From positions 101,118 to 165,117 of the forward strand of contig CANGHK010000003.1 in assembly GCA_947453625.1 (NCBI GenBank): DNA of 64,000 nucleotides, read 5' to 3'. Source of the stretch: Burkholderiales bacterium (GTDB taxonomy: Bacteria > Pseudomonadota > Gammaproteobacteria > Burkholderiales > Burkholderiaceae_C). The position numbers were made by a program, and so were the translations under genes. Positions 1 through 64,000 of this stretch are shown in pieces (position 1 is the stretch's first letter; each line of letters begins with the position of its first letter). The notes under the pieces were generated by a model. That model was not told where the DNA came from and ran no database searches. It saw only the letters and a list, made by a program, of their open reading frames with translations.

Positions 1-395
1 TTGCCGGCGATGGCCGCCAGTTCGGCGTCGCTGGAGTCCGCCAGCGCCGTCCACATCAGCTTGAACCAGGTCGCCACCATCAGGTTGCGCACCACCGCGA
101 ACGCGAAATCGCCGCGCGGCAACTCGACCAGCGTCGGGTTCAGGTAGTCGCGCTCGTCACGCAGAAAGGCGAGCTGGTCCTCGTCGAAGCCGCCGGCGCG
201 CCCGGCATGGCTGAGCAGCGCCCGGGACTGGCCGATCAGGTCGAGCGCCATGTTGGTCAGCGCGATGTCTTCCTCGAGCGCCGGCGCATGGCCGCACCAC
301 TCGCCCAGGCGCTGGCCCAGGATCAAACAGGTGTCGCCCAGGCGCAGCAGGTAGCGCGTGGCGGGGTCATTGGTGATCTGGATCGATGCGGTCAT
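1..395 (-). CDS. paaC: phenylacetyl-CoA epoxidase subunit PaaC (partial, 3' end beyond left window edge)
   Basis: Reverse-strand reading from ATG at 393-395 gives MTASIQITNDPATRYLLRLGDTCLILGQRLGEWCGHAPALEEDIALTNMALDLIGQSRALL..., a PaaC-like N-terminus; directly downstream of paaA and paaB. Confidence 0.92.
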   Translation of the reverse strand, partial: MTASIQITNDPATRYLLRLGDTCLILGQRLGEWCGHAPALEEDIALTNMALDLIGQSRALLSHAGRAGGFDEDQLAFLRDERDYLNPTLVELPRGDFAFAVVRNLMVATWFKLMWTALADSSDAELAAIAG

Positions 396-411
396 GGCGT
401 GCAGTCCCCAC

Positions 412-723
412 TCACATGTGATCCACTTCGGGCGGAAGTTTGTAGAAAGTCGGGTGGCGGTACACCTTGTCCTCGGCCGGGTCGAAGTACATCGCCTTGT
501 CGGTCGGGTCGCTGGCGACGATCTGGTCGCTGCGCACCACCCAGACGCTGCTGCCTTCCTGGCGCCTTGTGTAGACGTCGCGTGCCATCTGGACCGCCAT
601 CTTCGGGTCGGACGCATGCAGGCTGCCGCAGTGCTTGTGGTCAAGCCCAGCCTTGGTGCGCACGAACACCTCCCACAACGGCCATTCCTGGTCGATCGGC
701 TGGGCGGCAATGTTGTCGGTCAT
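412..723 (-). CDS. paaB: phenylacetyl-CoA epoxidase subunit PaaB
   Basis: MTDNIAAQPIDQEWPLWEVFVRTKAGLDHKHCGSLHASDPKMAVQMARDVYTRRQEGSSVWVV; characteristic PaaB. Listed ORF trimmed to internal ATG. Confidence 0.95.
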   Translation of the reverse strand: MTDNIAAQPIDQEWPLWEVFVRTKAGLDHKHCGSLHASDPKMAVQMARDVYTRRQEGSSVWVVRSDQIVASDPTDKAMYFDPAEDKVYRHPTFYKLPPEVDHM

Positions 724-742
724 GTCGGTTCTCCGAGAGGAT

Positions 743-1753
743 TCAAGCCGCCTGGGCCTGGGTGGATGGCTTGCGCGCATGCACCATCGCGGCCTCGCGC
801 ACCCAGGCGCCGTCGTCCCAGGCCTTGACACGGGCGGCCAGGCGCTCGCGGTTGCAGGGGCCGTCACCGCCCACCACGCGCCAGAATTCCGACCAGTCGA
901 TCGCGCCGTGGTCGTGGTGGCCGCGTTCCTCGTTCCATTTCAGTTCGGGGTCGGGCAGGGTCACGCCCAGCAACTGGGCCTGGGCCACTGTGGCGTCGAT
1001 GAACTTGGCGCGCAACTCGTCGTTGCTGATGCGCTTGATGCCCCAGCGCATGCTCTGGGCCGAGTTCGGGCTCTGGTCGTCGGGCGGACCGAACATCTGT
1101 ATCGACGGCCACCACCAGCGGTTCACCGCGTCCTGCACCATCGCCTGCTGGGCGGCGGTGCCGCGCGTCATCATCGTCAGCAGCGCATCAAAGCCCTGGC
1201 GCTGGTGAAAGCTCTCCTCGCGGCAGATGCGCACCATCGCCCGGGCATAGGGTGCGAATGAGCAGCGGCAGATCGGCACCTGGTTCATGATCGCCGCGCC
1301 GTCCACCAGCCAGCCGATCACACCGATGTCGGCCCAGGTCAGCGTCGGGTAGTTGAAGATCGAGCTGTACTTCGCTTTTCCACTGTGCAGCGCGTCGAGC
1401 AACTGGTCGCGGCTTTGCCCCAGCGTCTCGGCCGCCGCGTACAGGTACAGGCCATGGCCGCCCTCGTCCTGCACCTTGGCCAGCAGGATGGCCTTGCGCT
1501 TGAGCGTGGGCGCACGGCTGATCCAGTTGCCCTCGGGCAGCATGCCGACGAACTCGCTGTGCGCATGCTGGCTGATCTGCCGCGTCAGCGTCTTGCGGTA
1601 GTTGTCGGGCATCCAATCCTTGGCCTCGATGAACTCGCCGGCATCGATGCGGGCGTCGAAGCGCTGCTGCAGCGCGAGTTCCTCGGTTGAGCGCAGGGCT
1701 TTGGGCGCATCTGCGGCGTCCTTGCCCACCGTGTCCATGGCCTGGGTGTACAT
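743..1753 (-). CDS. paaA: phenylacetyl-CoA epoxidase catalytic subunit PaaA
   Basis: [112 protein letters not shown]; PaaA hallmark. Confidence 0.97.
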
Positions 1754-1782
1754 GTTGGATCTCTCCTGGGTGAATGACGTGA

Positions 1783-3099
1783 TCAGCGCTTGCGCTGGTC
1801 CACCACGCGCCTGGCCTTGCCGGTCAGCGTGCGTTCGATGCTGTCGGGCCGCAGCACCTCGATGCGCGTGCTCACGCCCACCAGGGTCTTGATGCGGTGC
1901 TGCAGCCAGTGCACGATCTGCTCGATCTCGACCGGCGCGGCCTGGGCCGAGGCGTGGTTCAGTTCGGTGCGGACGCACAGCGTGTCGAGCGGACCCTCGC
2001 GGTCGACCACCAGCTGGTACTGGCCAGACAGCCGCGGGTGCTGCAGCACGATCTCCTCGATCTGGGTCGGGAAGACGTTGACGCCGCGGATGATCAGCAT
2101 GTCGTCGCTGCGGCCGACGATCTTGCCCATGCGGCGGAAGGCGCGCGAGGTGGGCGCCAGCAAGCGGGTCAAGTCGCGGGTGCGGTAGCGGATGATGGGC
2201 AGCGCCTGCTTGGTCAGCGAGGTGAAGACCAGCTCACCCTCGCTGCCGTCGGTCAGCAGCGCGCCGGTCTCGGGGTCGACGATCTCGGGGTAGAAATGAT
2301 CCTCCCAGATCACCGGGCCGTCCTTGCTCTCGATGCACTCGCAGGCCACGCCCGGGCCCATCACCTCGGACAGGCCGTAGATGTCGACCGCATCCAGCCC
2401 GGCCGCACCCTCGATCTCGCGCCGCATCGCCTCGGTCCAGGGCTCGGCGCCGAAGATGCCTATCTTCACCGACATCGCCGACGGGTCCAGCCCCTGGCGC
2501 CGGAATTCCTCGATGATCACCTGCATGTAGCTGGGGGTGACCATGATGATGTCGGGCTTGAAATCATTGATCAGCTGCACCTGCTTCTCGGTCTGGCCAC
2601 CCGACATCGGCACCACCGTGCAGCCCAGGCGCTCGGCGCCGTAATGCGCGCCCAGCCCGCCAGTGAACAGGCCGTAGCCATAGGCCACATGCACCATGTC
2701 GCCGGGTCGGCCACCGGCGGCGCGGATGCTGCGCGCGGCCAGGTCGGCCCAGGTGTCGATGTCGCCCAAGGTGTAACCCACCACGGTGGGCTTGCCAGTG
2801 GTGCCCGACGAGGCGTGGATGCGCGCGACCTGGGACCGCGGCACCGCGAACATGCCGAACGGGTAGTTGTCGCGCAAATCCTGCTTGGTGGTGAACGGGA
2901 ACTTGGCCAGATCGGCCAGGGTCTTCAAATCGCCCGGCCGCACCCCGGCGGCATCGAAAGCCTGGCGGTAATGCGCGACGTTCTGGTAGGCGTGGTCCAG
3001 CGTCTGGCGCAGGCGCTGCACTTGCAGCGCGGTGATCTCGTCACGGCTGGCAGTCTCGATCGCGTCGAGGTCACCGGGGGCGGGTTGGCGCTGGGGCAT
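1783..3099 (-). CDS. paaK: phenylacetate--CoA ligase
   Basis: AMP-binding signature [16 protein letters not shown] and [13 protein letters not shown]-type motifs, with C-terminal [20 protein letters not shown]; adjacent to paaAB. Confidence 0.96.
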
Positions 3100-3141
3100 G
3101 GCTGGGCTCTGCTGAAGGGGTGGAGGAGAGGCGGCGGAAGC

Positions 3142-3594
3142 TCAACCCGGCGCGTCGAGAGGCTGGATCACCGGCTTGCCGCGGACGGTGTGGCTGCGGC
3201 CACGGAACACCGCGATGCGTTCGCCACGCTGGTTGCGCACGTCGGTGTCGTAGACCCCCGTGCGGCCGGACTTGGACAATTCGGTGCAGGTGGCGGTCAG
3301 CACATCGCCCAGGCGCCCCGGCGCCAGCAGGTCGATTGCAAAGCCCGAGGCCACCGTCAGCTCGTTGTACGCGTTGCAGGCGAAGGCGAAAGCCGAGTCA
3401 GCCAGCGTGGCGATCAAGCCGCCGTGGCAGATCGCGTGGCCGTTGAGCATGTCCTGCCGCACCGCCATCGTGATCACCGCCCGACCCGGCGCCACCTCGG
3501 TGACCTGCATGCCCAGCATCTGGGTGGCATGGTCATCGGCCAGCATCGCGTCGCGCACCTGTTCGGCCAATTGCTGCGAGCTGGGTTCGGCCAT
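3142..3594 (-). CDS. paaI: hydroxyphenylacetyl-CoA thioesterase PaaI (hotdog fold)
   Basis: MAEPSSQQLAEQVRDAMLADDHATQMLGMQVTEVAPGRAVITMAVRQDMLNGHAICHGGLIATLADSAFAFACNAYN; HGG hotdog motif; first gene of the paa operon. Confidence 0.93.
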   Translation of the reverse strand: MAEPSSQQLAEQVRDAMLADDHATQMLGMQVTEVAPGRAVITMAVRQDMLNGHAICHGGLIATLADSAFAFACNAYNELTVASGFAIDLLAPGRLGDVLTATCTELSKSGRTGVYDTDVRNQRGERIAVFRGRSHTVRGKPVIQPLDAPG

Positions 3595-3752
3595 GGGTGG
3601 GGATTCCTTGCAACTGAAAAAAGAGGACTTCGGGACGGCCGACCTGACCGGGACCGGCGCTGCGGCGCCCGATCGGCATGCCACGCGAGGGGGCCGTTGA
3701 TCCGGCATCGGTCACGTCAGCGATACCGCTGGACCCGCACCGAAAAACACTT

Positions 3753-3772
3753 TCGACCAAACGGTCGGTCAA
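3753..3772. promoter_or_regulatory. candidate PaaR/TetR-type operator upstream of paaI
   Basis: cGACCaaacGGTCGGTCa inverted repeat in the intergenic region upstream of the paa operon; resembles GACCGnnCGGTC-like TetR operators. Confidence 0.5.
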
Positions 3773-3956
3773 TGATAAACGGGCCGATCTACATGACACA
3801 AGTCAATTCGATCCCCAAAAACCCGGGGACCCTGCCCGCAACTGGCCGGGCCGCGCCGCGGCAAAGCACTCGACAAGCCACCCCGAACATCGCTGGGCAC
3901 GACGCTTGCCACGACAATACGCCTTTGCTCCGTCCTGCCGCTCAGCGGCACATGCC

Positions 3957-5033
3957 ATGCCCGACACGCCTGTCCCCTCCGTGATCCCTGCCGACGCCGA
4001 CCTGGCCGTGCCGTCCCCCCTGGCCCTAGACAGCCCCGAGCCAGCGCCCGGCGAGTCGCAAGCCGCCACCCCGGTCGAGGTCGCCCTCGAAGCCGACCTG
4101 GCGCCGCCAACCGCAGCCGCGGACACGCCCGAGAACGTCGACGCCGCAGCCCCTGCCGAAGCAGGCGCCGTCACCGACGGCGCCCCCGATGCGCCGACGC
4201 AGCCCTCGGCCGACACCCCGCCGCAAGCCGCCGGCCGCGAGATGAGCCCGGGCGCCTGCGCCGATCTGCTCAAGCAGCATTTCCCGGGGCTGTTCGCCGG
4301 CCCGGCCAAGCCGATCAAGCTGCGCGTCCATGCCGACATCCAGCAGCGCGCGCCCGGCGTGTTCACCAAGGGCGCGCTGTCGGCGTTCTTCCGGCGCTAC
4401 ACCGGCAGCACCGGCTACCTGATCGCACTTGGAAAGGCCAGCCAGCGTTTCGACCTCGACGGCCAACCGGCGGGCGAACTGAGCGAAGAGCACCGCCAAC
4501 TCGCCCGTGACGAACTGACGCGCCGCCGCCAGGTCACGCGGGATCGCGACAGCCAAGCCCAGGCCCAACTGCAAGCCAAGACCCAGGCCGAACGTGCGCA
4601 GGCGCAGGCCGAGCAGGCGCAGATCCAGGCCGAGCAGGCCGTGGCCCTGCAGGCCCGCCAGGCGCGCGCCGCGATGCTGCGCGACTTCTCGCGCACCACG
4701 CTGACGCTGGCCAACTTCTGTGCCCTCAAGGGCATGACCCCCGACATGCTGACGCCGCTGCTCGACCAGGCGCGCAAGGAAGCGGCCGAGGCGCCGCCCC
4801 CGCCGCCGCCCATGCGGCCGACGGATGACCGCCGCGGCCCCGGCGGACCGCGACGCGACGGCCCGCCCGGCGTGGCGCGCGATCCCCGCGACAGCCGGGA
4901 TGCCCGCGACGCACCGCGGCGCGACGCCAGGGCCGGCCCGCGTGCACCGCGCCCGGACGGCGGCAACCGGTCGGATGACAGGCCGCGCAGCGGCGCGCCG
5001 CGCGGCCCCGCGGGCCGGCCGAACTCGCGCTGA
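3957..5033 (+). CDS. ProQ/FinO-domain RNA-binding protein with disordered N- and C-terminal extensions
   Basis: Central ...SPGACADLLKQHFPGLFAGPAKPIKLRVHADIQQRAPGVFTKGALSAFFRRYTGSTGYLIALGKASQRFDLDGQPAGELSEEHRQLA is ProQ/FinO-like; start MPDTPVPSVIPADADL. Confidence 0.85.
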   Translation: MPDTPVPSVIPADADLAVPSPLALDSPEPAPGESQAATPVEVALEADLAPPTAAADTPENVDAAAPAEAGAVTDGAPDAPTQPSADTPPQAAGREMSPGACADLLKQHFPGLFAGPAKPIKLRVHADIQQRAPGVFTKGALSAFFRRYTGSTGYLIALGKASQRFDLDGQPAGELSEEHRQLARDELTRRRQVTRDRDSQAQAQLQAKTQAERAQAQAEQAQIQAEQAVALQARQARAAMLRDFSRTTLTLANFCALKGMTPDMLTPLLDQARKEAAEAPPPPPPMRPTDDRRGPGGPRRDGPPGVARDPRDSRDARDAPRRDARAGPRAPRPDGGNRSDDRPRSGAPRGPAGRPNSR

Positions 5034-5069
5034 GGCCAGACCGCCGGCGACTTGCGCCGCCGGCCGGTC

Positions 5070-5459
5070 TCAGTCGTAGCGGATGTAGGCGTGGCGGGGT
5101 TCTTGGGGCGTGCCTTCAAGCGCCGCACCGGGCGCCTGGCCCGGCCGCCACATCAGCACCGCTTCCAACTGGGCGGCCAGTGCCAGGTCGCGCTCGGTCA
5201 CGCCCTGGACATCGTGGCTCGCCAGGCTGATCGCCACGCTGGCATAGCGGACCGACAACTCGGGGTGGTGCCAGGCCGCCTCGGCCAGATGACCAATGGT
5301 GTTGACCACCATCAGCGTGCTCTTCCAGCCGCTGGTCTGGATTGTGCGGCGCAAGCTGCCGTCCACCAGGCGCCAGGCCGGCAGCGCGGCGGCCAGCCGC
5401 GACTCGACCTGTTCGGCCGGCAAGACCTGCTGGGCCGCGGAACGGGTTTCGGAACTCAT
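5070..5459 (-). CDS. 4a-hydroxytetrahydrobiopterin dehydratase (pterin-4a-carbinolamine dehydratase)
   Basis: Contains EAAWHHPELSVRY and SHDVQGVTERD motifs of the PCD family. Confidence 0.9.
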   Translation of the reverse strand: MSSETRSAAQQVLPAEQVESRLAAALPAWRLVDGSLRRTIQTSGWKSTLMVVNTIGHLAEAAWHHPELSVRYASVAISLASHDVQGVTERDLALAAQLEAVLMWRPGQAPGAALEGTPQEPRHAYIRYD

Positions 5460-5496
5460 CGCCTGGTTCTCCCTCGTGGTTGAAATCCGGCCCGGC

Positions 5497-5663
5497 CTCA
5501 GAGGCTGAGAGGAATTCGAGCGTGACCGAGCAGCGTGCCCAAACGTGCTCGATCTAGACGCAAAGCGCAGGCATAGCCCGGGCTATGGCGAGCATTTGCA
5601 ACGACGAGCGTGTGCGTTTTGGCGTGGTGAGCGGGCATGATCGAAAAACTCTCAGCCTCTCAG
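5497..5663. repeat. 167-bp near-symmetric palindromic intergenic element (MITE/REP-like candidate)
   Basis: Terminal inverted repeats CTCAGAGGCTGAGAG (5497-5511) / CTCTCAGCCTCTCAG (5649-5663), 14/15 matching, around a perfect central palindrome CATAGCCCGGGCTATG (5572-5587). Confidence 0.6.
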
Positions 5664-6766
5664 CCGCGGTACAGCGTCTGCGCCAGCGCCCAGGCCTGCT
5701 CGGCCAGCGGCCGGGCGCGCTTGCCCGACTCCAGCGCCGCGGCGTTGGACGCGTTGCCCTGCAGCGCCCGGCCCAGGATGCCCTGCAGGATGCCGGCCAG
5801 TCGGAACATGTTGAACACCAGGTAATAGCCCCATTCGTCGGCGCTGATCTGCTTGCCGGCCTGGCCGCTGCGCGCCAGGTAGGTCTGCAGGTAGGTGTTC
5901 TCGTCGGGAATGCCCAGCGCCGCCAGGTCCTGGCCGGCCAGGCCGCGCGCAGTCGGGCCGTTGGCCATGTGCCAGGTCATGCAGTGGTAGGCAAAGTCGA
6001 CCAGCGGGTCGCCCAGCGTCGAGAGTTCCCAGTCCAGCACCGCCAGGATGCGCGGTTCGGTCGGGTGCAGCATCACGTTGTCGAGCCGGTAGTCGCCGTG
6101 CACGATGCGGGTCTCGCCCTCGGCCGGCAGGTGGTGCGGCAGCCAATTGATCAGCGACTCCATCGCGGGAATCGTCTCGGTCTCGGCGGCGCGGTACTGC
6201 TGGGTCCAGCGCTTGACCTGGCGCTCGAGGTAGCCGCCCACCTTGCCATAGCCGTCCAGTCCCACCGCCGAAGGATCGACCCGGTGCAGCGCGGCAATCA
6301 CGCGGTTGAGCTCGTCGTAGATCGACGCGCGCTCGGCAGGCGTCATGCCTGGCAGGGTCGGGTCCCACAGCACCCGGCCCTCGACGCAGTCCATCACGTA
6401 GAAGGCGGTGCCGATGACGGCGGGGTCCTCGCACAGCACATGGGTGCGGGCCACCGGCACCTCGCTGCCGGCCAGCGCGCTGATGACCCGGAACTCGCGG
6501 TCCACCGCATGCGCCGACTGCAGCAGCACGCCAGGCGGCTTGCGCCGCAGCACGTAGCGCTGGCCATCGGCCGCCGTCAGGCGGAAGGTCGGGTTGGACT
6601 GTCCGCCCTTGAACTGCTCGACCTGCAGCGGCCCGGCGGCCAGCGCCGGCATGTGAGCGTGCAGGTAGTCGGCCAGCTTGGCCTCGTCGAAGCGGTGCTG
6701 GTCGGCCACCGGGCGGGTGCCGGTGAACTGGGCGAATTTGTTGTCGGCTGCGGGTTGGTCGCTCAT
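5660..6766 (-). CDS. phosphotransferase family protein (aminoglycoside phosphotransferase/ACAD10-like fold)
   Basis: FKGGQSNPTFRLTAADGQRYVLRRKP, IVHGDYRLDNVMLHPTEPRILAVLDWELSTLGDPLVDFAY catalytic motifs. Confidence 0.9.
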   Translation of the reverse strand: MSDQPAADNKFAQFTGTRPVADQHRFDEAKLADYLHAHMPALAAGPLQVEQFKGGQSNPTFRLTAADGQRYVLRRKPPGVLLQSAHAVDREFRVISALAGSEVPVARTHVLCEDPAVIGTAFYVMDCVEGRVLWDPTLPGMTPAERASIYDELNRVIAALHRVDPSAVGLDGYGKVGGYLERQVKRWTQQYRAAETETIPAMESLINWLPHHLPAEGETRIVHGDYRLDNVMLHPTEPRILAVLDWELSTLGDPLVDFAYHCMTWHMANGPTARGLAGQDLAALGIPDENTYLQTYLARSGQAGKQISADEWGYYLVFNMFRLAGILQGILGRALQGNASNAAALESGKRARPLAEQAWALAQTLYRG

Positions 6767-6778
6767 CGGGGGTTCCGT

Positions 6779-8086
6779 TCAGGTTGGATTCGGGTCATTC
6801 GGTGGGGCGGGCGCCAGCAATCCCATCAGCAAAGGGCGGGCGAACAGCGCGACCAAGGGCTGCTGGCCGTTGCCGGGCACCCAGTGCCCGATCTCGGACA
6901 GCGCGTTGAGCAGGCCGCAGACCAGTTGCGCCGCCACGGCGGCGTCGACCCGGCGCACCGAGCCGTCGATCATGCCGTCGGCCAACAGCGCCGCATAGCG
7001 TTCGCCCAGGCGGTTCAGGGTGTTGAACTTCTGCCAGCGCAGCGCGCCGGGCAGTTCGGTCCAGGCGCTCAGCCGCAGCAGCGGGGCTTGCGCGCTGGCC
7101 TGCGCCGGATCGTGCAGTTCGACCAGCGGCAGGGTCGCGCCCAGCAGACGCTGCCAGCCGCTGCCGGGCGCGGCCAGGGCCCGCAACTGGGCGCCGCGGA
7201 TCAGCGCAAAGCTGCGCTCGAAGCAGTCGTCGACCAGTTGATCCTTGGTCGGATGGTGGTGGTAGAACGAGCCCTTGGTCAGCGCCAGCGTGGCGGCGAT
7301 GCGCTCGACCGACGCGCCGCCCACGCCGTGGTCGTTGATCAGCCGGGTGGCCGTGCGAAGATAGGCCTCGCGCAGCGGGTCGGCCACCGATGGGCCGGAC
7401 TCGGTCGGGTCGCCAGGCTGGGCAGGCTGCAGCACGATGGGCAAGACCGAGCCCGGCGCCGAACAGTCCTGGCCGGGCGCGGCCAAGCCGTGCAGCAGGA
7501 TGTCGGACATCGCGCGCGACAAGCGCGGGTAGTCGACGCTCTCGTAGCGCGTCAGCCAGGCGCGCGACCAAAGCACCTCGGCCAGCAGCAGGTGGGTGCG
7601 GGCATTGAGCGCGCGGCGGCCGTCGACACCGGTCTGGGGCGGCAGGCCAGGCCGGAGCAGGCGCCGCAGCTTGCGGAACATCTCGACATAGGCCGCGAAC
7701 ACCGGCCCGGCCTGCGCTTGCGGCAAGGCCCGCATGTCGCCGAAGAAGATCAGTTCGGCGCGGCGCCGCTCGGCGATCTCGGCCATCAGCCCGATGAAGC
7801 CTTGGACGAAGGCGCTGACCCGCTCCGCCAGCCCGTCGGCCAGCGCCGCCTGCTCGATCACCGCGTCCATCGCCTCGATGCTGCGCGCCAGGCAGGCGCA
7901 GACCAGGTCTTCCTTCTTGCGGTAGTAGTAGGTCAGGCTGTTGGTGGCCAGGCCGACGCTGTCGGCCACCTCGGCCAGCGTGCCGGCCTTGATGCCGCGG
8001 CGGTTGAACAGCCGCGCCGCGCCGTCGAGGATGGCCTCGCGCTTCTCGGCGAAGCGCAGCGTGGACGGGGCCTGGCCCACGCTCAT
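6779..8086 (-). CDS. tandem (two-domain) TetR/AcrR family regulator
   Basis: Two TetR HTH segments in one ORF: REAILDGAARLFNRRGIKAGTLAEVADSVGLATNSLTYYYRKKEDL and REAYLRTATRLINDHGVGGASVERIAATLALTKGSFYHHHPTKDQL. Confidence 0.88.
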   Translation of the reverse strand: MSVGQAPSTLRFAEKREAILDGAARLFNRRGIKAGTLAEVADSVGLATNSLTYYYRKKEDLVCACLARSIEAMDAVIEQAALADGLAERVSAFVQGFIGLMAEIAERRRAELIFFGDMRALPQAQAGPVFAAYVEMFRKLRRLLRPGLPPQTGVDGRRALNARTHLLLAEVLWSRAWLTRYESVDYPRLSRAMSDILLHGLAAPGQDCSAPGSVLPIVLQPAQPGDPTESGPSVADPLREAYLRTATRLINDHGVGGASVERIAATLALTKGSFYHHHPTKDQLVDDCFERSFALIRGAQLRALAAPGSGWQRLLGATLPLVELHDPAQASAQAPLLRLSAWTELPGALRWQKFNTLNRLGERYAALLADGMIDGSVRRVDAAVAAQLVCGLLNALSEIGHWVPGNGQQPLVALFARPLLMGLLAPAPPNDPNPT

Positions 8087-9030
8087 GCGCGGGGCGTCAA
8101 CCCGTCCAGCAGCGCGGCAAAGGCCTGCGGCTGGTCGACCATCACATGGTGGTCGGCGTCGGGCAGTTCCAGCACCTGGGTGCCGGCCGGCGCCAGGCTC
8201 AGCGCATGGGCCATCAGTTCGGTCGTCAGCAGCCGCGACCGGCCACCGCGCACCAGCGTGACCGGGCAGCGCGCCTGGCGCAGGTCGCGGTAGGGCCGGC
8301 CGAAATCGAAATGGCGGAACAAAAAGGGATCGAAGCGCCAGACCCAGCCCGGCCGGCCGTCGGGCCCGGCCACCGGCTTCAGGCCGCGGCGCGCGATCAA
8401 GTCGGCGATGAAGGGATGGGCGCAGCCTTGCGGCGGCAGCAGGCGAAAGCGCATCAGCGCCTCGGCCTGGCTGGCGTAGACCCGGGCAGAACGCAGGTTC
8501 TCGACACGGTGGCGACGCCGCGCGTCCGCGCCGGGCGGCGGGCGCAGCGGCGTGTCGACGATCACCGCGCGCGCCAGACGGTCACCGAAACGCGCCGCGG
8601 CGCTCATCAGCGGAAAGCCGCCGAAGGAATGCGCGACCAGCGTCGGCGGCAGCCCAGCCTCGAACAGCCCGGCGCCTTCGGCCACCGCCAGCGCCTCGTC
8701 GGCCCATTGCGCCACGCGGTACTGGGTGCGCCAGCCCGATCCGCCCATGCCGGAAAAACTCATCGCCACGACGCGGCGGCCTTCGCGCAGCAGCGGCGCG
8801 ATGAAGCTGTACCAGTCGGCATGCGCGCCGTTGCCATGCAGCAGCAGCAGGCCGGGGTCACCGACCCGGCCCCAGGCCAGGGTCTCGATGGGCGCGCCCT
8901 GCACCGGCACCTCGAAGCGCTCGGGCGCGTCGGCCAGCGCCTGGCTGAACCAGGCCGGCGCAGGCGGCACCTGGCCAGCAAAGACCGCCAGCGGCGGCGG
9001 GAAATTTGGGGGATGGTGGCGGTGCGGCAT
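8083..9030 (-). CDS. alpha/beta hydrolase
   Basis: LLLHGNGAHADWYSFIAPLL, VAHSFGGFPL nucleophile elbow, DADHHVMVDQP; 4-nt overlap with tetR. Confidence 0.88.
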   Translation of the reverse strand: MPHRHHPPNFPPPLAVFAGQVPPAPAWFSQALADAPERFEVPVQGAPIETLAWGRVGDPGLLLLHGNGAHADWYSFIAPLLREGRRVVAMSFSGMGGSGWRTQYRVAQWADEALAVAEGAGLFEAGLPPTLVAHSFGGFPLMSAAARFGDRLARAVIVDTPLRPPPGADARRRHRVENLRSARVYASQAEALMRFRLLPPQGCAHPFIADLIARRGLKPVAGPDGRPGWVWRFDPFLFRHFDFGRPYRDLRQARCPVTLVRGGRSRLLTTELMAHALSLAPAGTQVLELPDADHHVMVDQPQAFAALLDGLTPRA

Positions 9031-9063
9031 CGTCAGGGCGAGCGGAGGCAGTTGCGCAGGCTT

Positions 9064-9963
9064 TCAACGCCGGGCAGCCAGCGCCTGCGTCAACTCGTTG
9101 CCGCCCTGGGCCGCGCCGCTGGCGGGCACCTGCTCGCCGGCGCGGTCGCTGACCTGGCCCCAGGCGGCGGCCAGTTGCTCGGGCACGTCAGGCCCCAGCC
9201 CCAGGTGCAGGCCGGTGGTCAGCGTGATGTGGGCGGCCTCGAAGGTGCCGGCACCTGCGCAGGCGATGGCCCGGGTGGGCGCATCCTGCGAGGCCAGCCA
9301 CAGCAGCGCGGGCACCACGGCCTCGGGCTTGAGCGCGGCCAGCATCTCGGGCGGCAGCAGGCCTTCGGTCATCGCGGTGGCGGCAGTGGGCGCCAGGCAG
9401 TTGACCCGGATGTCGCTGCGCGCGCCTTCGATGGACAGCGTCTGCATCAGCCCGACCAGCGCCATCTTGGCCGCGCCGTAGTTGGACTGGCCGAAGTTGC
9501 CGTACAGCCCCGACGACGAGGTGGTCATCACGATGCGGCCGTACTTCTGCGCCGTCATGATCGGCCACACCGCCTGGCAGCAGTGCACCGCGCCCATCAG
9601 GTGGACCTCGATCACCAGCCGGAAGTCATCCATCGTCATCTTGGCGAAGCTCTTGTCGCGCAGGATGCCGGCGTTGTTGACCAGGATGTCGACCCGGCCC
9701 CAGGCGGCCATGGCCTGCGCCACCATCGCGGCCACGGCCGGCGCATCGGTGACCGAGGCGCCGTTGGCGATCGCCTGGCCGCCGGCGGCATGGATCTCGT
9801 CGACCACCGCCTGCGCTGCGGCGCTGTGGCCGCTGGCGTCGCCGAGGTCGTTGACCAGCACGCGGGCGCCGCGCGCGGCCAGCGCCAGCGCATGGGCGCG
9901 TCCCAGGCCGCCACCGGCGCCGGTCACCAGGGCCACCCGGTCAGTAAAGGCTAGAGTCGTCAT
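9064..9963 (-). CDS. SDR family oxidoreductase
   Basis: VALVTGAGGGLGRAHALALAARGARVLVNDLG, NNAG, SSSGLYGNFGQSNYGAAK (YxxxK). Confidence 0.93.
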   Translation of the reverse strand: MTTLAFTDRVALVTGAGGGLGRAHALALAARGARVLVNDLGDASGHSAAAQAVVDEIHAAGGQAIANGASVTDAPAVAAMVAQAMAAWGRVDILVNNAGILRDKSFAKMTMDDFRLVIEVHLMGAVHCCQAVWPIMTAQKYGRIVMTTSSSGLYGNFGQSNYGAAKMALVGLMQTLSIEGARSDIRVNCLAPTAATAMTEGLLPPEMLAALKPEAVVPALLWLASQDAPTRAIACAGAGTFEAAHITLTTGLHLGLGPDVPEQLAAAWGQVSDRAGEQVPASGAAQGGNELTQALAARR

Positions 9964-10086
9964 CGCGGATTTTGCAGTTTGGAAGTTTTGGTATGGGGAA
10001 CCTGTTGTTTATACCGTAAGTACCAATGGCTTTGCCGGCCGCGGCTTGGAAAGATGCGCATGTCTATTCACAACCGAGGATGCAAC

Positions 10087-10851
10087 ATGGGTTTGTTCGA
10101 TCTCCAGGGTCAGGTGGCAGTGGTCACCGGTTCTTCTCGCGGCATAGGCCGCGCCATCGCCGAACGCTTGGCCGAGCATGGCGCCAAGGTGGTGATCTCG
10201 TCGCGCAAGCAGGACGCCTGCGACGCGGTGGCCGACGCCATCAACACCCGCCACGGCGCCGGTACCGCCATGGCGGTGGCCGCCAGCCTGTCCAGCAAGG
10301 ACGCGCTGCAGGCCCTGGTCGACCGCACGTTGAGCGCGTACGGCCGGATCGACACGCTGGTCTGCAACGCCGCCAGCAACCCCTACTACGGCCCGCTGGC
10401 CGGCATCGCCGACGAGCAGTTCCGCAAGATCCTGGACAACAACATCATCGCCAACAACTGGCTGGTGACCATGGTGTCGCCGCAGATGGCGGCGCGGCGC
10501 TCGGGCTCGATCATCATCGTCTCCTCAATTGGCGGGCTGCGAGGCTCGTCGGTGATAGGCGCCTACTGCATCAGCAAGGCCGCCGACATGCAGCTCGCGC
10601 GCAACCTGGCGGTCGAACTCGGGCCGCACAACGTGCGCGTCAACTGCATCGCGCCCGGCCTGATCAAGACCGACTTCGCCAAGGCGCTGTGGGACAACCC
10701 CGATGCGCTTGCCGCGCGCAATGCCGAGACCCCGCTGCGCCGCATCGGCGAGCCCGACGAGATCGCCGGCGCCGCGGTCTACCTGGCCGCGCCGGCCAGC
10801 CAGTTCATGACCGGGCAATCGCTGGTGATCGATGGCGGCGTGACGATCTGA
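10087..10851 (+). CDS. SDR family oxidoreductase
   Basis: [41 protein letters not shown] ... [20 protein letters not shown] ... [14 protein letters not shown]. Confidence 0.94.
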
Positions 10852-10856
10852 GCTTT

Positions 10857-10876
10857 CCTGCCCCGCGCGGGGCAGG
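10857..10876. terminator. perfect 20-bp palindrome immediately after the SDR stop codon; possible transcription stop hairpin
   Basis: CCTGCCCCGCGCGGGGCAGG is its own reverse complement; no clear T-tract on the + strand. Confidence 0.4.
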
Positions 10877-10916
10877 CTGTGGCGGCGCCGGCCGGGTCGC
10901 GCAAAATGTGCGCACC

Positions 10917-11744
10917 ATGCCCGCCACTCCACCGATCTGGATAGACGACGACACCGCGCTGCCGCCAACCCGGCTGGCGCTGGGACCGGACAGCGAGGCG
11001 CCAGGCTTGCTGGCCGTGGGCGGCAGGGTGACGCCGCAACGGCTGGAAGAAGCCTACCGGCGCGGCATCTTCCCCTGGTACAGCCCGGGCGACCCGCCGC
11101 TGTGGTGGAGCCCCGATCCGCGCATGGTGCTGCCGGTGGCCGAGTTCAAGCTGTCGCAATCGCTGCGCAAGACCCTGCGCCGCTTCGCGCGCGATCCGGC
11201 TTGCGAGATCCGCATCGACAGCGCCTTCCGGCAAGTCATCACGTCCTGCGCCACGGCGCCGCGCGAGGGCCAGGACGGCACCTGGATCGCGCCCGAGATC
11301 ATCGCCGCCTACAGCGCGCTGCACGGCGCCGGCCGCGCCCACAGCGTGGAGACCTGGGTCGACGGCGAACTGGTGGGCGGCCTGTACGGCGTGGCCATCG
11401 GCGCGATGTTCTTCGGCGAGTCGATGTTCGCGCGCCGCACCGACGCGTCCAAGATCGCGCTGGCGGCGCTGATCGCCTTCTGCCGTGCCCAAGGCATCGC
11501 GCTGATCGACTGCCAGCAGCGCACCCACCACCTGGCCAGCTTTGGCGCCCGGGAGATCCCGCGCGCCGATTTCGAGGCCCATCTCCGCCACGCCCTGGGG
11601 GCTGCAGCACCCAGCGCCTGGACCTATCATTCCGGCCTGTGGACCGGTCTCGACCTGGCGCCGGCAGGGCCTGCGGCGGCGAGCGGCCGGCCCGCAGCCG
11701 CGCCATCCGCCGCCACGCGCGACCCCGAACCCGGAACAGATTGA
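10917..11744 (+). CDS. aat: leucyl/phenylalanyl-tRNA--protein transferase
   Basis: [15 protein letters not shown]...[43 protein letters not shown] ... [18 protein letters not shown]. Confidence 0.97.
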
Positions 11745-11762
11745 CCCACCCGTGACCCGCCC

Positions 11763-12524
11763 GTGACCCATCCGAAAGAGCTTCCGCTGGCGTCCTTGCA
11801 GTTCTACGCCACCGCGCCCTACCCCTGCAGCTACCTGCCCGACCGGCAGGCGCGCTCGCAGGTGGCCACGCCCAGCCACCTGATCAACGCCGACGCCTAT
11901 TCCAGCCTGGTTGCCAACGGCTTCCGGCGCAGCGGCATGTTCACCTACCGGCCGTATTGCGACAGCTGCCGCGCCTGCCTGCCCTTGCGGGTGCCGGTGG
12001 CCACCTTCACCGCCACGCGCAGCCAGCGCCGGGCCTGGAAGGCGCACCAGTCCCTCACCTCACGCGTGCTGCGGCTGGGCTTCGTGGCCGAGCATTACCA
12101 GCTCTACCTGCGCTACCAGTCGGGGCGCCATGCCGGCGGCGGCATGGACCACGACAGCATCGACCAGTACACCCAGTTCCTGCTGCAGAGCCGGGTCAAT
12201 TCGCGGCTGATCGAGTTCCGCGACCCGTCCGAGGACGGCAGTGGCACGCTGCGCATGGTGGCCATCGTCGATGTGCTCAACGACGGCATCTCGGCCGTCT
12301 ACACCTTCTACGACCCCGACTGCAAGGGCAGCCTGGGCACTTACGGCGTGCTGTGGCAGATCGAGCAGACGCGCCAGCTCAAGCTGCCTCAACTCTACCT
12401 GGGCTACTGGATCGCCCAGAGCGACAAGATGGCCTACAAGGCCGGATTCGGCCCCTGCCAGCTGCTGCGCGACGGGCACTGGGACTGGGCTGAAGACCTC
12501 AGCTCGCCGCAGTCCATCGCCTGA
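11763..12524 (+). CDS. bpt: arginyl (aspartate/glutamate leucyl-)transferase, Bpt/Ate1 family
   Basis: [27 protein letters not shown]... [28 protein letters not shown] ... [27 protein letters not shown] start. Confidence 0.95.
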
Positions 12525-12611
12525 GCCTGGCGCTGGGCGCAGCACCGCCGCAAAGCCGGCCACGGACAGGTGCGACAGCGCCCGCGCGGCCTCCGCCCCT
12601 ACAATCCCAGG

Positions 12612-13706
12612 ATGGCAATTTCCCCTGTACCCGAGCTCGTCGCCGAGCTGGCCGCCGGCCGCATGGTGATCCTGGTTGACGAAGAAGACCGCGAAAACGA
12701 AGGTGACCTCGTCCTCGCGGCCGACCATGTGTCGGCCGAGACCATCAACTTCATGGCCAAGTTTGGTCGCGGACTGATCTGTCTGACGCTGACCCGCGAG
12801 CGCTGCGAGCGGCTGCAACTGCCGCCGATGACGATGCGCAACGGCGCCTCGCACAGCACCGCGTTCACGGTCTCGATCGAGGCCGCGCAAGGCGTGACCA
12901 CCGGCATCTCGGCCGCCGACCGCGCCCGCACCGTGCAGGCCGCGGTGGGCCGCGACGCCGTGGCCGCCGACCTGGTGCAGCCCGGCCACATCTTCCCGCT
13001 GCAGGCGCAGGACGGCGGCGTGCTGATGCGCGCCGGCCATACCGAAGCCGGTTGCGACCTGGCGGCGATGGCCGGCCTGACCCCGGCGGCGGTGATCTGC
13101 GAGATCATGAACGACGACGGCACGATGGCGCGGCTGCCCGATCTGCAGGTCTTTGCCCGCGAGCATGGCCTGAAGATAGGCACCATCGCCGACCTGATCG
13201 CTTACCGCTCGCACAACGAGAGCCTGATCGAGCGCGTCGGCGAGCGCGAACTCGTCACCGCCCAGGGCAGCTTCCACTGCATCGCCTTCCGCGACCGCTC
13301 GGGCGGCCTGCACCTGGCGCTGCGCCACGGCCAGTGGGACCAGACCGACGAGGTGCTGGTGCGGGTGCACGAGCCCTTCACCGCGATGGACTTGCTCGAC
13401 ACCGGTCGCAGCCGCCACTCCTGGCCGCTGCCCAAGGCGCTGGCGGCGATCCAGGCCGCGCCCGCCGGCGTGGCCGTGCTGCTCAACTGCGGCCAGGATG
13501 TGCTGACGCTGCTGCCGCAGGTGCTGCCCCAGCAGGCCGCGCAGCCCGCCCGGGCGCAGATGGACTTGCGCACCTACGGCGTGGGCGCGCAGATCCTGCG
13601 CGACCTGGGGCTGAGCCGCATGAAATTGCTGGGCAGCCCGCGCCGCATGCCCAGCATGATGGGCTACGGGCTCGAAGTCACCAGCTTCGTGGCCGCCGGC
13701 CACTGA
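12612..13706 (+). CDS. 3,4-dihydroxy-2-butanone 4-phosphate synthase fused to a degenerate GTP cyclohydrolase II-like domain (RibBA/RibBX-like)
   Basis: N-terminus [40 protein letters not shown] ... HTEAGCDLA is RibB. The C-terminal half lacks the GCHII zinc Cys motif. Confidence 0.93.
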
Positions 13707-13730
13707 GCGCTCATTTTTCCGAAAGATCCC

Positions 13731-14207
13731 ATGCAGAACGCCAACCAGGGCATGCCCGCCGGCGAGGCTGCCAAACTCGACGGATCCAAGCTGTCGATAG
13801 GCATCGTGCAGGCGCGCTTCAATGCCGACTTGACGGCCAAGCTGGCCGAAGCCTGTCTGGCCGAGCTCGCCGCGCTGGGCGTCGAGGCCGACCGCATCCG
13901 CCATGTCACCGTGCCCGGTGCGCTGGAGGTGCCGGTGGCCTTGCAGGCGATGGCCGAGAGCGACGACTTCGACGCCCTGATTGCGCTGGGCTGCATCATC
14001 CGCGGCGAGACCTACCACTTCGAACTGGTGGCCAACGAGAGCGGCGCCGGCGTCAACCGGGTCTCGCTGGACAACACCCTGCCGGTGGCCAACGCGATCC
14101 TGACGGTCGAAAACCTGGACCAGGCCTGGGCCCGCGCCGAGGAGAAAGGCCGGGACGCGGCCCGCGTCGCGGTCGAGATGGCCAACCTGCTGGACGAGCT
14201 GACGTGA
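13731..14207 (+). CDS. ribH: 6,7-dimethyl-8-ribityllumazine synthase
   Basis: [58 protein letters not shown]. Confidence 0.96.
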
Positions 14208-14770
14208 TCGAATTGCCCACCCTGCCAGCTCCGGCCAACGACGCGAATGCTGACGCGATAGCCGCCCCCTCGGGCGCCAAGTCGTCCAACGCGGGCTCGC
14301 CCCGTCCGGCCCGCAAGCCGCAAGCCAAGTCGACCCGTCGCCGCTCGCGCGAACTGGCCTTGCAAGGCCTGTACCAATGGCTGGTCAGCGGCGCAGACGG
14401 CAGCGAGATCGAGGCCCATATCCGCGAGCAGGAAGGCTTCGATAAATGCGACCGCGTGCATTTCGACGCGCTGCTGCATGGCGGCATCGCCGAGGCGGCG
14501 ACGCTGGACGCGGTGTTGGCGCGCCATGTCGACCGCCGCACCAGCGAGTTGTCGCCAGTCGAGCATGGGGTGTTGATGATAGGCACCTACGAACTGACCC
14601 ACTGCATCGACATCCCCTACCGCGTGGTGATCAACGAGGCGGTCGAACTGGCCAAGAGCTTTGGCGGCACCGATGGCCACAAATATGTCAACGGCGTTCT
14701 CGACAAGGCCGCCAGCGACCTGCGGCCGGTCGAGGTCAAGGCCCGCAACGCGGCGCGCCGCGCCGGATGA
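14204..14770 (+). CDS. nusB: transcription antitermination factor NusB
   Basis: [21 protein letters not shown] ... [34 protein letters not shown] start overlapping ribH stop. Confidence 0.95.
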
Positions 14771-14808
14771 ACCGGGTTTGAGGCCCAGGCTCAGATGAGG
14801 CCGACGCG

Positions 14809-15990
14809 ATGAAGCTGGCCAGCCGGCTCGACCACATCGAGCCCTTCTACGTCATGGAATGCGCCAAGGCGGCGGCGCTGATCGCCGCCAGCCCGGCCTG
14901 CGACCCGGCGCAGGGTGGCGAGCGCATGCTCTTCCTCAACATCGGCGAGCCCGATTTCACCGCCCCGCCGCGGGTCCAGGAAGCCGCCGTTCGTGCCATC
15001 CAAGACGGCCGCACGCAGTACACCGACGCCACCGGCCTGCCGGCGCTGCGCGAGGCCTTGTCGGGCTGGTATGCGCAGCGTTTCGGCCTCGATATTCCGG
15101 CCCGGCGCATCGTCATCACCGCCGGCGCATCGGCCGCGCTGCAACTGGTCTGCCTGGCCTTGTTCGAGGCCGGCGACGAGGTGCTGATGCCCGACCCCAG
15201 CTACCCCTGCAACCGGCATTTCGTCGCCGCCGCGGACGCCGTGGCGCGGCTGCTGCCCACCAGCGCCGCGCAGCGCTTCCAGTTGGACGCCGACGCGGTG
15301 GCGCAGGCCTGGGGCCAGTCCACGCGCGGCGTGCTGCTGGCCTCGCCCAGCAACCCCACCGGCACCTCCATCCACCCCGACGAATTGCGACGCATCGACA
15401 ACATCGTCGGCGGCCACGGCGGGGTGACGATCGTCGACGAGATCTACCTCGGCCTGAGCTACGACGAAGCCTTCGGCCACAGCGCCTTGCAGCTCGGCGA
15501 GCACATCGTCTCGGTCAACAGCTTCTCGAAGTACTTCAACATGACGGGCTGGCGCCTGGGCTGGATGGTCTTGCCCGAGGCCCTGGTCGCGCCCGTGGAG
15601 CGGCTGGCGCAGAACCTCTTCATCTGCGCATCGACCATCGCCCAGCATGCGGCGCTGGCCTGCTTCCACCCCGAGTCGATCGCCGAGTACGAACGCCGGC
15701 GGGCCGAATTCCGGGCCAGACGCGACTTCGTGGTGCCGGCGCTGAACCGGCTGGGCCTGCAGGTGCCGGTGCCGCCCGATGGCGCGTTCTATGCCTACGC
15801 CGACTGCAGCGCGCACAGCGCCGACAGCTGGGAGTTCGCCTTCGCGCTGATGCACAGCGCCCATGTGGCGCTGACGCCCGGGCGTGATTTCGGCCGCCAC
15901 GACCCGGCGCGCTGGTTGCGGCTGTCTTTTGCCAGCAGCCGCGAGCGGCTGGAAGAAGCGCTGCACCGCTTGCAGCGCGTGCTGGCGTGA
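14809..15990 (+). CDS. pyridoxal phosphate-dependent aminotransferase (class I/II)
   Basis: NIGEPDFTAPPRV, TAGASAALQLVCLALF, SPSNPTGTSIHPDELRRI, VNSFSKYFNMTGWRLGWMV (PLP Lys). Confidence 0.94.
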   Translation: MKLASRLDHIEPFYVMECAKAAALIAASPACDPAQGGERMLFLNIGEPDFTAPPRVQEAAVRAIQDGRTQYTDATGLPALREALSGWYAQRFGLDIPARRIVITAGASAALQLVCLALFEAGDEVLMPDPSYPCNRHFVAAADAVARLLPTSAAQRFQLDADAVAQAWGQSTRGVLLASPSNPTGTSIHPDELRRIDNIVGGHGGVTIVDEIYLGLSYDEAFGHSALQLGEHIVSVNSFSKYFNMTGWRLGWMVLPEALVAPVERLAQNLFICASTIAQHAALACFHPESIAEYERRRAEFRARRDFVVPALNRLGLQVPVPPDGAFYAYADCSAHSADSWEFAFALMHSAHVALTPGRDFGRHDPARWLRLSFASSRERLEEALHRLQRVLA

Positions 15991-16433
15991 CGCTGGAGGT
16001 GTTCAGCCACCCGGTCCGGGTCTACTGGGAGGACACCGACGCCGGCGGCGTGGTGTTCTACGCCAACTACCTGAAGTTCTTCGAGCGCGCCCGCACCGAG
16101 TGGCTGCGGTCGCTGGGTCTGGGCCAGCAAGCCTTGCGCGACCAGACTGGCGCCATCTTCGTCGTCAGCGAAACGGCGCTGCGCTACCTGGCGCCGGCCC
16201 GGCTCGACGATTGCCTGACGATCACCGTGCAGCCCGAAACAAGCGATCGCGCCTCGATGAGCTTGCAGCAGCAGGCCTGGCGCACGCATCCGGCAGGCGA
16301 CACGCTGCTGTGCGAAGGCCGGATCCGCATCGGCTGCGTCGATGCCACCACCTTCCGCCCGCGCCGCTTTCCGGCCCAGCTGGCGAACGCAATCGCGATC
16401 GCGATCACAAACCCCGACAGCGTGCCTCCATGA
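15987..16433 (+). CDS. ybgC: tol-pal system-associated acyl-CoA thioesterase
   Basis: HPVRVYWEDTDAGGVVFYANYLKFFERARTEWLR; 4HBT/YbgC signature; precedes tolQ. Confidence 0.95.
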   Translation: MTLEVFSHPVRVYWEDTDAGGVVFYANYLKFFERARTEWLRSLGLGQQALRDQTGAIFVVSETALRYLAPARLDDCLTITVQPETSDRASMSLQQQAWRTHPAGDTLLCEGRIRIGCVDATTFRPRRFPAQLANAIAIAITNPDSVPP

Positions 16434-17119
16434 ACCAGGACTTCTCGATCATCACCCTGGTGCTGCATGCCAGCTTCGTGGTGCAGCTGGTGATGGCCGG
16501 CCTGCTGCTGACCTCGCTGGCGAGCTGGACCGTGATCTTCAACAAGCTGATCGGCCTGCGCCGGCTGCGCCGCGACAACGACACCTTCGAGACCGAGTTC
16601 TGGTCGGGCAAGAACCTGAACGACTTGCTGACCGCCGCCAGCAGCAAGGCCGGAAGCTCGACGATGGAGCGCATCTTCGCCAGCGGCATGCGCGAGTTCC
16701 TCAAGCTGCGCGAGCGCCGGCAGGAGTCGCAAGCCCAGCTCGACGGCGCGCGCCGCGCGATGCGCGCCAGCCTGCAGCGTGAACTCGACCTGATCGAAGG
16801 CAATGTCGGCTTTCTGGCCAGCGTGGGCTCGGTCAGCCCCTATGTCGGCTTGTTCGGCACGGTGTGGGGCATCATGCATGCGTTCGTCGGCCTGTCCAAC
16901 GTGCAGCAGGTGACCCTGGCCACCGTGGCCCCGGGCATCGCCGAGGCGCTGGTGGCCACCGCCATCGGGCTGTTCGCCGCTATCCCGGCGGTGGTGGCCT
17001 ACAACCGCTTCGCGCGCGACATCGACCGCACCGCGATCCAGCTCGAGAGCTTCATCGAGGAGTTCTCCAACATCCTGCAGCGCAACGCCGTCGCGCCGCA
17101 GACCGGCGCGGCCAGGTAG
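16430..17119 (+). CDS. tolQ: Tol-Pal system protein TolQ
   Basis: MNQDFSIITLVLHASFVVQLVMAGLLLTSLASWTVIFNK ... GSVSPYVGLFGTVWGIMHAF. Confidence 0.96.
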   Translation: MNQDFSIITLVLHASFVVQLVMAGLLLTSLASWTVIFNKLIGLRRLRRDNDTFETEFWSGKNLNDLLTAASSKAGSSTMERIFASGMREFLKLRERRQESQAQLDGARRAMRASLQRELDLIEGNVGFLASVGSVSPYVGLFGTVWGIMHAFVGLSNVQQVTLATVAPGIAEALVATAIGLFAAIPAVVAYNRFARDIDRTAIQLESFIEEFSNILQRNAVAPQTGAAR

Positions 17120-17125
17120 ACCGCG

Positions 17126-17550
<425 letters not shown>

Positions 17551-17551
<1 letters not shown>

Positions 17552-18495
17552 TGGCCAGCGACGCGCTGGCGCGCGATGCGTTGCTGCCGCGCGTCGAAGC
17601 CCGGCTCGGCCTGGGCGCGGCGCTGGCGCTGCTGGCCCATGCCGGCTTGATAGGCGCGCTGGCGCTGGGGCTGAACTGGCGCCTGCCGCGCCAGACCACC
17701 TCGGCAAGCGCCGAGCTGTGGGCCGCCGTGCCGCAGGTGGCGGCGCCCCGGGCGGCACCCGAGCCCCCCCAGCCTCAGGCGCCGACACCGCAGGTGGCGC
17801 CTACGCTGCCCGTCCAGCCCGCCGTGCCGGTGCCGCCCGACGCGGCCGAACTCGAGGCCGAGATCGCGCTGGAGAAAGCCCGCCAGCGCGAGCGTCAACG
17901 CAAGGAACAGCAAGATACCCAACGCCAGAAGCTCAAATTGGAGCGGGCGCTGGAGGACAAACGCCTGGCCGACGACAAGGCCTTGAAATCGGCCCAGAAG
18001 CTGGCCCAGCAGCGCGACCAACAGACCAGGGACGAGAAGGCGCGCGAGGACAAGCGCCTGCGCGACCTGGCCGACCAGCGCGAGCGCCAGCACCAGGCCG
18101 ACGAGGCCAAGGCGCAGGACGCGCTGCTGTCCCGGCAGCGCGAGGAGAACCTCAGGCGCATGCTGGGCCAGGCGGGCGCTGCGGGCGCGGCCAATGCCAC
18201 CGGCAATGCCAGCCACGATGCCGCACCGTCGGCGTCCTACGGCGGGCGCATCAAGGCCACCATCAAGCCGCTGATCATCTACACCGCGCAAGTGGTGGGC
18301 AACGCGACCGCCGAGGTGGAAGTCAAGTGCGCACCCGACGGCAGCATCTTGTCGCGCCGCGTCACCCAACCCAGCGGCAACCCGGCCTGGGACGAGGCGG
18401 TGCTGCGTGCGATAGACCGGGCCCGCGCGCTGCCGCGTGACACCGACGGCCGTATCCCGCCGACGATGCTGCTGACCTTCCCGCAGCGGGACTGA
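17551..18495 (+). CDS. tolA: cell envelope integrity protein TolA
   Basis: N-terminal TM segment, long K/R/E/Q helical domain, C-terminal YGGRIKATIKPLIIYTAQVVGNATAEVEVKCAPDGSILSRRVTQPSGNPAWDEAVLRAIDRA. Confidence 0.93.
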
Positions 18496-18509
18496 GACCG
18501 ATCAACCCG

Positions 18510-18848
18510 TCAGTGATTCTCGCGCGCGTGGTTGATCGTGTATTTGGGGATCTCGATCACCAGGTCGGCGTCGGCCACGATGGCCTGGCAACCCAGTCGC
18601 GAATCGGGCTCCAGGCCCCAGGCCCGGTCGAGCAGGTCTTCCTCGCCCTCCTCCATCGCGTTGAGCGAGCGCAGGCCCTGACGCACGATCACATGGCAGG
18701 TGGTGCAGGCGCAGCTCATGTCGCAGGCATGCTCGATCGCGACGCCGTTCTCCAGCAAGGCCTCGCAGATCGAGGTGCCGCGAGCAGCGGTGATCTCCCG
18801 GCCTTGCGGGCAGAGTTCGGCGTGCGGCAGGATCTTGATGACGGGCAT
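18510..18848 (-). CDS. fdx: ISC system 2Fe-2S ferredoxin
   Basis: CEALLENGVAIEHACDMSCACTTCHVIVRQG ... EDLLDRAWGLEPDSRLGCQA. Confidence 0.96.
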   Translation of the reverse strand: MPVIKILPHAELCPQGREITAARGTSICEALLENGVAIEHACDMSCACTTCHVIVRQGLRSLNAMEEGEEDLLDRAWGLEPDSRLGCQAIVADADLVIEIPKYTINHARENH

Positions 18849-18860
18849 GGGGTTGGCGGT

Positions 18861-20726
18861 TCAAATATCGTTGATCTGGCGGCCGGTCAGCGCGGCCTGG
18901 ATGCCGCGGTTCATTCGCGCGGCGGCAAAAGCCTCGGTGCCCACGGCCAGGCGCTCGACGGCGCTGTCGATGGCCGCATGGTCGGTGCCGGCCGCGATGC
19001 GCGCCAGGTCGTCCAGCAGCGCATCGATGGCCCGCACCTCGGCCAGGTCCAGCAGGTCGGCGTCGGCGGCCAGCGCGGCGCGGGTGGCCAGCGTCATGCG
19101 CTCGGCCTCAACCCGGGCTTCGCTCAGCCGGCGCGCCACCATGTCGGTCTCGGCGCTGGCAAAACCGTCGCGCAACATGGACGCGATCTGGTCATCGGCC
19201 AAGCCGTAACTGGGCTTGACGACGACCGAGGCCTCGACGCCAGAGCCCGTCTCGCGCGCCGACACGCTGAGCAGGCCATCCGCGTCGACCTGGAAGGTGA
19301 CGCGGATGCGCGCCGCGCCGGCCACCATAGGCGGGATGCCGCGCAACTCGAAGCGCGCCAGCGAACGGCAATCGGCAACCAGCTCGCGCTCGCCCTGCAG
19401 CACATGGATGGCCATCGCGGTCTGGCCGTCCTTGAAGGTGGTGAAATCCTGCGCCTTGGCCACCGGAATCGTGGTGTTGCGCTCGATGATGCGCTCGACC
19501 AGCCCGCCCATGGTCTCCAGGCCAAGCGAGAGCGGGATCACGTCGAGCAGCAGCAACTCGCCGTCCACCGCGTTGCCGGCCAGCGCGTTGGCCTGTATCG
19601 CCGCGCCCACCGCCACCACCTCGTCGGGGTTCAGGTTGACCAGCGGCGGCCGGCCGAACAACTCGCCCACCGCCGCCTGGACCATGGGCATGCGGGTCGA
19701 GCCGCCGACCATCACCACGCCGGCCACCTCACTGCACTTGACCTTGGCGTCGCGCAACACCTTGCGCACCGCCGCCAGCGTGCGGTCGACCAGCGGCCGG
19801 GTCAGGGCCTCGAACTCGCCGCGCTGCAGCGTCACGGCCACCGGACCGGCGCTCAGCGAAAGGCTGGCCGCAGCCGCGTCGGCCGTGCCCAGCGCATGCT
19901 TGACGCGACGCGCCTCGGCAAGCACCAGCCGCTTGTCGCGCGGGTTCAGTTGCGCCAGCGGCGGCAGAGCGGCGCGCGCCAGCAGCAGGCTGGCCAGGGC
20001 TTCGTCGAAATCGTCGCCGCCCAGCGCCGCGTCGCCACCGGTGGCCACCACCTCGAACACGCCGCGCGCCAGGCGCAGCAGCGAGATGTCGAAGGTGCCG
20101 CCACCCAGGTCGTAGACCGCGTACAGGCCCTCGCTGCCGTTGTCCAGGCCGTAGGCCACCGCCGCGGCGGTCGGCTCGTTGATCAGCCGCAGCACATGGA
20201 TGCCGGCCAGCTGGGCGGCGTCCTTGGTGGCCTGGCGCTGGGCATCGTCGAAATAGGCCGGCACGGTGATCACCGCGCCGAACAAGTCGTCGTTGAAGGT
20301 GTCCTCGGCGCGGTAGCGCAAGGTGGCCAGGATCTCGGCCGACACCTCGACTGGCGTCTTGACGCCCTGGCGGGTGTCTATCGCGACCATGCCGGGGCGG
20401 TCGACGAAGCGGTAGGGCAGGCGGTCATGGCCGGCGACATCGGTCAGGCCTCGACCCATCAGGCGCTTGACGCTGACCACCGTGTTCTCCGGGTCCTCAG
20501 CCTGTTGCGCCTGGGCGTCGAAACCGATCTGCCGGCCAGCGCCGTCCAGGTAGCGCACCACCGAGGGCAGCAGCGTGCGGCCGGCGCCGTCGGGCAGGCA
20601 TTCGGCCACGCCGTGGCGCACCGCAGCCACCAGCGAATGCGTCGTGCCCAGGTCTATGCCGACGGCAATGCGGCGGGCATGGGGATCGGGGGTCTGGCCA
20701 GGTTCCGAGAGTTGCAGCAGCGCCAT
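18861..20726 (-). CDS. hscA: Fe-S protein assembly chaperone HscA
   Basis: [21 protein letters not shown] (Hsp70) with HscA context; start [16 protein letters not shown]. Confidence 0.96.
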
Positions 20727-20791
20727 CGTGGTCTTGTCGTGATCTAAAGCGAAATCGGGAAGGGAATGCCGGCTGAGCTGCAGCCGCGGGG

Positions 20792-21334
20792 TCAGGCGTC
20801 CAGCGCTTCGAGCCGGCGCGCGATATCGGCGCGAAAACGCGCGACGAACATCAGCGCGCGCACCTGCTGCGCTGCCGCCACGGTATCTCCGCACGCTGGG
20901 CCGCCGGTGTCGGAGTCACCATCGAGCGTGCGCCCGAGCTGTGCAGTCAAGCGGGCTTCTTCGGCGGAGACGGCGTCGTCGAGCTGATCGACCTCGACCG
21001 CACCCTGCGCCTCATCGAGCGCCTCGCGCCAGGCCATCTGCTGCATCAGGAAGGCCACCGGCATCGCGGTATTGCTGTCCGCATGAATCGGCACGCCACG
21101 CAGCTCGCACAGATAGGCACCGCGCTTGAGCGGATCTTTCAGCCGCTGGTAGGCCTCGTTGACGCGCACCGCCCACTGCATCGCCAGCCGTTGCGCGGCC
21201 GCGCCCTCGCGGGCGAAACGGTCGGGGTGGACGCGCGACTGCAGCGCGCGCCAGCAGTCGTCGAGCGCGGAGCGGTCGAGCGAAAAGCGCTGCGGCAGGC
21301 CGAACAGGGTGAAATCGTCGTCGGAGAGCTTCAT
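20792..21334 (-). CDS. hscB: Fe-S protein assembly co-chaperone HscB
   Basis: [36 protein letters not shown] (J-domain HPD). Confidence 0.95.
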
Positions 21335-21450
21335 GCGAGGCGATTGCGGCTGGGCAAACGTCGGGTGGTCGCCAAACATGGCGGATGCCTTGAGACCAAG
21401 GTGCGGTTGAAACGTCACCGCGCCCTGCAGCAAGCCCGATGCCAAGGCGC

Positions 21451-21774
21451 TCAGACGCGGAATGACTCCCCACAGCCGCAACGGTCTTTCTCGCGCGGGT
21501 TGTGGAACTTGAAGCCCTCGTTGAGGCCCTCGCGGACGAAATCGAGCTCGGTGCCGTCGAGATAGGGCAGGCTCTTGGGGTCGATCAACACCTTGACGCC
21601 ATGCAGTTCGAAGACATGGTCCTCGGGTGCAATGTCGTCGGCGTACTCGAGCTTGTAGGCCAGGCCCGAGCAGCCGGTGGTCTTGACGCCCAGCCGCACG
21701 CCGACGCCCTTGCCGCGCTTGCTGATGTAGCGCGTGACATGGCGCGCCGCCGCTTCCGACAGGGTCACTGACAT
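21451..21774 (-). CDS. iscA: iron-sulfur cluster assembly protein IscA
   Basis: [21 protein letters not shown] ... [10 protein letters not shown]-type carrier Cys motifs. Confidence 0.96.
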
Positions 21775-21778
21775 GGTG

Positions 21779-22201
21779 TCAGTGCGCCTGGGCTGCCGGC
21801 TGCGCCACGGACTCCGCAGCGCCGTGGCGCGACTTGTAGTCCTGCACCGCCGCCTTGATCGCGTCCTCGGCCAGGATCGAACAATGGATCTTGACCGGCG
21901 GCAAGGCCAGTTCCTCGGCGATGTTGGTGTTCTTGATCGCCAGCGCCTGGTCCAGGGTCTTGCCCTTGATCCATTCGGTCACCAGCGAACTGCTGGCGAT
22001 CGCCGAGCCGCAGCCATAGGTCTTGAAGCGTGCATCCTCGATCAGCCCGGTGGCCGGGTTGACCTTGATCTGCAGCTTCATCACGTCGCCGCAAGCCGGC
22101 GCGCCGACCATGCCGGTGCCCACCGAATCGTCGCCTTTGTCGAAGCCACCCACGTTGCGCGGATTTTCGTAGTGGTCGATGACCTTGTCGCTGTATGCCA
22201 T
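21779..22201 (-). CDS. iscU: Fe-S cluster assembly scaffold IscU
   Basis: [47 protein letters not shown] ... [16 protein letters not shown]. Confidence 0.97.
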
Positions 22202-22275
22202 GTCAATCTCCAAAAATTCACAAGAGAACCAGAGACCTCACTGCGCCGCCAGCAGGCGCTGCGGGGTGGGTCATG

Positions 22276-23490
22276 TCAGTGGGCTGCCCACTGGATGCTG
22301 CTGATGTCTATGCCGTCGCGGTACATGTCCCACAGCGGCGACAACTCGCGCAGCCTGGCCACGCTGTCGGTCAAGGTGGCCACCGCATAGTCGATCTCGG
22401 CCTCCGTCGTGAAGCGTCCTATCGTCATGCGGAGGCTGGAATGCGCCAGTTCGTCGCTGCGGCCCAGCGCCCGCAGCACATAGCTGGGCTCCAGGCTGGC
22501 CGAGGTGCAGGCCGAGCCCGAGGACACCGCCAGGCCCTTGACGCCCATGATCAGCGACTCGCCCTCGACATAGTTGAACGAGATGTTGAGGTTGTGCGGC
22601 ACCCGGCGCTTCAGGTCACCGTTGATGAAGACCTGCTCGATGCCGGACAGGCCGGCCAGCAACCGGTCGTGCAACTGCGTGGTGCGCGCCAACTCGGCGC
22701 CCATCTCGGCCTGCGCGATGGCGAAGGCCTCGCCCATGCCCACGCACTGGTGGGTGGGCAGCGTGCCCGAGCGCATGCCGCGTTCATGGCCACCACCATG
22801 CATCTGCGCTTCCAGCCGCACGCGCGGCTTGCGCCGCACATACAGTGCGCCTATGCCCTTGGGGCCGTAGGTCTTGTGCGAGGCCAGGCTCATCAGGTCG
22901 ACCGGCAGCGTGGCCATGTCTATCGCCACCTTGCCGGTGGCCTGCGCGGCGTCGACATGCAGCAGGATGCCGCGCTCGCGGCAGATCGCGCCTATCGCCG
23001 GGATGTCCTGGATCACGCCAATTTCGTTGTTGACCAACATGACCGAGGCCAGGATGGTGTCGGGGCGCAACGCGTCCTTGAAGCGGTCCAGGTCGATCAG
23101 GCCGTTTTCCTGCACGTCGAGGTAAGTGGCTTCGAAGCCCTGGCGCTCGAGCTCGCGCACGGTGTCGAGCACCGCCTTGTGCTCGGTCTTGACGGTGACG
23201 ATGTGTTTGCCGCGGGTCTTGTAGAACTGCGCCGCACCCTTGATCGCGAGGTTGTTGGACTCGGTGGCGCCGCTGGTCCAGACGATCTCGCGCGGGTCGG
23301 CATTGATCAGCGAAGCCACCTGCTCGCGCGATTTCTCGACGATGGCCTCGGCCTCCCAGCCCCAGGCATGGCTGCGCGACGCGGGGTTGCCGAAATGCTC
23401 GCGCAACCAGGGGATCATGGCGTCGACGACGCGGGGGTCCACCGGGTTGGTTGCGGCGTAATCAAGGTAGATGGGGAAGTGCGGGGTCAT
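22276..23490 (-). CDS. iscS: cysteine desulfurase IscS
   Basis: [16 protein letters not shown] ... [23 protein letters not shown] ... [21 protein letters not shown]. Confidence 0.97.
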
Positions 23491-23563
23491 GACGCTGAGT
23501 CTTGGAGGCGAGGGGGATACGGGTGCGGACGCTGAAGCTCGGGACGGGCAGGCGCCCGCCGGC

Positions 23564-24103
23564 TCACTTGGACATGGACATCGCGCTGCCCAGCGCGAAG
23601 ACTGAATTGGGGGCGGTGATCTTGATCGGCTTGACCACCGGCACCGACGAGATCGCGCGCTTGATCGGCGACTCCTCGATGGACACGCCCTTGGCGAGCT
23701 GGTCTTCGACCAGTTTCTTCAGCGAGATCGAGTCCAGGAACTCGATCATCTTCTGGTTCAGGCTGGCCCACAGATCGTGCGTCATGCAGCGACCGGCGTC
23801 ATCGCCCATGCAGTTCTCCTTGCCGGCGCAGCCGGTGGCGTCGATAGGCTCGTCGACCGCGACGATGATGTCGGCCACCGTGATCAGGTCGCTCTTGCGG
23901 CCCAGAGAGTAACCGCCGCCGGGGCCGCGCGTGCTCTCGACGAGTTCATGCCGTCGCAGCTTGCCGAACAACTGCTCCAGGTACGACAGCGAGATCTGCT
24001 GGCGCTGGCTGATCGCCGCCAGGGCCACCGGCCCATTGTTCGAGCGCAGCGCCAGATCGATCATTGCCGTGACGGCAAAACGGCCCTTGGTGGTCAAACG
24101 CAT
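23564..24103 (-). CDS. iscR: Fe-S cluster assembly transcriptional regulator IscR
   Basis: [21 protein letters not shown] ... [21 protein letters not shown] cluster-ligand Cys pattern. Confidence 0.97.
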
Positions 24104-24160
24104 GCAACATTCTCCTGGTGGCTTGGCAGCGACGACGCCCGGTTGACCGTCTCATCCACC

Positions 24161-24186
24161 GGTACCCGACTGATACCGTCAAGTAT
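24161..24186 (-). promoter_or_regulatory. candidate type-1 IscR binding site upstream of iscR
   Basis: Reverse strand ATACTTGACGGTATCAGTCGGGTACC resembles the E. coli type-1 IscR consensus (ATA..TGAC..n..GTCGGGTAT-like) and sits 58-83 bp upstream of the iscR start. Confidence 0.65.
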
Positions 24187-24203
24187 AACTGAACCTGACC
24201 AAA

Positions 24204-24785
24204 TCAGTCGACATTGGGCCGATCGGCGGCGAGGCGGCGGCGCAGCTCCCGCAGCAGGCCATCGCAGGCCGGCTCGATCAGGTCCAGGGCCTGGTCGAAG
24301 CCCGCCACGCTGCCGTAATAAGGGTCAGGCACCTCGTCGACAGGTGAAGGGGCGGAGGACGCGGCCGCCACCCGCGGCGCGTCTGCCCGGTCCGCCATGA
24401 AGGGCAACAGCAACTGCAGACGCGGCTGCGCCGGTGCCGGACAACGGTCGCGCAAGGCCTTCAGGTTGGCACGGTCCATTGCCAGCAGCAGGTCGAAGCG
24501 CGCGAAATCGGCCGCATCCACCGGGCGCGACCGGAGTCCCTCCAGCCGATAGCCTCGCTTGCCGGCCTGCGCCACGGCGCGCGGATCGGCCAGGCCGCCT
24601 CGGCGAAAGCCCTGGGTGCCGGCCGAATCCACCGCCACCTGGCCCGCCAGGCCGGCTTGTTCGAGTTTGGCGCGCAGCACGCCCTCGGCCATGGGCGAAC
24701 GGCAGATGTTGGCGGTGCACACCATCAACACCTGCAGACGGGGCGGCTCGCGGCGCCGGAACCACTTTTTGATCATGGGCGGCAA
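24204..24785 (-). CDS. low molecular weight protein-tyrosine phosphatase
   Basis: VLMVCTANICRSPMAEGVLRAKLEQAGL (CxxxxxR loop) and DEVPDPYYGSVAGFDQALDLIE. Confidence 0.94.
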   Translation of the reverse strand: MPPMIKKWFRRREPPRLQVLMVCTANICRSPMAEGVLRAKLEQAGLAGQVAVDSAGTQGFRRGGLADPRAVAQAGKRGYRLEGLRSRPVDAADFARFDLLLAMDRANLKALRDRCPAPAQPRLQLLLPFMADRADAPRVAAASSAPSPVDEVPDPYYGSVAGFDQALDLIEPACDGLLRELRRRLAADRPNVD

Positions 24786-24847
24786 GGATAGCGGAGCCCC
24801 GCCGGGTGGCAGGCCTGGCGCCCGGCCGCAGTCGCCGAGCCCCGCCG

Positions 24848-26980
<2,133 letters not shown>

Positions 26981-27170
26981 CGGGGATTCCCTTAATCCTT
27001 GGCGCGATGGCCCTAAAATCAAACGCTTGATGTACCCGCCGGATGGCGGCCAAGCAACCCGACAGGGTAGCGCAGACCGGGATTCGATGCCCGCCGCTGC
27101 CTGCAACCTGCCATGTCAGGCCATCCCCCGACCCGCATCCCCTCTCCAAACTCCTCAGGACTGCACTCCC

Positions 27171-28379
27171 ATGACGCTTTTTGCCGCCGTCGAACTGGCC
27201 CCGCGCGACCCCATCCTCGGCCTCAACGAACAGTTCGCCGCCGACACCCACGCCCAGAAGGTCAACCTCGGCGTCGGGGTGTATTTCGACGACGCCGGCA
27301 AGCTGCCGCTGCTGGCCTGCGTCAAGACCGCCGAACAATCCCTCAACGACGCCGCCAAGCCGCGCGGCTACCTGCCGATCGACGGCATAGCCGCTTATGA
27401 CAAGGCTGTGCAGCGTCTGGTGTTCGGCGCCGATGCCGCCGTGCTGAAGGCCGGCCGGGTGGCCACGGTTCAGGCACTGGGCGGCACCGGCGGGCTGAAG
27501 GTGGGGGCCGATTTCCTGAAGAAGCTCATGCCCGATGTGACGGTGCTGATCAGCGACCCGAGCTGGGAAAACCACCGCGCGCTGTTCACCAACGCCGGTT
27601 TCCCGGTCGGCAGCTATGCTTATTACGATGCCGAGCGCCGCGGCGTCAGGGTCGAGGCAATGCTGGCCGACCTGAACGCTGCCGCCGAAGGCACCGTCGT
27701 CGTGCTGCATGCCTGCTGCCACAACCCGACCGGCTACGACCTGACCTCGGAACAGTGGGAGGACGTCATCGCCGCCTGCAGGACACGCGGCCTGGTGCCC
27801 TTCCTCGACATGGCCTACCAGGGCTTCGGCGACGGCATTGCCGAGGACGGCGCGGTGGTGCAGCAGTTCATCGCCTCGGGCATGGATTTCCTAGTCGCCA
27901 CCTCGTTCTCCAAGAGCTTCTCGCTTTACGGCGAGCGCGTGGGCGCGCTCAGCATCGTGTGTGCCAGCCTGGACGAAGCCACCCGGGTCTTGTCGCAGCT
28001 CAAGATCGCGATACGGACCAACTACAGCAACCCGCCCACCCATGGTGCGCAGGTGGTGGCCACCGTGCTCGACACGCCGGCACTGCGGGCGATGTGGGAG
28101 GAAGAACTCGCCGGCATGCGGGTGCGCATCAAGCGGATGCGCAGCCTGCTGGCCGACAAACTGGCCGTGAAACTGGCGGAAAAGGGCATTAAGGACGACT
28201 TCAGCTTCATCACCCGCCAGCGCGGCATGTTCAGCTACTCCGGCCTGAGCAAGCCGCAAATGGAGCGCCTGCGCAGCGAATTCGGCGTCTACGGCGTCGA
28301 TTCCGGCCGCATCTGCGTGGCCGCACTCAATACTGGCAACATCGACCATGTCGTGGAGGCGATCGCCGCCGTGCTGTAA
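27171..28379 (+). CDS. tyrB: aromatic amino acid / aspartate aminotransferase (class I)
   Basis: RDPILGLNEQFAADTHAQKVNLGVGVYFDDAGKLPLLACVKTAE ... TSFSKSFSLYGERVGALS. Confidence 0.9.
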   Translation: MTLFAAVELAPRDPILGLNEQFAADTHAQKVNLGVGVYFDDAGKLPLLACVKTAEQSLNDAAKPRGYLPIDGIAAYDKAVQRLVFGADAAVLKAGRVATVQALGGTGGLKVGADFLKKLMPDVTVLISDPSWENHRALFTNAGFPVGSYAYYDAERRGVRVEAMLADLNAAAEGTVVVLHACCHNPTGYDLTSEQWEDVIAACRTRGLVPFLDMAYQGFGDGIAEDGAVVQQFIASGMDFLVATSFSKSFSLYGERVGALSIVCASLDEATRVLSQLKIAIRTNYSNPPTHGAQVVATVLDTPALRAMWEEELAGMRVRIKRMRSLLADKLAVKLAEKGIKDDFSFITRQRGMFSYSGLSKPQMERLRSEFGVYGVDSGRICVAALNTGNIDHVVEAIAAVL

Positions 28380-28412
28380 CGCGCGGACGGCGGCAACCCC
28401 TCAGGGCCGTCC

Positions 28413-28447
28413 ACGAAGCCCGGTCAGGTGCCGGGCCTCGTCGTTTT
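28413..28447 (+). terminator. Rho-independent terminator after the aminotransferase gene
   Basis: ACGA-a-GCCCGG-tcaggtg-CCGGGC-c-TCGT hairpin followed by cgtttt. Confidence 0.65.
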
Positions 28448-28560
28448 CTGGCCCTGCGGGCAAGTGGCGGAGCGGCTTGCGACGGATTTGCCGGTCGTCC
28501 ACCCGCATTTTTCCGGTTCCATAACGCACCTCAAGCGTGCAAGATCCTCGCTATGGGATC

Positions 28561-28584
28561 ATAATTGCTGCACTGCACAATTAT
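28561..28584. promoter_or_regulatory. 24-bp operator-like inverted repeat upstream of phaZ (PhaR-type candidate)
   Basis: ATAATTGctgcactgcaCAATTAT: perfect 7-bp arms, internal TGCActGCA; ~90 bp upstream of phaZ ATG. Confidence 0.5.
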
Positions 28585-28673
28585 TTGTCCGCCGTCAGGT
28601 GCAATTCAGCGTCAGCGCCACAAGATGGCAGGCGCTGACGGACCACCTGCCCAATCTTCGGAGATTCAAGACC

Positions 28674-30041
28674 ATGCTCTACCAGCTGTATGAAACCCAA
28701 CGCGCGCTGATGGCGCCGTTCTCCGAGTTCGCCAGCGCGTCGGCCAAGCTGTACACCCACCCGCTGTCGGCTTTTTCGCACACGCCGATGGCCCAGCGCG
28801 TCTCGGCCGGGCTGGACCTGATGCACCGGCTGGCCAAGGACTACGAAAAGCCCGAGTTCGACATCCGCAGCGTCAGCGTCGACGGCGTGGACGTGGCGGT
28901 GCAGGAGCAGGTGGCCATCAGCAAGCCCTTCTGCCGGCTGCTGCGCTTCAAGCGTTTCACCGACAACCCGGCGGTGCTGGACGAGATGAAGTCCCAGCCC
29001 ACCGTGCTGGTGGTCGCTCCGCTGTCGGGCCACCACAGCACGCTGCTTCGCGACACCGTCCGGGTGCTGCTGCGCGACCACAAGGTGCTGATCACCGACT
29101 GGACCGACGCCCGCACCGTGCCGCTCGAGGCCGGCCCGTTCCACCTCAACGACTATGTGGCCTACGTCCAGGAATTCATCCGCTTCGTCGGCCCGGATGT
29201 CCATGTGATCTCGGTCTGCCAGCCCACGGTGCCGGTACTGGCCGCGGTGTCGCTGATGGCCACCAACGGCGAGTTCACGCCGCGCACGCTGACGATGATG
29301 GGCGGACCGATAGACGCCCGCCTGTCGCCGACCTCGGTCAACAACCTGGCCACGACCAAGAGCTTCGAGTGGTTCGAGAACAACGTGATCTACCGCGTGC
29401 CGAGCAACTTTGCCGGCGTAGGTCGCCGCGTCTACCCGGGATTCCTGCAGCACACCGGCTTCGTCGCGATGAACCCGGACCGCCATGTCAGCTCGCACTA
29501 CGACTACTTCCTCGACCTGATCCGCGGCGATGACAGCTCGGCCGAGTCGCACCGCCAGTTCTACGACGAGTACAACGCCGTGCTCGACATGCCGGCCGAG
29601 TACTACCTCGAGACGATCAAGGCGGTGTTCCAGGACTACGCGCTGGTCAACGGCACCTGGTTCAAGGACGGCGTCCAGGTCCGACCGCAGGACATCACGA
29701 CCGGCGCGCTGCTGACGGTCGAGGGCGAGCTCGACGACATCTCGGGCGCCGGCCAGACCCGCGCCGCGCATGGCCTGTGCACCGGCATTCCCAAGGAGCG
29801 CCAGTTCCACTACGACGTCGAGGGCGCGGGCCACTACGGCATCTTTGCCGGCCGGCGCTGGCGCGAGCTGGTCTACCCGGTCGTCAAGGACTTCATCGCG
29901 CGCTACAACAGCGCGGGAAAGTCGGCAGCACCGGGGACCGAACTGGTCGCTGAAGCCGCCCTTCAGGTGGGCGGGTCGTCCTCCGCGCGCACGCTCGCCA
30001 AGCGCCCGCCCAGGAAGACGCGCGCCGCCAGCCAGGGATAA
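28674..30041 (+). CDS. phaZ: intracellular polyhydroxyalkanoate depolymerase
   Basis: MLYQLYETQRALMAPFSEFASASAKLYTHPLSAFSHTPMAQRVSAGLDLMHRLAKDYEKPEF ... VISVCQPTVPVLAAVSLM ... HVSSHYDYFLDLIRGD. Confidence 0.94.
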   Translation: MLYQLYETQRALMAPFSEFASASAKLYTHPLSAFSHTPMAQRVSAGLDLMHRLAKDYEKPEFDIRSVSVDGVDVAVQEQVAISKPFCRLLRFKRFTDNPAVLDEMKSQPTVLVVAPLSGHHSTLLRDTVRVLLRDHKVLITDWTDARTVPLEAGPFHLNDYVAYVQEFIRFVGPDVHVISVCQPTVPVLAAVSLMATNGEFTPRTLTMMGGPIDARLSPTSVNNLATTKSFEWFENNVIYRVPSNFAGVGRRVYPGFLQHTGFVAMNPDRHVSSHYDYFLDLIRGDDSSAESHRQFYDEYNAVLDMPAEYYLETIKAVFQDYALVNGTWFKDGVQVRPQDITTGALLTVEGELDDISGAGQTRAAHGLCTGIPKERQFHYDVEGAGHYGIFAGRRWRELVYPVVKDFIARYNSAGKSAAPGTELVAEAALQVGGSSSARTLAKRPPRKTRAASQG

Positions 30042-30049
30042 TCCTGGCG

Positions 30050-30778
30050 GTGAGTGCCGCCGCCCCTTCATCCCTGCATGCTCCTGTCGTTTTTTTTCCA
30101 GCCGTCGACCCGGCGCATGCGCGGGTCGACCGAATAGACGCCGCGCTGCCGCAGACCCAGTGCACGCGCTGCGGCTACCCCGATTGCCGCGGCTATGCGG
30201 TGGCGGTGGCTGGAGGCGAGGCGGCGATCAACCGCTGTCCGCCCGGAGGCGCCGAGGGCGTTGACCGGCTGGCCGCGATCACCGGGCTGCCGGCCCTGCC
30301 GCTAGACACCACGCGCGGCGTCGAAGGCCCGCGCCTGCTGGCCGTCATCGACGAGGCCTGGTGCATAGGCTGCACGCTGTGCATCACCGCCTGCCCGGTC
30401 GACTGCATCATCGGGGCGCCCAAGCGCATGCACAGCGTGATAGACGCCGACTGCACCGGCTGCGAGCTCTGCGTGCCGGCCTGCCCGGTCGACTGCATCA
30501 CGCTGCTGCCGGTGACCGGTGAGCGCACCGGCTGGGCGGCCTGGTCGCCAGCGCAAGCCGAAGACGCCCGCGAACGCTATCAGCGCCACCAGCAGCGCGC
30601 CCAGCGCCAAAAGCAGGATGTTGACGCCCGCTTGGCCGCCAAGGCCGCCACCAAGCTGGCCGACCTGCCCGCCCATACCCGCCATACCGACCCGGCCGTG
30701 ATCCAGGCCAAGCGTGCAGTGATCGCCGCCGCGCTGGAACGGGCCCGACTGCGCCAGCTGGCCAAGGACGGCGTTTGA
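30050..30778 (+). CDS. RnfB-like electron transport ferredoxin (4Fe-4S)
   Basis: LPQTQCTRCGYPDCRGYAVAVAGGEAAINRCPPGG and two ferredoxin repeats CIGCTLCITACPVDC / CTGCELCVPACPVDC; GTG start. Confidence 0.9.
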   Translation: MSAAAPSSLHAPVVFFPAVDPAHARVDRIDAALPQTQCTRCGYPDCRGYAVAVAGGEAAINRCPPGGAEGVDRLAAITGLPALPLDTTRGVEGPRLLAVIDEAWCIGCTLCITACPVDCIIGAPKRMHSVIDADCTGCELCVPACPVDCITLLPVTGERTGWAAWSPAQAEDARERYQRHQQRAQRQKQDVDARLAAKAATKLADLPAHTRHTDPAVIQAKRAVIAAALERARLRQLAKDGV

Positions 30779-30789
30779 GCGCCGCGCCG

Positions 30790-31686
30790 ATGTCGCGTCT
30801 GCGCGCCAACGCGCTGCTGCTGCTGGCCGCGCTGATCTGGGGCTCGGCCTTCGTCGGCCAGTCGCTCGGCATGGCTGACGTCGGGCCGCTGACTTTTACC
30901 GGCCTGCGCTTCGTGCTGGGCGCGCTGGTGGTGTCGCCGCTGGCCTGGCGCGAGTGGCAGGGCTTGCGGGCGGCCGGGCGACCCCCGGGACGGACCGAAG
31001 CGCTGTGGATCATCGGGCTGGGCAGCCTGTTGTGCACCGGCGCGGTGATGCAGCAGGTCGGCCTGCAGACCACCAGCGTGACCAACGCCGGATTTCTGAC
31101 CGCCCTCTACGTGCCGCTGGTGCCCATGCTGGCCTGGCTGTTCCAGCGCCAGTTGCCGCACTGGAGCGTCTGGCCAGCCGCTGCCGGCTGCCTGCTCGGC
31201 GTCTGGCTGCTGACCGGCGCGTCGTTGACATCGCTGTCCGCGGGCGACTGGTGGGTGCTGGCCAGCGCCCTGCCCTGGGCCGTGCATGTGCTGCTGGTGG
31301 GCCAGGTGGCGAACCGGATACGCGGCGCCTACCTGCTGGCCTGCGGCCAGTTTGCGGTCTGCGGCATCGCCTCGAGCGGGCTGGGGCTGACCACTGAAAG
31401 CCTCAGCGCCGACGGCCTGCGGCTGGCCGCCGGCGCCATCGTCTACACCGGCGTGCTGTCGGTCGGCGTGGGTTTCACCTTGCAGGTCATCGCCCAGCGC
31501 AATGCCCACCCAGCCGACGCGGCCATCATCCTGTCGTCAGAAACCGTGTTCGCCGCGCTGTTCGGCGCCTGGTTCATGGGCGACCGCTTGCCTGCCACCG
31601 GACTGCTGGGCTGTGCGCTGATCCTGGCCTGCATCCTGGCGGTGCAGATCCTGCCGCAACGCCAACCGCTCTGGGCCGCACCATGA
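30790..31686 (+). CDS. DMT (EamA) family transporter
   Basis: MSRLRANALLLLAALIWGSAFVGQSLGMADVGPLTFTGLRFVLGALV, multiple TM segments; a TTG start at 30775 is also possible. Confidence 0.9.
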   Translation: MSRLRANALLLLAALIWGSAFVGQSLGMADVGPLTFTGLRFVLGALVVSPLAWREWQGLRAAGRPPGRTEALWIIGLGSLLCTGAVMQQVGLQTTSVTNAGFLTALYVPLVPMLAWLFQRQLPHWSVWPAAAGCLLGVWLLTGASLTSLSAGDWWVLASALPWAVHVLLVGQVANRIRGAYLLACGQFAVCGIASSGLGLTTESLSADGLRLAAGAIVYTGVLSVGVGFTLQVIAQRNAHPADAAIILSSETVFAALFGAWFMGDRLPATGLLGCALILACILAVQILPQRQPLWAAP

Positions 31687-32321
31687 AAATCGCCGACATC
31701 GCGCCTTTCTTCGCCACCCTGGCCGCCGCCAACCCGCAGCCGGCCAGCGAGTTGGAATACACCTCGGTGTTCGAGTTGCTGGCCGCCGTGCTGCTGTCGG
31801 CGCAAGCCACCGATGTCAGTGTCAACAAGGCCACGCGCCGGCTGTTCCCGCTGGCCAACATGCCGCAGCAGATGCTGGCGCTGGGCGAGGCAGCGGTGGC
31901 CGAGCAGATCCGCACCATAGGCCTGTACCGCAACAAGGCCAAGCATTTGCTGCGGACCTGCCGCATGCTGGTCGACCAGCATGGCGGCCAGGTGCCGCGC
32001 GACCGCGATGCGCTCGAGGCCTTGCCCGGTGTCGGCCGCAAGACCGCCAACGTGGTGCTGAACGTCGCCTTCGGCGAGGCCACCAACCCGGTCGACACCC
32101 ATGTCTTCCGGGTCTGCAACCGCACCGGGCTGGCGCCGGGCAAGACGCCGCGGGCGGTGGAAGTCCAGCTCGACAAGCGCGTGCCGGTCGAATTTCGGCG
32201 CGATGCCCACCACTGGCTGATCCTGCATGGGCGCTATGTCTGCACCGCACGTTCGCCGAAATGCGCGCAGTGCACGGTGCGCGCCTGGTGCGACACCGGC
32301 AAGAAGCTCGAGACGGCATAG
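31683..32321 (+). CDS. nth: endonuclease III
   Basis: LLSAQATDVSVNKATRRLF ... ALPGVGRKTANVVLNVAFGEATNPVDTHVFRVCNRTGL ... CTARSPKCAQCTVRAWC (HhH, FeS). Confidence 0.97.
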   Translation: MKIADIAPFFATLAAANPQPASELEYTSVFELLAAVLLSAQATDVSVNKATRRLFPLANMPQQMLALGEAAVAEQIRTIGLYRNKAKHLLRTCRMLVDQHGGQVPRDRDALEALPGVGRKTANVVLNVAFGEATNPVDTHVFRVCNRTGLAPGKTPRAVEVQLDKRVPVEFRRDAHHWLILHGRYVCTARSPKCAQCTVRAWCDTGKKLETA

Positions 32322-32433
32322 CCGGCGCAGTCGGCGGCTGGCCGATTCGGCGCGGCCGCACAGCAGCGGACGGCCGCCACAGCGCGTCGGCACCGGGCTC
32401 GAGCGGCACCGGATTCACGCGCGGCTCGGTCTG

Positions 32434-33255
32434 TCAGTGCTCCCCGTCCAGATCGTCCAGCGTCGGCACGGCGACCCAGCGCTGACGCGCCGGATCGCCC
32501 GGGTTCGCCGCCAGCGCCTCGATCGTGAAAGCATGCTCGAACACCTCGACCAGCTGTTGCCGGACCGCGCAGTCGGCCGGCGCCCCGTCGGCCACCAACC
32601 GGCCCGCGGCCATCACCAGCAGGCGGTCGGCGGCCAGCGCCAAATTAAGGTCGTGCAGCACCACCGCCACCGCCGCGCCGCTGCGGGCACGCCGGCGCAG
32701 GCTGCGCACCAGCGCCCGTTGGTGCGGTGCGTCGAGGTGGGTGGTGGGCTCGTCGAGCAGCAACACCCCCGCGCCGACCGCCAGCGCGCGCGCCAGCAGC
32801 ACGCGCTGGCGCTCGCCGCCCGACAGCGAACTCAGTCGGCGCCCGGCCAGCGCGCTGCATTCGGTCTCGGCCATCGCCGCCTGAACCGCCTGCTCGTCGG
32901 TGCGGGACGGCGCGCCGAACAGGCCATGGCGCGGCAGGCGGCCAAGGCGCACCACATCGGCCACCGCGATCTCGCCCTCGGCCTCGCCCTGCTGCGACAG
33001 CCAGGCCAGGCGCTGGGCGCGCTCGCGCGCCGGCCAATCGGCCAGCGGCCGGCCGGCCAGGCGCACGCTGCCGGCGTCGGCCTGGCGCAAGCCGGCCAGC
33101 AGCGACAGCAGGCTGCTCTTGCCAGCCCCGTTCGGACCGACCAGCGCGACCCATTGGCCGGCGGCCAGGGCCAGGTCGACGCCGTCGACCAGTGGCCGGC
33201 CAGCCAGCCGCAGCACCAGGCCCTGGGCCTGCAGCGCGGGCGCGGTCATGACCAC
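32434..33255 (-). CDS. btuD: ABC transporter ATP-binding protein (cobalamin/heme type)
   Basis: VGPNGAGKSSLLSLLAGL, LSSLSGGERQRVLLARAL, LLLDEPTTHLD; operon with FecCD permease and BtuF/BtuB-like genes. Confidence 0.88.
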   Translation of the reverse strand: MVMTAPALQAQGLVLRLAGRPLVDGVDLALAAGQWVALVGPNGAGKSSLLSLLAGLRQADAGSVRLAGRPLADWPARERAQRLAWLSQQGEAEGEIAVADVVRLGRLPRHGLFGAPSRTDEQAVQAAMAETECSALAGRRLSSLSGGERQRVLLARALAVGAGVLLLDEPTTHLDAPHQRALVRSLRRRARSGAAVAVVLHDLNLALAADRLLVMAAGRLVADGAPADCAVRQQLVEVFEHAFTIEALAANPGDPARQRWVAVPTLDDLDGEH

Positions 33256-33259
33256 TCGT

Positions 33260-34306
33260 TCATGCCGGCGCGCTCTGCCGCCGCAGCAACACCAGCAGAT
33301 AGACCCCGCCGAGCAGCGCAGTCAACACCCCGACCGGCAGTTCCTGGGGCGCAATGACGCTGCGCGCCAGCAGGTCGGCGGCCAGCAGCAAGACGCCGCC
33401 TGCCGCAGCCGACAAGGACAGCAGCGCGCCATGCGTCACCACCACCCAGCGCCGCACCAGGTGAGGCGCGGCCAGGCCGACAAAAGCCACCAGCCCGGCC
33501 TGCGACACCGCCGCACCGGTGGCCAGTGCCATCACCACCACCAGCAGCAGGCGCACCCGCGGCAGTTGCAAGCCCAGGCTGGCGGCGCTGGCCTCGCCCA
33601 GCACCAGGGCATCGAGGACGCGGGCAAAGCGCAAGGCCAGCGGCAGCACCGCCACCAACGCGCCGACCAGCAGGCCCACGCTGTCCCAGCCCAGAAAACC
33701 GGTGCTGCCAAGCAGGAAGGCCTGGCGGCCGCGCAGCGCCTCGGGCGACAACATCAGCAGCAAGTCGGAGGCCGCGCCCATCAGCACACCCACCACCACG
33801 CCGCACAGCAGCAGCCGCACCGGACGCGCCGCGCCGCCGGCCAGCAGCAGGGTCAGCCCGACCCCCGCCAAGGCGCCGGCAAAGGCCGCCCCGACCAGCC
33901 CGAGGCGCATCAGCCCACTCACCGCAGCCAGTCCGAGGGAGGCCCCGCCCAGCCCGCCAAACCCAGCCACTCCGCCGCCCGCCAGCACCATCACGACCCC
34001 CAGGCCGGCGCCTGAAGCCGACCCGAGCAGATAGGGGTCGGCCAGCGGGTTGCGGAACAGGCCTTGTGCCAGCGCGCCGGCCAGCCCCAGCAAGGCGCCG
34101 GCGGCAAGCGCACCCAGGCTGCGCGGCGCCCGGATCTGCCAGACCAGCTCGCCCTCGTCGGCCCAGGCCAGGCTGAAACCTTCGCTGCCCGCAGCCAGGC
34201 CAACCAGCAGCAAGAGCAATGCCGCGGCGACCAGCAGCACACCCAGGCCCAGCGGCTTGCGCCAGGGCATCAGCACGGTCGGCTTCAAGTCCAGCGCGGC
34301 GCTCAT
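33260..34306 (-). CDS. btuC: FecCD/BtuC family ABC transporter permease
   Basis: IRAPRSLGALAAGALLGLAGALAQGLFRNPLADPYLLGSASGAGLG ... AFVGLAAPHLVRRWV ... ELPVGVLTALLGGVYLLVLL. Confidence 0.9.
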   Translation of the reverse strand: MSAALDLKPTVLMPWRKPLGLGVLLVAAALLLLLVGLAAGSEGFSLAWADEGELVWQIRAPRSLGALAAGALLGLAGALAQGLFRNPLADPYLLGSASGAGLGVVMVLAGGGVAGFGGLGGASLGLAAVSGLMRLGLVGAAFAGALAGVGLTLLLAGGAARPVRLLLCGVVVGVLMGAASDLLLMLSPEALRGRQAFLLGSTGFLGWDSVGLLVGALVAVLPLALRFARVLDALVLGEASAASLGLQLPRVRLLLVVVMALATGAAVSQAGLVAFVGLAAPHLVRRWVVVTHGALLSLSAAAGGVLLLAADLLARSVIAPQELPVGVLTALLGGVYLLVLLRRQSAPA

Positions 34307-35271
34307 GGTGAACCCGTAGCCGGTTTGGCCAGCGTCGCCAGATTCACCAGACAGTCGGCGATCAGGTCCGCCGCTTCGGCCAAACGCGGCCCGGGGCGCA
34401 CCAGGGTGTCGAAGCGCGATTCGGCAAAGCCGCAGCTGCGGCCTTGGCGCAGCGCGGCGATCGCCGACCAACCCGGCCGGCGAGCCATCTCGGTCAAATC
34501 GTGGGCCGAGGCCATCACCAGGCCGGGTTGCGCGCGCACCACGAACTCGGGGTTGAGCTTGGGGAACGGGCCCAGCGCGCCCGGCACCACATTGCCCAGG
34601 CCCAGCCGCGCCAGCAGCGCACCGACGAAACTGGCTTCGCCCGCGGCATAGGGCGCCGGGCTGACCTCGAAATACACCCGCTGGCCGCGCAGCGCCGGCG
34701 GCACGCGGGCGGCGGCCGCGCTGATGCGGCGGTCGATCTGGGCCCACAGCGCGTCACCCTGCCCAGGCAAACCCAAGGCCAGCGCCAGCACCTGCAGCAC
34801 ATGGCGGGTGTCGGGCAGCGACTGGGCTTCGAGCGCCAGCACCGTCAGCCCCAAACCTTCGAGCCTGGCGGTGACGCGGGTCGACACCGCCGCCAGCACC
34901 AGGTCGGGCTTGAGCCTGACGATGGCCTCGACCTGCGTGTCCTCCAGCCCGCCCAGCTTGGGCAGGGCCGCCGCCGACGCAGGCCAATTCGAGAAGCGGT
35001 CGGTGCCGACGAGACGGCCGCAGGCCTGCAGCGCGCAGACCGACTCGGTCAGCGAGGGCAAGAGCGAGACGATGCGCTGCGGCGGGCGGTCGAAGCGGAC
35101 CGGACGACCGCGGTCGTCGGTCACCGTGACGGTGGCCGCGGTCGCTGTCCCGATGACGGCCGCGGCCATCGCCACCAGCGGCGCCAGCATCAGCCCGCCC
35201 AGCAGCGCCGGCAGCGTTCGGCCGCGGCCCCGCCAGCCGCTGCGCAGGCAGGTCGACACCAGCTTGCGCAC
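34303..35271 (-). CDS. btuF: cobalamin-type periplasmic binding protein
   Basis: QRIVSLLPSLTESVCALQACGRLVGTDRFSNWPASAAALPKLGGLEDTQVEAIVRLKPDLVL. Confidence 0.88.
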   Translation of the reverse strand: MRKLVSTCLRSGWRGRGRTLPALLGGLMLAPLVAMAAAVIGTATAATVTVTDDRGRPVRFDRPPQRIVSLLPSLTESVCALQACGRLVGTDRFSNWPASAAALPKLGGLEDTQVEAIVRLKPDLVLAAVSTRVTARLEGLGLTVLALEAQSLPDTRHVLQVLALALGLPGQGDALWAQIDRRISAAAARVPPALRGQRVYFEVSPAPYAAGEASFVGALLARLGLGNVVPGALGPFPKLNPEFVVRAQPGLVMASAHDLTEMARRPGWSAIAALRQGRSCGFAESRFDTLVRPGPRLAEAADLIADCLVNLATLAKPATGSP

Positions 35272-35274
35272 TGC

Positions 35275-37149
35275 TCAGAGCCGCCAGCGCAGGCCGCCAA
35301 ACACACCGCGCGGCGGCTGCTTGTAGCCGGTGGCCGTCTGGTAGTGCCTGTCGCCCAGGTTCTCGATGCGGGCGAACCACTGCAGGCTGCCGCTCTGGTC
35401 CCACTGAGCGGTCATATCGGCCACGCCGTAGGCCGGCAAATTGGCACCGGCGCTGTCGGGCCGATCGCCGACGTAGCGTGCCGCCAGCCCGACGCGCCAG
35501 CCCGCGCCCAGGTCTTGCGACAGCGCGGCCGAAGCCAGCGCCTTGCTGCGGCGCAGACGCTGCGTGCCGGTAACCGCGTCGACCGGGTCTTGCGTTGTCA
35601 GCCCGGCACGCAGGTCGGCCGACCCGACGCGGCCTGCGTACGACAACTCCAGGCCGCGGTTGCGGGTGCGCGCCAGGTTGCCGAAGGCCTGGAGGGTGGT
35701 GTCGTACTCCAGTTCCTGCTCGACCCGGGTCTGGAACAGCGTGGCACGCAGCCGCTGGCCGGCCACCGCCCATTGCAGCCCCAGTTCGGCAGAGCGCGCC
35801 AGTTCGGGCTGCAGGGCCGGGTTGCCGTAGTACGGTGCATACAGGTAGCCCAGCGGCGGCGCGCTGAAGGCATTGCCCAGGCTTGCGATCAGCTTCCAGG
35901 CCGGTGCCACCTGCCAGCCCCAGCCCAGGCTGCCGCTGGCCTTGGCGCCTGTGCCGCCAGTGTGGTCCTGGCGCAGGTTGAGCGCCAAGTCATGCGGGCC
36001 CAGCTTGGCCTGCAGGCCGCCGAACAGCGCCGTCACGCTCCGCGCGTGGGCGTATACGCCACCAAAGCCGTCGTCGGCATCGATACGCTGGCGCTGGTGG
36101 TCCAGCCCGGCAGTCAGCGTGGTGGCCGACGACAGCGCCAGGGTGTTGACCCAGTTCAAGGCAGCGACCTGGGTCTGGTACTGGCCGGTGTAGCCATAGT
36201 CGCCGGTTTCGACATAGCGCGCGTCGTCACGCTGACTGGACAGGCTGAGCGCGCTGCGCCAGGCGGCGCTGAACTGGTCGGCGCTGCTCAGGTGGACCAG
36301 GTCCTTGCGGGTGCGGCTGGTCTGCACATCGGCGGGCGTGGCGAAGGCCGAGTCGTAGTCGAGTTGCCCGTCGCTGTGCACCCAGCCGAAACCCAGGCGG
36401 TGGCCGTCGGCCAGCGAGTGCGACAGGTTGAAAGCCGCGCTGGTGTTGCGGTAGCCGTCGCGGTCCGGGTTGGCGGCCGGGACCTGCTGGGAATCTACCG
36501 CCGAAAATCCGTGATCGGACTCGCGCGACACGCCCAGCGACAGCGCTGTGGCGCCCAGCGTGGCCGAGCCCTGCGCCGCGCCATGGACGAAACCGCGCGA
36601 GCCGGCCTCCAGGCGCACGCTGGCCTGCGGCGCAGCGCTGGCTTGGCGGGTGAAGACCTGGATTACGCCACCCACCGCACCGCTGCCGTAGAGCGCCGAG
36701 ACGTTGCCCCGCACGATCTCGATGTGGTCGATCTGGTCCAGCATCAGGTGCTCGATGCCGACCAGGCCGGTCGCGTCCTGGCGCGACATGACCATGCCGT
36801 CGACCAGCACCAACACCTGCCGGGTGGGCGCGCCGCGCAGGAACAGCGAGGTGACAGTGCCGCGTCCACCATTGCTGGCGAACTGCACACCGGCCTCGGC
36901 CGCCAGCAGCGCGGGCAGGTCCACCGCCTGCGAACGCTCGATATCACCGCGCGTCAGCAGCGTGGTGTGCGGCAAGGCGTCGGTGAGGAACTGCGGGCCG
37001 CGCGAGGCGGTCACCACCACCGGGGCTTGCTCGAATTCGGCACTGAGCGCCGGCCCGCAGGCCAGGCCCAGCAACAGCGGCGCTGCAGCGCGCGCACCGA
37101 TCAATGCAGCGGCCCGAGGAGGCCGCCCGGAAACCAGGGAAGGAGTCAT
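35275..37149 (-). CDS. btuB: TonB-dependent outer membrane cobalamin receptor
   Basis: Plug motifs VVTASRGPQFLTDALPHTTLLTRGDIERSQAVDLPALLAAEAGVQF..GGRGTVTSLFLRG..VLVDGM and a C-terminal barrel ending WRL; downstream of cobalamin riboswitch. Confidence 0.9.
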   Translation of the reverse strand: MTPSLVSGRPPRAAALIGARAAAPLLLGLACGPALSAEFEQAPVVVTASRGPQFLTDALPHTTLLTRGDIERSQAVDLPALLAAEAGVQFASNGGRGTVTSLFLRGAPTRQVLVLVDGMVMSRQDATGLVGIEHLMLDQIDHIEIVRGNVSALYGSGAVGGVIQVFTRQASAAPQASVRLEAGSRGFVHGAAQGSATLGATALSLGVSRESDHGFSAVDSQQVPAANPDRDGYRNTSAAFNLSHSLADGHRLGFGWVHSDGQLDYDSAFATPADVQTSRTRKDLVHLSSADQFSAAWRSALSLSSQRDDARYVETGDYGYTGQYQTQVAALNWVNTLALSSATTLTAGLDHQRQRIDADDGFGGVYAHARSVTALFGGLQAKLGPHDLALNLRQDHTGGTGAKASGSLGWGWQVAPAWKLIASLGNAFSAPPLGYLYAPYYGNPALQPELARSAELGLQWAVAGQRLRATLFQTRVEQELEYDTTLQAFGNLARTRNRGLELSYAGRVGSADLRAGLTTQDPVDAVTGTQRLRRSKALASAALSQDLGAGWRVGLAARYVGDRPDSAGANLPAYGVADMTAQWDQSGSLQWFARIENLGDRHYQTATGYKQPPRGVFGGLRWRL

Positions 37150-37234
37150 GGATGTCAAGCAACAAGATACGCCTGCCCCAGCGTCCCCGCAGGTGCAGAC
37201 CGATCGCGCGCGCCGAACCCGACACGCGCCCCTT

Positions 37235-37415
37235 GTTGGCCGGTATCCGGGCTGGCGGAAACAACCCCTGTGGCCTTCCCGACCCCTTGCGGGGCCAGTG
37301 GCGTCTGACACAGGAGCGGAGACTGAGGGCGCCAGGCGCCTGCAGTCTCGTCCGCTTACCGTTGCGGGGGCAGCGCAGGTTGGACCATCCTCCGTGGGGC
37401 GATGATCTTCCTGCT
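37235..37415 (-). ncRNA. cobalamin (AdoCbl) riboswitch in the btuB leader
   Basis: Reverse strand contains GCTGCCCCCGCAACGGTAAGCGGACGAGACTG...CTGTGTCAGACGCCACTGGCCCC...GGGTCGGGAAGGCC...CAGCCCGGATACCGGCC, matching conserved cobalamin riboswitch elements (GCCACTG, GGGAAGGC, B12-box-like). Confidence 0.88.
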
Positions 37416-37546
37416 TCCCGTTTAACCCGACCGCAGTTGACATACGGCCGGAGCACCAACGGGCCGATGCTACCGCATTGCCGGCGCCGATACGGCGGGC
37501 CGGCCGCCTACAATCGACAGTCACACAGGAGAGGCGGCGGCTGGCC

Positions 37547-37804
37547 ATGTCAAGACTTGATGATCTCGCCGAGCGAATCGAACGTTTGGTGATGCGGCAC
37601 GAGGAACTCAAGCGCACCAATGAATTGCTCGAACAGCAACTCGTCAGCGTGATCAGCGAGCGCGACAGCCTGCGCTCGCGTCTGTCGGCAGCCCGCGCCC
37701 GCATCGACGCGCTGCTAGACCGCCTGCCGGCCGAGCCCGTGGCGACACCCGCCGTCACGCCGGCGCTGCGCCAAGCCGGCCCGCCTGACCGGGAAGCCGC
37801 ATGA
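37547..37804 (+). CDS. small coiled-coil ZapB-like protein
   Basis: MSRLDDLAERIERLVMRHEELKRTNELLEQQLVSVISERDSLRSRLSAARARIDALLDRL; overlaps zapA. Confidence 0.75.
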   Translation: MSRLDDLAERIERLVMRHEELKRTNELLEQQLVSVISERDSLRSRLSAARARIDALLDRLPAEPVATPAVTPALRQAGPPDREAA

Positions 37805-38151
37805 ACCAAGTCGAGACCACCATCCTGGGCCAGAGCTATATGCTGGCCTGCCCGCCCGACGGCGAGAAACTGCTGCGCGAAGCAGTGGCCATCGTCGACC
37901 GCGAGATGAGCGCGATACGCGACGCCGGCAAGGTCAAGGCGCGCGAGCGCATCGCCGTGCTGACCGCGCTCAACCTGGCCTACCAGCGCGCCGAGCAAGA
38001 CCGTGCGACAGCGCCTGAGGCCGCGGCGTCACCCTCCACCATCGCGACCGAACCCAACACCGAAGCAAACACCGAACCCGGCGCGGTGGACATCGAGCGC
38101 CTGATCCAGCGGATCGACGCCACACTGGGCGACGACGGGCTGTTGCTGTAG
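37801..38151 (+). CDS. zapA: cell division protein ZapA
   Basis: MNQVETTILGQSYMLACPPDGEKLLREAVAIVDREMSAIRDAGKVKARERIAVLTALNLAYQ. Confidence 0.92.
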   Translation: MNQVETTILGQSYMLACPPDGEKLLREAVAIVDREMSAIRDAGKVKARERIAVLTALNLAYQRAEQDRATAPEAAASPSTIATEPNTEANTEPGAVDIERLIQRIDATLGDDGLLL

Positions 38152-38199
38152 AAGATTCCACCAACCCACCGTCCGAAAGGGCGGGGGACTGTGCTTAGA

Positions 38200-38395
38200 A
38201 TGTTCCCGTCCGTTGCGTGTGCGTGAGTCTTAATTTCCTTGATCCGATGCTCATCGAGCCAGGGCTTGGAATATTGCAGAGCGGGTGTGATCGTCTCGCG
38301 TCAGATGAACCCGAAGCCCTGTTGACCTCGCCCACCTGATTCTCCCTTTGGGATCAGGAACGCGGCTCATGGCTCGCAACGGACACCCTCCCGCC
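38200..38395 (+). ncRNA. ssrS: 6S RNA (candidate)
   Basis: Directly downstream of zapA (conserved 6S position). Closing arms GTCCGTTGCG (38208-38217) and CGCAACGGAC (38374-38383) are perfectly complementary, with an unpaired-rich middle. Confidence 0.75.
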
Positions 38396-38477
38396 ACCGA
38401 ATGACACCGCCTTGGGTTGGCGTGCGCAAGGTCATGCGCAGTGTCGTGCGCCTGCTGACCTTGCCGGACAAGCCTTG

Positions 38478-39299
38478 ATGTCTTTTCTCGATCCCCGACT
38501 CGTGGCTGAACTGCTGCTGCTGGGCGCCTGCACCGGTTTCCTGGCGGGCTTGCTCGGCATTGGCGGCGGCATGCTGATGGTGCCCTTTCTGACGCTGATC
38601 TTCAGCCACCGCGGCATAGACGCCGGGCTGTCGGTGAAGATGGCGATCGCCACCTCGATGGCCACCATCCTGTTCACCTCGATCGCCAGCGTGCGCGCCC
38701 ATCACCAGCGCGGCGCCGTGCGCTGGGATCTGGTGCGCCGGCTCGCGCCGGGCATCGTGGTCGGCGGGCTGGCCTCCGGCGCGGGGGTGTTCGCCGTGCT
38801 CAAAGGCTCGACGCTGGCGCTGCTGTTCTCGCTCTTCATCGGCTTCTCGGCGACCCAGATGCTGTTGAACCGCAAGCCCAAGCCCAGCCGGCAAGTGCCG
38901 GGGCCGCTGGGCGCCGGCGCGGCGGGCGGGGTGATAGGCCTGGTGTCCGGGCTGCTGGGCGCGGGCGGCGCCTTCATCTCGGTGCCCTTCATGACCTGGT
39001 GCAATGTGGCGATGGCCAACGCCGTGGCCACCAGCGCGGCGCTGGGATTCCCGATCGCGCTGGCCAACACCTTGGGCTATGTGATCGCGGGCCGGAACCT
39101 GCCGTCGCCACCACCCGGCGCGTTGGGATACCTGATGCTGCCCGTGCTGGCCGTGATCGCCGCGGCCAGCGTCGTCACCGCGCCGCTGGGCGCCCGGGTG
39201 GCACACAGCGTGGACACCCGGCACCTGAAGAAGGTGTTCGCCACCCTGTTGTACGGCCTGGCCATCTACATGGTCTGGCAAGCCCTGGCCGGGCACTGA
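38478..39299 (+). CDS. TauE/SafE family sulfite exporter-like permease
   Basis: LLLLGACTGFLAGLLGIGGGMLMVPFLTLIF ... GLVSGLLGAGGAFISVPFM. Confidence 0.92.
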   Translation: MSFLDPRLVAELLLLGACTGFLAGLLGIGGGMLMVPFLTLIFSHRGIDAGLSVKMAIATSMATILFTSIASVRAHHQRGAVRWDLVRRLAPGIVVGGLASGAGVFAVLKGSTLALLFSLFIGFSATQMLLNRKPKPSRQVPGPLGAGAAGGVIGLVSGLLGAGGAFISVPFMTWCNVAMANAVATSAALGFPIALANTLGYVIAGRNLPSPPPGALGYLMLPVLAVIAAASVVTAPLGARVAHSVDTRHLKKVFATLLYGLAIYMVWQALAGH

Positions 39300-39314
39300 C
39301 CCCAGGAGAACAGG

Positions 39315-40103
39315 ATGAAGTGGATGCGTTACCGCCACGGCGGCGTCGAGGGCTTTGGCCAGTTGATCGATGACTCGGTGCAGGTGCACCGCGGCGAGCT
39401 TTTCGATGCGCCTCAGCCTACGGGCGCGCTGCTGCCCACGGCCGAGCTCGAGTGGCTGGCGCCCTGCCGGCCCGGCAAGGTCATCGGCCTGTGGAACAAC
39501 TTCCGCGCCGCGGCCGAGAAGAACGGCTGGTCGCAGCCGGCCGAGCCGCTGTATTTCCTGAAGGCCAGCAGCAGTGTGACGGCGCATGAGGCCGACATCC
39601 CGGCGCCCATCGCCCATGACGGCCGCGTCGCCTACGAAGGCGAACTGGCGATCGTCATCGGTCGGCGCAGCCGCGGCGTGTCGACCGCGGACGCTGCGGC
39701 GTCCATCTTCGGCTACACCTGCGCCAACGATGTCACCGCGATCGAGTTGCTGCAGCGAGACCCGTCGTTCCCGCAATGGGCGCGAGCCAAGAGCTTGGAC
39801 GGCTTCGGGCCGCTGGGCCCGGTGATCGCCACCGATGTCGACCCGCTGCAAGCCCGCCTGCGCACCCTGGTGGGCGGGCGCGAGCGGCAGAACTACGCGC
39901 TGTCCGACATGTTCTTCACACCCCACGAACTGGTCTCGCGGCTGTCCTTCGACATGACGCTAGAGCCTGGCGACGTGATCCTGTGCGGCACCTCGCTGGG
40001 CGTGCTGCCGATGAAGCCCGGCAGCGTGGTCGAGGTGGTGATAGACGGCATAGGCACGCTGCGCAACCGCTATGCGCCAACCGGGCCGGCCGCGCCGGCC
40101 TGA
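39315..40103 (+). CDS. fumarylacetoacetate hydrolase family protein
   Basis: PGKVIGLWNNFRAAAEKNG ... FLKASSSVTAHEADIPAPI..VAYEGELAIVIGRRSRGVS ... GYTCANDVTAIELLQRD ... GDVILCGTSLGV. Confidence 0.9.
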   Translation: MKWMRYRHGGVEGFGQLIDDSVQVHRGELFDAPQPTGALLPTAELEWLAPCRPGKVIGLWNNFRAAAEKNGWSQPAEPLYFLKASSSVTAHEADIPAPIAHDGRVAYEGELAIVIGRRSRGVSTADAAASIFGYTCANDVTAIELLQRDPSFPQWARAKSLDGFGPLGPVIATDVDPLQARLRTLVGGRERQNYALSDMFFTPHELVSRLSFDMTLEPGDVILCGTSLGVLPMKPGSVVEVVIDGIGTLRNRYAPTGPAAPA

Positions 40104-40116
40104 TCCCCAGCCCGCC

Positions 40117-41124
40117 TCAGATCGTCTGCAGCGCCAATCGGCCCGCCTGCTGGGCCAGCGTCTGGCCTAGCAGGCGGGTGACGGCGTAGATCGCCGCGAT
40201 CGTCGGCGTGGGCACGCCGGTGATGCGGCCGAGCTCGACCACCGCGCCGACCAGCGCCTCCAGTTCCAGCGCCCGGCCGCCCTCCACATCCTGCAGCATC
40301 GAGGTCTTGTGCGCGCCCACGGCCTCGGCGCCGGCGATACGCTGGGCCAGCGAGATCTTGAAGTGCACGCCCAGTGACTCGGCCACCGCCTGGCCCTCGG
40401 TCATCATCTGTTCGGCCAGTTCGCGGGTCAGCGGGAAGCGGCAGATGTCGCGCAGCGTGGCATGGGTCAGCGCCGAGATCGGGTTGAAGCTCAGGTTGCC
40501 CCAGAGCTTGACCCACAGTTCGGCGCGGATGTCGCGCGACACCGGCGACTTGAAGCCGGCGCGCATGAAGGTCTGCGACAAGGCCTCGACGCGCTCGCTG
40601 CGGCTGCCGTCCAACTCACCCAGCGTGAAGCGGTTGCCCTCGATCACCCGCACCACGCCCGGCTCGACCAACTCGGCCGCCGGGTAGACCACGCTGCCGA
40701 TGATGCGCTCGCACTCGATGCCGGCGGCCAGCGCGCCGTCGGGGTCGACGCTGGTCACCGGCATTCCTTCATAAGGCCCGGCCAGCTTGTGGAAATACCA
40801 CCAGGGCACGCCGTTGATCATCGTCACCACCAGCGTGCGCGGGCCGAACAAGGCGCGCAGCGCCGGCAGCACCTCGCGCACCTGGTGCGCCTTCAGCGTC
40901 AGCAGCACGGCGTCCTGTGGTCCGGCGTCCGCCATCTGCTCGACCGCGCGAACGGTCGGCGCGTGCAGCGTGCTGCCGTCCTCCAGGATCAGCTTGAAAC
41001 CGTGGGCGTTGATGGCGGCCAGGTTGCGGTTGCGGGCGATGAAGGTGACATCCTCACCGGCCGCAGCCAGGCGGGCCCCGAGGTAGCCGCCTATGGCGCC
41101 GGCCCCGACGATGGCGATTTTCAT
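40117..41124 (-). CDS. 2-dehydropantoate 2-reductase (ketopantoate reductase family)
   Basis: MKIAIVGAGAIGGYLGARLAAAGEDVTFIARNRNLAAINAHG ... MINGVPWWYFHKL ... ELWVKLWGNLSFNPISALT. Confidence 0.92.
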   Translation of the reverse strand: MKIAIVGAGAIGGYLGARLAAAGEDVTFIARNRNLAAINAHGFKLILEDGSTLHAPTVRAVEQMADAGPQDAVLLTLKAHQVREVLPALRALFGPRTLVVTMINGVPWWYFHKLAGPYEGMPVTSVDPDGALAAGIECERIIGSVVYPAAELVEPGVVRVIEGNRFTLGELDGSRSERVEALSQTFMRAGFKSPVSRDIRAELWVKLWGNLSFNPISALTHATLRDICRFPLTRELAEQMMTEGQAVAESLGVHFKISLAQRIAGAEAVGAHKTSMLQDVEGGRALELEALVGAVVELGRITGVPTPTIAAIYAVTRLLGQTLAQQAGRLALQTI

Positions 41125-41203
41125 GTGATGTCCCTGATCAGGCAGCGGGCGCCGGGTGCTTGCGGGCGCACCGGGCCAGGCCATGGCGAATCGGCGGCGC
41201 GGC

Positions 41204-42730
41204 TCAAGCCAGACCCAGCTTCTGCGCCAGCCCGATGCGCTGCAGCTTGCCGGTCGCGCCCTTGGGGATCTCGTCCATGAAGAGGATCTTCTTGGGCACC
41301 TTGTAGTCGGCGGCGCGGCCAGCGACGAAGGCTTGCAGTTCGCGCTCGGTGGCGGCCTGGCCCTCGCGCAACACCACCACCGCGGCCACCTCCTCGCCCA
41401 GCTTGGGATGCGGCATGCCGAAGCACACCACCTGGGCTACCGCCGGGTGATCCATCAACAACTCGTCGACCTCGCGCGGACTGATCTTCTCGCCGCCGCG
41501 GTTGATGATCTCCTTCAGGCGCCCGGTGATGCTGACGTAACCCTCGTCGTCCATCTGGCCCTGGTCGCCGGTGCGGAACCAGCCGCCGCGGTAGCCCTCG
41601 GCGTTGGCGGTGGGGTTGTTCTCGTAGCCGGCGGTGACGTTGTCGCCCCGGATCACGATCTCGCCGATGCCGCCCGCTTGCAACAGGCTGCCGTCGCCGG
41701 CCATGATCGCCACCTCGGGACCGGCCGCCCGGCCCACGGTGCCGGGCTTGCGGGCGGCCGGTGGCAGCGGGTTGGAGGTCATCTGGTGGGTGGCTTCGGT
41801 CATGCCATAGGCCTCGATCAGCGGGGCGCCGAACACGGCTTCGAGCTCGCGTATCACCTGCGGCGGCATCGACGACGACGACGAGCGCATGAAGCGCAGC
41901 GGGTGGCGCGCGATCACCTCGGCGTTCTTGCCGGCACGCCCGACGATGGCCTGGTGCATCGTGGGCACGGCGGTGTACCAGGTGGGACGGGCCTCGTCCA
42001 TCCAGCCGAAGAACTTCAGCGCGTTGAAGCCCGGGGTACAGAACACCTGCGAGCCGGCCGAGAGCGGCGCCAGCACGCCGGCAATCAGGCCGTGGATGTG
42101 GAACAGCGGCATGATGTTCAGCCCGCAGTCCCCCGGCACGAACTGCAGCGTGCGGGCGATGCTGCTGGCCGAGGCGCACAGGTTGCGCTGCGACAGCGGC
42201 ACGATCTTGGGCCGCGAGGTGGTGCCCGAGGTGTGCAACACCATCGAGATGTCGTCGGGCTGGGCGAAGCCGCCCGCTGCGGTGGGGACCGCGTCACGCG
42301 CCTCGCGGGCCTGCAGCACGAAACTGCCGGCGCCCTGCTCGGTGCGGGCCACCAGGTCGAGCACGCGCAGGCCCAGTTTCTCGGCCACGGCGACCGCCGG
42401 GGAACTGCTGCCCTGCTCGACGATCAGCGCCTTGGCGTTCAGGTCGGCGAGGTAGAACTCGAACTCCTCGGCGCGGTAGCCAGGGTTGAGCGGCGCGCTG
42501 GTGACAGCGCAGGCGCAGGCCGCGAAGCAGGTGGCCATCTCGGGGCCGTTGTTCAGCACGATCGCCACCCGGTCGTTACGGCCTATCCCCCAGCCGTTCA
42601 GGGTGGCCAGCGTGTCGCTGATCAAGCCGCGCAGCGCCCGGAAGTCGAGGGTGCTGCGGCCGGGCGCGGCGATCGCCGGTGCGCTGTCGGCGCCAGTGGC
42701 CAGCAGAGCTATGAGGGAGGACGGGAGCAT
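41204..42730 (-). CDS. acyl-CoA synthetase / AMP-dependent ligase
   Basis: MVLHTSGTTSRPKIVPLSQRNL, EAYGMTEATHQMTSNPLPP, GRLKEIINRGGEKISPREVDELL. Confidence 0.92.
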   Translation of the reverse strand: MLPSSLIALLATGADSAPAIAAPGRSTLDFRALRGLISDTLATLNGWGIGRNDRVAIVLNNGPEMATCFAACACAVTSAPLNPGYRAEEFEFYLADLNAKALIVEQGSSSPAVAVAEKLGLRVLDLVARTEQGAGSFVLQAREARDAVPTAAGGFAQPDDISMVLHTSGTTSRPKIVPLSQRNLCASASSIARTLQFVPGDCGLNIMPLFHIHGLIAGVLAPLSAGSQVFCTPGFNALKFFGWMDEARPTWYTAVPTMHQAIVGRAGKNAEVIARHPLRFMRSSSSSMPPQVIRELEAVFGAPLIEAYGMTEATHQMTSNPLPPAARKPGTVGRAAGPEVAIMAGDGSLLQAGGIGEIVIRGDNVTAGYENNPTANAEGYRGGWFRTGDQGQMDDEGYVSITGRLKEIINRGGEKISPREVDELLMDHPAVAQVVCFGMPHPKLGEEVAAVVVLREGQAATERELQAFVAGRAADYKVPKKILFMDEIPKGATGKLQRIGLAQKLGLA

Positions 42731-42929
42731 GGGGAGATTTCCTGGAGATGAAGAAAGAGAGCCGCGGTGAAGGCGCAACCGGCCGACACAGCAAAAAGCA
42801 GACCGTCAGCCTGGCGATCCGCGGGATGAAGTTGCTGCCTGGGGGCACCGGATGGGCGCGGCGCCAAGCCCGTGCCCGGCAAGGCGTCACCGCCGGTGGT
42901 GACCACAGGATCGGCCACAGGATCGGCCG

Positions 42930-43970
42930 TCAACTGGCGTCGAATCGGATGCTGGCCAGCGCGACGGTGTTGCCGCCGCGGCGCTGGGCCTCGGCCAGGG
43001 CCGCAGAGCAGGCCGCCGTCACTGCCTGCTGGCTGCGCGCCGTGTGCGGGAAGCTCGCCACACCCATGGACACCGTGAAGCTCAGTTCCTGACCGTCGAG
43101 CATCACGATCTGGGTGGCGCACTGGCGGCGCAGGCCTTCCATGCGGGAATGCGCGGTGGCCAGCCCGACCCCCGACAACAGCACCGCGAAATGGCGATCG
43201 TCCAGGCGGCAGGAGGCGTCCATCGCCCGCGTGTTGCCGCGCAGCAACCGGCCCATCGCGTCGCAGATGCAGTCGTGCGCGCGGGTACCCAGCTGGCGCA
43301 CCTTCTCGCCATAGGCGTCGAGCGCCATGTAGACCAGGGCGAATTCACGGTGCTCGCGCGACGACAGATCGAGCTCGCGGCGCATCTGGTCGTCGAAATG
43401 GGGCCGGCTGTACAGCACGCCGGCCGGGTCACGCGACCCTTGCCCGGTGGCTTCGCGGCGCAGCGCCTCATGGGCCTTCTGCAACTGCTCCAACTGGTCC
43501 AGCGCCAGACGCAACTGGGCATCGCGCTGGCGCTGCGGCGCCAGGTCGCGCCAGATGCTGCAGACCAGGCGCTGGCCAGCCCCCGGCAAGGCCGCCTGCC
43601 CGGCCAGGCGCAGGACTTGAAATTCCCGGCGCTCGCCGCGCAGTTCGACGCGGTGCTCGCTGACGAACAGGCTGCCATGGGCCAGCGCGGTGTGGTCGGC
43701 GGCACGCATCAGCGCGGCCGACGCCGGGGGCAGCAGGTCGGCATCACAGCGCCCGGCCAAAGCCTCGCCGGGGCTGCCCAGCAGTTCGGCCAGCGCCACG
43801 TTGGCCATCAGGTAGCGGCCGTCCTCGGCCCGCTTGACGCCCAGCCCCAGCCCTTGATGTGCCGCCAGGGCCAGCAGGGACTCGGCCAGCAAGCCATCGA
43901 ACAAGCCTTCTTCACCCCGCCGTTCGGACGCTGTGCCGACGCTGTCGGGTGCTGCGATGGTGGCATTCAT
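42930..43970 (-). CDS. PAS / degenerate GGDEF-domain protein
   Basis: PAS-like N-terminus (VKRAEDGRYLMANVALAELLGSPGEALAGRCDADLLP) and GGDEF fold with RLDDRHFAVLLSG in place of RxGGDEF. Confidence 0.75.
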   Translation of the reverse strand: MNATIAAPDSVGTASERRGEEGLFDGLLAESLLALAAHQGLGLGVKRAEDGRYLMANVALAELLGSPGEALAGRCDADLLPPASAALMRAADHTALAHGSLFVSEHRVELRGERREFQVLRLAGQAALPGAGQRLVCSIWRDLAPQRQRDAQLRLALDQLEQLQKAHEALRREATGQGSRDPAGVLYSRPHFDDQMRRELDLSSREHREFALVYMALDAYGEKVRQLGTRAHDCICDAMGRLLRGNTRAMDASCRLDDRHFAVLLSGVGLATAHSRMEGLRRQCATQIVMLDGQELSFTVSMGVASFPHTARSQQAVTAACSAALAEAQRRGGNTVALASIRFDAS

Positions 43971-44321
43971 GGCAGGGGTGGGCAATGGCGTTCAGCCTGG
44001 GCTGAGGACGTCGCGACGGGTCGCAACGGGACTTGATTCTGGGGACGGGGCCACTGACCGGCAAGTTCATGCGCAACCGTACCCCTAGGAACAATGATAC
44101 CCAGCGGCTGCGCCGATTTCGAACCCGCCGGCGCCAAAGCAGGGCGCGCCAAACCGCCTGGGTCGGCGCCGCCATTCGCCGAGGCGTCACCGGCATGCTG
44201 TGCCCGCAGAGCGAGCTCCGCTCAGTGAGCCCGCGATACTCGACACCCTGACCAGTGAGCGGTGTCAGACTTCGGCCCGAAACTTGCGGTCTGCTGATCA
44301 TCACCAACCCGAGGTCTTGCC

Positions 44322-45275
44322 ATGGGCATTGCGAAGTACATCAAGGAGATCGGCCGCGGCAGCGAGGGCGCGCGGTCGCTGAACACCGAGCAGGCGGCCG
44401 ACCTGATGGGGCAGGTGCTCGACGGCCAGGTCACCGACCTCGAGACAGGCGCGTTCGCGCTGGCGATGCGCATCAAGGGCGAGACGGTGGACGAGTTGCT
44501 CGGCTTTGCCAAGGCCACGCGCAGCCGCTGCCTGGCCGTCAACAGCGACCGGCCGGTGATCGTGATCCCCAGCTACAACGGCGCCAGGCGGCTGCCCAAC
44601 CTGACGCCGCTGCTGGCCATGCGGCTGGCCCAGGAGGGCGCGCGGGTGCTGGTGCATGGCCCGCGCCACGACCCGGCCCGCGTCACCAGTGCCGAGATCT
44701 TCCAGGCCCTGGGACTCGCGCCGGTCGACACCCACGCCGCCATCCACGAGCGCTGGCAACGCCACGAGCCGGCCTTCCTCGCCACCGACACCCTCAGCCC
44801 GGCGCTGCAGCGCCTGCTCGACGTGCGCTGGGTGGTCGGCCTGCGCAACTCGGGCCACACCGTGGCCAAGCTGCTGCAACCGGTGCAGGGCGCGCCGGCG
44901 CTGCGCCTGGCCAGCCACACCCATCCCGAGTTCGGCAAGCTGATGGCCGATTTCGTGCAGCGCAGTGGCGCCGACCTGATGCTGCTGCGTGGCACCGAGG
45001 GCGAGGCCGTGGCCGACCCGCGCCGCTGCCCCAAGCTCGACGTCTGGCTGGGCGGCCAATGGCAGGCCGACCTGTGCTGCCCGGCGCAGGAGGGCGTGCT
45101 GGCCGAGCTGCCGCTGCTGCCGCGCCAGATCGACGCCTCCACCGTGGCCGTCTACATCCAGGGCGTGGTGGCGGGCGAAAAACCCGGTCCGGCGCCGCTG
45201 GACAAGCAAGTCGACCTGCTGCTGCGCGCGCTGCAGCGGCTGGAGGCGAACCCCGCGCACGAACAGCGCGCCTGA
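44322..45275 (+). CDS. ybiB: DNA-binding protein YbiB (TrpD2-like)
   Basis: MGIAKYIKEIGRGSEGARSLNTEQAADLMGQVLDGQVTDLETGAFALAMRIKGETVDELLGF ... anthranilate phosphoribosyltransferase-like fold. Confidence 0.9.
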   Translation: MGIAKYIKEIGRGSEGARSLNTEQAADLMGQVLDGQVTDLETGAFALAMRIKGETVDELLGFAKATRSRCLAVNSDRPVIVIPSYNGARRLPNLTPLLAMRLAQEGARVLVHGPRHDPARVTSAEIFQALGLAPVDTHAAIHERWQRHEPAFLATDTLSPALQRLLDVRWVVGLRNSGHTVAKLLQPVQGAPALRLASHTHPEFGKLMADFVQRSGADLMLLRGTEGEAVADPRRCPKLDVWLGGQWQADLCCPAQEGVLAELPLLPRQIDASTVAVYIQGVVAGEKPGPAPLDKQVDLLLRALQRLEANPAHEQRA

Positions 45276-45323
45276 CCGGGCCCGGCCCGGCCTGGCCCAG
45301 GCGCGCGCCGATAATCCGGCGCC

Positions 45324-46547
45324 ATGTCCTCTGACGCCGCCCCTCCCCCACACGGCACCTTCGATGCCATCGTGCTGGGCGCCGGCGCGGCCGGGCTGTT
45401 CTGCGCCGGCATCGCCGGCCAGCGCGGCCTGAAGGTGCTGTTGATCGACCATGCCGACAAGGTGGCCGAGAAGATCCGCATCTCGGGCGGCGGGCGCTGC
45501 AACTTCACCAACCGCGACACCACGCCGGCGCAATTTCTCTCGTCCAACCCCGACTACTGCCGCTCGGCGCTGGCGCGCTACACGCCGGCCGACTTCATCG
45601 CACTGCTGCAGCGCCATGGCATCGCCTTCCATGAGAAGCACAAGGGCCAGCTGTTCTGCGACGGCTCGGCCGAGCAGATCATCACGATGCTGCTGGCCGA
45701 ATGCCGCAGCGGCGGCGTGCTGCACCGCCAGCCCTGCGCGGTGAGCGCGGTGCGCGCGCGCGACGGCGGCTTCGACCTCGACACCGACCAGGGCCCGGTG
45801 CACGGCCGGCAGTTGGTGGTGGCCACCGGCGGGCTGTCCATCCCCAAGATCGGCGCCACCGATTTCGGCCACCGGCTGGCGCGCCAGTTTGGCCACCGCA
45901 TCGTCGAGCCGCGCCCCGCGCTGGTGCCGCTGACCTTCGACGCCGGCGCCTGGGCGCCGTTCGTGCCACTGGCCGGTGCGTCGCTGGGCGTCGACATCGC
46001 CAGCACCGGGGGCCGGCCCAAGGGCAGTTTCCGCGAGGACTTGCTGTTCACCCACCGTGGCCTGAGCGGCCCGGCGGTGCTGCAGATCTCGAGCTACTGG
46101 CGGCCCGGCGAGGCCTTGACGATCGACCTGCTGCCGGGTCAGGACGCCGAGGCCTGGTTGCGCGAGGCCAAGCAGAGCTCGCGCCGCCAACTCGGCAATG
46201 CGCTGGCCGGCCTGCTGCCACAACGCCTGGCCGAAGCCTGGCTGGCGCGGCTGGCGCTGGACGCCGCCAAGCCCCTGGCGGAACTGCGCGACCGCGACCT
46301 GCAGCGTCTGGCCGAATCGCTGACGCGCTGGGCCGTCACGCCCAGCGGCACCGAGGGCTACCGCAAGGCCGAAGTCACGGCCGGCGGGATCGACACGCGC
46401 GAGCTGGACTCGCGCAGCATGGCCAGCAAGCGCCAGCCCGGCCTGCACTTCATCGGCGAGGTGGTGGACGTCACCGGCTGGCTGGGCGGCTACAACTTCC
46501 AATGGGCCTGGGCCAGCGCGGCGGCCTGCGCGGGGGCGCTGGCGTAG
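45324..46547 (+). CDS. NAD(P)/FAD-dependent oxidoreductase (HI0933/BaiN family)
   Basis: FDAIVLGAGAAGLFCAGIAGQRGLKVLLIDHADKVAEKIRISGGGRCNFTNRD ... GGYNFQWAWASA. Confidence 0.93.
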   Translation: MSSDAAPPPHGTFDAIVLGAGAAGLFCAGIAGQRGLKVLLIDHADKVAEKIRISGGGRCNFTNRDTTPAQFLSSNPDYCRSALARYTPADFIALLQRHGIAFHEKHKGQLFCDGSAEQIITMLLAECRSGGVLHRQPCAVSAVRARDGGFDLDTDQGPVHGRQLVVATGGLSIPKIGATDFGHRLARQFGHRIVEPRPALVPLTFDAGAWAPFVPLAGASLGVDIASTGGRPKGSFREDLLFTHRGLSGPAVLQISSYWRPGEALTIDLLPGQDAEAWLREAKQSSRRQLGNALAGLLPQRLAEAWLARLALDAAKPLAELRDRDLQRLAESLTRWAVTPSGTEGYRKAEVTAGGIDTRELDSRSMASKRQPGLHFIGEVVDVTGWLGGYNFQWAWASAAACAGALA

Positions 46548-46672
46548 GCATGCGCGGTGCCGAAGTGCGTGGTGAAAGTTAGCCTCAAGTCTTGTCGGTC
46601 GCCACGACCCTGGCGTGGGCCTGGAGGCAGGGTTGCACGACTGGGTCAGCTGCCAGACAAGGACAAATCAAC

Positions 46673-47080
46673 TTGGACACCTTGACGCCCTCCGAACGAA
46701 GCCAGCGCATGTCCTTGATACGCTCGGCCGACACCAAACCCGAGCGCTTGGTGCGGCAATGGCTGCACGGGCTGGGCTACCGATTTCGGCTGCACGAGAA
46801 GCGCCTGCCTGGACACCCGGACATTGTGTTCGCCAAGCGTCGGAAGGTGATCTTCGTTCATGGATGCTTTTGGCATCGGCATAATCGTTGCGCCCTAGCG
46901 CGCATGCCCAAGTCAGGCGGATCCTTTTGGCTTGAGAAGTTGGAGGGGAACCGACTCCGGGACGCCCGAAACCGGCGCGCGCTCACTCGGTTGGGATGGC
47001 GCAGCCTCGTGATTTGGGAGTGTGAGCTTCACGACCCCATGCGGGTGATGTTTCGGTCAATTGCGTTCCTAGAGGGGTAG
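46673..47080 (+). CDS. vsr: very short patch repair (Vsr) endonuclease
   Basis: LTPSERSQRMSLIRSADTKPERLVRQWLHGLGYRFRLHEKRLPGHPDIVFAKRRKVIFVHGCFWHRHNRCALARMPKS; start likely TTG 46673 (or ATG 46709). Confidence 0.95.
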   Translation: MDTLTPSERSQRMSLIRSADTKPERLVRQWLHGLGYRFRLHEKRLPGHPDIVFAKRRKVIFVHGCFWHRHNRCALARMPKSGGSFWLEKLEGNRLRDARNRRALTRLGWRSLVIWECELHDPMRVMFRSIAFLEG

Positions 47081-47086
47081 ATCCAC

Positions 47087-48337
47087 ATGCCATTGAAGTC
47101 GATAGAACTTTTCGCGGGCGCGGGCGGGCTGGCTTTGGGTGTCACGCTGGCCGGTTTCCGCAGTCAAGGCGTGGTCGAATGGGACAAGTGGGCATGCGAC
47201 ACGATCCGACAGAACCAGCGGCGCGGCTATCCGGCGGTGACCGACTGGCCGCTGTTCGAGGGCGACGTTCGTCACTGGGTTCGCGATCTGGACATGGCGG
47301 CACTGGAAGGCCAGATCGACCTCGTGGCCGGCGGACCGCCCTGCCAACCGTTCTCCATGGGTGGCAAGCACCAGGCCAACCTCGATTCGCGCGACATGTT
47401 TCCGGTGACGGTCGATGTAATCCGCCGTCTCAAGCCACGCGCGTTCATTGTCGAAAACGTCAAGGGCCTGACACGGGCCAGTTTCAGCAACTACTTCGAG
47501 TACATCCAGGAGCAACTGTCTTTCCCTGAATTACAGCGCAGGGTTGACGAGAGTTGGATCGATCACCACCACCGCCTCCAGCAGTTCAAGACTTCCCGCC
47601 AACACGGTGGAACGGGCCTGTCGTACCGTTTGGTCGTGACCTTGGTAAATGCAGCCAACTACGGTGTGCCACAGAAACGCGAGCGCGTCTTCGTCGTGGG
47701 ATTTCGGTCGGACATCGACGCGCGCTGGTCGTTTCCGCATGCGACCCACTCATTGGACGCGTTGATTCACGATCAATGGGTCAGCGGCGAGTACTGGGAC
47801 CGCCACGCCATCGCCAGGGCTCAGCAGCCACCGGTGCCGGCCAACCTGCCGCCCCTGATCGCCCGCCTGCGCGGCCTGGGCCTACTGCCAACCCGAGCGC
47901 CGTGGCAGTCCGTGCGTGACGCGCTAGCGGGCCTACCCGAGCCAGGCCTCGGTGGCGACAGGGTATTGAATCATCGGCTGCAGGCCGGAGCCAAGATCTA
48001 CCCAGGACACACCGGCAGCCCGCTCGACCTGCCAGCCAAGACGCTGAAGGCGGGCGGACATGGCGTGCCTGGCGGTGAAAACATGATGGTTCGGACGGAC
48101 GGCAGCGTGCGCTACTTCAGCGTCCGTGAATCAGCGCGGCTGCAGACCTTCCCAGACGGCTATGAATTGCATGGCGCATGGGGCGAGGCGATGCGCCAAC
48201 TCGGCAATGCCGTGCCGGTTCGACTGGCGCAGGTGGTGGCCTCCAGCGTGGCGGAACATCTGGTAATGGCCGATCATCGGCGCGCGGCAATGGACAGCGG
48301 CTGGCGCAGTCCCAAGGCCGCGGAGTTGGCGCTGTGA
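47087..48337 (+). CDS. DNA (cytosine-5-)-methyltransferase of a type II R-M system
   Basis: IELFAGAGGLALGVTLAGF, GGPPCQPFSMGGKHQANLDSRD, ENVKGLTR, YGVPQKRERVFVVG, RESARLQTFPDGY, QLGNAVPVRLAQ. Confidence 0.97.
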   Translation: MPLKSIELFAGAGGLALGVTLAGFRSQGVVEWDKWACDTIRQNQRRGYPAVTDWPLFEGDVRHWVRDLDMAALEGQIDLVAGGPPCQPFSMGGKHQANLDSRDMFPVTVDVIRRLKPRAFIVENVKGLTRASFSNYFEYIQEQLSFPELQRRVDESWIDHHHRLQQFKTSRQHGGTGLSYRLVVTLVNAANYGVPQKRERVFVVGFRSDIDARWSFPHATHSLDALIHDQWVSGEYWDRHAIARAQQPPVPANLPPLIARLRGLGLLPTRAPWQSVRDALAGLPEPGLGGDRVLNHRLQAGAKIYPGHTGSPLDLPAKTLKAGGHGVPGGENMMVRTDGSVRYFSVRESARLQTFPDGYELHGAWGEAMRQLGNAVPVRLAQVVASSVAEHLVMADHRRAAMDSGWRSPKAAELAL

Positions 48338-49029
48338 CGGATGCCGTACCCTACAACCCGCTCGACAAGACCAACTTGGGCGCCAGTGTTGCGGATGCGC
48401 TACTGGGGCGAAAGCCAAGGCAACTGCATGGCTTGAAGCGATTCGACGGTGCTGGCATCTATGCGCTGTACTACCAAGGCACGTTTGTGCCCTACCAGCG
48501 TCTATCCATATTGAACCAGGGCGATGACCCGCAGGCACCGATCTACATCGGCAAGGCCATACCCGAGGGCGGCCGCAAGGGAGCCAGCGGTATCGAGGCT
48601 GGCCCCACCCGGGCGCTCTACCGCCGACTCAAGGAGCACGCCGAGAGCATCCAGGCCACCGCCAACCTGAACGTTGCCGATTTTGTTTGTCGCTTCCTGA
48701 CGGTCGATGACATCTGGATACCGCTCGGTGAATCCTTGCTGATTGCCAAGTTTTCGCCTCTCTGGAACCTGACGATCGACGGCTTTGGCAACCACGACCC
48801 CGGCAAGGGGCGCTACAAGGGTCTGGCTCCACGATGGGACATGTTGCATCCGGGTCGTGAGTGGGCTGCTCGCTGCGAGCCGCGGGAGGAAACCGCCGAG
48901 CAGATCGCCGACGATGTCCAGTCCCGCCTGGCACAGGAGCCTTCGCTGGTGAGAACCCGGTTCCATGCCGAGCAACGCAAGGGCAGCTACCAGGTGAACG
49001 CCGACGCTGACGACGCGCGCACGGCCTGA
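48334..49029 (+). CDS. Eco29kI-family (GIY-YIG) type II restriction endonuclease
   Basis: YNPLDKTNLGASVADALLGRKP, GAGIYALYYQGTFVPYQ...PIYIGKAIPEGGRKG, VDDIWIPLGESLLIAKFSPLWNLTIDGFGNHDPGKGRYKG; GTG start overlaps the MTase stop by 4 nt. Confidence 0.93.
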   Translation: MTDAVPYNPLDKTNLGASVADALLGRKPRQLHGLKRFDGAGIYALYYQGTFVPYQRLSILNQGDDPQAPIYIGKAIPEGGRKGASGIEAGPTRALYRRLKEHAESIQATANLNVADFVCRFLTVDDIWIPLGESLLIAKFSPLWNLTIDGFGNHDPGKGRYKGLAPRWDMLHPGREWAARCEPREETAEQIADDVQSRLAQEPSLVRTRFHAEQRKGSYQVNADADDARTA

Positions 49030-49244
49030 TCTGCTGTCCAGTTGTGGCTCAGAGGCACATCGCGGCGAGATGCTGGCCAGATCACCTAAAACCGAGCTAG
49101 AATCCCCGCTTTGCTGGCAAACCGCGCGTCGATTCTCCAGCCTGGTATATCCGGAATGCATCTCCTGCTGATCGCCTCCGGGCGTTCCACAGGCAGGCTG
49201 AGTCAAGAACACCGAGCGCAAACCCTTTAGGACCTTCTAGTTAA

Positions 49245-49457
49245 ATGACCACGATTCGCGTCAAGGAAAACGAGCCTTTCGATGTAGCACTGCGCCGCTT
49301 CAAGCGCACGATCGAGAAGCTGGGCCTGCTCACCGACCTGCGCGCGCGCGAGTTCTACGAGAAGCCCACGGCCGAGCGCAAGCGCAAGAAGGCCGCGGCC
49401 GTCAAGCGCCACTACAAGCGCGTGCGCAGTATGCAACTGCCCAAGAAGCTGTTCTAA
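49245..49457 (+). CDS. rpsU: 30S ribosomal protein S21
   Basis: [59 protein letters not shown]. Confidence 0.98.
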
Positions 49458-49482
49458 GCTTCAAGCCGTTTTCCTGCTGTTG

Positions 49483-49519
49483 AAAAACGCCCGCACGGGA
49501 CGCCGTTGCGGGCGTTTTT
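49483..49519 (+). terminator. Rho-independent terminator after rpsU
   Basis: AAAAACGCCCGCA / TGCGGGCGTTTTT perfect 13-bp stem with T-tract, 11-nt loop. Confidence 0.88.
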
Positions 49520-49563
49520 CATGGCGCGCCGAATTGTCGAATCCACCTGCCTGAAAGAACACC

Positions 49564-50010
49564 ATGAGCCTGAAAGACCAGATCACCGAGGACATGAAGA
49601 ACGCGATGCGGGCCAAGGACGCGCCCCGTCTGTCGACCATACGCATGCTGCTGGCGGCGATCAAGCAGCGCGAGGTCGACGAGCGCATCGTGCTCGACGA
49701 CGCGGCGGTGGTGGCCATCGTCGACCGGACGATCAAGCAGCGCAAGGACTCGATCGCCGCATTCGAAAGCGCCGGTCGCACCGACCTGGTGGACAAGGAA
49801 AGCGCCGAATTGACGGTGCTGCAGGCCTATCTGCCGGCGCGGCTGTCGGCCGACGAGGTGGCGGCCGCGGTGGCCGCGATCGTCACCGAACTCGGCGCCA
49901 GTGGGCCCGGCGACATGGGCCGGGTGATGGCCGCGGTCAAGACCCAGCTCGCCGGCAAAGCCGACATGGGCGCGATGTCGTCGGCGGTCAAGGCCGCGCT
50001 GGCCAAGTGA
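49564..50010 (+). CDS. GatB/YqeY domain-containing protein
   Basis: MSLKDQITEDMKNAMRAKDAPRLSTIRMLLAAIKQREVDER ... MGRVMAAVKTQLAGKADMGAMSSAVK. Confidence 0.95.
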   Translation: MSLKDQITEDMKNAMRAKDAPRLSTIRMLLAAIKQREVDERIVLDDAAVVAIVDRTIKQRKDSIAAFESAGRTDLVDKESAELTVLQAYLPARLSADEVAAAVAAIVTELGASGPGDMGRVMAAVKTQLAGKADMGAMSSAVKAALAK

Positions 50011-50020
50011 GCGCGCAGCC

Positions 50021-50368
50021 ATGACGACCTCACTGCCGATCCGCCAGATCAACGACCAGGTCTGCGTCGCGCCGCAACTGCTGCCCGAAGCGATGGCAGA
50101 ACTCGCCCGCCTGGGCTTCAAGAGCGTGGTCAACAACCGGCCCGATTTCGAGCAGGGGCCAGACCAGCCAACCAGCGCAGTGATCGAGACCGCCGCCATC
50201 GCCGCCGGGCTGGCCTATCGTCACCTGCCCGTGGCCAGCGGCTACCAATCCCCCGACGAGGTGGCCGCATTCGCCGAACTGCTGCGCGAGTTGCCAGCGC
50301 CCCTGCTGGCCTTCTGCCGCTCGGGCATGCGGTCGGCGCGCCTCCACCAGTTGGCCACGGAAGCATAG
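50021..50368 (+). CDS. TIGR01244/DUF442-type sulfur transferase-phosphatase-like protein
   Basis: RQINDQVCVAPQLLPEAMAELARLGFKSVVNNRPDFEQGPDQP ... LLAFCRSGMRSARL (CxxxxxR). Confidence 0.88.
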   Translation: MTTSLPIRQINDQVCVAPQLLPEAMAELARLGFKSVVNNRPDFEQGPDQPTSAVIETAAIAAGLAYRHLPVASGYQSPDEVAAFAELLRELPAPLLAFCRSGMRSARLHQLATEA

Positions 50369-50390
50369 CGCCGGGTGTAAGCCAGGAGCT

Positions 50391-50452
50391 TGCCCGCTTG
50401 CAAGCGGGCAGATCGTTCGGCAGGCCGGCGACAGGCCGCAGGGCCTGTCGCC
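50391..50452. terminator. two consecutive hairpins between convergent genes
   Basis: Perfect 20-bp palindrome TGCCCGCTTGCAAGCGGGCA (50391-50410), then GGCGACAGGCC-gcag-GGCCTGTCGCC (50427-50452); no T-tract. Confidence 0.45.
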
Positions 50453-50461
50453 TGTCCGGCC

Positions 50462-51580
50462 TTACCCCCAGACTTCCTGCGCGGTCTCGATCACCAGACG
50501 CAGCTTGTTGCGCTGGGCTTCGACCGCGATATTGTTGCCGTGCACGGTGCTGGAAAATCCGCACTGCGGGCTCAGGGCCAACTGGTCTAGCGGGGCGTAC
50601 TTGGACGCTTCCTCGATCCGGCGCTTGAGCATGTCCTTGCTCTCCATCTCGCCGAACTTGGTCGTCACCAGGCCGAGCACGACGATCTTGCCCTTGGGCA
50701 GGAAGCGCAGCGGCCGGAAGTCGCCCGAGCGCGCGTCGTCGTACTCCATGAAGTAGGCGTCCAGCTTCATCTCCGACAGCAGCGCCTCGGCCACCGGCTC
50801 GTAATTGCCGGCCGCCGCATGGGTGCTCTTGAAGTTGCCCCGACACAGGTGCATCGCCAGCGTCATGCCTGCGGGCTTGAGCGCCACCACCTTGTTGATG
50901 AAGCCGGCGTAGCGGTGCGGCAGCTCGTTCGGGTCGTCACCGCGCAAGCGGGCGGCTTCGCGCATCTTCTCGTCGCACAGGTAGGCCAGGTTGGTGTCGT
51001 CCATCTGCACATAGGTGCAGCCGGCATCACTCAGTGACTGCAGCTCCTGCCCGTAGGCGGCGGCCACGTCGTCGTAGAAGGCCGGGTCGAGCTCGGGATA
51101 GGCTTCGCGGCTGATGCCGGCGCGGCCACCTCGGAAATGCAGCATGGTCGGCGACGGGATCGTCACCTTGGGCGTCAGGCCGGCCTTGACCTGGCTCTTC
51201 AGGTATTCGAAATCCGCCAGTTGGATGTTCCTGGCATGGCGCACCTTGTCGATCACGCGGATCACCGGCGGCGCAAGTTCCTCGGTGCCGTCAGGGCGCA
51301 GCACCGTCACCGGGATGTCGGTCTTGACGCCACCCAGCTGGGCCAGGAAATCGATGTGGAAATAGGTGCGGCGGAACTCGCCGTCGGTGATGCTCTGCAG
51401 CCCGACGTCCTGCTGGAAGTTGACGATCTCGGTGATCGCCCTGTCCTCGACCGCTCGCAACTGCTCGGCGCTGATTTCCTTCTTGACGAAGAACTGTTCG
51501 CGCGCGTCGAGCAGGTATTTGGGTCGCAGGAAACTGCCGACATGGTCGGCGCGGAACGGAGGCGTGGTGCGAAGCGTCAT
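50462..51580 (-). CDS. cobalamin-independent methionine synthase C-terminal-like (MetE/UROD superfamily) protein
   Basis: FRADHVGSFLRPKYLLDAREQF ... QVKAGLTPKVTIPSPTMLHFRGG ... YVQMDDTNLAYLCDEKMREAARLRG ... MTLAMHLCRGNFKST ... LALSPQCGFSST. Confidence 0.9.
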   Translation of the reverse strand: MTLRTTPPFRADHVGSFLRPKYLLDAREQFFVKKEISAEQLRAVEDRAITEIVNFQQDVGLQSITDGEFRRTYFHIDFLAQLGGVKTDIPVTVLRPDGTEELAPPVIRVIDKVRHARNIQLADFEYLKSQVKAGLTPKVTIPSPTMLHFRGGRAGISREAYPELDPAFYDDVAAAYGQELQSLSDAGCTYVQMDDTNLAYLCDEKMREAARLRGDDPNELPHRYAGFINKVVALKPAGMTLAMHLCRGNFKSTHAAAGNYEPVAEALLSEMKLDAYFMEYDDARSGDFRPLRFLPKGKIVVLGLVTTKFGEMESKDMLKRRIEEASKYAPLDQLALSPQCGFSSTVHGNNIAVEAQRNKLRLVIETAQEVWG

Positions 51581-51611
51581 GGAGAAAATCCTTTGGCGGA
51601 ATGGAAACTGT

Positions 51612-52326
51612 TCAGTGCGCCGAGACGCCCAGCCATTGATCCAGCGGCGCCGGGTCGTCGAGCAAGGCCTGGCTTTCGGCGCGCAAGGCGATGCTGCCGC
51701 GGTCGAGCACGATGCAGTCGTCGGTGACGCCCAGCACCATGTGCGGATGCTGTTCGACGACGATGGACGACAGGCCCTCGTCGCGGGCGACGCGGCGGAT
51801 CGCGCGCAGCAACTCCTCGATGATGATGGGTGCCAGGCCCTCTAGCGGCTCGTCGAGCAGCAGCAGACTGGGGTTGAGCATCAGCGCCCGGCCAAAGGCC
51901 AGCATCTGCTGCTCGCCGCCCGACAGCTGGTTGCCGAGGTTCTTCTTGCGCTCGGCCAGGCGCGGGAACAGGTCATAGACGCGTTGGGCATTCCATGCGC
52001 CGGGGCGCGCCACCGCGCTCAGGTTCTCATCGACCGTCAGCGACTTGAAGATGTTGCGCTCCTGCGGCACCCAGCCCAGGCCGGCCCAGCCCGCACCGCC
52101 GGCCCGGGCGTAGGCCGGCAGCGCCTGGATCTCGCGCCCGGACAGCAGGATTCGGCCAGCATGGCGGCGCGTCACGCCCACCAGGGTGTCGATCAGCGTC
52201 GTCTTGCCGGTGCCGTTGCGGCCCAGCAAGGCCAGCGACCGGCCGATGGGCAAGGAGAAGCTGACATCGGTCAGCACCACCGCGTCACCATAACCGCAGG
52301 TCAGTCCCTGCACCTCGAGCAGCGGC

Positions 52327-52334
<8 letters not shown>
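51612..52334 (-). CDS. livF: branched-chain amino acid-type ABC transporter ATP-binding protein (LivF-like)
   Basis: LLGRNGTGKTTLIDTLVGVT, GWVPQERNIFKSLTVDENL, NQLSGGEQQMLAFGRALMLNPSLLLLDEPLEGLAP. Confidence 0.92.
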
Positions 52335-53156
<822 letters not shown>

Positions 53157-53160
<4 letters not shown>

Positions 53161-54143
53161 CGCCCACCCCGCTTGAACCAGGTCCGCGGCCGGAACAGCC
53201 GCTCGCGCCCGACCAGCATCAGCACGACCAGGAACAAGCCGATCCAGAAAGTCCAGTACTGCGCCGTGAACGACGAGATCACGTCGTGCAGCACCTTGAA
53301 CGCAATCGCCCCGACCAGCCCGCCCCACAACCAGCCGGCGCCACCGATGACCAGCGCCAGCATCACGTCGGCGCTGCGGTGGAACTCGAGCACGTCGAGC
53401 GACGCGAAGCCGGTGGTCTGCGCCAGCAGCGCCCCGGCCGCACCGGCCAGCGCCGCCGCCAGCGTGTAGACCGCCGCCAGCCGGGCGTTGACCGACAGGC
53501 CTATCGCCATCAGGCGCAGCCGGTTGTCGCGCAGCGCCTGCATCGAGATGCCCAGCGGAGAATGGACGATGCGGCGCAGCAGCACGAAGACGACAAAGAG
53601 AACGGCCAGCGAGTAGAACGAGGCCACCCGCGCCCCGAGGTCGAAATCGAAGCGGCCGACGAACGGGATGACCAGCGGGCCCATCACCACGCCCTGCAGC
53701 CCGTCGGTGCCGCCGGTCAGGCCGTCGAACTTGTTGGCCAGTTCCAGCAGCACCAGCGCCACGCCCATGGTCACCATCAGCCTTGTCAGGTCGGTGCCGC
53801 GCACGATCATCGGGCTGGTGACCAGGCCCAGCAGCGCGCCGAGTGCCGCACCCACCGCCAGGCCGACCAGCGGGTCGGGCATCACATGCTTGGCGAACAG
53901 CGCCGCGCCGTAAGCCCCGACGCCGAAATACGCCGCGTGGCCCAGCGAGACGATGCCGGCATAGCCCAGGATCAGGTCGAGAGAGAGCGCGAACAGCGCC
54001 AGGATCGCGATCTCGTTGACCAGCGCCGCATGCTGACCGAACACGACGGTTGCGCCCCAGATCGCCGCCCACAGCGTGAACTCCCAAGCCCGCCACTTGG
54101 ACGGCGCCAGCAGCCTGGACGCGGTCTCAGAAGCGGCGCTCAT
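53157..54143 (-). CDS. livM: branched-chain amino acid-type ABC transporter permease (LivM-like)
   Basis: LDLILGYAGIVSLGHAAYFGVGAYGAALFAKHV; multiple TM segments. Confidence 0.93.
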
Positions 54144-55012
54144 CGCTTGCCCTCGCGCGAAAACAGGCCTTGCGGCCGCCACAACAGGATCGCGATCATC
54201 AGCGCGTAGACGATGAAGGCACCGAGCTTGGGCAGGTAGTACTTGCCCATCACATCGGCGATGCCCAGAAGCAGGGCCGCCACCAGCGGGCCCGTGATCG
54301 AACTGGTGCCGCCCACCGCGCAGACGATCAGGAAATAGACCATGAATTTCAAGGGAAAGCTCGGGTCCAGCCCGAGGATGTCGGCGCCCAGCGCGCCGCC
54401 CAGGCCGGCCAGGCCCGAGCCGACAGCAAACGTCAGCAGAAAGATGCGATTGACGGGGATGCCGAGACCGGCGGCCACCCGTGGATCGTCGACCGCGGCG
54501 CGCAGCCGGCTGCCGAAGCGGGTCTGGGTCAGCACCGCTTGCAGGCCGAGTGCCAGCGCGAAGCAGACCGCGACGATGAACAGCCGGTAGGCGCCCATGC
54601 CCAGCATCCAGGCCCCGCTGCCCAGTTCGAAGCGCTGGCGCAGCCAGTCAGGCAGCTGAATGTTCTGCTGCGAACTGCCCATGATGAAGTCGACCGAGGC
54701 CACCGCCATGAAGGTCAGGCCGATCGAGAACAGCACCTGGTCCAGGTGCGGCCGGCCGTACATCGGCCGGTAGACGCTGCGTTCGAGCAGCGCGCCGGCC
54801 GCGGCCGTCAGCACGAACGCCGCCGGCAGGCAGGCCAGGAAAGGCCAGCCCGCGCGCTGCATCAGCACGATCAGGATATAGCCCCCGGCCATCGCGAAAG
54901 CGCCATGGGCCAGGTTGATGAAGTTCATCAAGCCCATCGTCACGGCCAGCCCGAGCGCCAGCACGAACAGCAGCATGCCGTAGGCGATACCGTCAAAAAG
55001 CAGGGTCAGCAT
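54140..55012 (-). CDS. livH: branched-chain amino acid-type ABC transporter permease (LivH-like)
   Basis: MLTLLFDGIAYGMLLFVLALGLAVTMGLMNFINLAHGAFAMAGGYI. Confidence 0.94.
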   Translation of the reverse strand: MLTLLFDGIAYGMLLFVLALGLAVTMGLMNFINLAHGAFAMAGGYILIVLMQRAGWPFLACLPAAFVLTAAAGALLERSVYRPMYGRPHLDQVLFSIGLTFMAVASVDFIMGSSQQNIQLPDWLRQRFELGSGAWMLGMGAYRLFIVAVCFALALGLQAVLTQTRFGSRLRAAVDDPRVAAGLGIPVNRIFLLTFAVGSGLAGLGGALGADILGLDPSFPLKFMVYFLIVCAVGGTSSITGPLVAALLLGIADVMGKYYLPKLGAFIVYALMIAILLWRPQGLFSREGKR

Positions 55013-55092
55013 GAAATCTGGCAGGTCATCGCGGAAAGACACAGAGAGGGCGTCGCAGCAAGCAGACGCCGCGGAACCGGCTTTGCCGGGCC

Positions 55093-55204
55093 GCTGGCGT
55101 CCGCCTTGCGACTTGCAGGTCGCAAGGCGTTCGCCAGCCACTCGCGAGCGCGCATGCGCTCGCTCGGTGCGGGCTCACCCCCACTCGGCGGGGAGCGGCC
55201 GCGG
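55093..55204. repeat. hairpin-rich intergenic segment between substrate-binding protein and permease genes
   Basis: GCTGGCG-tcc-GCCTTGCGAC-ttgcag-GTCGCAAGGC-gtt-CGCCAGC (55093-55138), then further GC-rich palindromes (cgagcgcgcatgcgctcg; agcggccgcgggccgct). Confidence 0.55.
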
Positions 55205-55218
55205 GCCGCTGCGGGGGG

Positions 55219-56391
55219 TTACTTAAGCTTGCCGGGATCTTTGACGGCCTTCAGCGTGTCGAACTCGACGTTGTAGAGCTGGCCGTTGACCCGCTCCACC
55301 TTGCGGATGTAGACGTCCTGCACGATGTCGCGGGTCTGGGCGTCGATCAGCACCGGGCCGCGCGGGCTCTCGAAGAGCTGGCCTTTCATCGCCGCCAGCA
55401 GCGGCTCGCCGCCCGCGCCCTTGGTGGCGTCCAGCGCCTTGAAGATCACCCGCATGCCGTCGTAGCCGCCCACCGCCATGAAGTTGGGCCGGAACTTGGC
55501 GGCGGCCTGGAAATCGGCCACGAACTTCTTGTTCGCCGGGCTGTTGTGCGCGGCCGAGTAGTGGTGCGAATTGACCACGCCCAGCGCCACGTCGCCCATG
55601 TCGTTCAACTGGTCGTCGTCGGTCACGTCGCCGGTGGCGATCAGCTTGATGCCGGCCTTGTCCAGGCCGCGCTCGCCGAACTGCTTCATGAACTGCGCGC
55701 CCTGGCCCGAGGGCAGGAAGACGAATAGCGCATCGGGCGCTGCGTCGCGCACCTTCTGCAACACCGGCGCGAAGTCGGGGCTGCGCAGCGGCGTGCGCAG
55801 CTTCTCGGCCACCGTGCCGCCATTGAGCTGGAACTGGCTGGAGAAGAACTTCTCGGCGTCATTGCCTGGGCCGTAGTCGGCCACCAGCGTGACGACCTTG
55901 CGTATCTTGTTCTTGGCCGCCCATTCGGCGATGCCTATCGACACCTGCGGCAGCGTGAAGCTGGTGCGCACGATGAAGGGCGAGGCCTCGGTGATGATCG
56001 AGGTGGCCGCGGCCATCACCACCATCGGGGTCTTGCTCTGGGTGGCGATGGGCGCGGTGGCCAGCGCCAGCGGGGTCAGGCCGAAGCCGGCCAGCGCCAC
56101 CACCTTGTCGTTGACCACCAGTTCCTGCGCCAGGCGACGCGTGGTGTCGGCCACGCCGGCGTCGTCCTTGATCAGGACTTCGACCTTCTTGCCGCCGGCC
56201 TTGCCGCCGGACTGCGCCAGCCACAGCTTGATCGCGGCGTCTATCTGGCGCCCGGTCGAGGCCGACGGGCCGGTCATCGGCAGGATCACGCCGATCTTGA
56301 CGCTGTCCTCGGCGCGGGCTGCGCCGCTGGCCAGCGCCAATACGCCCGCCGCCAAGGTCGCCAGGGTGAACAGGTGGTGTCGTCTTGTCAT
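55219..56391 (-). CDS. branched-chain amino acid-type ABC transporter substrate-binding protein
   Basis: MTRRHHLFTLATLAAGVLALASGAARAEDSVKIGVILPMTGPSASTGRQIDAAIKLWL (signal peptide + periplasmic binding fold). Confidence 0.93.
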   Translation of the reverse strand: MTRRHHLFTLATLAAGVLALASGAARAEDSVKIGVILPMTGPSASTGRQIDAAIKLWLAQSGGKAGGKKVEVLIKDDAGVADTTRRLAQELVVNDKVVALAGFGLTPLALATAPIATQSKTPMVVMAAATSIITEASPFIVRTSFTLPQVSIGIAEWAAKNKIRKVVTLVADYGPGNDAEKFFSSQFQLNGGTVAEKLRTPLRSPDFAPVLQKVRDAAPDALFVFLPSGQGAQFMKQFGERGLDKAGIKLIATGDVTDDDQLNDMGDVALGVVNSHHYSAAHNSPANKKFVADFQAAAKFRPNFMAVGGYDGMRVIFKALDATKGAGGEPLLAAMKGQLFESPRGPVLIDAQTRDIVQDVYIRKVERVNGQLYNVEFDTLKAVKDPGKLK

Positions 56392-56533
56392 GTCGAAGTC
56401 TCCGTGAAGTCGGGTCGGGGTTGATTGTGCGTTGCCTGGCGCGCCGGACATCCCCGCGCAAGCCCGCAGTCGGCTGCCGGCCTGCCGATAACAGCTATCG
56501 CGCGGCGGCATGGCGGCGCGCCCCGGTGCAATG

Positions 56534-57502
56534 TCACAGGTCCAGCACCAGCCGGACGCCGCGCGAGCGCGAGCAGCAGGGCAGAAACTGGTCATGGGCT
56601 GCCCGCTCCTCGGGCGTCAGGTACTGGTCGCGGTGATCGACCTGGCCGGCCAGCACCCGGGTCAGGCAGGTGCCGCAAACGCCTTGCTCGCATGAGGTCA
56701 GCACCTCGACACCCGCTGCGACCAGCGCCTGCACAACGGTCTGCCCGACGGCCACAGGCAGCACCCGGCCCGAACTGGCCAGTTGCACCTCGAACGCGGT
56801 GTCGCCGACGGTCGGTGCCACCGCCGCGCCGAAATACTCGAAGCGCAGCTGCGCCTCGGGCCAACCCGCGGCGCGCGCCCGGCCCAGCACGGCATCCATG
56901 AAGCCCTGCGGCCCGCAGACGTAGACATGCTCCCCCGGGCGCGGCTGGCCCAGCAAGCCACCCAGGTCGAGTTGCTGCGCCGCTGCGCCGTCGTCGTGGT
57001 GGAACTTCACCCTGTCGGCAAACGACGCCGCCTGGATGCGGCCGACGAAGGCCGTGCGCGCCAGCGACCGGGTGCAGTAGTGCAGTTCGAAGTCGGCGCC
57101 CAACTGCGCCAGGCGCTCGGACATGCACAGCAGGGGCGTCACGCCTATGCCACCGGCCAGCAGCAGGTGGCGACTGGCCTGATGCGCCAGTGCAAAGTGG
57201 TTGCGCGGCGCGCTGATCTGCAGCGTCTGGCCCACGGACACCGCGTCGTGCAGCGCGGCCGAGCCGCCGCGCGAGGCCGGGTCGCGCAGCACCGCGATCT
57301 GGTAGCGGTGGGTCTCGCCCGGGTCGTTGCACAGCGAGTACTGGCGCGTGAAACCGCTGGGCAGGTGCAGATCGACATGCGAGCCCGCGCTGAAAGCCGG
57401 CAGCGGGCCGCCGTCCTCGGCCGCGAGTTCTAGACCGACGATGTCGGTCGCCTCGGCCGTCTTGCGCAGCACGCGCACCGTCAGCAGCGTCGGGTGGTTC
57501 AT
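56534..57502 (-). CDS. PDR/VanB-type oxidoreductase (ferredoxin reductase with C-terminal 2Fe-2S)
   Basis: FTRQYSLCNDPGE, LLAGGIGVTPLLCMSERL, CEQGVCGTCLTRVLAG. Confidence 0.92.
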   Translation of the reverse strand: MNHPTLLTVRVLRKTAEATDIVGLELAAEDGGPLPAFSAGSHVDLHLPSGFTRQYSLCNDPGETHRYQIAVLRDPASRGGSAALHDAVSVGQTLQISAPRNHFALAHQASRHLLLAGGIGVTPLLCMSERLAQLGADFELHYCTRSLARTAFVGRIQAASFADRVKFHHDDGAAAQQLDLGGLLGQPRPGEHVYVCGPQGFMDAVLGRARAAGWPEAQLRFEYFGAAVAPTVGDTAFEVQLASSGRVLPVAVGQTVVQALVAAGVEVLTSCEQGVCGTCLTRVLAGQVDHRDQYLTPEERAAHDQFLPCCSRSRGVRLVLDL

Positions 57503-57508
57503 CGCGGC

Positions 57509-58558
57509 TCAGCCCTGCAGCGCCGCGGCGCCGGCGCGCTCTTGCGCGACCAACCGGTCCAGCACTTTGCGCGCCTGCACCCCGCCGGCGTCGATGTTGA
57601 GCTTGAGCAGCGTCCGGTCGGGCCAGGCCCGCAGGTTGCGCTGCTGGCGCTCCAGCATCTCCAGGTCCTCGCTGAAGATCCTGCCCTGGCCCTCGCGGAT
57701 GCTGGCCGTCAGGGCCTTGTCGCGCGGGTTGAAGTTGCGCGCCATGCCCCAAAAGTACCAGATCGAGGTCTCGGTCTCGGGCGTGATGAAGTCGACCACG
57801 ATGCTCGACGCCTTGACCTCGGGCGCGGCGTGGTAGCCGCCCTGCCCGGCCAGCGCCACGCCGACCTCGATCAGCACATGGCTGGGCGGCGAGAAATGGC
57901 AGATCTGCCAGCGGTCCACCGGCTGGTCGTCGGGCAGGTGGTTGCCGCGCAGCGCCAGGCGCCAGAACGGCGGTGGCATCACGCCGTCCATGAAGCGCGA
58001 GGTCGTCACCGCGTCGCCGTCGGTCCTGGTGGTGGTCGGTGTCTCGTCGATCTCTTTCTGGCCTATGCTGGTGGCGTGCACATAGGTCTCGTGCGACAAG
58101 TCCATCAGGTTGTCGATCATCAGCCGGTAGTCGCAGTGGATGTGGAACAACCCGCCGCCGTAAGCCCAGTCCGGATTGTCGGCCCAGTCGCAGGCGTGGA
58201 TGGTCGCCGGGTCGGCCAGCGCGGCCTCACCCGGCCAGACCCAGACGAAACCATGGCGCTCGACCACCGGGTAGGCGCGTATCGCCGGAAAGCCGCGCAC
58301 CCGCTGCCCGGGCATCGCCACCGTCCTGCCGTCGCAGCCCATCTCGAGCCCGTGGTAGCCGCAGACCAGCTTGCCCTCGATCACCCGGCCCAGCGACAGC
58401 GGCGCGCCACGGTGCGGGCAGAAATCCTCCAGCGCCACCGCCGCGCCATCGGCATCGCGGTAGAACACGATGGCCTCGTTGCAGACCTTGCGGCCCAGCG
58501 GCTTGTCGTCGATCTCGGCCGGCGTGCAGGCCACATACCAGGCGTTTTTCGGGAACAT
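57509..58558 (-). CDS. Rieske aromatic ring-hydroxylating/O-demethylating oxygenase (VanA-like)
   Basis: MFPKNAWYVACTPAEIDDKPLGRKVCNEAIVFYRDADGAAVALEDFCPHRGAPLSLGRVIEGKLVCGYHGLEMGCDG (Rieske CxH..CxxH), NLMDLSHETYVHATSIG. Confidence 0.93.
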   Translation of the reverse strand: MFPKNAWYVACTPAEIDDKPLGRKVCNEAIVFYRDADGAAVALEDFCPHRGAPLSLGRVIEGKLVCGYHGLEMGCDGRTVAMPGQRVRGFPAIRAYPVVERHGFVWVWPGEAALADPATIHACDWADNPDWAYGGGLFHIHCDYRLMIDNLMDLSHETYVHATSIGQKEIDETPTTTRTDGDAVTTSRFMDGVMPPPFWRLALRGNHLPDDQPVDRWQICHFSPPSHVLIEVGVALAGQGGYHAAPEVKASSIVVDFITPETETSIWYFWGMARNFNPRDKALTASIREGQGRIFSEDLEMLERQQRNLRAWPDRTLLKLNIDAGGVQARKVLDRLVAQERAGAAALQG

Positions 58559-58655
58559 CGCGGGGGCTCCAGGGTGCGGGCCTGGCGTGACAAGCCGGCG
58601 CGGGATTGAACGGGGACCAAGCAAAACCCAGGCGCGATTGGCCACCCGCATGATC

Positions 58656-58677
58656 TTCATTCAGTGTACTCAATGAA
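58656..58677. promoter_or_regulatory. 22-bp MarR-type operator candidate upstream of the Rieske oxygenase gene
   Basis: TTCATTcAGTgtACTcAATGAA: 9+9 matching palindrome positions of 22, ~98 bp upstream of the oxygenase ATG, next to a marR gene. Confidence 0.6.
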
Positions 58678-58692
58678 GCCGGTTTCACACCC

Positions 58693-59193
58693 TCACAAAA
58701 CCAAGGGTTTTCCCTCGACCCCGATGGCGCTGCGCATAGGCGCCCGGCTCTGGTCGTTGTTGAGTTGCACGAACTTGCGCAGCAGGCGCATGAACTCGGC
58801 CCGCTCGTCCTCGTCCAGGCGTTGCAGCAAGCCGCGGTTCATATCCAGCAGGCCGGGCACCAGGCGCGCCAGCACCGCCTCACCGGCCGGCGTCAGCACC
58901 AGGCGGCGCTGCCGGCGCGGCAGCACCTCGCGCAAGATCCAGCCCTTGGTCTCCAGGCGGGCGGCAATCTCGGCGGTGGTCGAGGTGTCGAGCGCCACCT
59001 CATGCGCCAGCGTCACCTGGTCTATGCCGGGCCGCTCCTGCAGCATGCGCAGGATGGCGTACTGCACCGGCGTCACATCGCGCCCCAGCGCCTCGAAGAA
59101 CATCGACACGGCGATCTGCTGCGCGCGCCTGATCAGGTGGCCGGGCTGGTCGTAGAGCTCGATTGACAGGGAATCGGTTGGGGTCGGTGTCAT
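58693..59193 (-). CDS. MarR family transcriptional regulator
   Basis: LGRDVTPVQYAILRMLQERPGIDQVTLAHEVALDTSTTAEIAARLETKGWILREVLPRRQRRLVLTPAGEAVL. Confidence 0.94.
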   Translation of the reverse strand: MTPTPTDSLSIELYDQPGHLIRRAQQIAVSMFFEALGRDVTPVQYAILRMLQERPGIDQVTLAHEVALDTSTTAEIAARLETKGWILREVLPRRQRRLVLTPAGEAVLARLVPGLLDMNRGLLQRLDEDERAEFMRLLRKFVQLNNDQSRAPMRSAIGVEGKPLVL

Positions 59194-59352
59194 CGTCGCA
59201 ATCGGGTAATCGGCGCGGCCAGCAAAAGACAACATTCTCGGCCATGGCCCGCGCCTAGGCGACGCGCGGCGGCGGTCGGCATCGATAGGCTATCGTCAAC
59301 GGCCTTGCAAACCCTGCCGGCGCGACCCGACGGCAACCGAGGAGATTGCCCG

Positions 59353-60324
59353 ATGCTGCACCCAACCCGACGCCTGGCGCTTGGCGCGCTGACCCTGCTG
59401 CTGGCCGGCGCGGCCTGGGCCCAGGCCTACCCGAACAAGCCCATCGAATGGGTGGTGCCCTACCCGGCCGGCGGCGGCACCGATGTGGCCGCGCGCACCC
59501 TGGCCGAGGCCATGGGCAAGACCTTGGGCCAGCCCCTCGTGATCAACAACCGGCCCGGCGCCGGCACCAACATAGGCGCCGAGTACACCGCCCGCGCCAA
59601 GGCCGACGGCTACGTGATGATGACGGCCGATACCGCGACGCTGGCAGCCAACCCGTCGCTCTACTCCAAGCTGGGCTACAGCGCCGAGCGCGACCTGGCG
59701 CCGGTGGGCCTGATCGGCCGCTTCAACCTGTTGCTGGTGGTCAACCCCGCGGTGCCGGCCAACACGCTCACTGAATTCCTGGCCTGGGCCAAGGCCCAGC
59801 CCCAGCCGGTGCCGTTTGCCACGCCGGGCGCCGGCAGCCCGCACCACCTGGCGGTGGAGATGCTGCGCCTGCGCACCGGCCTGCAGCTGACCCATGTGCC
59901 CTACCGCGGCGCGGCGCCGGCGATCCAGGACGTGGTGGGTGGCCAGGTGCCTTTCATGATCGTCGACTCGGCCGCCGGCTACCCGCAGATCAGCGCGGGC
60001 AAGCTGCGCGCGCTGGCAGTGGCCTCACCGCGCCGGCTGGCCTCGCTGTCGCAGGTGCCCACCTTCGCCGAGCAAGGCCTGGCCAACTTCGAGGCCTATG
60101 CCTGGCAAGGCCTGGCGCTGCCGTCAGGCACGCCCACACCGCTGGTCAAGCAACTGTCCAAAGCGCTCAACGACGCGCTGGACAGCACCGTGATCAAGGC
60201 CAGATTCCAGGTGCTGGGCATAGAGCCCACCCCGGGCACGCCAGAGGCGATGGCGGCCTACGCCAAGGCCGAGCGTGCGCGTTGGGGAGAGATCATCCAG
60301 CAGGCTGGCATCAAGCTGGATTGA
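59353..60324 (+). CDS. tripartite tricarboxylate transporter substrate-binding (Bug/TctC) protein
   Basis: MLHPTRRLALGALTLLLAGAAWAQAYPNKPIEWVVPYPAGGGTDVAARTLAEAMGKTLGQPLVINNRPGAGTNIGAE. Confidence 0.95.
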   Translation: MLHPTRRLALGALTLLLAGAAWAQAYPNKPIEWVVPYPAGGGTDVAARTLAEAMGKTLGQPLVINNRPGAGTNIGAEYTARAKADGYVMMTADTATLAANPSLYSKLGYSAERDLAPVGLIGRFNLLLVVNPAVPANTLTEFLAWAKAQPQPVPFATPGAGSPHHLAVEMLRLRTGLQLTHVPYRGAAPAIQDVVGGQVPFMIVDSAAGYPQISAGKLRALAVASPRRLASLSQVPTFAEQGLANFEAYAWQGLALPSGTPTPLVKQLSKALNDALDSTVIKARFQVLGIEPTPGTPEAMAAYAKAERARWGEIIQQAGIKLD

Positions 60325-60368
60325 AGCCGGCCCGGGTGCGGCCAGAGCCGCGTCCGATCAAGCCGCTA

Positions 60369-61121
60369 TCAAGCGGCGGCGCCGACCAGGCCTTGGCGCT
60401 CGGCATGCCACTGCACCAGCCGCGCCATGTTGCCCAGCGAGATCTGGTGCGCGTGGATCAGCCCCAGCAGGCCGCTGCGGCTGAAGGCCAGGATGTCGGC
60501 ATCCGACAGCGCGCCCAGCTTCTGCTCGTCGATGGTCAGGAAACCGTCGACCACCAGCTTGCTGCCGTCGGGCATCGTGGCGTCGAAACGCATGTCGCGC
60601 AGCAAGTCCTTCTCGACCAGCAGCGCGCCGGCCAGCCGGGTGCGCTCGACCTCAGTCTCGAAGTTCTCGAGCTGCTGCTGCACGTTGCTGGTGAACTCAG
60701 TCGGCGCGCCGTTGGCGTCGAACAGCGCCTGGCCCTCGGTGCCGAAGCCGGTCCAGCCCTCGTCGATGCAGACCACCATCTCGTTGGCCGCCACCCGGGC
60801 CAGCGCGAAGGGGTAGAGCCGCAGCATCGCCGGCACGTAGCGCACGCGCCAGGCGTTGCCATCGATGCACAAGTTCTGCTCGGCGCTAAGGCCGAAGACG
60901 GCGATGGGCGCGACCTGCATCTTGCCGTCCTCGCCCTTGCCGGCGTTGACCCAGACCACCGGATAGTCCTTGCAGGCGTCGATGAACTCGGTGCCGGCGA
61001 CGAAGAAGGCATTGAGCTTGGCGACCGCGCTCAGGTCGCGGGCCGACAGGTCGAGCTTGAGTTCGCGGTGCTTGACGCGGTCGAGTGCGACCGCTTTCTT
61101 GTGCAGGTTTTCGTTGATCAT
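60369..61121 (-). CDS. SapC family protein
   Basis: KHRELKLDLSARDLSAVAKLNAFFVAGTEFIDACKDYPVVWVNAG ... RYVPAMLRLYPFALA. Confidence 0.88.
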   Translation of the reverse strand: MINENLHKKAVALDRVKHRELKLDLSARDLSAVAKLNAFFVAGTEFIDACKDYPVVWVNAGKGEDGKMQVAPIAVFGLSAEQNLCIDGNAWRVRYVPAMLRLYPFALARVAANEMVVCIDEGWTGFGTEGQALFDANGAPTEFTSNVQQQLENFETEVERTRLAGALLVEKDLLRDMRFDATMPDGSKLVVDGFLTIDEQKLGALSDADILAFSRSGLLGLIHAHQISLGNMARLVQWHAERQGLVGAAA

Positions 61122-62431
61122 GATGAGGTTCGGTTCTGTTCGATCGGTGTGATGCGGCTCACCAACACCTTGTCCACGCGCTTGCCGTCGAGGTCGATCA
61201 CCTCGAAGCGCCAAGATTGCCATTCCACCACATCGGTCTCGCGCGGCAAGCGGCCCAGCAGCAGCATCACCATGCCGGCCAGCGTGTTGTAGCGGCCACG
61301 GTCTTCCTCGGGCAACTCGCGCAGCTCCAGCCTGTCCTTCATCTCGGGCACCGGGATCATGCCGTCCATCAGCCAGCTGCCGTCGGGCCGGCGCACTGCC
61401 CAGGCATCGTCGGCGCTGGGCGGGCTGAACTCGCCGGTGATCGCCTCCAGCACGTCGCGCACCGTGATCACGCCCTGCACCGCGCCGTACTCGTCGACCA
61501 CGAACACCAGCTCGGCGGCGGTGGCCCGGAACTGCTCGAGCAACTCCATGCCCGACAAGGTCTCGGGCACGAACACCGGCGGCTGCATCAGCTCGCCCAG
61601 CCTGGGCGTCTCGCCGCGCGACAGCGGCACCAGCAGGTCCTGGGCCTGGATTACGCCCACCACGTCGTCCAGCCCGTCGCGGCAGACCGGGTAGCGCGAA
61701 TGGCCGTTGGTCGTCATCTGCGACAGCAACTCGGGCAGCGGCGCGTTCTGGTCCAGCCAAGTGATCTCGGCGCGCGGAATCATCATCGAGCCGATCTGGC
61801 GCTCGTCGAGGCGAAACACGTTGCGCACCATCTGGTGCTCCTGGGCCTCGATCACGCCGGCGTCCAGGCCCTCTTCGAGGCTGGCGGCGATCTCCTCCTC
61901 GGTCACGCTGCGCGACGGCGCATGGCGTATGCCCAGCAGGCGCAGCGTGGCCTGGGTGCAGGCCGACAGCAGCCAGACGAAGGGCCGCACCGCCGACGAC
62001 AGCATGTCCATCGGCCGGGCCACCAGCACCGCCACCCGTTCGGGGTACATCTGGCCCAGGCGCTTGGGCACCAACTCGCCGAAGATGATGGTCAGGAAGG
62101 TGATGATCACGACCACCAGCGCGGTGGCGGAAACGTCCATCGCGCGGTGGCCGAGCAGCGGGAAGATATTCAACAGCCAGGCGGCGAGCGGTTGCGAGAA
62201 GGCCGCGTCACCGACGATGCCGTTGAGCACGCCTATCGAGGTGATGCCGATCTGCACCGTCGACAGCCACTTGGTCGGGTCTTCGTGCAGCGCCTGCGCC
62301 GCCCGGGCGCCGGGCTCGCCGGCCTCGGCCATCACCGCCAGCCGCGCCCGACGCGACGCGGTCAGCGCCATCTCGGACATCGCGAACAAGGCGTTCACGA
62401 GGATCAGGAAAATCAACAGGGCAACGTCCAT
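61118..62431 (-). CDS. HlyC/CorC (CNNM + CBS) transporter family protein
   Basis: MDVALLIFLILVNALFAMSEMALTASRRARL ... IMIPRAEITWLD-type CBS region ... FVVDEYGAVQGVITVRDVLEAITGEF. Confidence 0.93.
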   Translation of the reverse strand: MDVALLIFLILVNALFAMSEMALTASRRARLAVMAEAGEPGARAAQALHEDPTKWLSTVQIGITSIGVLNGIVGDAAFSQPLAAWLLNIFPLLGHRAMDVSATALVVVIITFLTIIFGELVPKRLGQMYPERVAVLVARPMDMLSSAVRPFVWLLSACTQATLRLLGIRHAPSRSVTEEEIAASLEEGLDAGVIEAQEHQMVRNVFRLDERQIGSMMIPRAEITWLDQNAPLPELLSQMTTNGHSRYPVCRDGLDDVVGVIQAQDLLVPLSRGETPRLGELMQPPVFVPETLSGMELLEQFRATAAELVFVVDEYGAVQGVITVRDVLEAITGEFSPPSADDAWAVRRPDGSWLMDGMIPVPEMKDRLELRELPEEDRGRYNTLAGMVMLLLGRLPRETDVVEWQSWRFEVIDLDGKRVDKVLVSRITPIEQNRTSS

Positions 62432-62491
62432 GTATGGCGCCGCTGCAGGCGCCTCGAAATCAACACCGCGGCAGCGTAGCAGAATCCCGCC

Positions 62492-63313
62492 ATGCACTAT
62501 TTGATCGGCGACCTCCAAGGCTGCTGCGACGCCTTCGAGCGCCTGCTGGCCACTATCGGCTTTTCCCCCTCGCGCGACCGCCTGCATCTGCTGGGCGACC
62601 TGGTCAACCGCGGTCCGGCCTCGCTGGCCACGCTGCAGCGCCTGGTCGGGCTGGGCGACGCCGCCAGTTGCCTGCTGGGCAACCACGACCTGCATCTGCT
62701 GGCGGTGGCTGTGGGGGCGCGCAAGCCACACCGCGGCGACACCTTTGGCGACGTGCTGGCCAGCCCAAAGCGCGCCGCGCTGCTGGACTGGCTGCGCCAT
62801 CGCAAGCTGGCCGACCAGGCCGAGGGCTGGCTGCTGGTGCATGCCGGCGTGGTGCCGCAGTGGGACGCCGCGCAGACGCTGGCGCTGGCGCAGGAGGTGC
62901 AATCCGTGCTGGCCGGCCCCGACATGGCCGACTTTCTGCGCGTGATGTACGGCAACGACCCGGCCCGATGGGACGACGGGCTGAGCGGCGTGCGGCGCTG
63001 GCGCATGGTGCTCAACGTGCTGACGCGCATCCGCTACTGCACGCCCGAGGGAGTGCTGGAGTTCGACACCAAGGACGGCTCGGGCATCGCGCCGGCCGGC
63101 CACCTGGCCTGGTTCGACGTGCCGGAACGGCGCACGGCCGGCGTGCCGATCGCCTTCGGCCACTGGTCCACGCTGGGCCTGAAGAACCGCCCCGACCTGC
63201 TGGCGCTGGACACCGGCTGCGTCTGGGGCGGATCGCTGACCGCCGTGCGGGTGGACGGCGGCCGGCGCGAAGTGGTGCAAGTGGGCTGCGCGCAGGCGCA
63301 GGTGCCGGGCTGA
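62492..63313 (+). CDS. apaH: symmetrical bis(5'-nucleosyl)-tetraphosphatase
   Basis: MHYLIGDLQGCCDAFERLLATIGFSPSRDRLHLLGDLVNRGPASLATL ... LLGNHDLHLLAVAVG. Confidence 0.96.
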   Translation: MHYLIGDLQGCCDAFERLLATIGFSPSRDRLHLLGDLVNRGPASLATLQRLVGLGDAASCLLGNHDLHLLAVAVGARKPHRGDTFGDVLASPKRAALLDWLRHRKLADQAEGWLLVHAGVVPQWDAAQTLALAQEVQSVLAGPDMADFLRVMYGNDPARWDDGLSGVRRWRMVLNVLTRIRYCTPEGVLEFDTKDGSGIAPAGHLAWFDVPERRTAGVPIAFGHWSTLGLKNRPDLLALDTGCVWGGSLTAVRVDGGRREVVQVGCAQAQVPG

Positions 63314-63509
63314 GCGGGGGCCGATGACCGGGCTTGTGCCCTGCCGGCGGGGTCGAGGCCGGTTGCCGCCTAGAATCGCGGCCTGACGCCAACGGCAGCC
63401 AACCGTCTTGTGGGGCTAGCGGTGGCGTCGAAGCACCTGTCGCGCAGCGGTGGGCGCACGGGCAAGGCTGACGCGACGATCGCGTCAGGATGTTTGGATC
63501 AGGATTATT

Positions 63510-63599
63510 GGAAGCGTGGCCGAGTGGTTTAAGGCTGCAGTCTTGAAAACTGCCGTGGGGGTAACTCCACCGTGAGTTCGAATCTCACCGCTTCCGCCA
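63510..63599 (+). tRNA. tRNA-Ser (anticodon TGA), encoded CCA
   Basis: GGAAGCG...CGCTTCC acceptor arms, anticodon loop cTTGAaa, long variable arm, T-arm GAGTTCGAATCTC, 3' GCCA. Confidence 0.96.
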
Positions 63600-63804
63600 T
63601 TGTTTTGAGCTAAGTCATTGATTTAAAAGGTTTTTACAGCTTTTACAACATTCCAATTTCAGCTACCCATCCAGGCACCCACCCATCCCGAAAGTGTGCC
63701 TTCCGTGCAACGTCTGGCGCCATTGGGCCCAGGGTTGACGAACACTGACATGCCAGTTCCGAGGTAAGCCCGGCCTATCGGAGCGGCGCACCCTAGACAA
63801 CTGA

Positions 63805-64000
63805 ATGCCTCGGACTTTAAATCTGAACGAGATGCAAACCTCGCCGCACAGCAGCCTGGAAGGGGAGCGGGCGGAACTGGCAAAGCAGTTCGTCTTACAG
63901 TTCGGCAAGCGCCCATCGCGCAAGATGGGGGAAGGTCTGAGCGCACTGAACGCTAGGATCAAGGCTGCACTGGATTCGGGCAACCCCGCCGGATTAATTC
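63805..64000 (+). CDS. hypothetical protein (partial, open at right window edge)
   Basis: ATG at 63805 opens MPRTLNLNEMQTSPHSSLEGERAELAKQFVLQFGKRPSRKMGEGLSALNARIKAALDSGNPAGLI with no stop before the edge; absent from the ORF track because unterminated. Confidence 0.45.
   Translation, partial: MPRTLNLNEMQTSPHSSLEGERAELAKQFVLQFGKRPSRKMGEGLSALNARIKAALDSGNPAGLI

Follow-up and report, generated by a model that had tools for sequence, protein, structure and literature searches.

The stretch of Burkholderiales DNA analysed here (64,000 nt, referred to as the window) very probably carries a horizontally acquired anti-phage defence cassette, a Type IIP restriction-modification (R-M) system of the Eco29kI kind, in which the genes for a Vsr protein, a methyltransferase (MTase) and a nuclease follow each other in the order V-M-R, CCGCGG is the sequence recognized, and the Vsr repairs the sites of the system.

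The three genes lie on the forward strand. The first one, vsr (46673-47080; 135 aa, TTG start), encodes a DNA mismatch (very short patch repair) endonuclease, and its end is separated by 6 nt from a gene for a C5-cytosine DNA methyltransferase (47087-48337; 416 aa; PF00145), whose stop overlaps in the sequence GTGA (48334-48337) with the GTG start of the gene for an Eco29kI-family GIY-YIG restriction endonuclease (48334-49029; 231 aa; PF09517). None of the three frames is interrupted by a stop codon, and a plausible Shine-Dalgarno sequence can be read about 8-11 nt upstream of every start, such as AAGGA at 46659-46663 (+), 9 nt upstream of the vsr TTG, or GGAG at 48322-48325 (+), located within the MTase gene and 8 nt upstream of the nuclease GTG. 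This arrangement makes it possible that translation of the nuclease is coupled to that of the MTase.

The family assignments of the three proteins are far beyond chance, and those obtained with Pfam, NCBIfam and PADLOC agree, NCBIfam having no model for the nuclease. The Vsr matches PF03852 (1e-29, 102.6 bits), TIGR00632 (137.7 bits; curated cut-off 97.85) and the solved chain 1CW0 of E. coli Vsr (1.6e-28); the MTase matches PF00145 (3.7e-52, 178 bits); and the nuclease matches PF09517, RE_Eco29kI (1.7e-66, 223.5 bits; curated cut-off 30.8), as well as the solved R.Eco29kI chain 3MX4 (3.6e-37). An earlier note, made from the letters of the window, had placed three genes on the same strand with this 6-nt and GTGA spacing and had named them Vsr, C5-MTase and Eco29kI-type GIY-YIG nuclease; the coordinates have been confirmed, and the identities are upheld by the profile searches. 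It had also remarked that no transposase, integrase or controller (C) protein was visible, and indeed no open reading frame for any of them was recognized from the oxidoreductase gene on the left to rpsU on the right. The cassette is consequently different from controller-protein R-M systems, which hold a C gene in the operon.

The cassette is an insertion between the stop codon of a HI0933/TIGR00275 flavoprotein oxidoreductase gene (45324-46547) and the promoter-like element of rpsU (49245-49457). This is deduced from the fact that 15 genomes of the same genus exhibit an empty site, in which the oxidoreductase gene is directly followed by rpsU with 142-273 nt from stop to ATG, and from the foreign codon composition of the cassette, whose coding GC3 is 0.74-0.76, while the genes for YbiB, the oxidoreductase and YqeY reach 0.91-0.94 and the short rpsU 0.87. 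The inserted island spans approximately positions 46548-49085, starting right behind the oxidoreductase stop and ending shortly ahead of the -10-like TAGAAT of rpsU, and the conserved region upstream of rpsU picks up again at about 49085-49100. Around the island, the search for terminal repeats or transposon ends yielded only short repeats of the kind expected by chance, and no recombinase was seen. The synteny comparison thus bears out the bare insertion into a core locus proposed in the earlier note, and acquisition by horizontal transfer is held with the same high confidence as the overall reading of which it forms a part.

The cassette is mobile. Cassettes ordered V-M-R are also present on a Paraburkholderia plasmid and in Burkholderia phage Milagro, as well as in the MAG loci L012, L016 and L017 and in other Burkholderiales genomes. 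The phage Milagro genome (L023) contains a complete V-M-R cassette at 33221-35539, 60-64% identical to that of the window. Both the Milagro cassette and the one on the plasmid of Paraburkholderia aromaticivorans (L018) match that of the window in gene content and order, the genes being closely spaced or overlapping, and their products are 57-60% (Vsr), 64% (MTase) and 63% (nuclease) identical to those encoded in the window. They differ in their surroundings, as the first resides in the genome of a phage that encodes a tyrosine integrase and the second on a plasmid, next to a gene for an integrase, whereas the cassette of the window stands bare beside rpsU. On the other hand, M-R pairs with no linked Vsr have been found in a Halomonas plasmid, a Halomonas phage and a Corynebacterium plasmid, and G009, G030, G049, G055, G248, G264 and G345 are genomes with an M-R pair and no Vsr detected anywhere. 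One of them, G009, belongs to the same genus and holds an M-R pair 72% identical to that of the window at a contig end, with its oxidoreductase gene on a separate contig. Since M-R pairs occur in genomes devoid of any Vsr, this protein is an optional but favoured companion of the pair, not a required one: in the Burkholderiales sample, a Vsr was found in 7 of the 10 other nuclease-bearing genomes versus 68 of the remaining 388 (Fisher p 0.0005, kinship between genomes being ignored).

Two further loci, one from the Rhizobium leguminosarum plasmid pR132502 (L102:4031-6380) and another from a Methylocaldum plasmid (L104:3998-6366), encode a Vsr and an MTase of the same families, 57-59% identical. 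Their third gene codes for a divergent 252-aa GIY-YIG protein that reaches 23 and 30 bits against the Eco29kI Pfam cut-off of 30.8, and it appears that the nuclease has been replaced or has strongly diverged within the same V-M-R frame.

Regarding the recognition site, the target of the cassette is probably CCGCGG, with cleavage at CCGC^GG, a proposal that comparison with characterized relatives supports well, if indirectly, but does not prove. The alignment with R.Eco29kI of pECO29 reveals that the nuclease retains the equivalents of all six residues Y49, Y76, R104, H108, E142 and N154, and mutation of any of them except Y76 impairs R.Eco29kI (PMC1952068). Moreover, 48 of the 56 columns that are identical among Eco29kI, NgoAIII and DraR1 are retained in the nuclease of the window. 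NgoAIII has been assigned to CCGCGG (PMC6789123), and passages of the DraI paper report that DraR1 cuts this sequence (PMC10855626), so that the divergent nucleases Eco29kI and DraR1 share it as their cut site.

In C5-MTases such as this one, target recognition resides between motifs VIII and IX, a region that corresponds here to residues 204-343 (47696-48115, + strand). This region is 47% identical to that of M.Eco29kI and 49% to that of M.NgoAIII, in line with the remainder of the protein (49% and 48% identity, respectively). It keeps the block GHTGS..D.P.K..KAG.HGVPGGEN throughout, and with unrelated C5-methyltransferases encoded in the vicinity of other vsr genes, many of the alignments are broken in the recognition region. 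The MTase gene adjoins and overlaps that of the nuclease, and the two enzymes would share their recognition specificity if they form, as proposed, a Type II R-M system with an m5C methyltransferase. CCGCGG is favoured as the target both by the retention of the nuclease residues and by the MTase recognition region, whose conservation equals that of the core. The six residues, the 48 columns and the conserved recognition region also lend support to the earlier note, which had arrived at the same sequence. The MTase and the nuclease might instead have drifted to another site, as the window nuclease is only about 42% identical to the experimentally characterized R.Eco29kI; however, this is highly improbable given that the MTase recognition region, including the block mentioned above, is conserved to the same extent as the core versus M.Eco29kI and M.NgoAIII, and that CCGCGG is common to enzymes as divergent as Eco29kI and DraR1, besides being the site assigned to NgoAIII.

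The genome contains 6,225 CCGCGG sites, 0.63 of the reversed-sequence control. The range in the same genus is 0.20-0.82, and avoidance of CCGCGG, with a density inside that range, is uninformative as evidence for the site. The counts of CTGCGG, considered as a footprint of deamination and Vsr, revealed no distinct signal versus same-genus genomes. As there is neither clear avoidance nor a CTGCGG signal, the genome bears no footprint of long action, a circumstance that fits equally a recent arrival and full protection of the sites. With 6,225 host sites, the nuclease could be active only alongside a functional methyltransferase. The lack of host-wide CCGCGG avoidance would also suit a cassette that is inactive or decaying baggage, but this is unlikely, considering that the three frames are intact, that their Shine-Dalgarno sequences are plausible and every catalytic residue checked has been kept, and that an active nuclease beside a dead MTase would be lethal in a host with that many sites. 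In three other genomes of the genus (G005, G008 and G009), CCGCGG is rare, at 0.20-0.28 of the reversed control versus 0.46-0.82 in the others. Among these three, an Eco29kI-type system was detected in G009 only, and the rarity of the sequence is possibly a trace of past exposure.

The Vsr of the cassette retains, in the alignment, the residues E25, D51, F67, W68, H69, H71, W86 and D97 and the zinc cysteines. According to the roles known for E. coli Vsr, E25, D51 and H69 are catalytic, and F67, W68 and W86 form the wedge. The position of T63 is occupied by Val, which is likewise the case in 28 of the 31 Vsr proteins outside the Eco29kI-linked group. E. coli Vsr (V.EcoKDcm) belongs to the same family and has the same catalytic, wedge and zinc residues, but it is paired with Dcm, which targets CCWGG, and falls in a different Vsr group. 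In a first tree of 46 Vsr proteins, a single branch divides those encoded beside an Eco29kI-type MTase from the others (1 change versus a shuffled mean of 12.9), and the support of this branch, which sets all RM-linked Vsr apart from every other Vsr, is only 52/74. In a second tree, built without the rows L015 and L069 owing to their very long branches, the group of Vsr from Eco29kI operons, including that of the window, is separated with a support of 97/97 from the Dcm-type group, a name given after the first tree was seen to E. coli Vsr, the Vsr of the EcoRII-type operon of phage KL3 and their kin. The window Vsr therefore lies outside the Dcm type.

No second Vsr was found in this genome, that of the cassette being the only one detected. 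The only other C5-MTase detected, encoded on C61 (L001:1435-2694), has another methyltransferase model as its best-scoring match. Its gene adjoins another that resembles an iron-sulfur glycolate-oxidase subunit, and in the 3.5 kb read there, no Vsr was found alongside and no nuclease was recognized. The separation from the Dcm type in the tree, the presence of a sole Vsr and the differing MTase on C61 indirectly support that the Vsr serves the CCGCGG methyltransferase of its own cassette. The idea in the earlier note that it is tuned to CCGCGG and not to the Dcm site gains from the same evidence, whereas a broad T:G specificity keeps some likelihood. In fact, there is a sizeable minority chance that the M-R pair is as described and the Vsr is a generalist acting on T:G in many contexts. 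V.NgoAXIV and V.NgoAXIII from Neisseria gonorrhoeae also act outside the Dcm pairing and, in contrast to what is proposed for the window Vsr, are multispecific, V.NgoAXIII accepting every context; V.NgoAXIV was assayed on CTGCGG/CCGCGG mismatches (PMC6116569). Next to the gonococcal CCGCGG system (locus L021), no Vsr was detected. Vsr proteins linked to other MTases share with that of the window some residues of the loop from C73 to W86, and the clade-enriched LAR.PKS sequence in this loop is not proposed as a specificity determinant, as parts of it occur elsewhere. Against a generalist enzyme, the Vsr from Eco29kI operons cluster together and away from the Dcm type, which suggests a long co-inheritance with one methyltransferase family.

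In the reading preferred here, the MTase would set m5C in CCGCGG, at the second C by homology with M.Eco29kI, for which this is the methylated base (PMC3039593), and would thereby protect the 6,225 host sites, while unmodified CCGCGG in incoming DNA would be cut by the GIY-YIG nuclease. Deamination of m5C would generate a T:G mismatch, with CTGCGG opposite CCGCGG, and the linked Vsr would nick next to the mismatched T, leading to its replacement by C and to the retention of the host sites. An additional role of the Vsr as a stabilizer of the cassette, in which the loss of methylation would be followed by Vsr breaks at mismatched unmethylated CCGCGG, so that the trio would be lost less readily than an M-R pair, is conceivable by analogy but improbable; a solitary MTase and an unlinked Vsr of Caulobacter have been proposed to act in such a manner (PMC12907096).

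Among the closest known systems, Eco29kI from the E. coli plasmid pECO29 (L022) shares with the window the six GIY-YIG residues, an m5C MTase with a conserved recognition region and overlapping genes, but it exhibits the order R then M, lacks a Vsr, and is 42% (R) and 47% (M) identical. Passages of the DraI paper describe Vsr "V elements" in some of the 310 CCGCGG m5C systems surveyed, which, like the window, bring together nuclease, m5C MTase and Vsr; in these passages, V elements are one among several gene arrangements, and neither a Vsr phylogeny nor a mobile-element context is given (PMC10855626). The V-M-R trio is hence an already described kind and the cassette an ordinary, well-preserved example of it, as both these V elements and the assay of V.NgoAXIV had been previously reported, and its basic biology holds nothing new. 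Its value resides in that a V-M-R cassette with a matching empty site offers a clean case for comparison. Judging from the Vsr tree, lineages of this protein seem to track methyltransferase families, and the trio would be a convenient test bed if Vsr specificity proved predictable from the linked MTase, the Vsr-less M-R pairs of close relatives being available for contrast.

Two RNA elements have also been observed in the window. The region upstream of rpsU holds a structured leader (49113-49224, + strand) conserved in the genus, in which GCGYGTCGATTCYCC pairs with GGAACACCGAGCGC and the apical part is variable. In the alignment, 94.6% of the cells pair (25-43% in slid controls), and four pairs have changed on both sides. 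No Rfam match was obtained even at E 1, and a covariance model of the leader, under strict filters, identified 1 of 200 Burkholderiales genomes, namely its own; it looks restricted to this lineage and is possibly an S21 autoregulatory leader. The second element is a cobalamin riboswitch at 37221-37472 on the reverse strand (71.9 bits).
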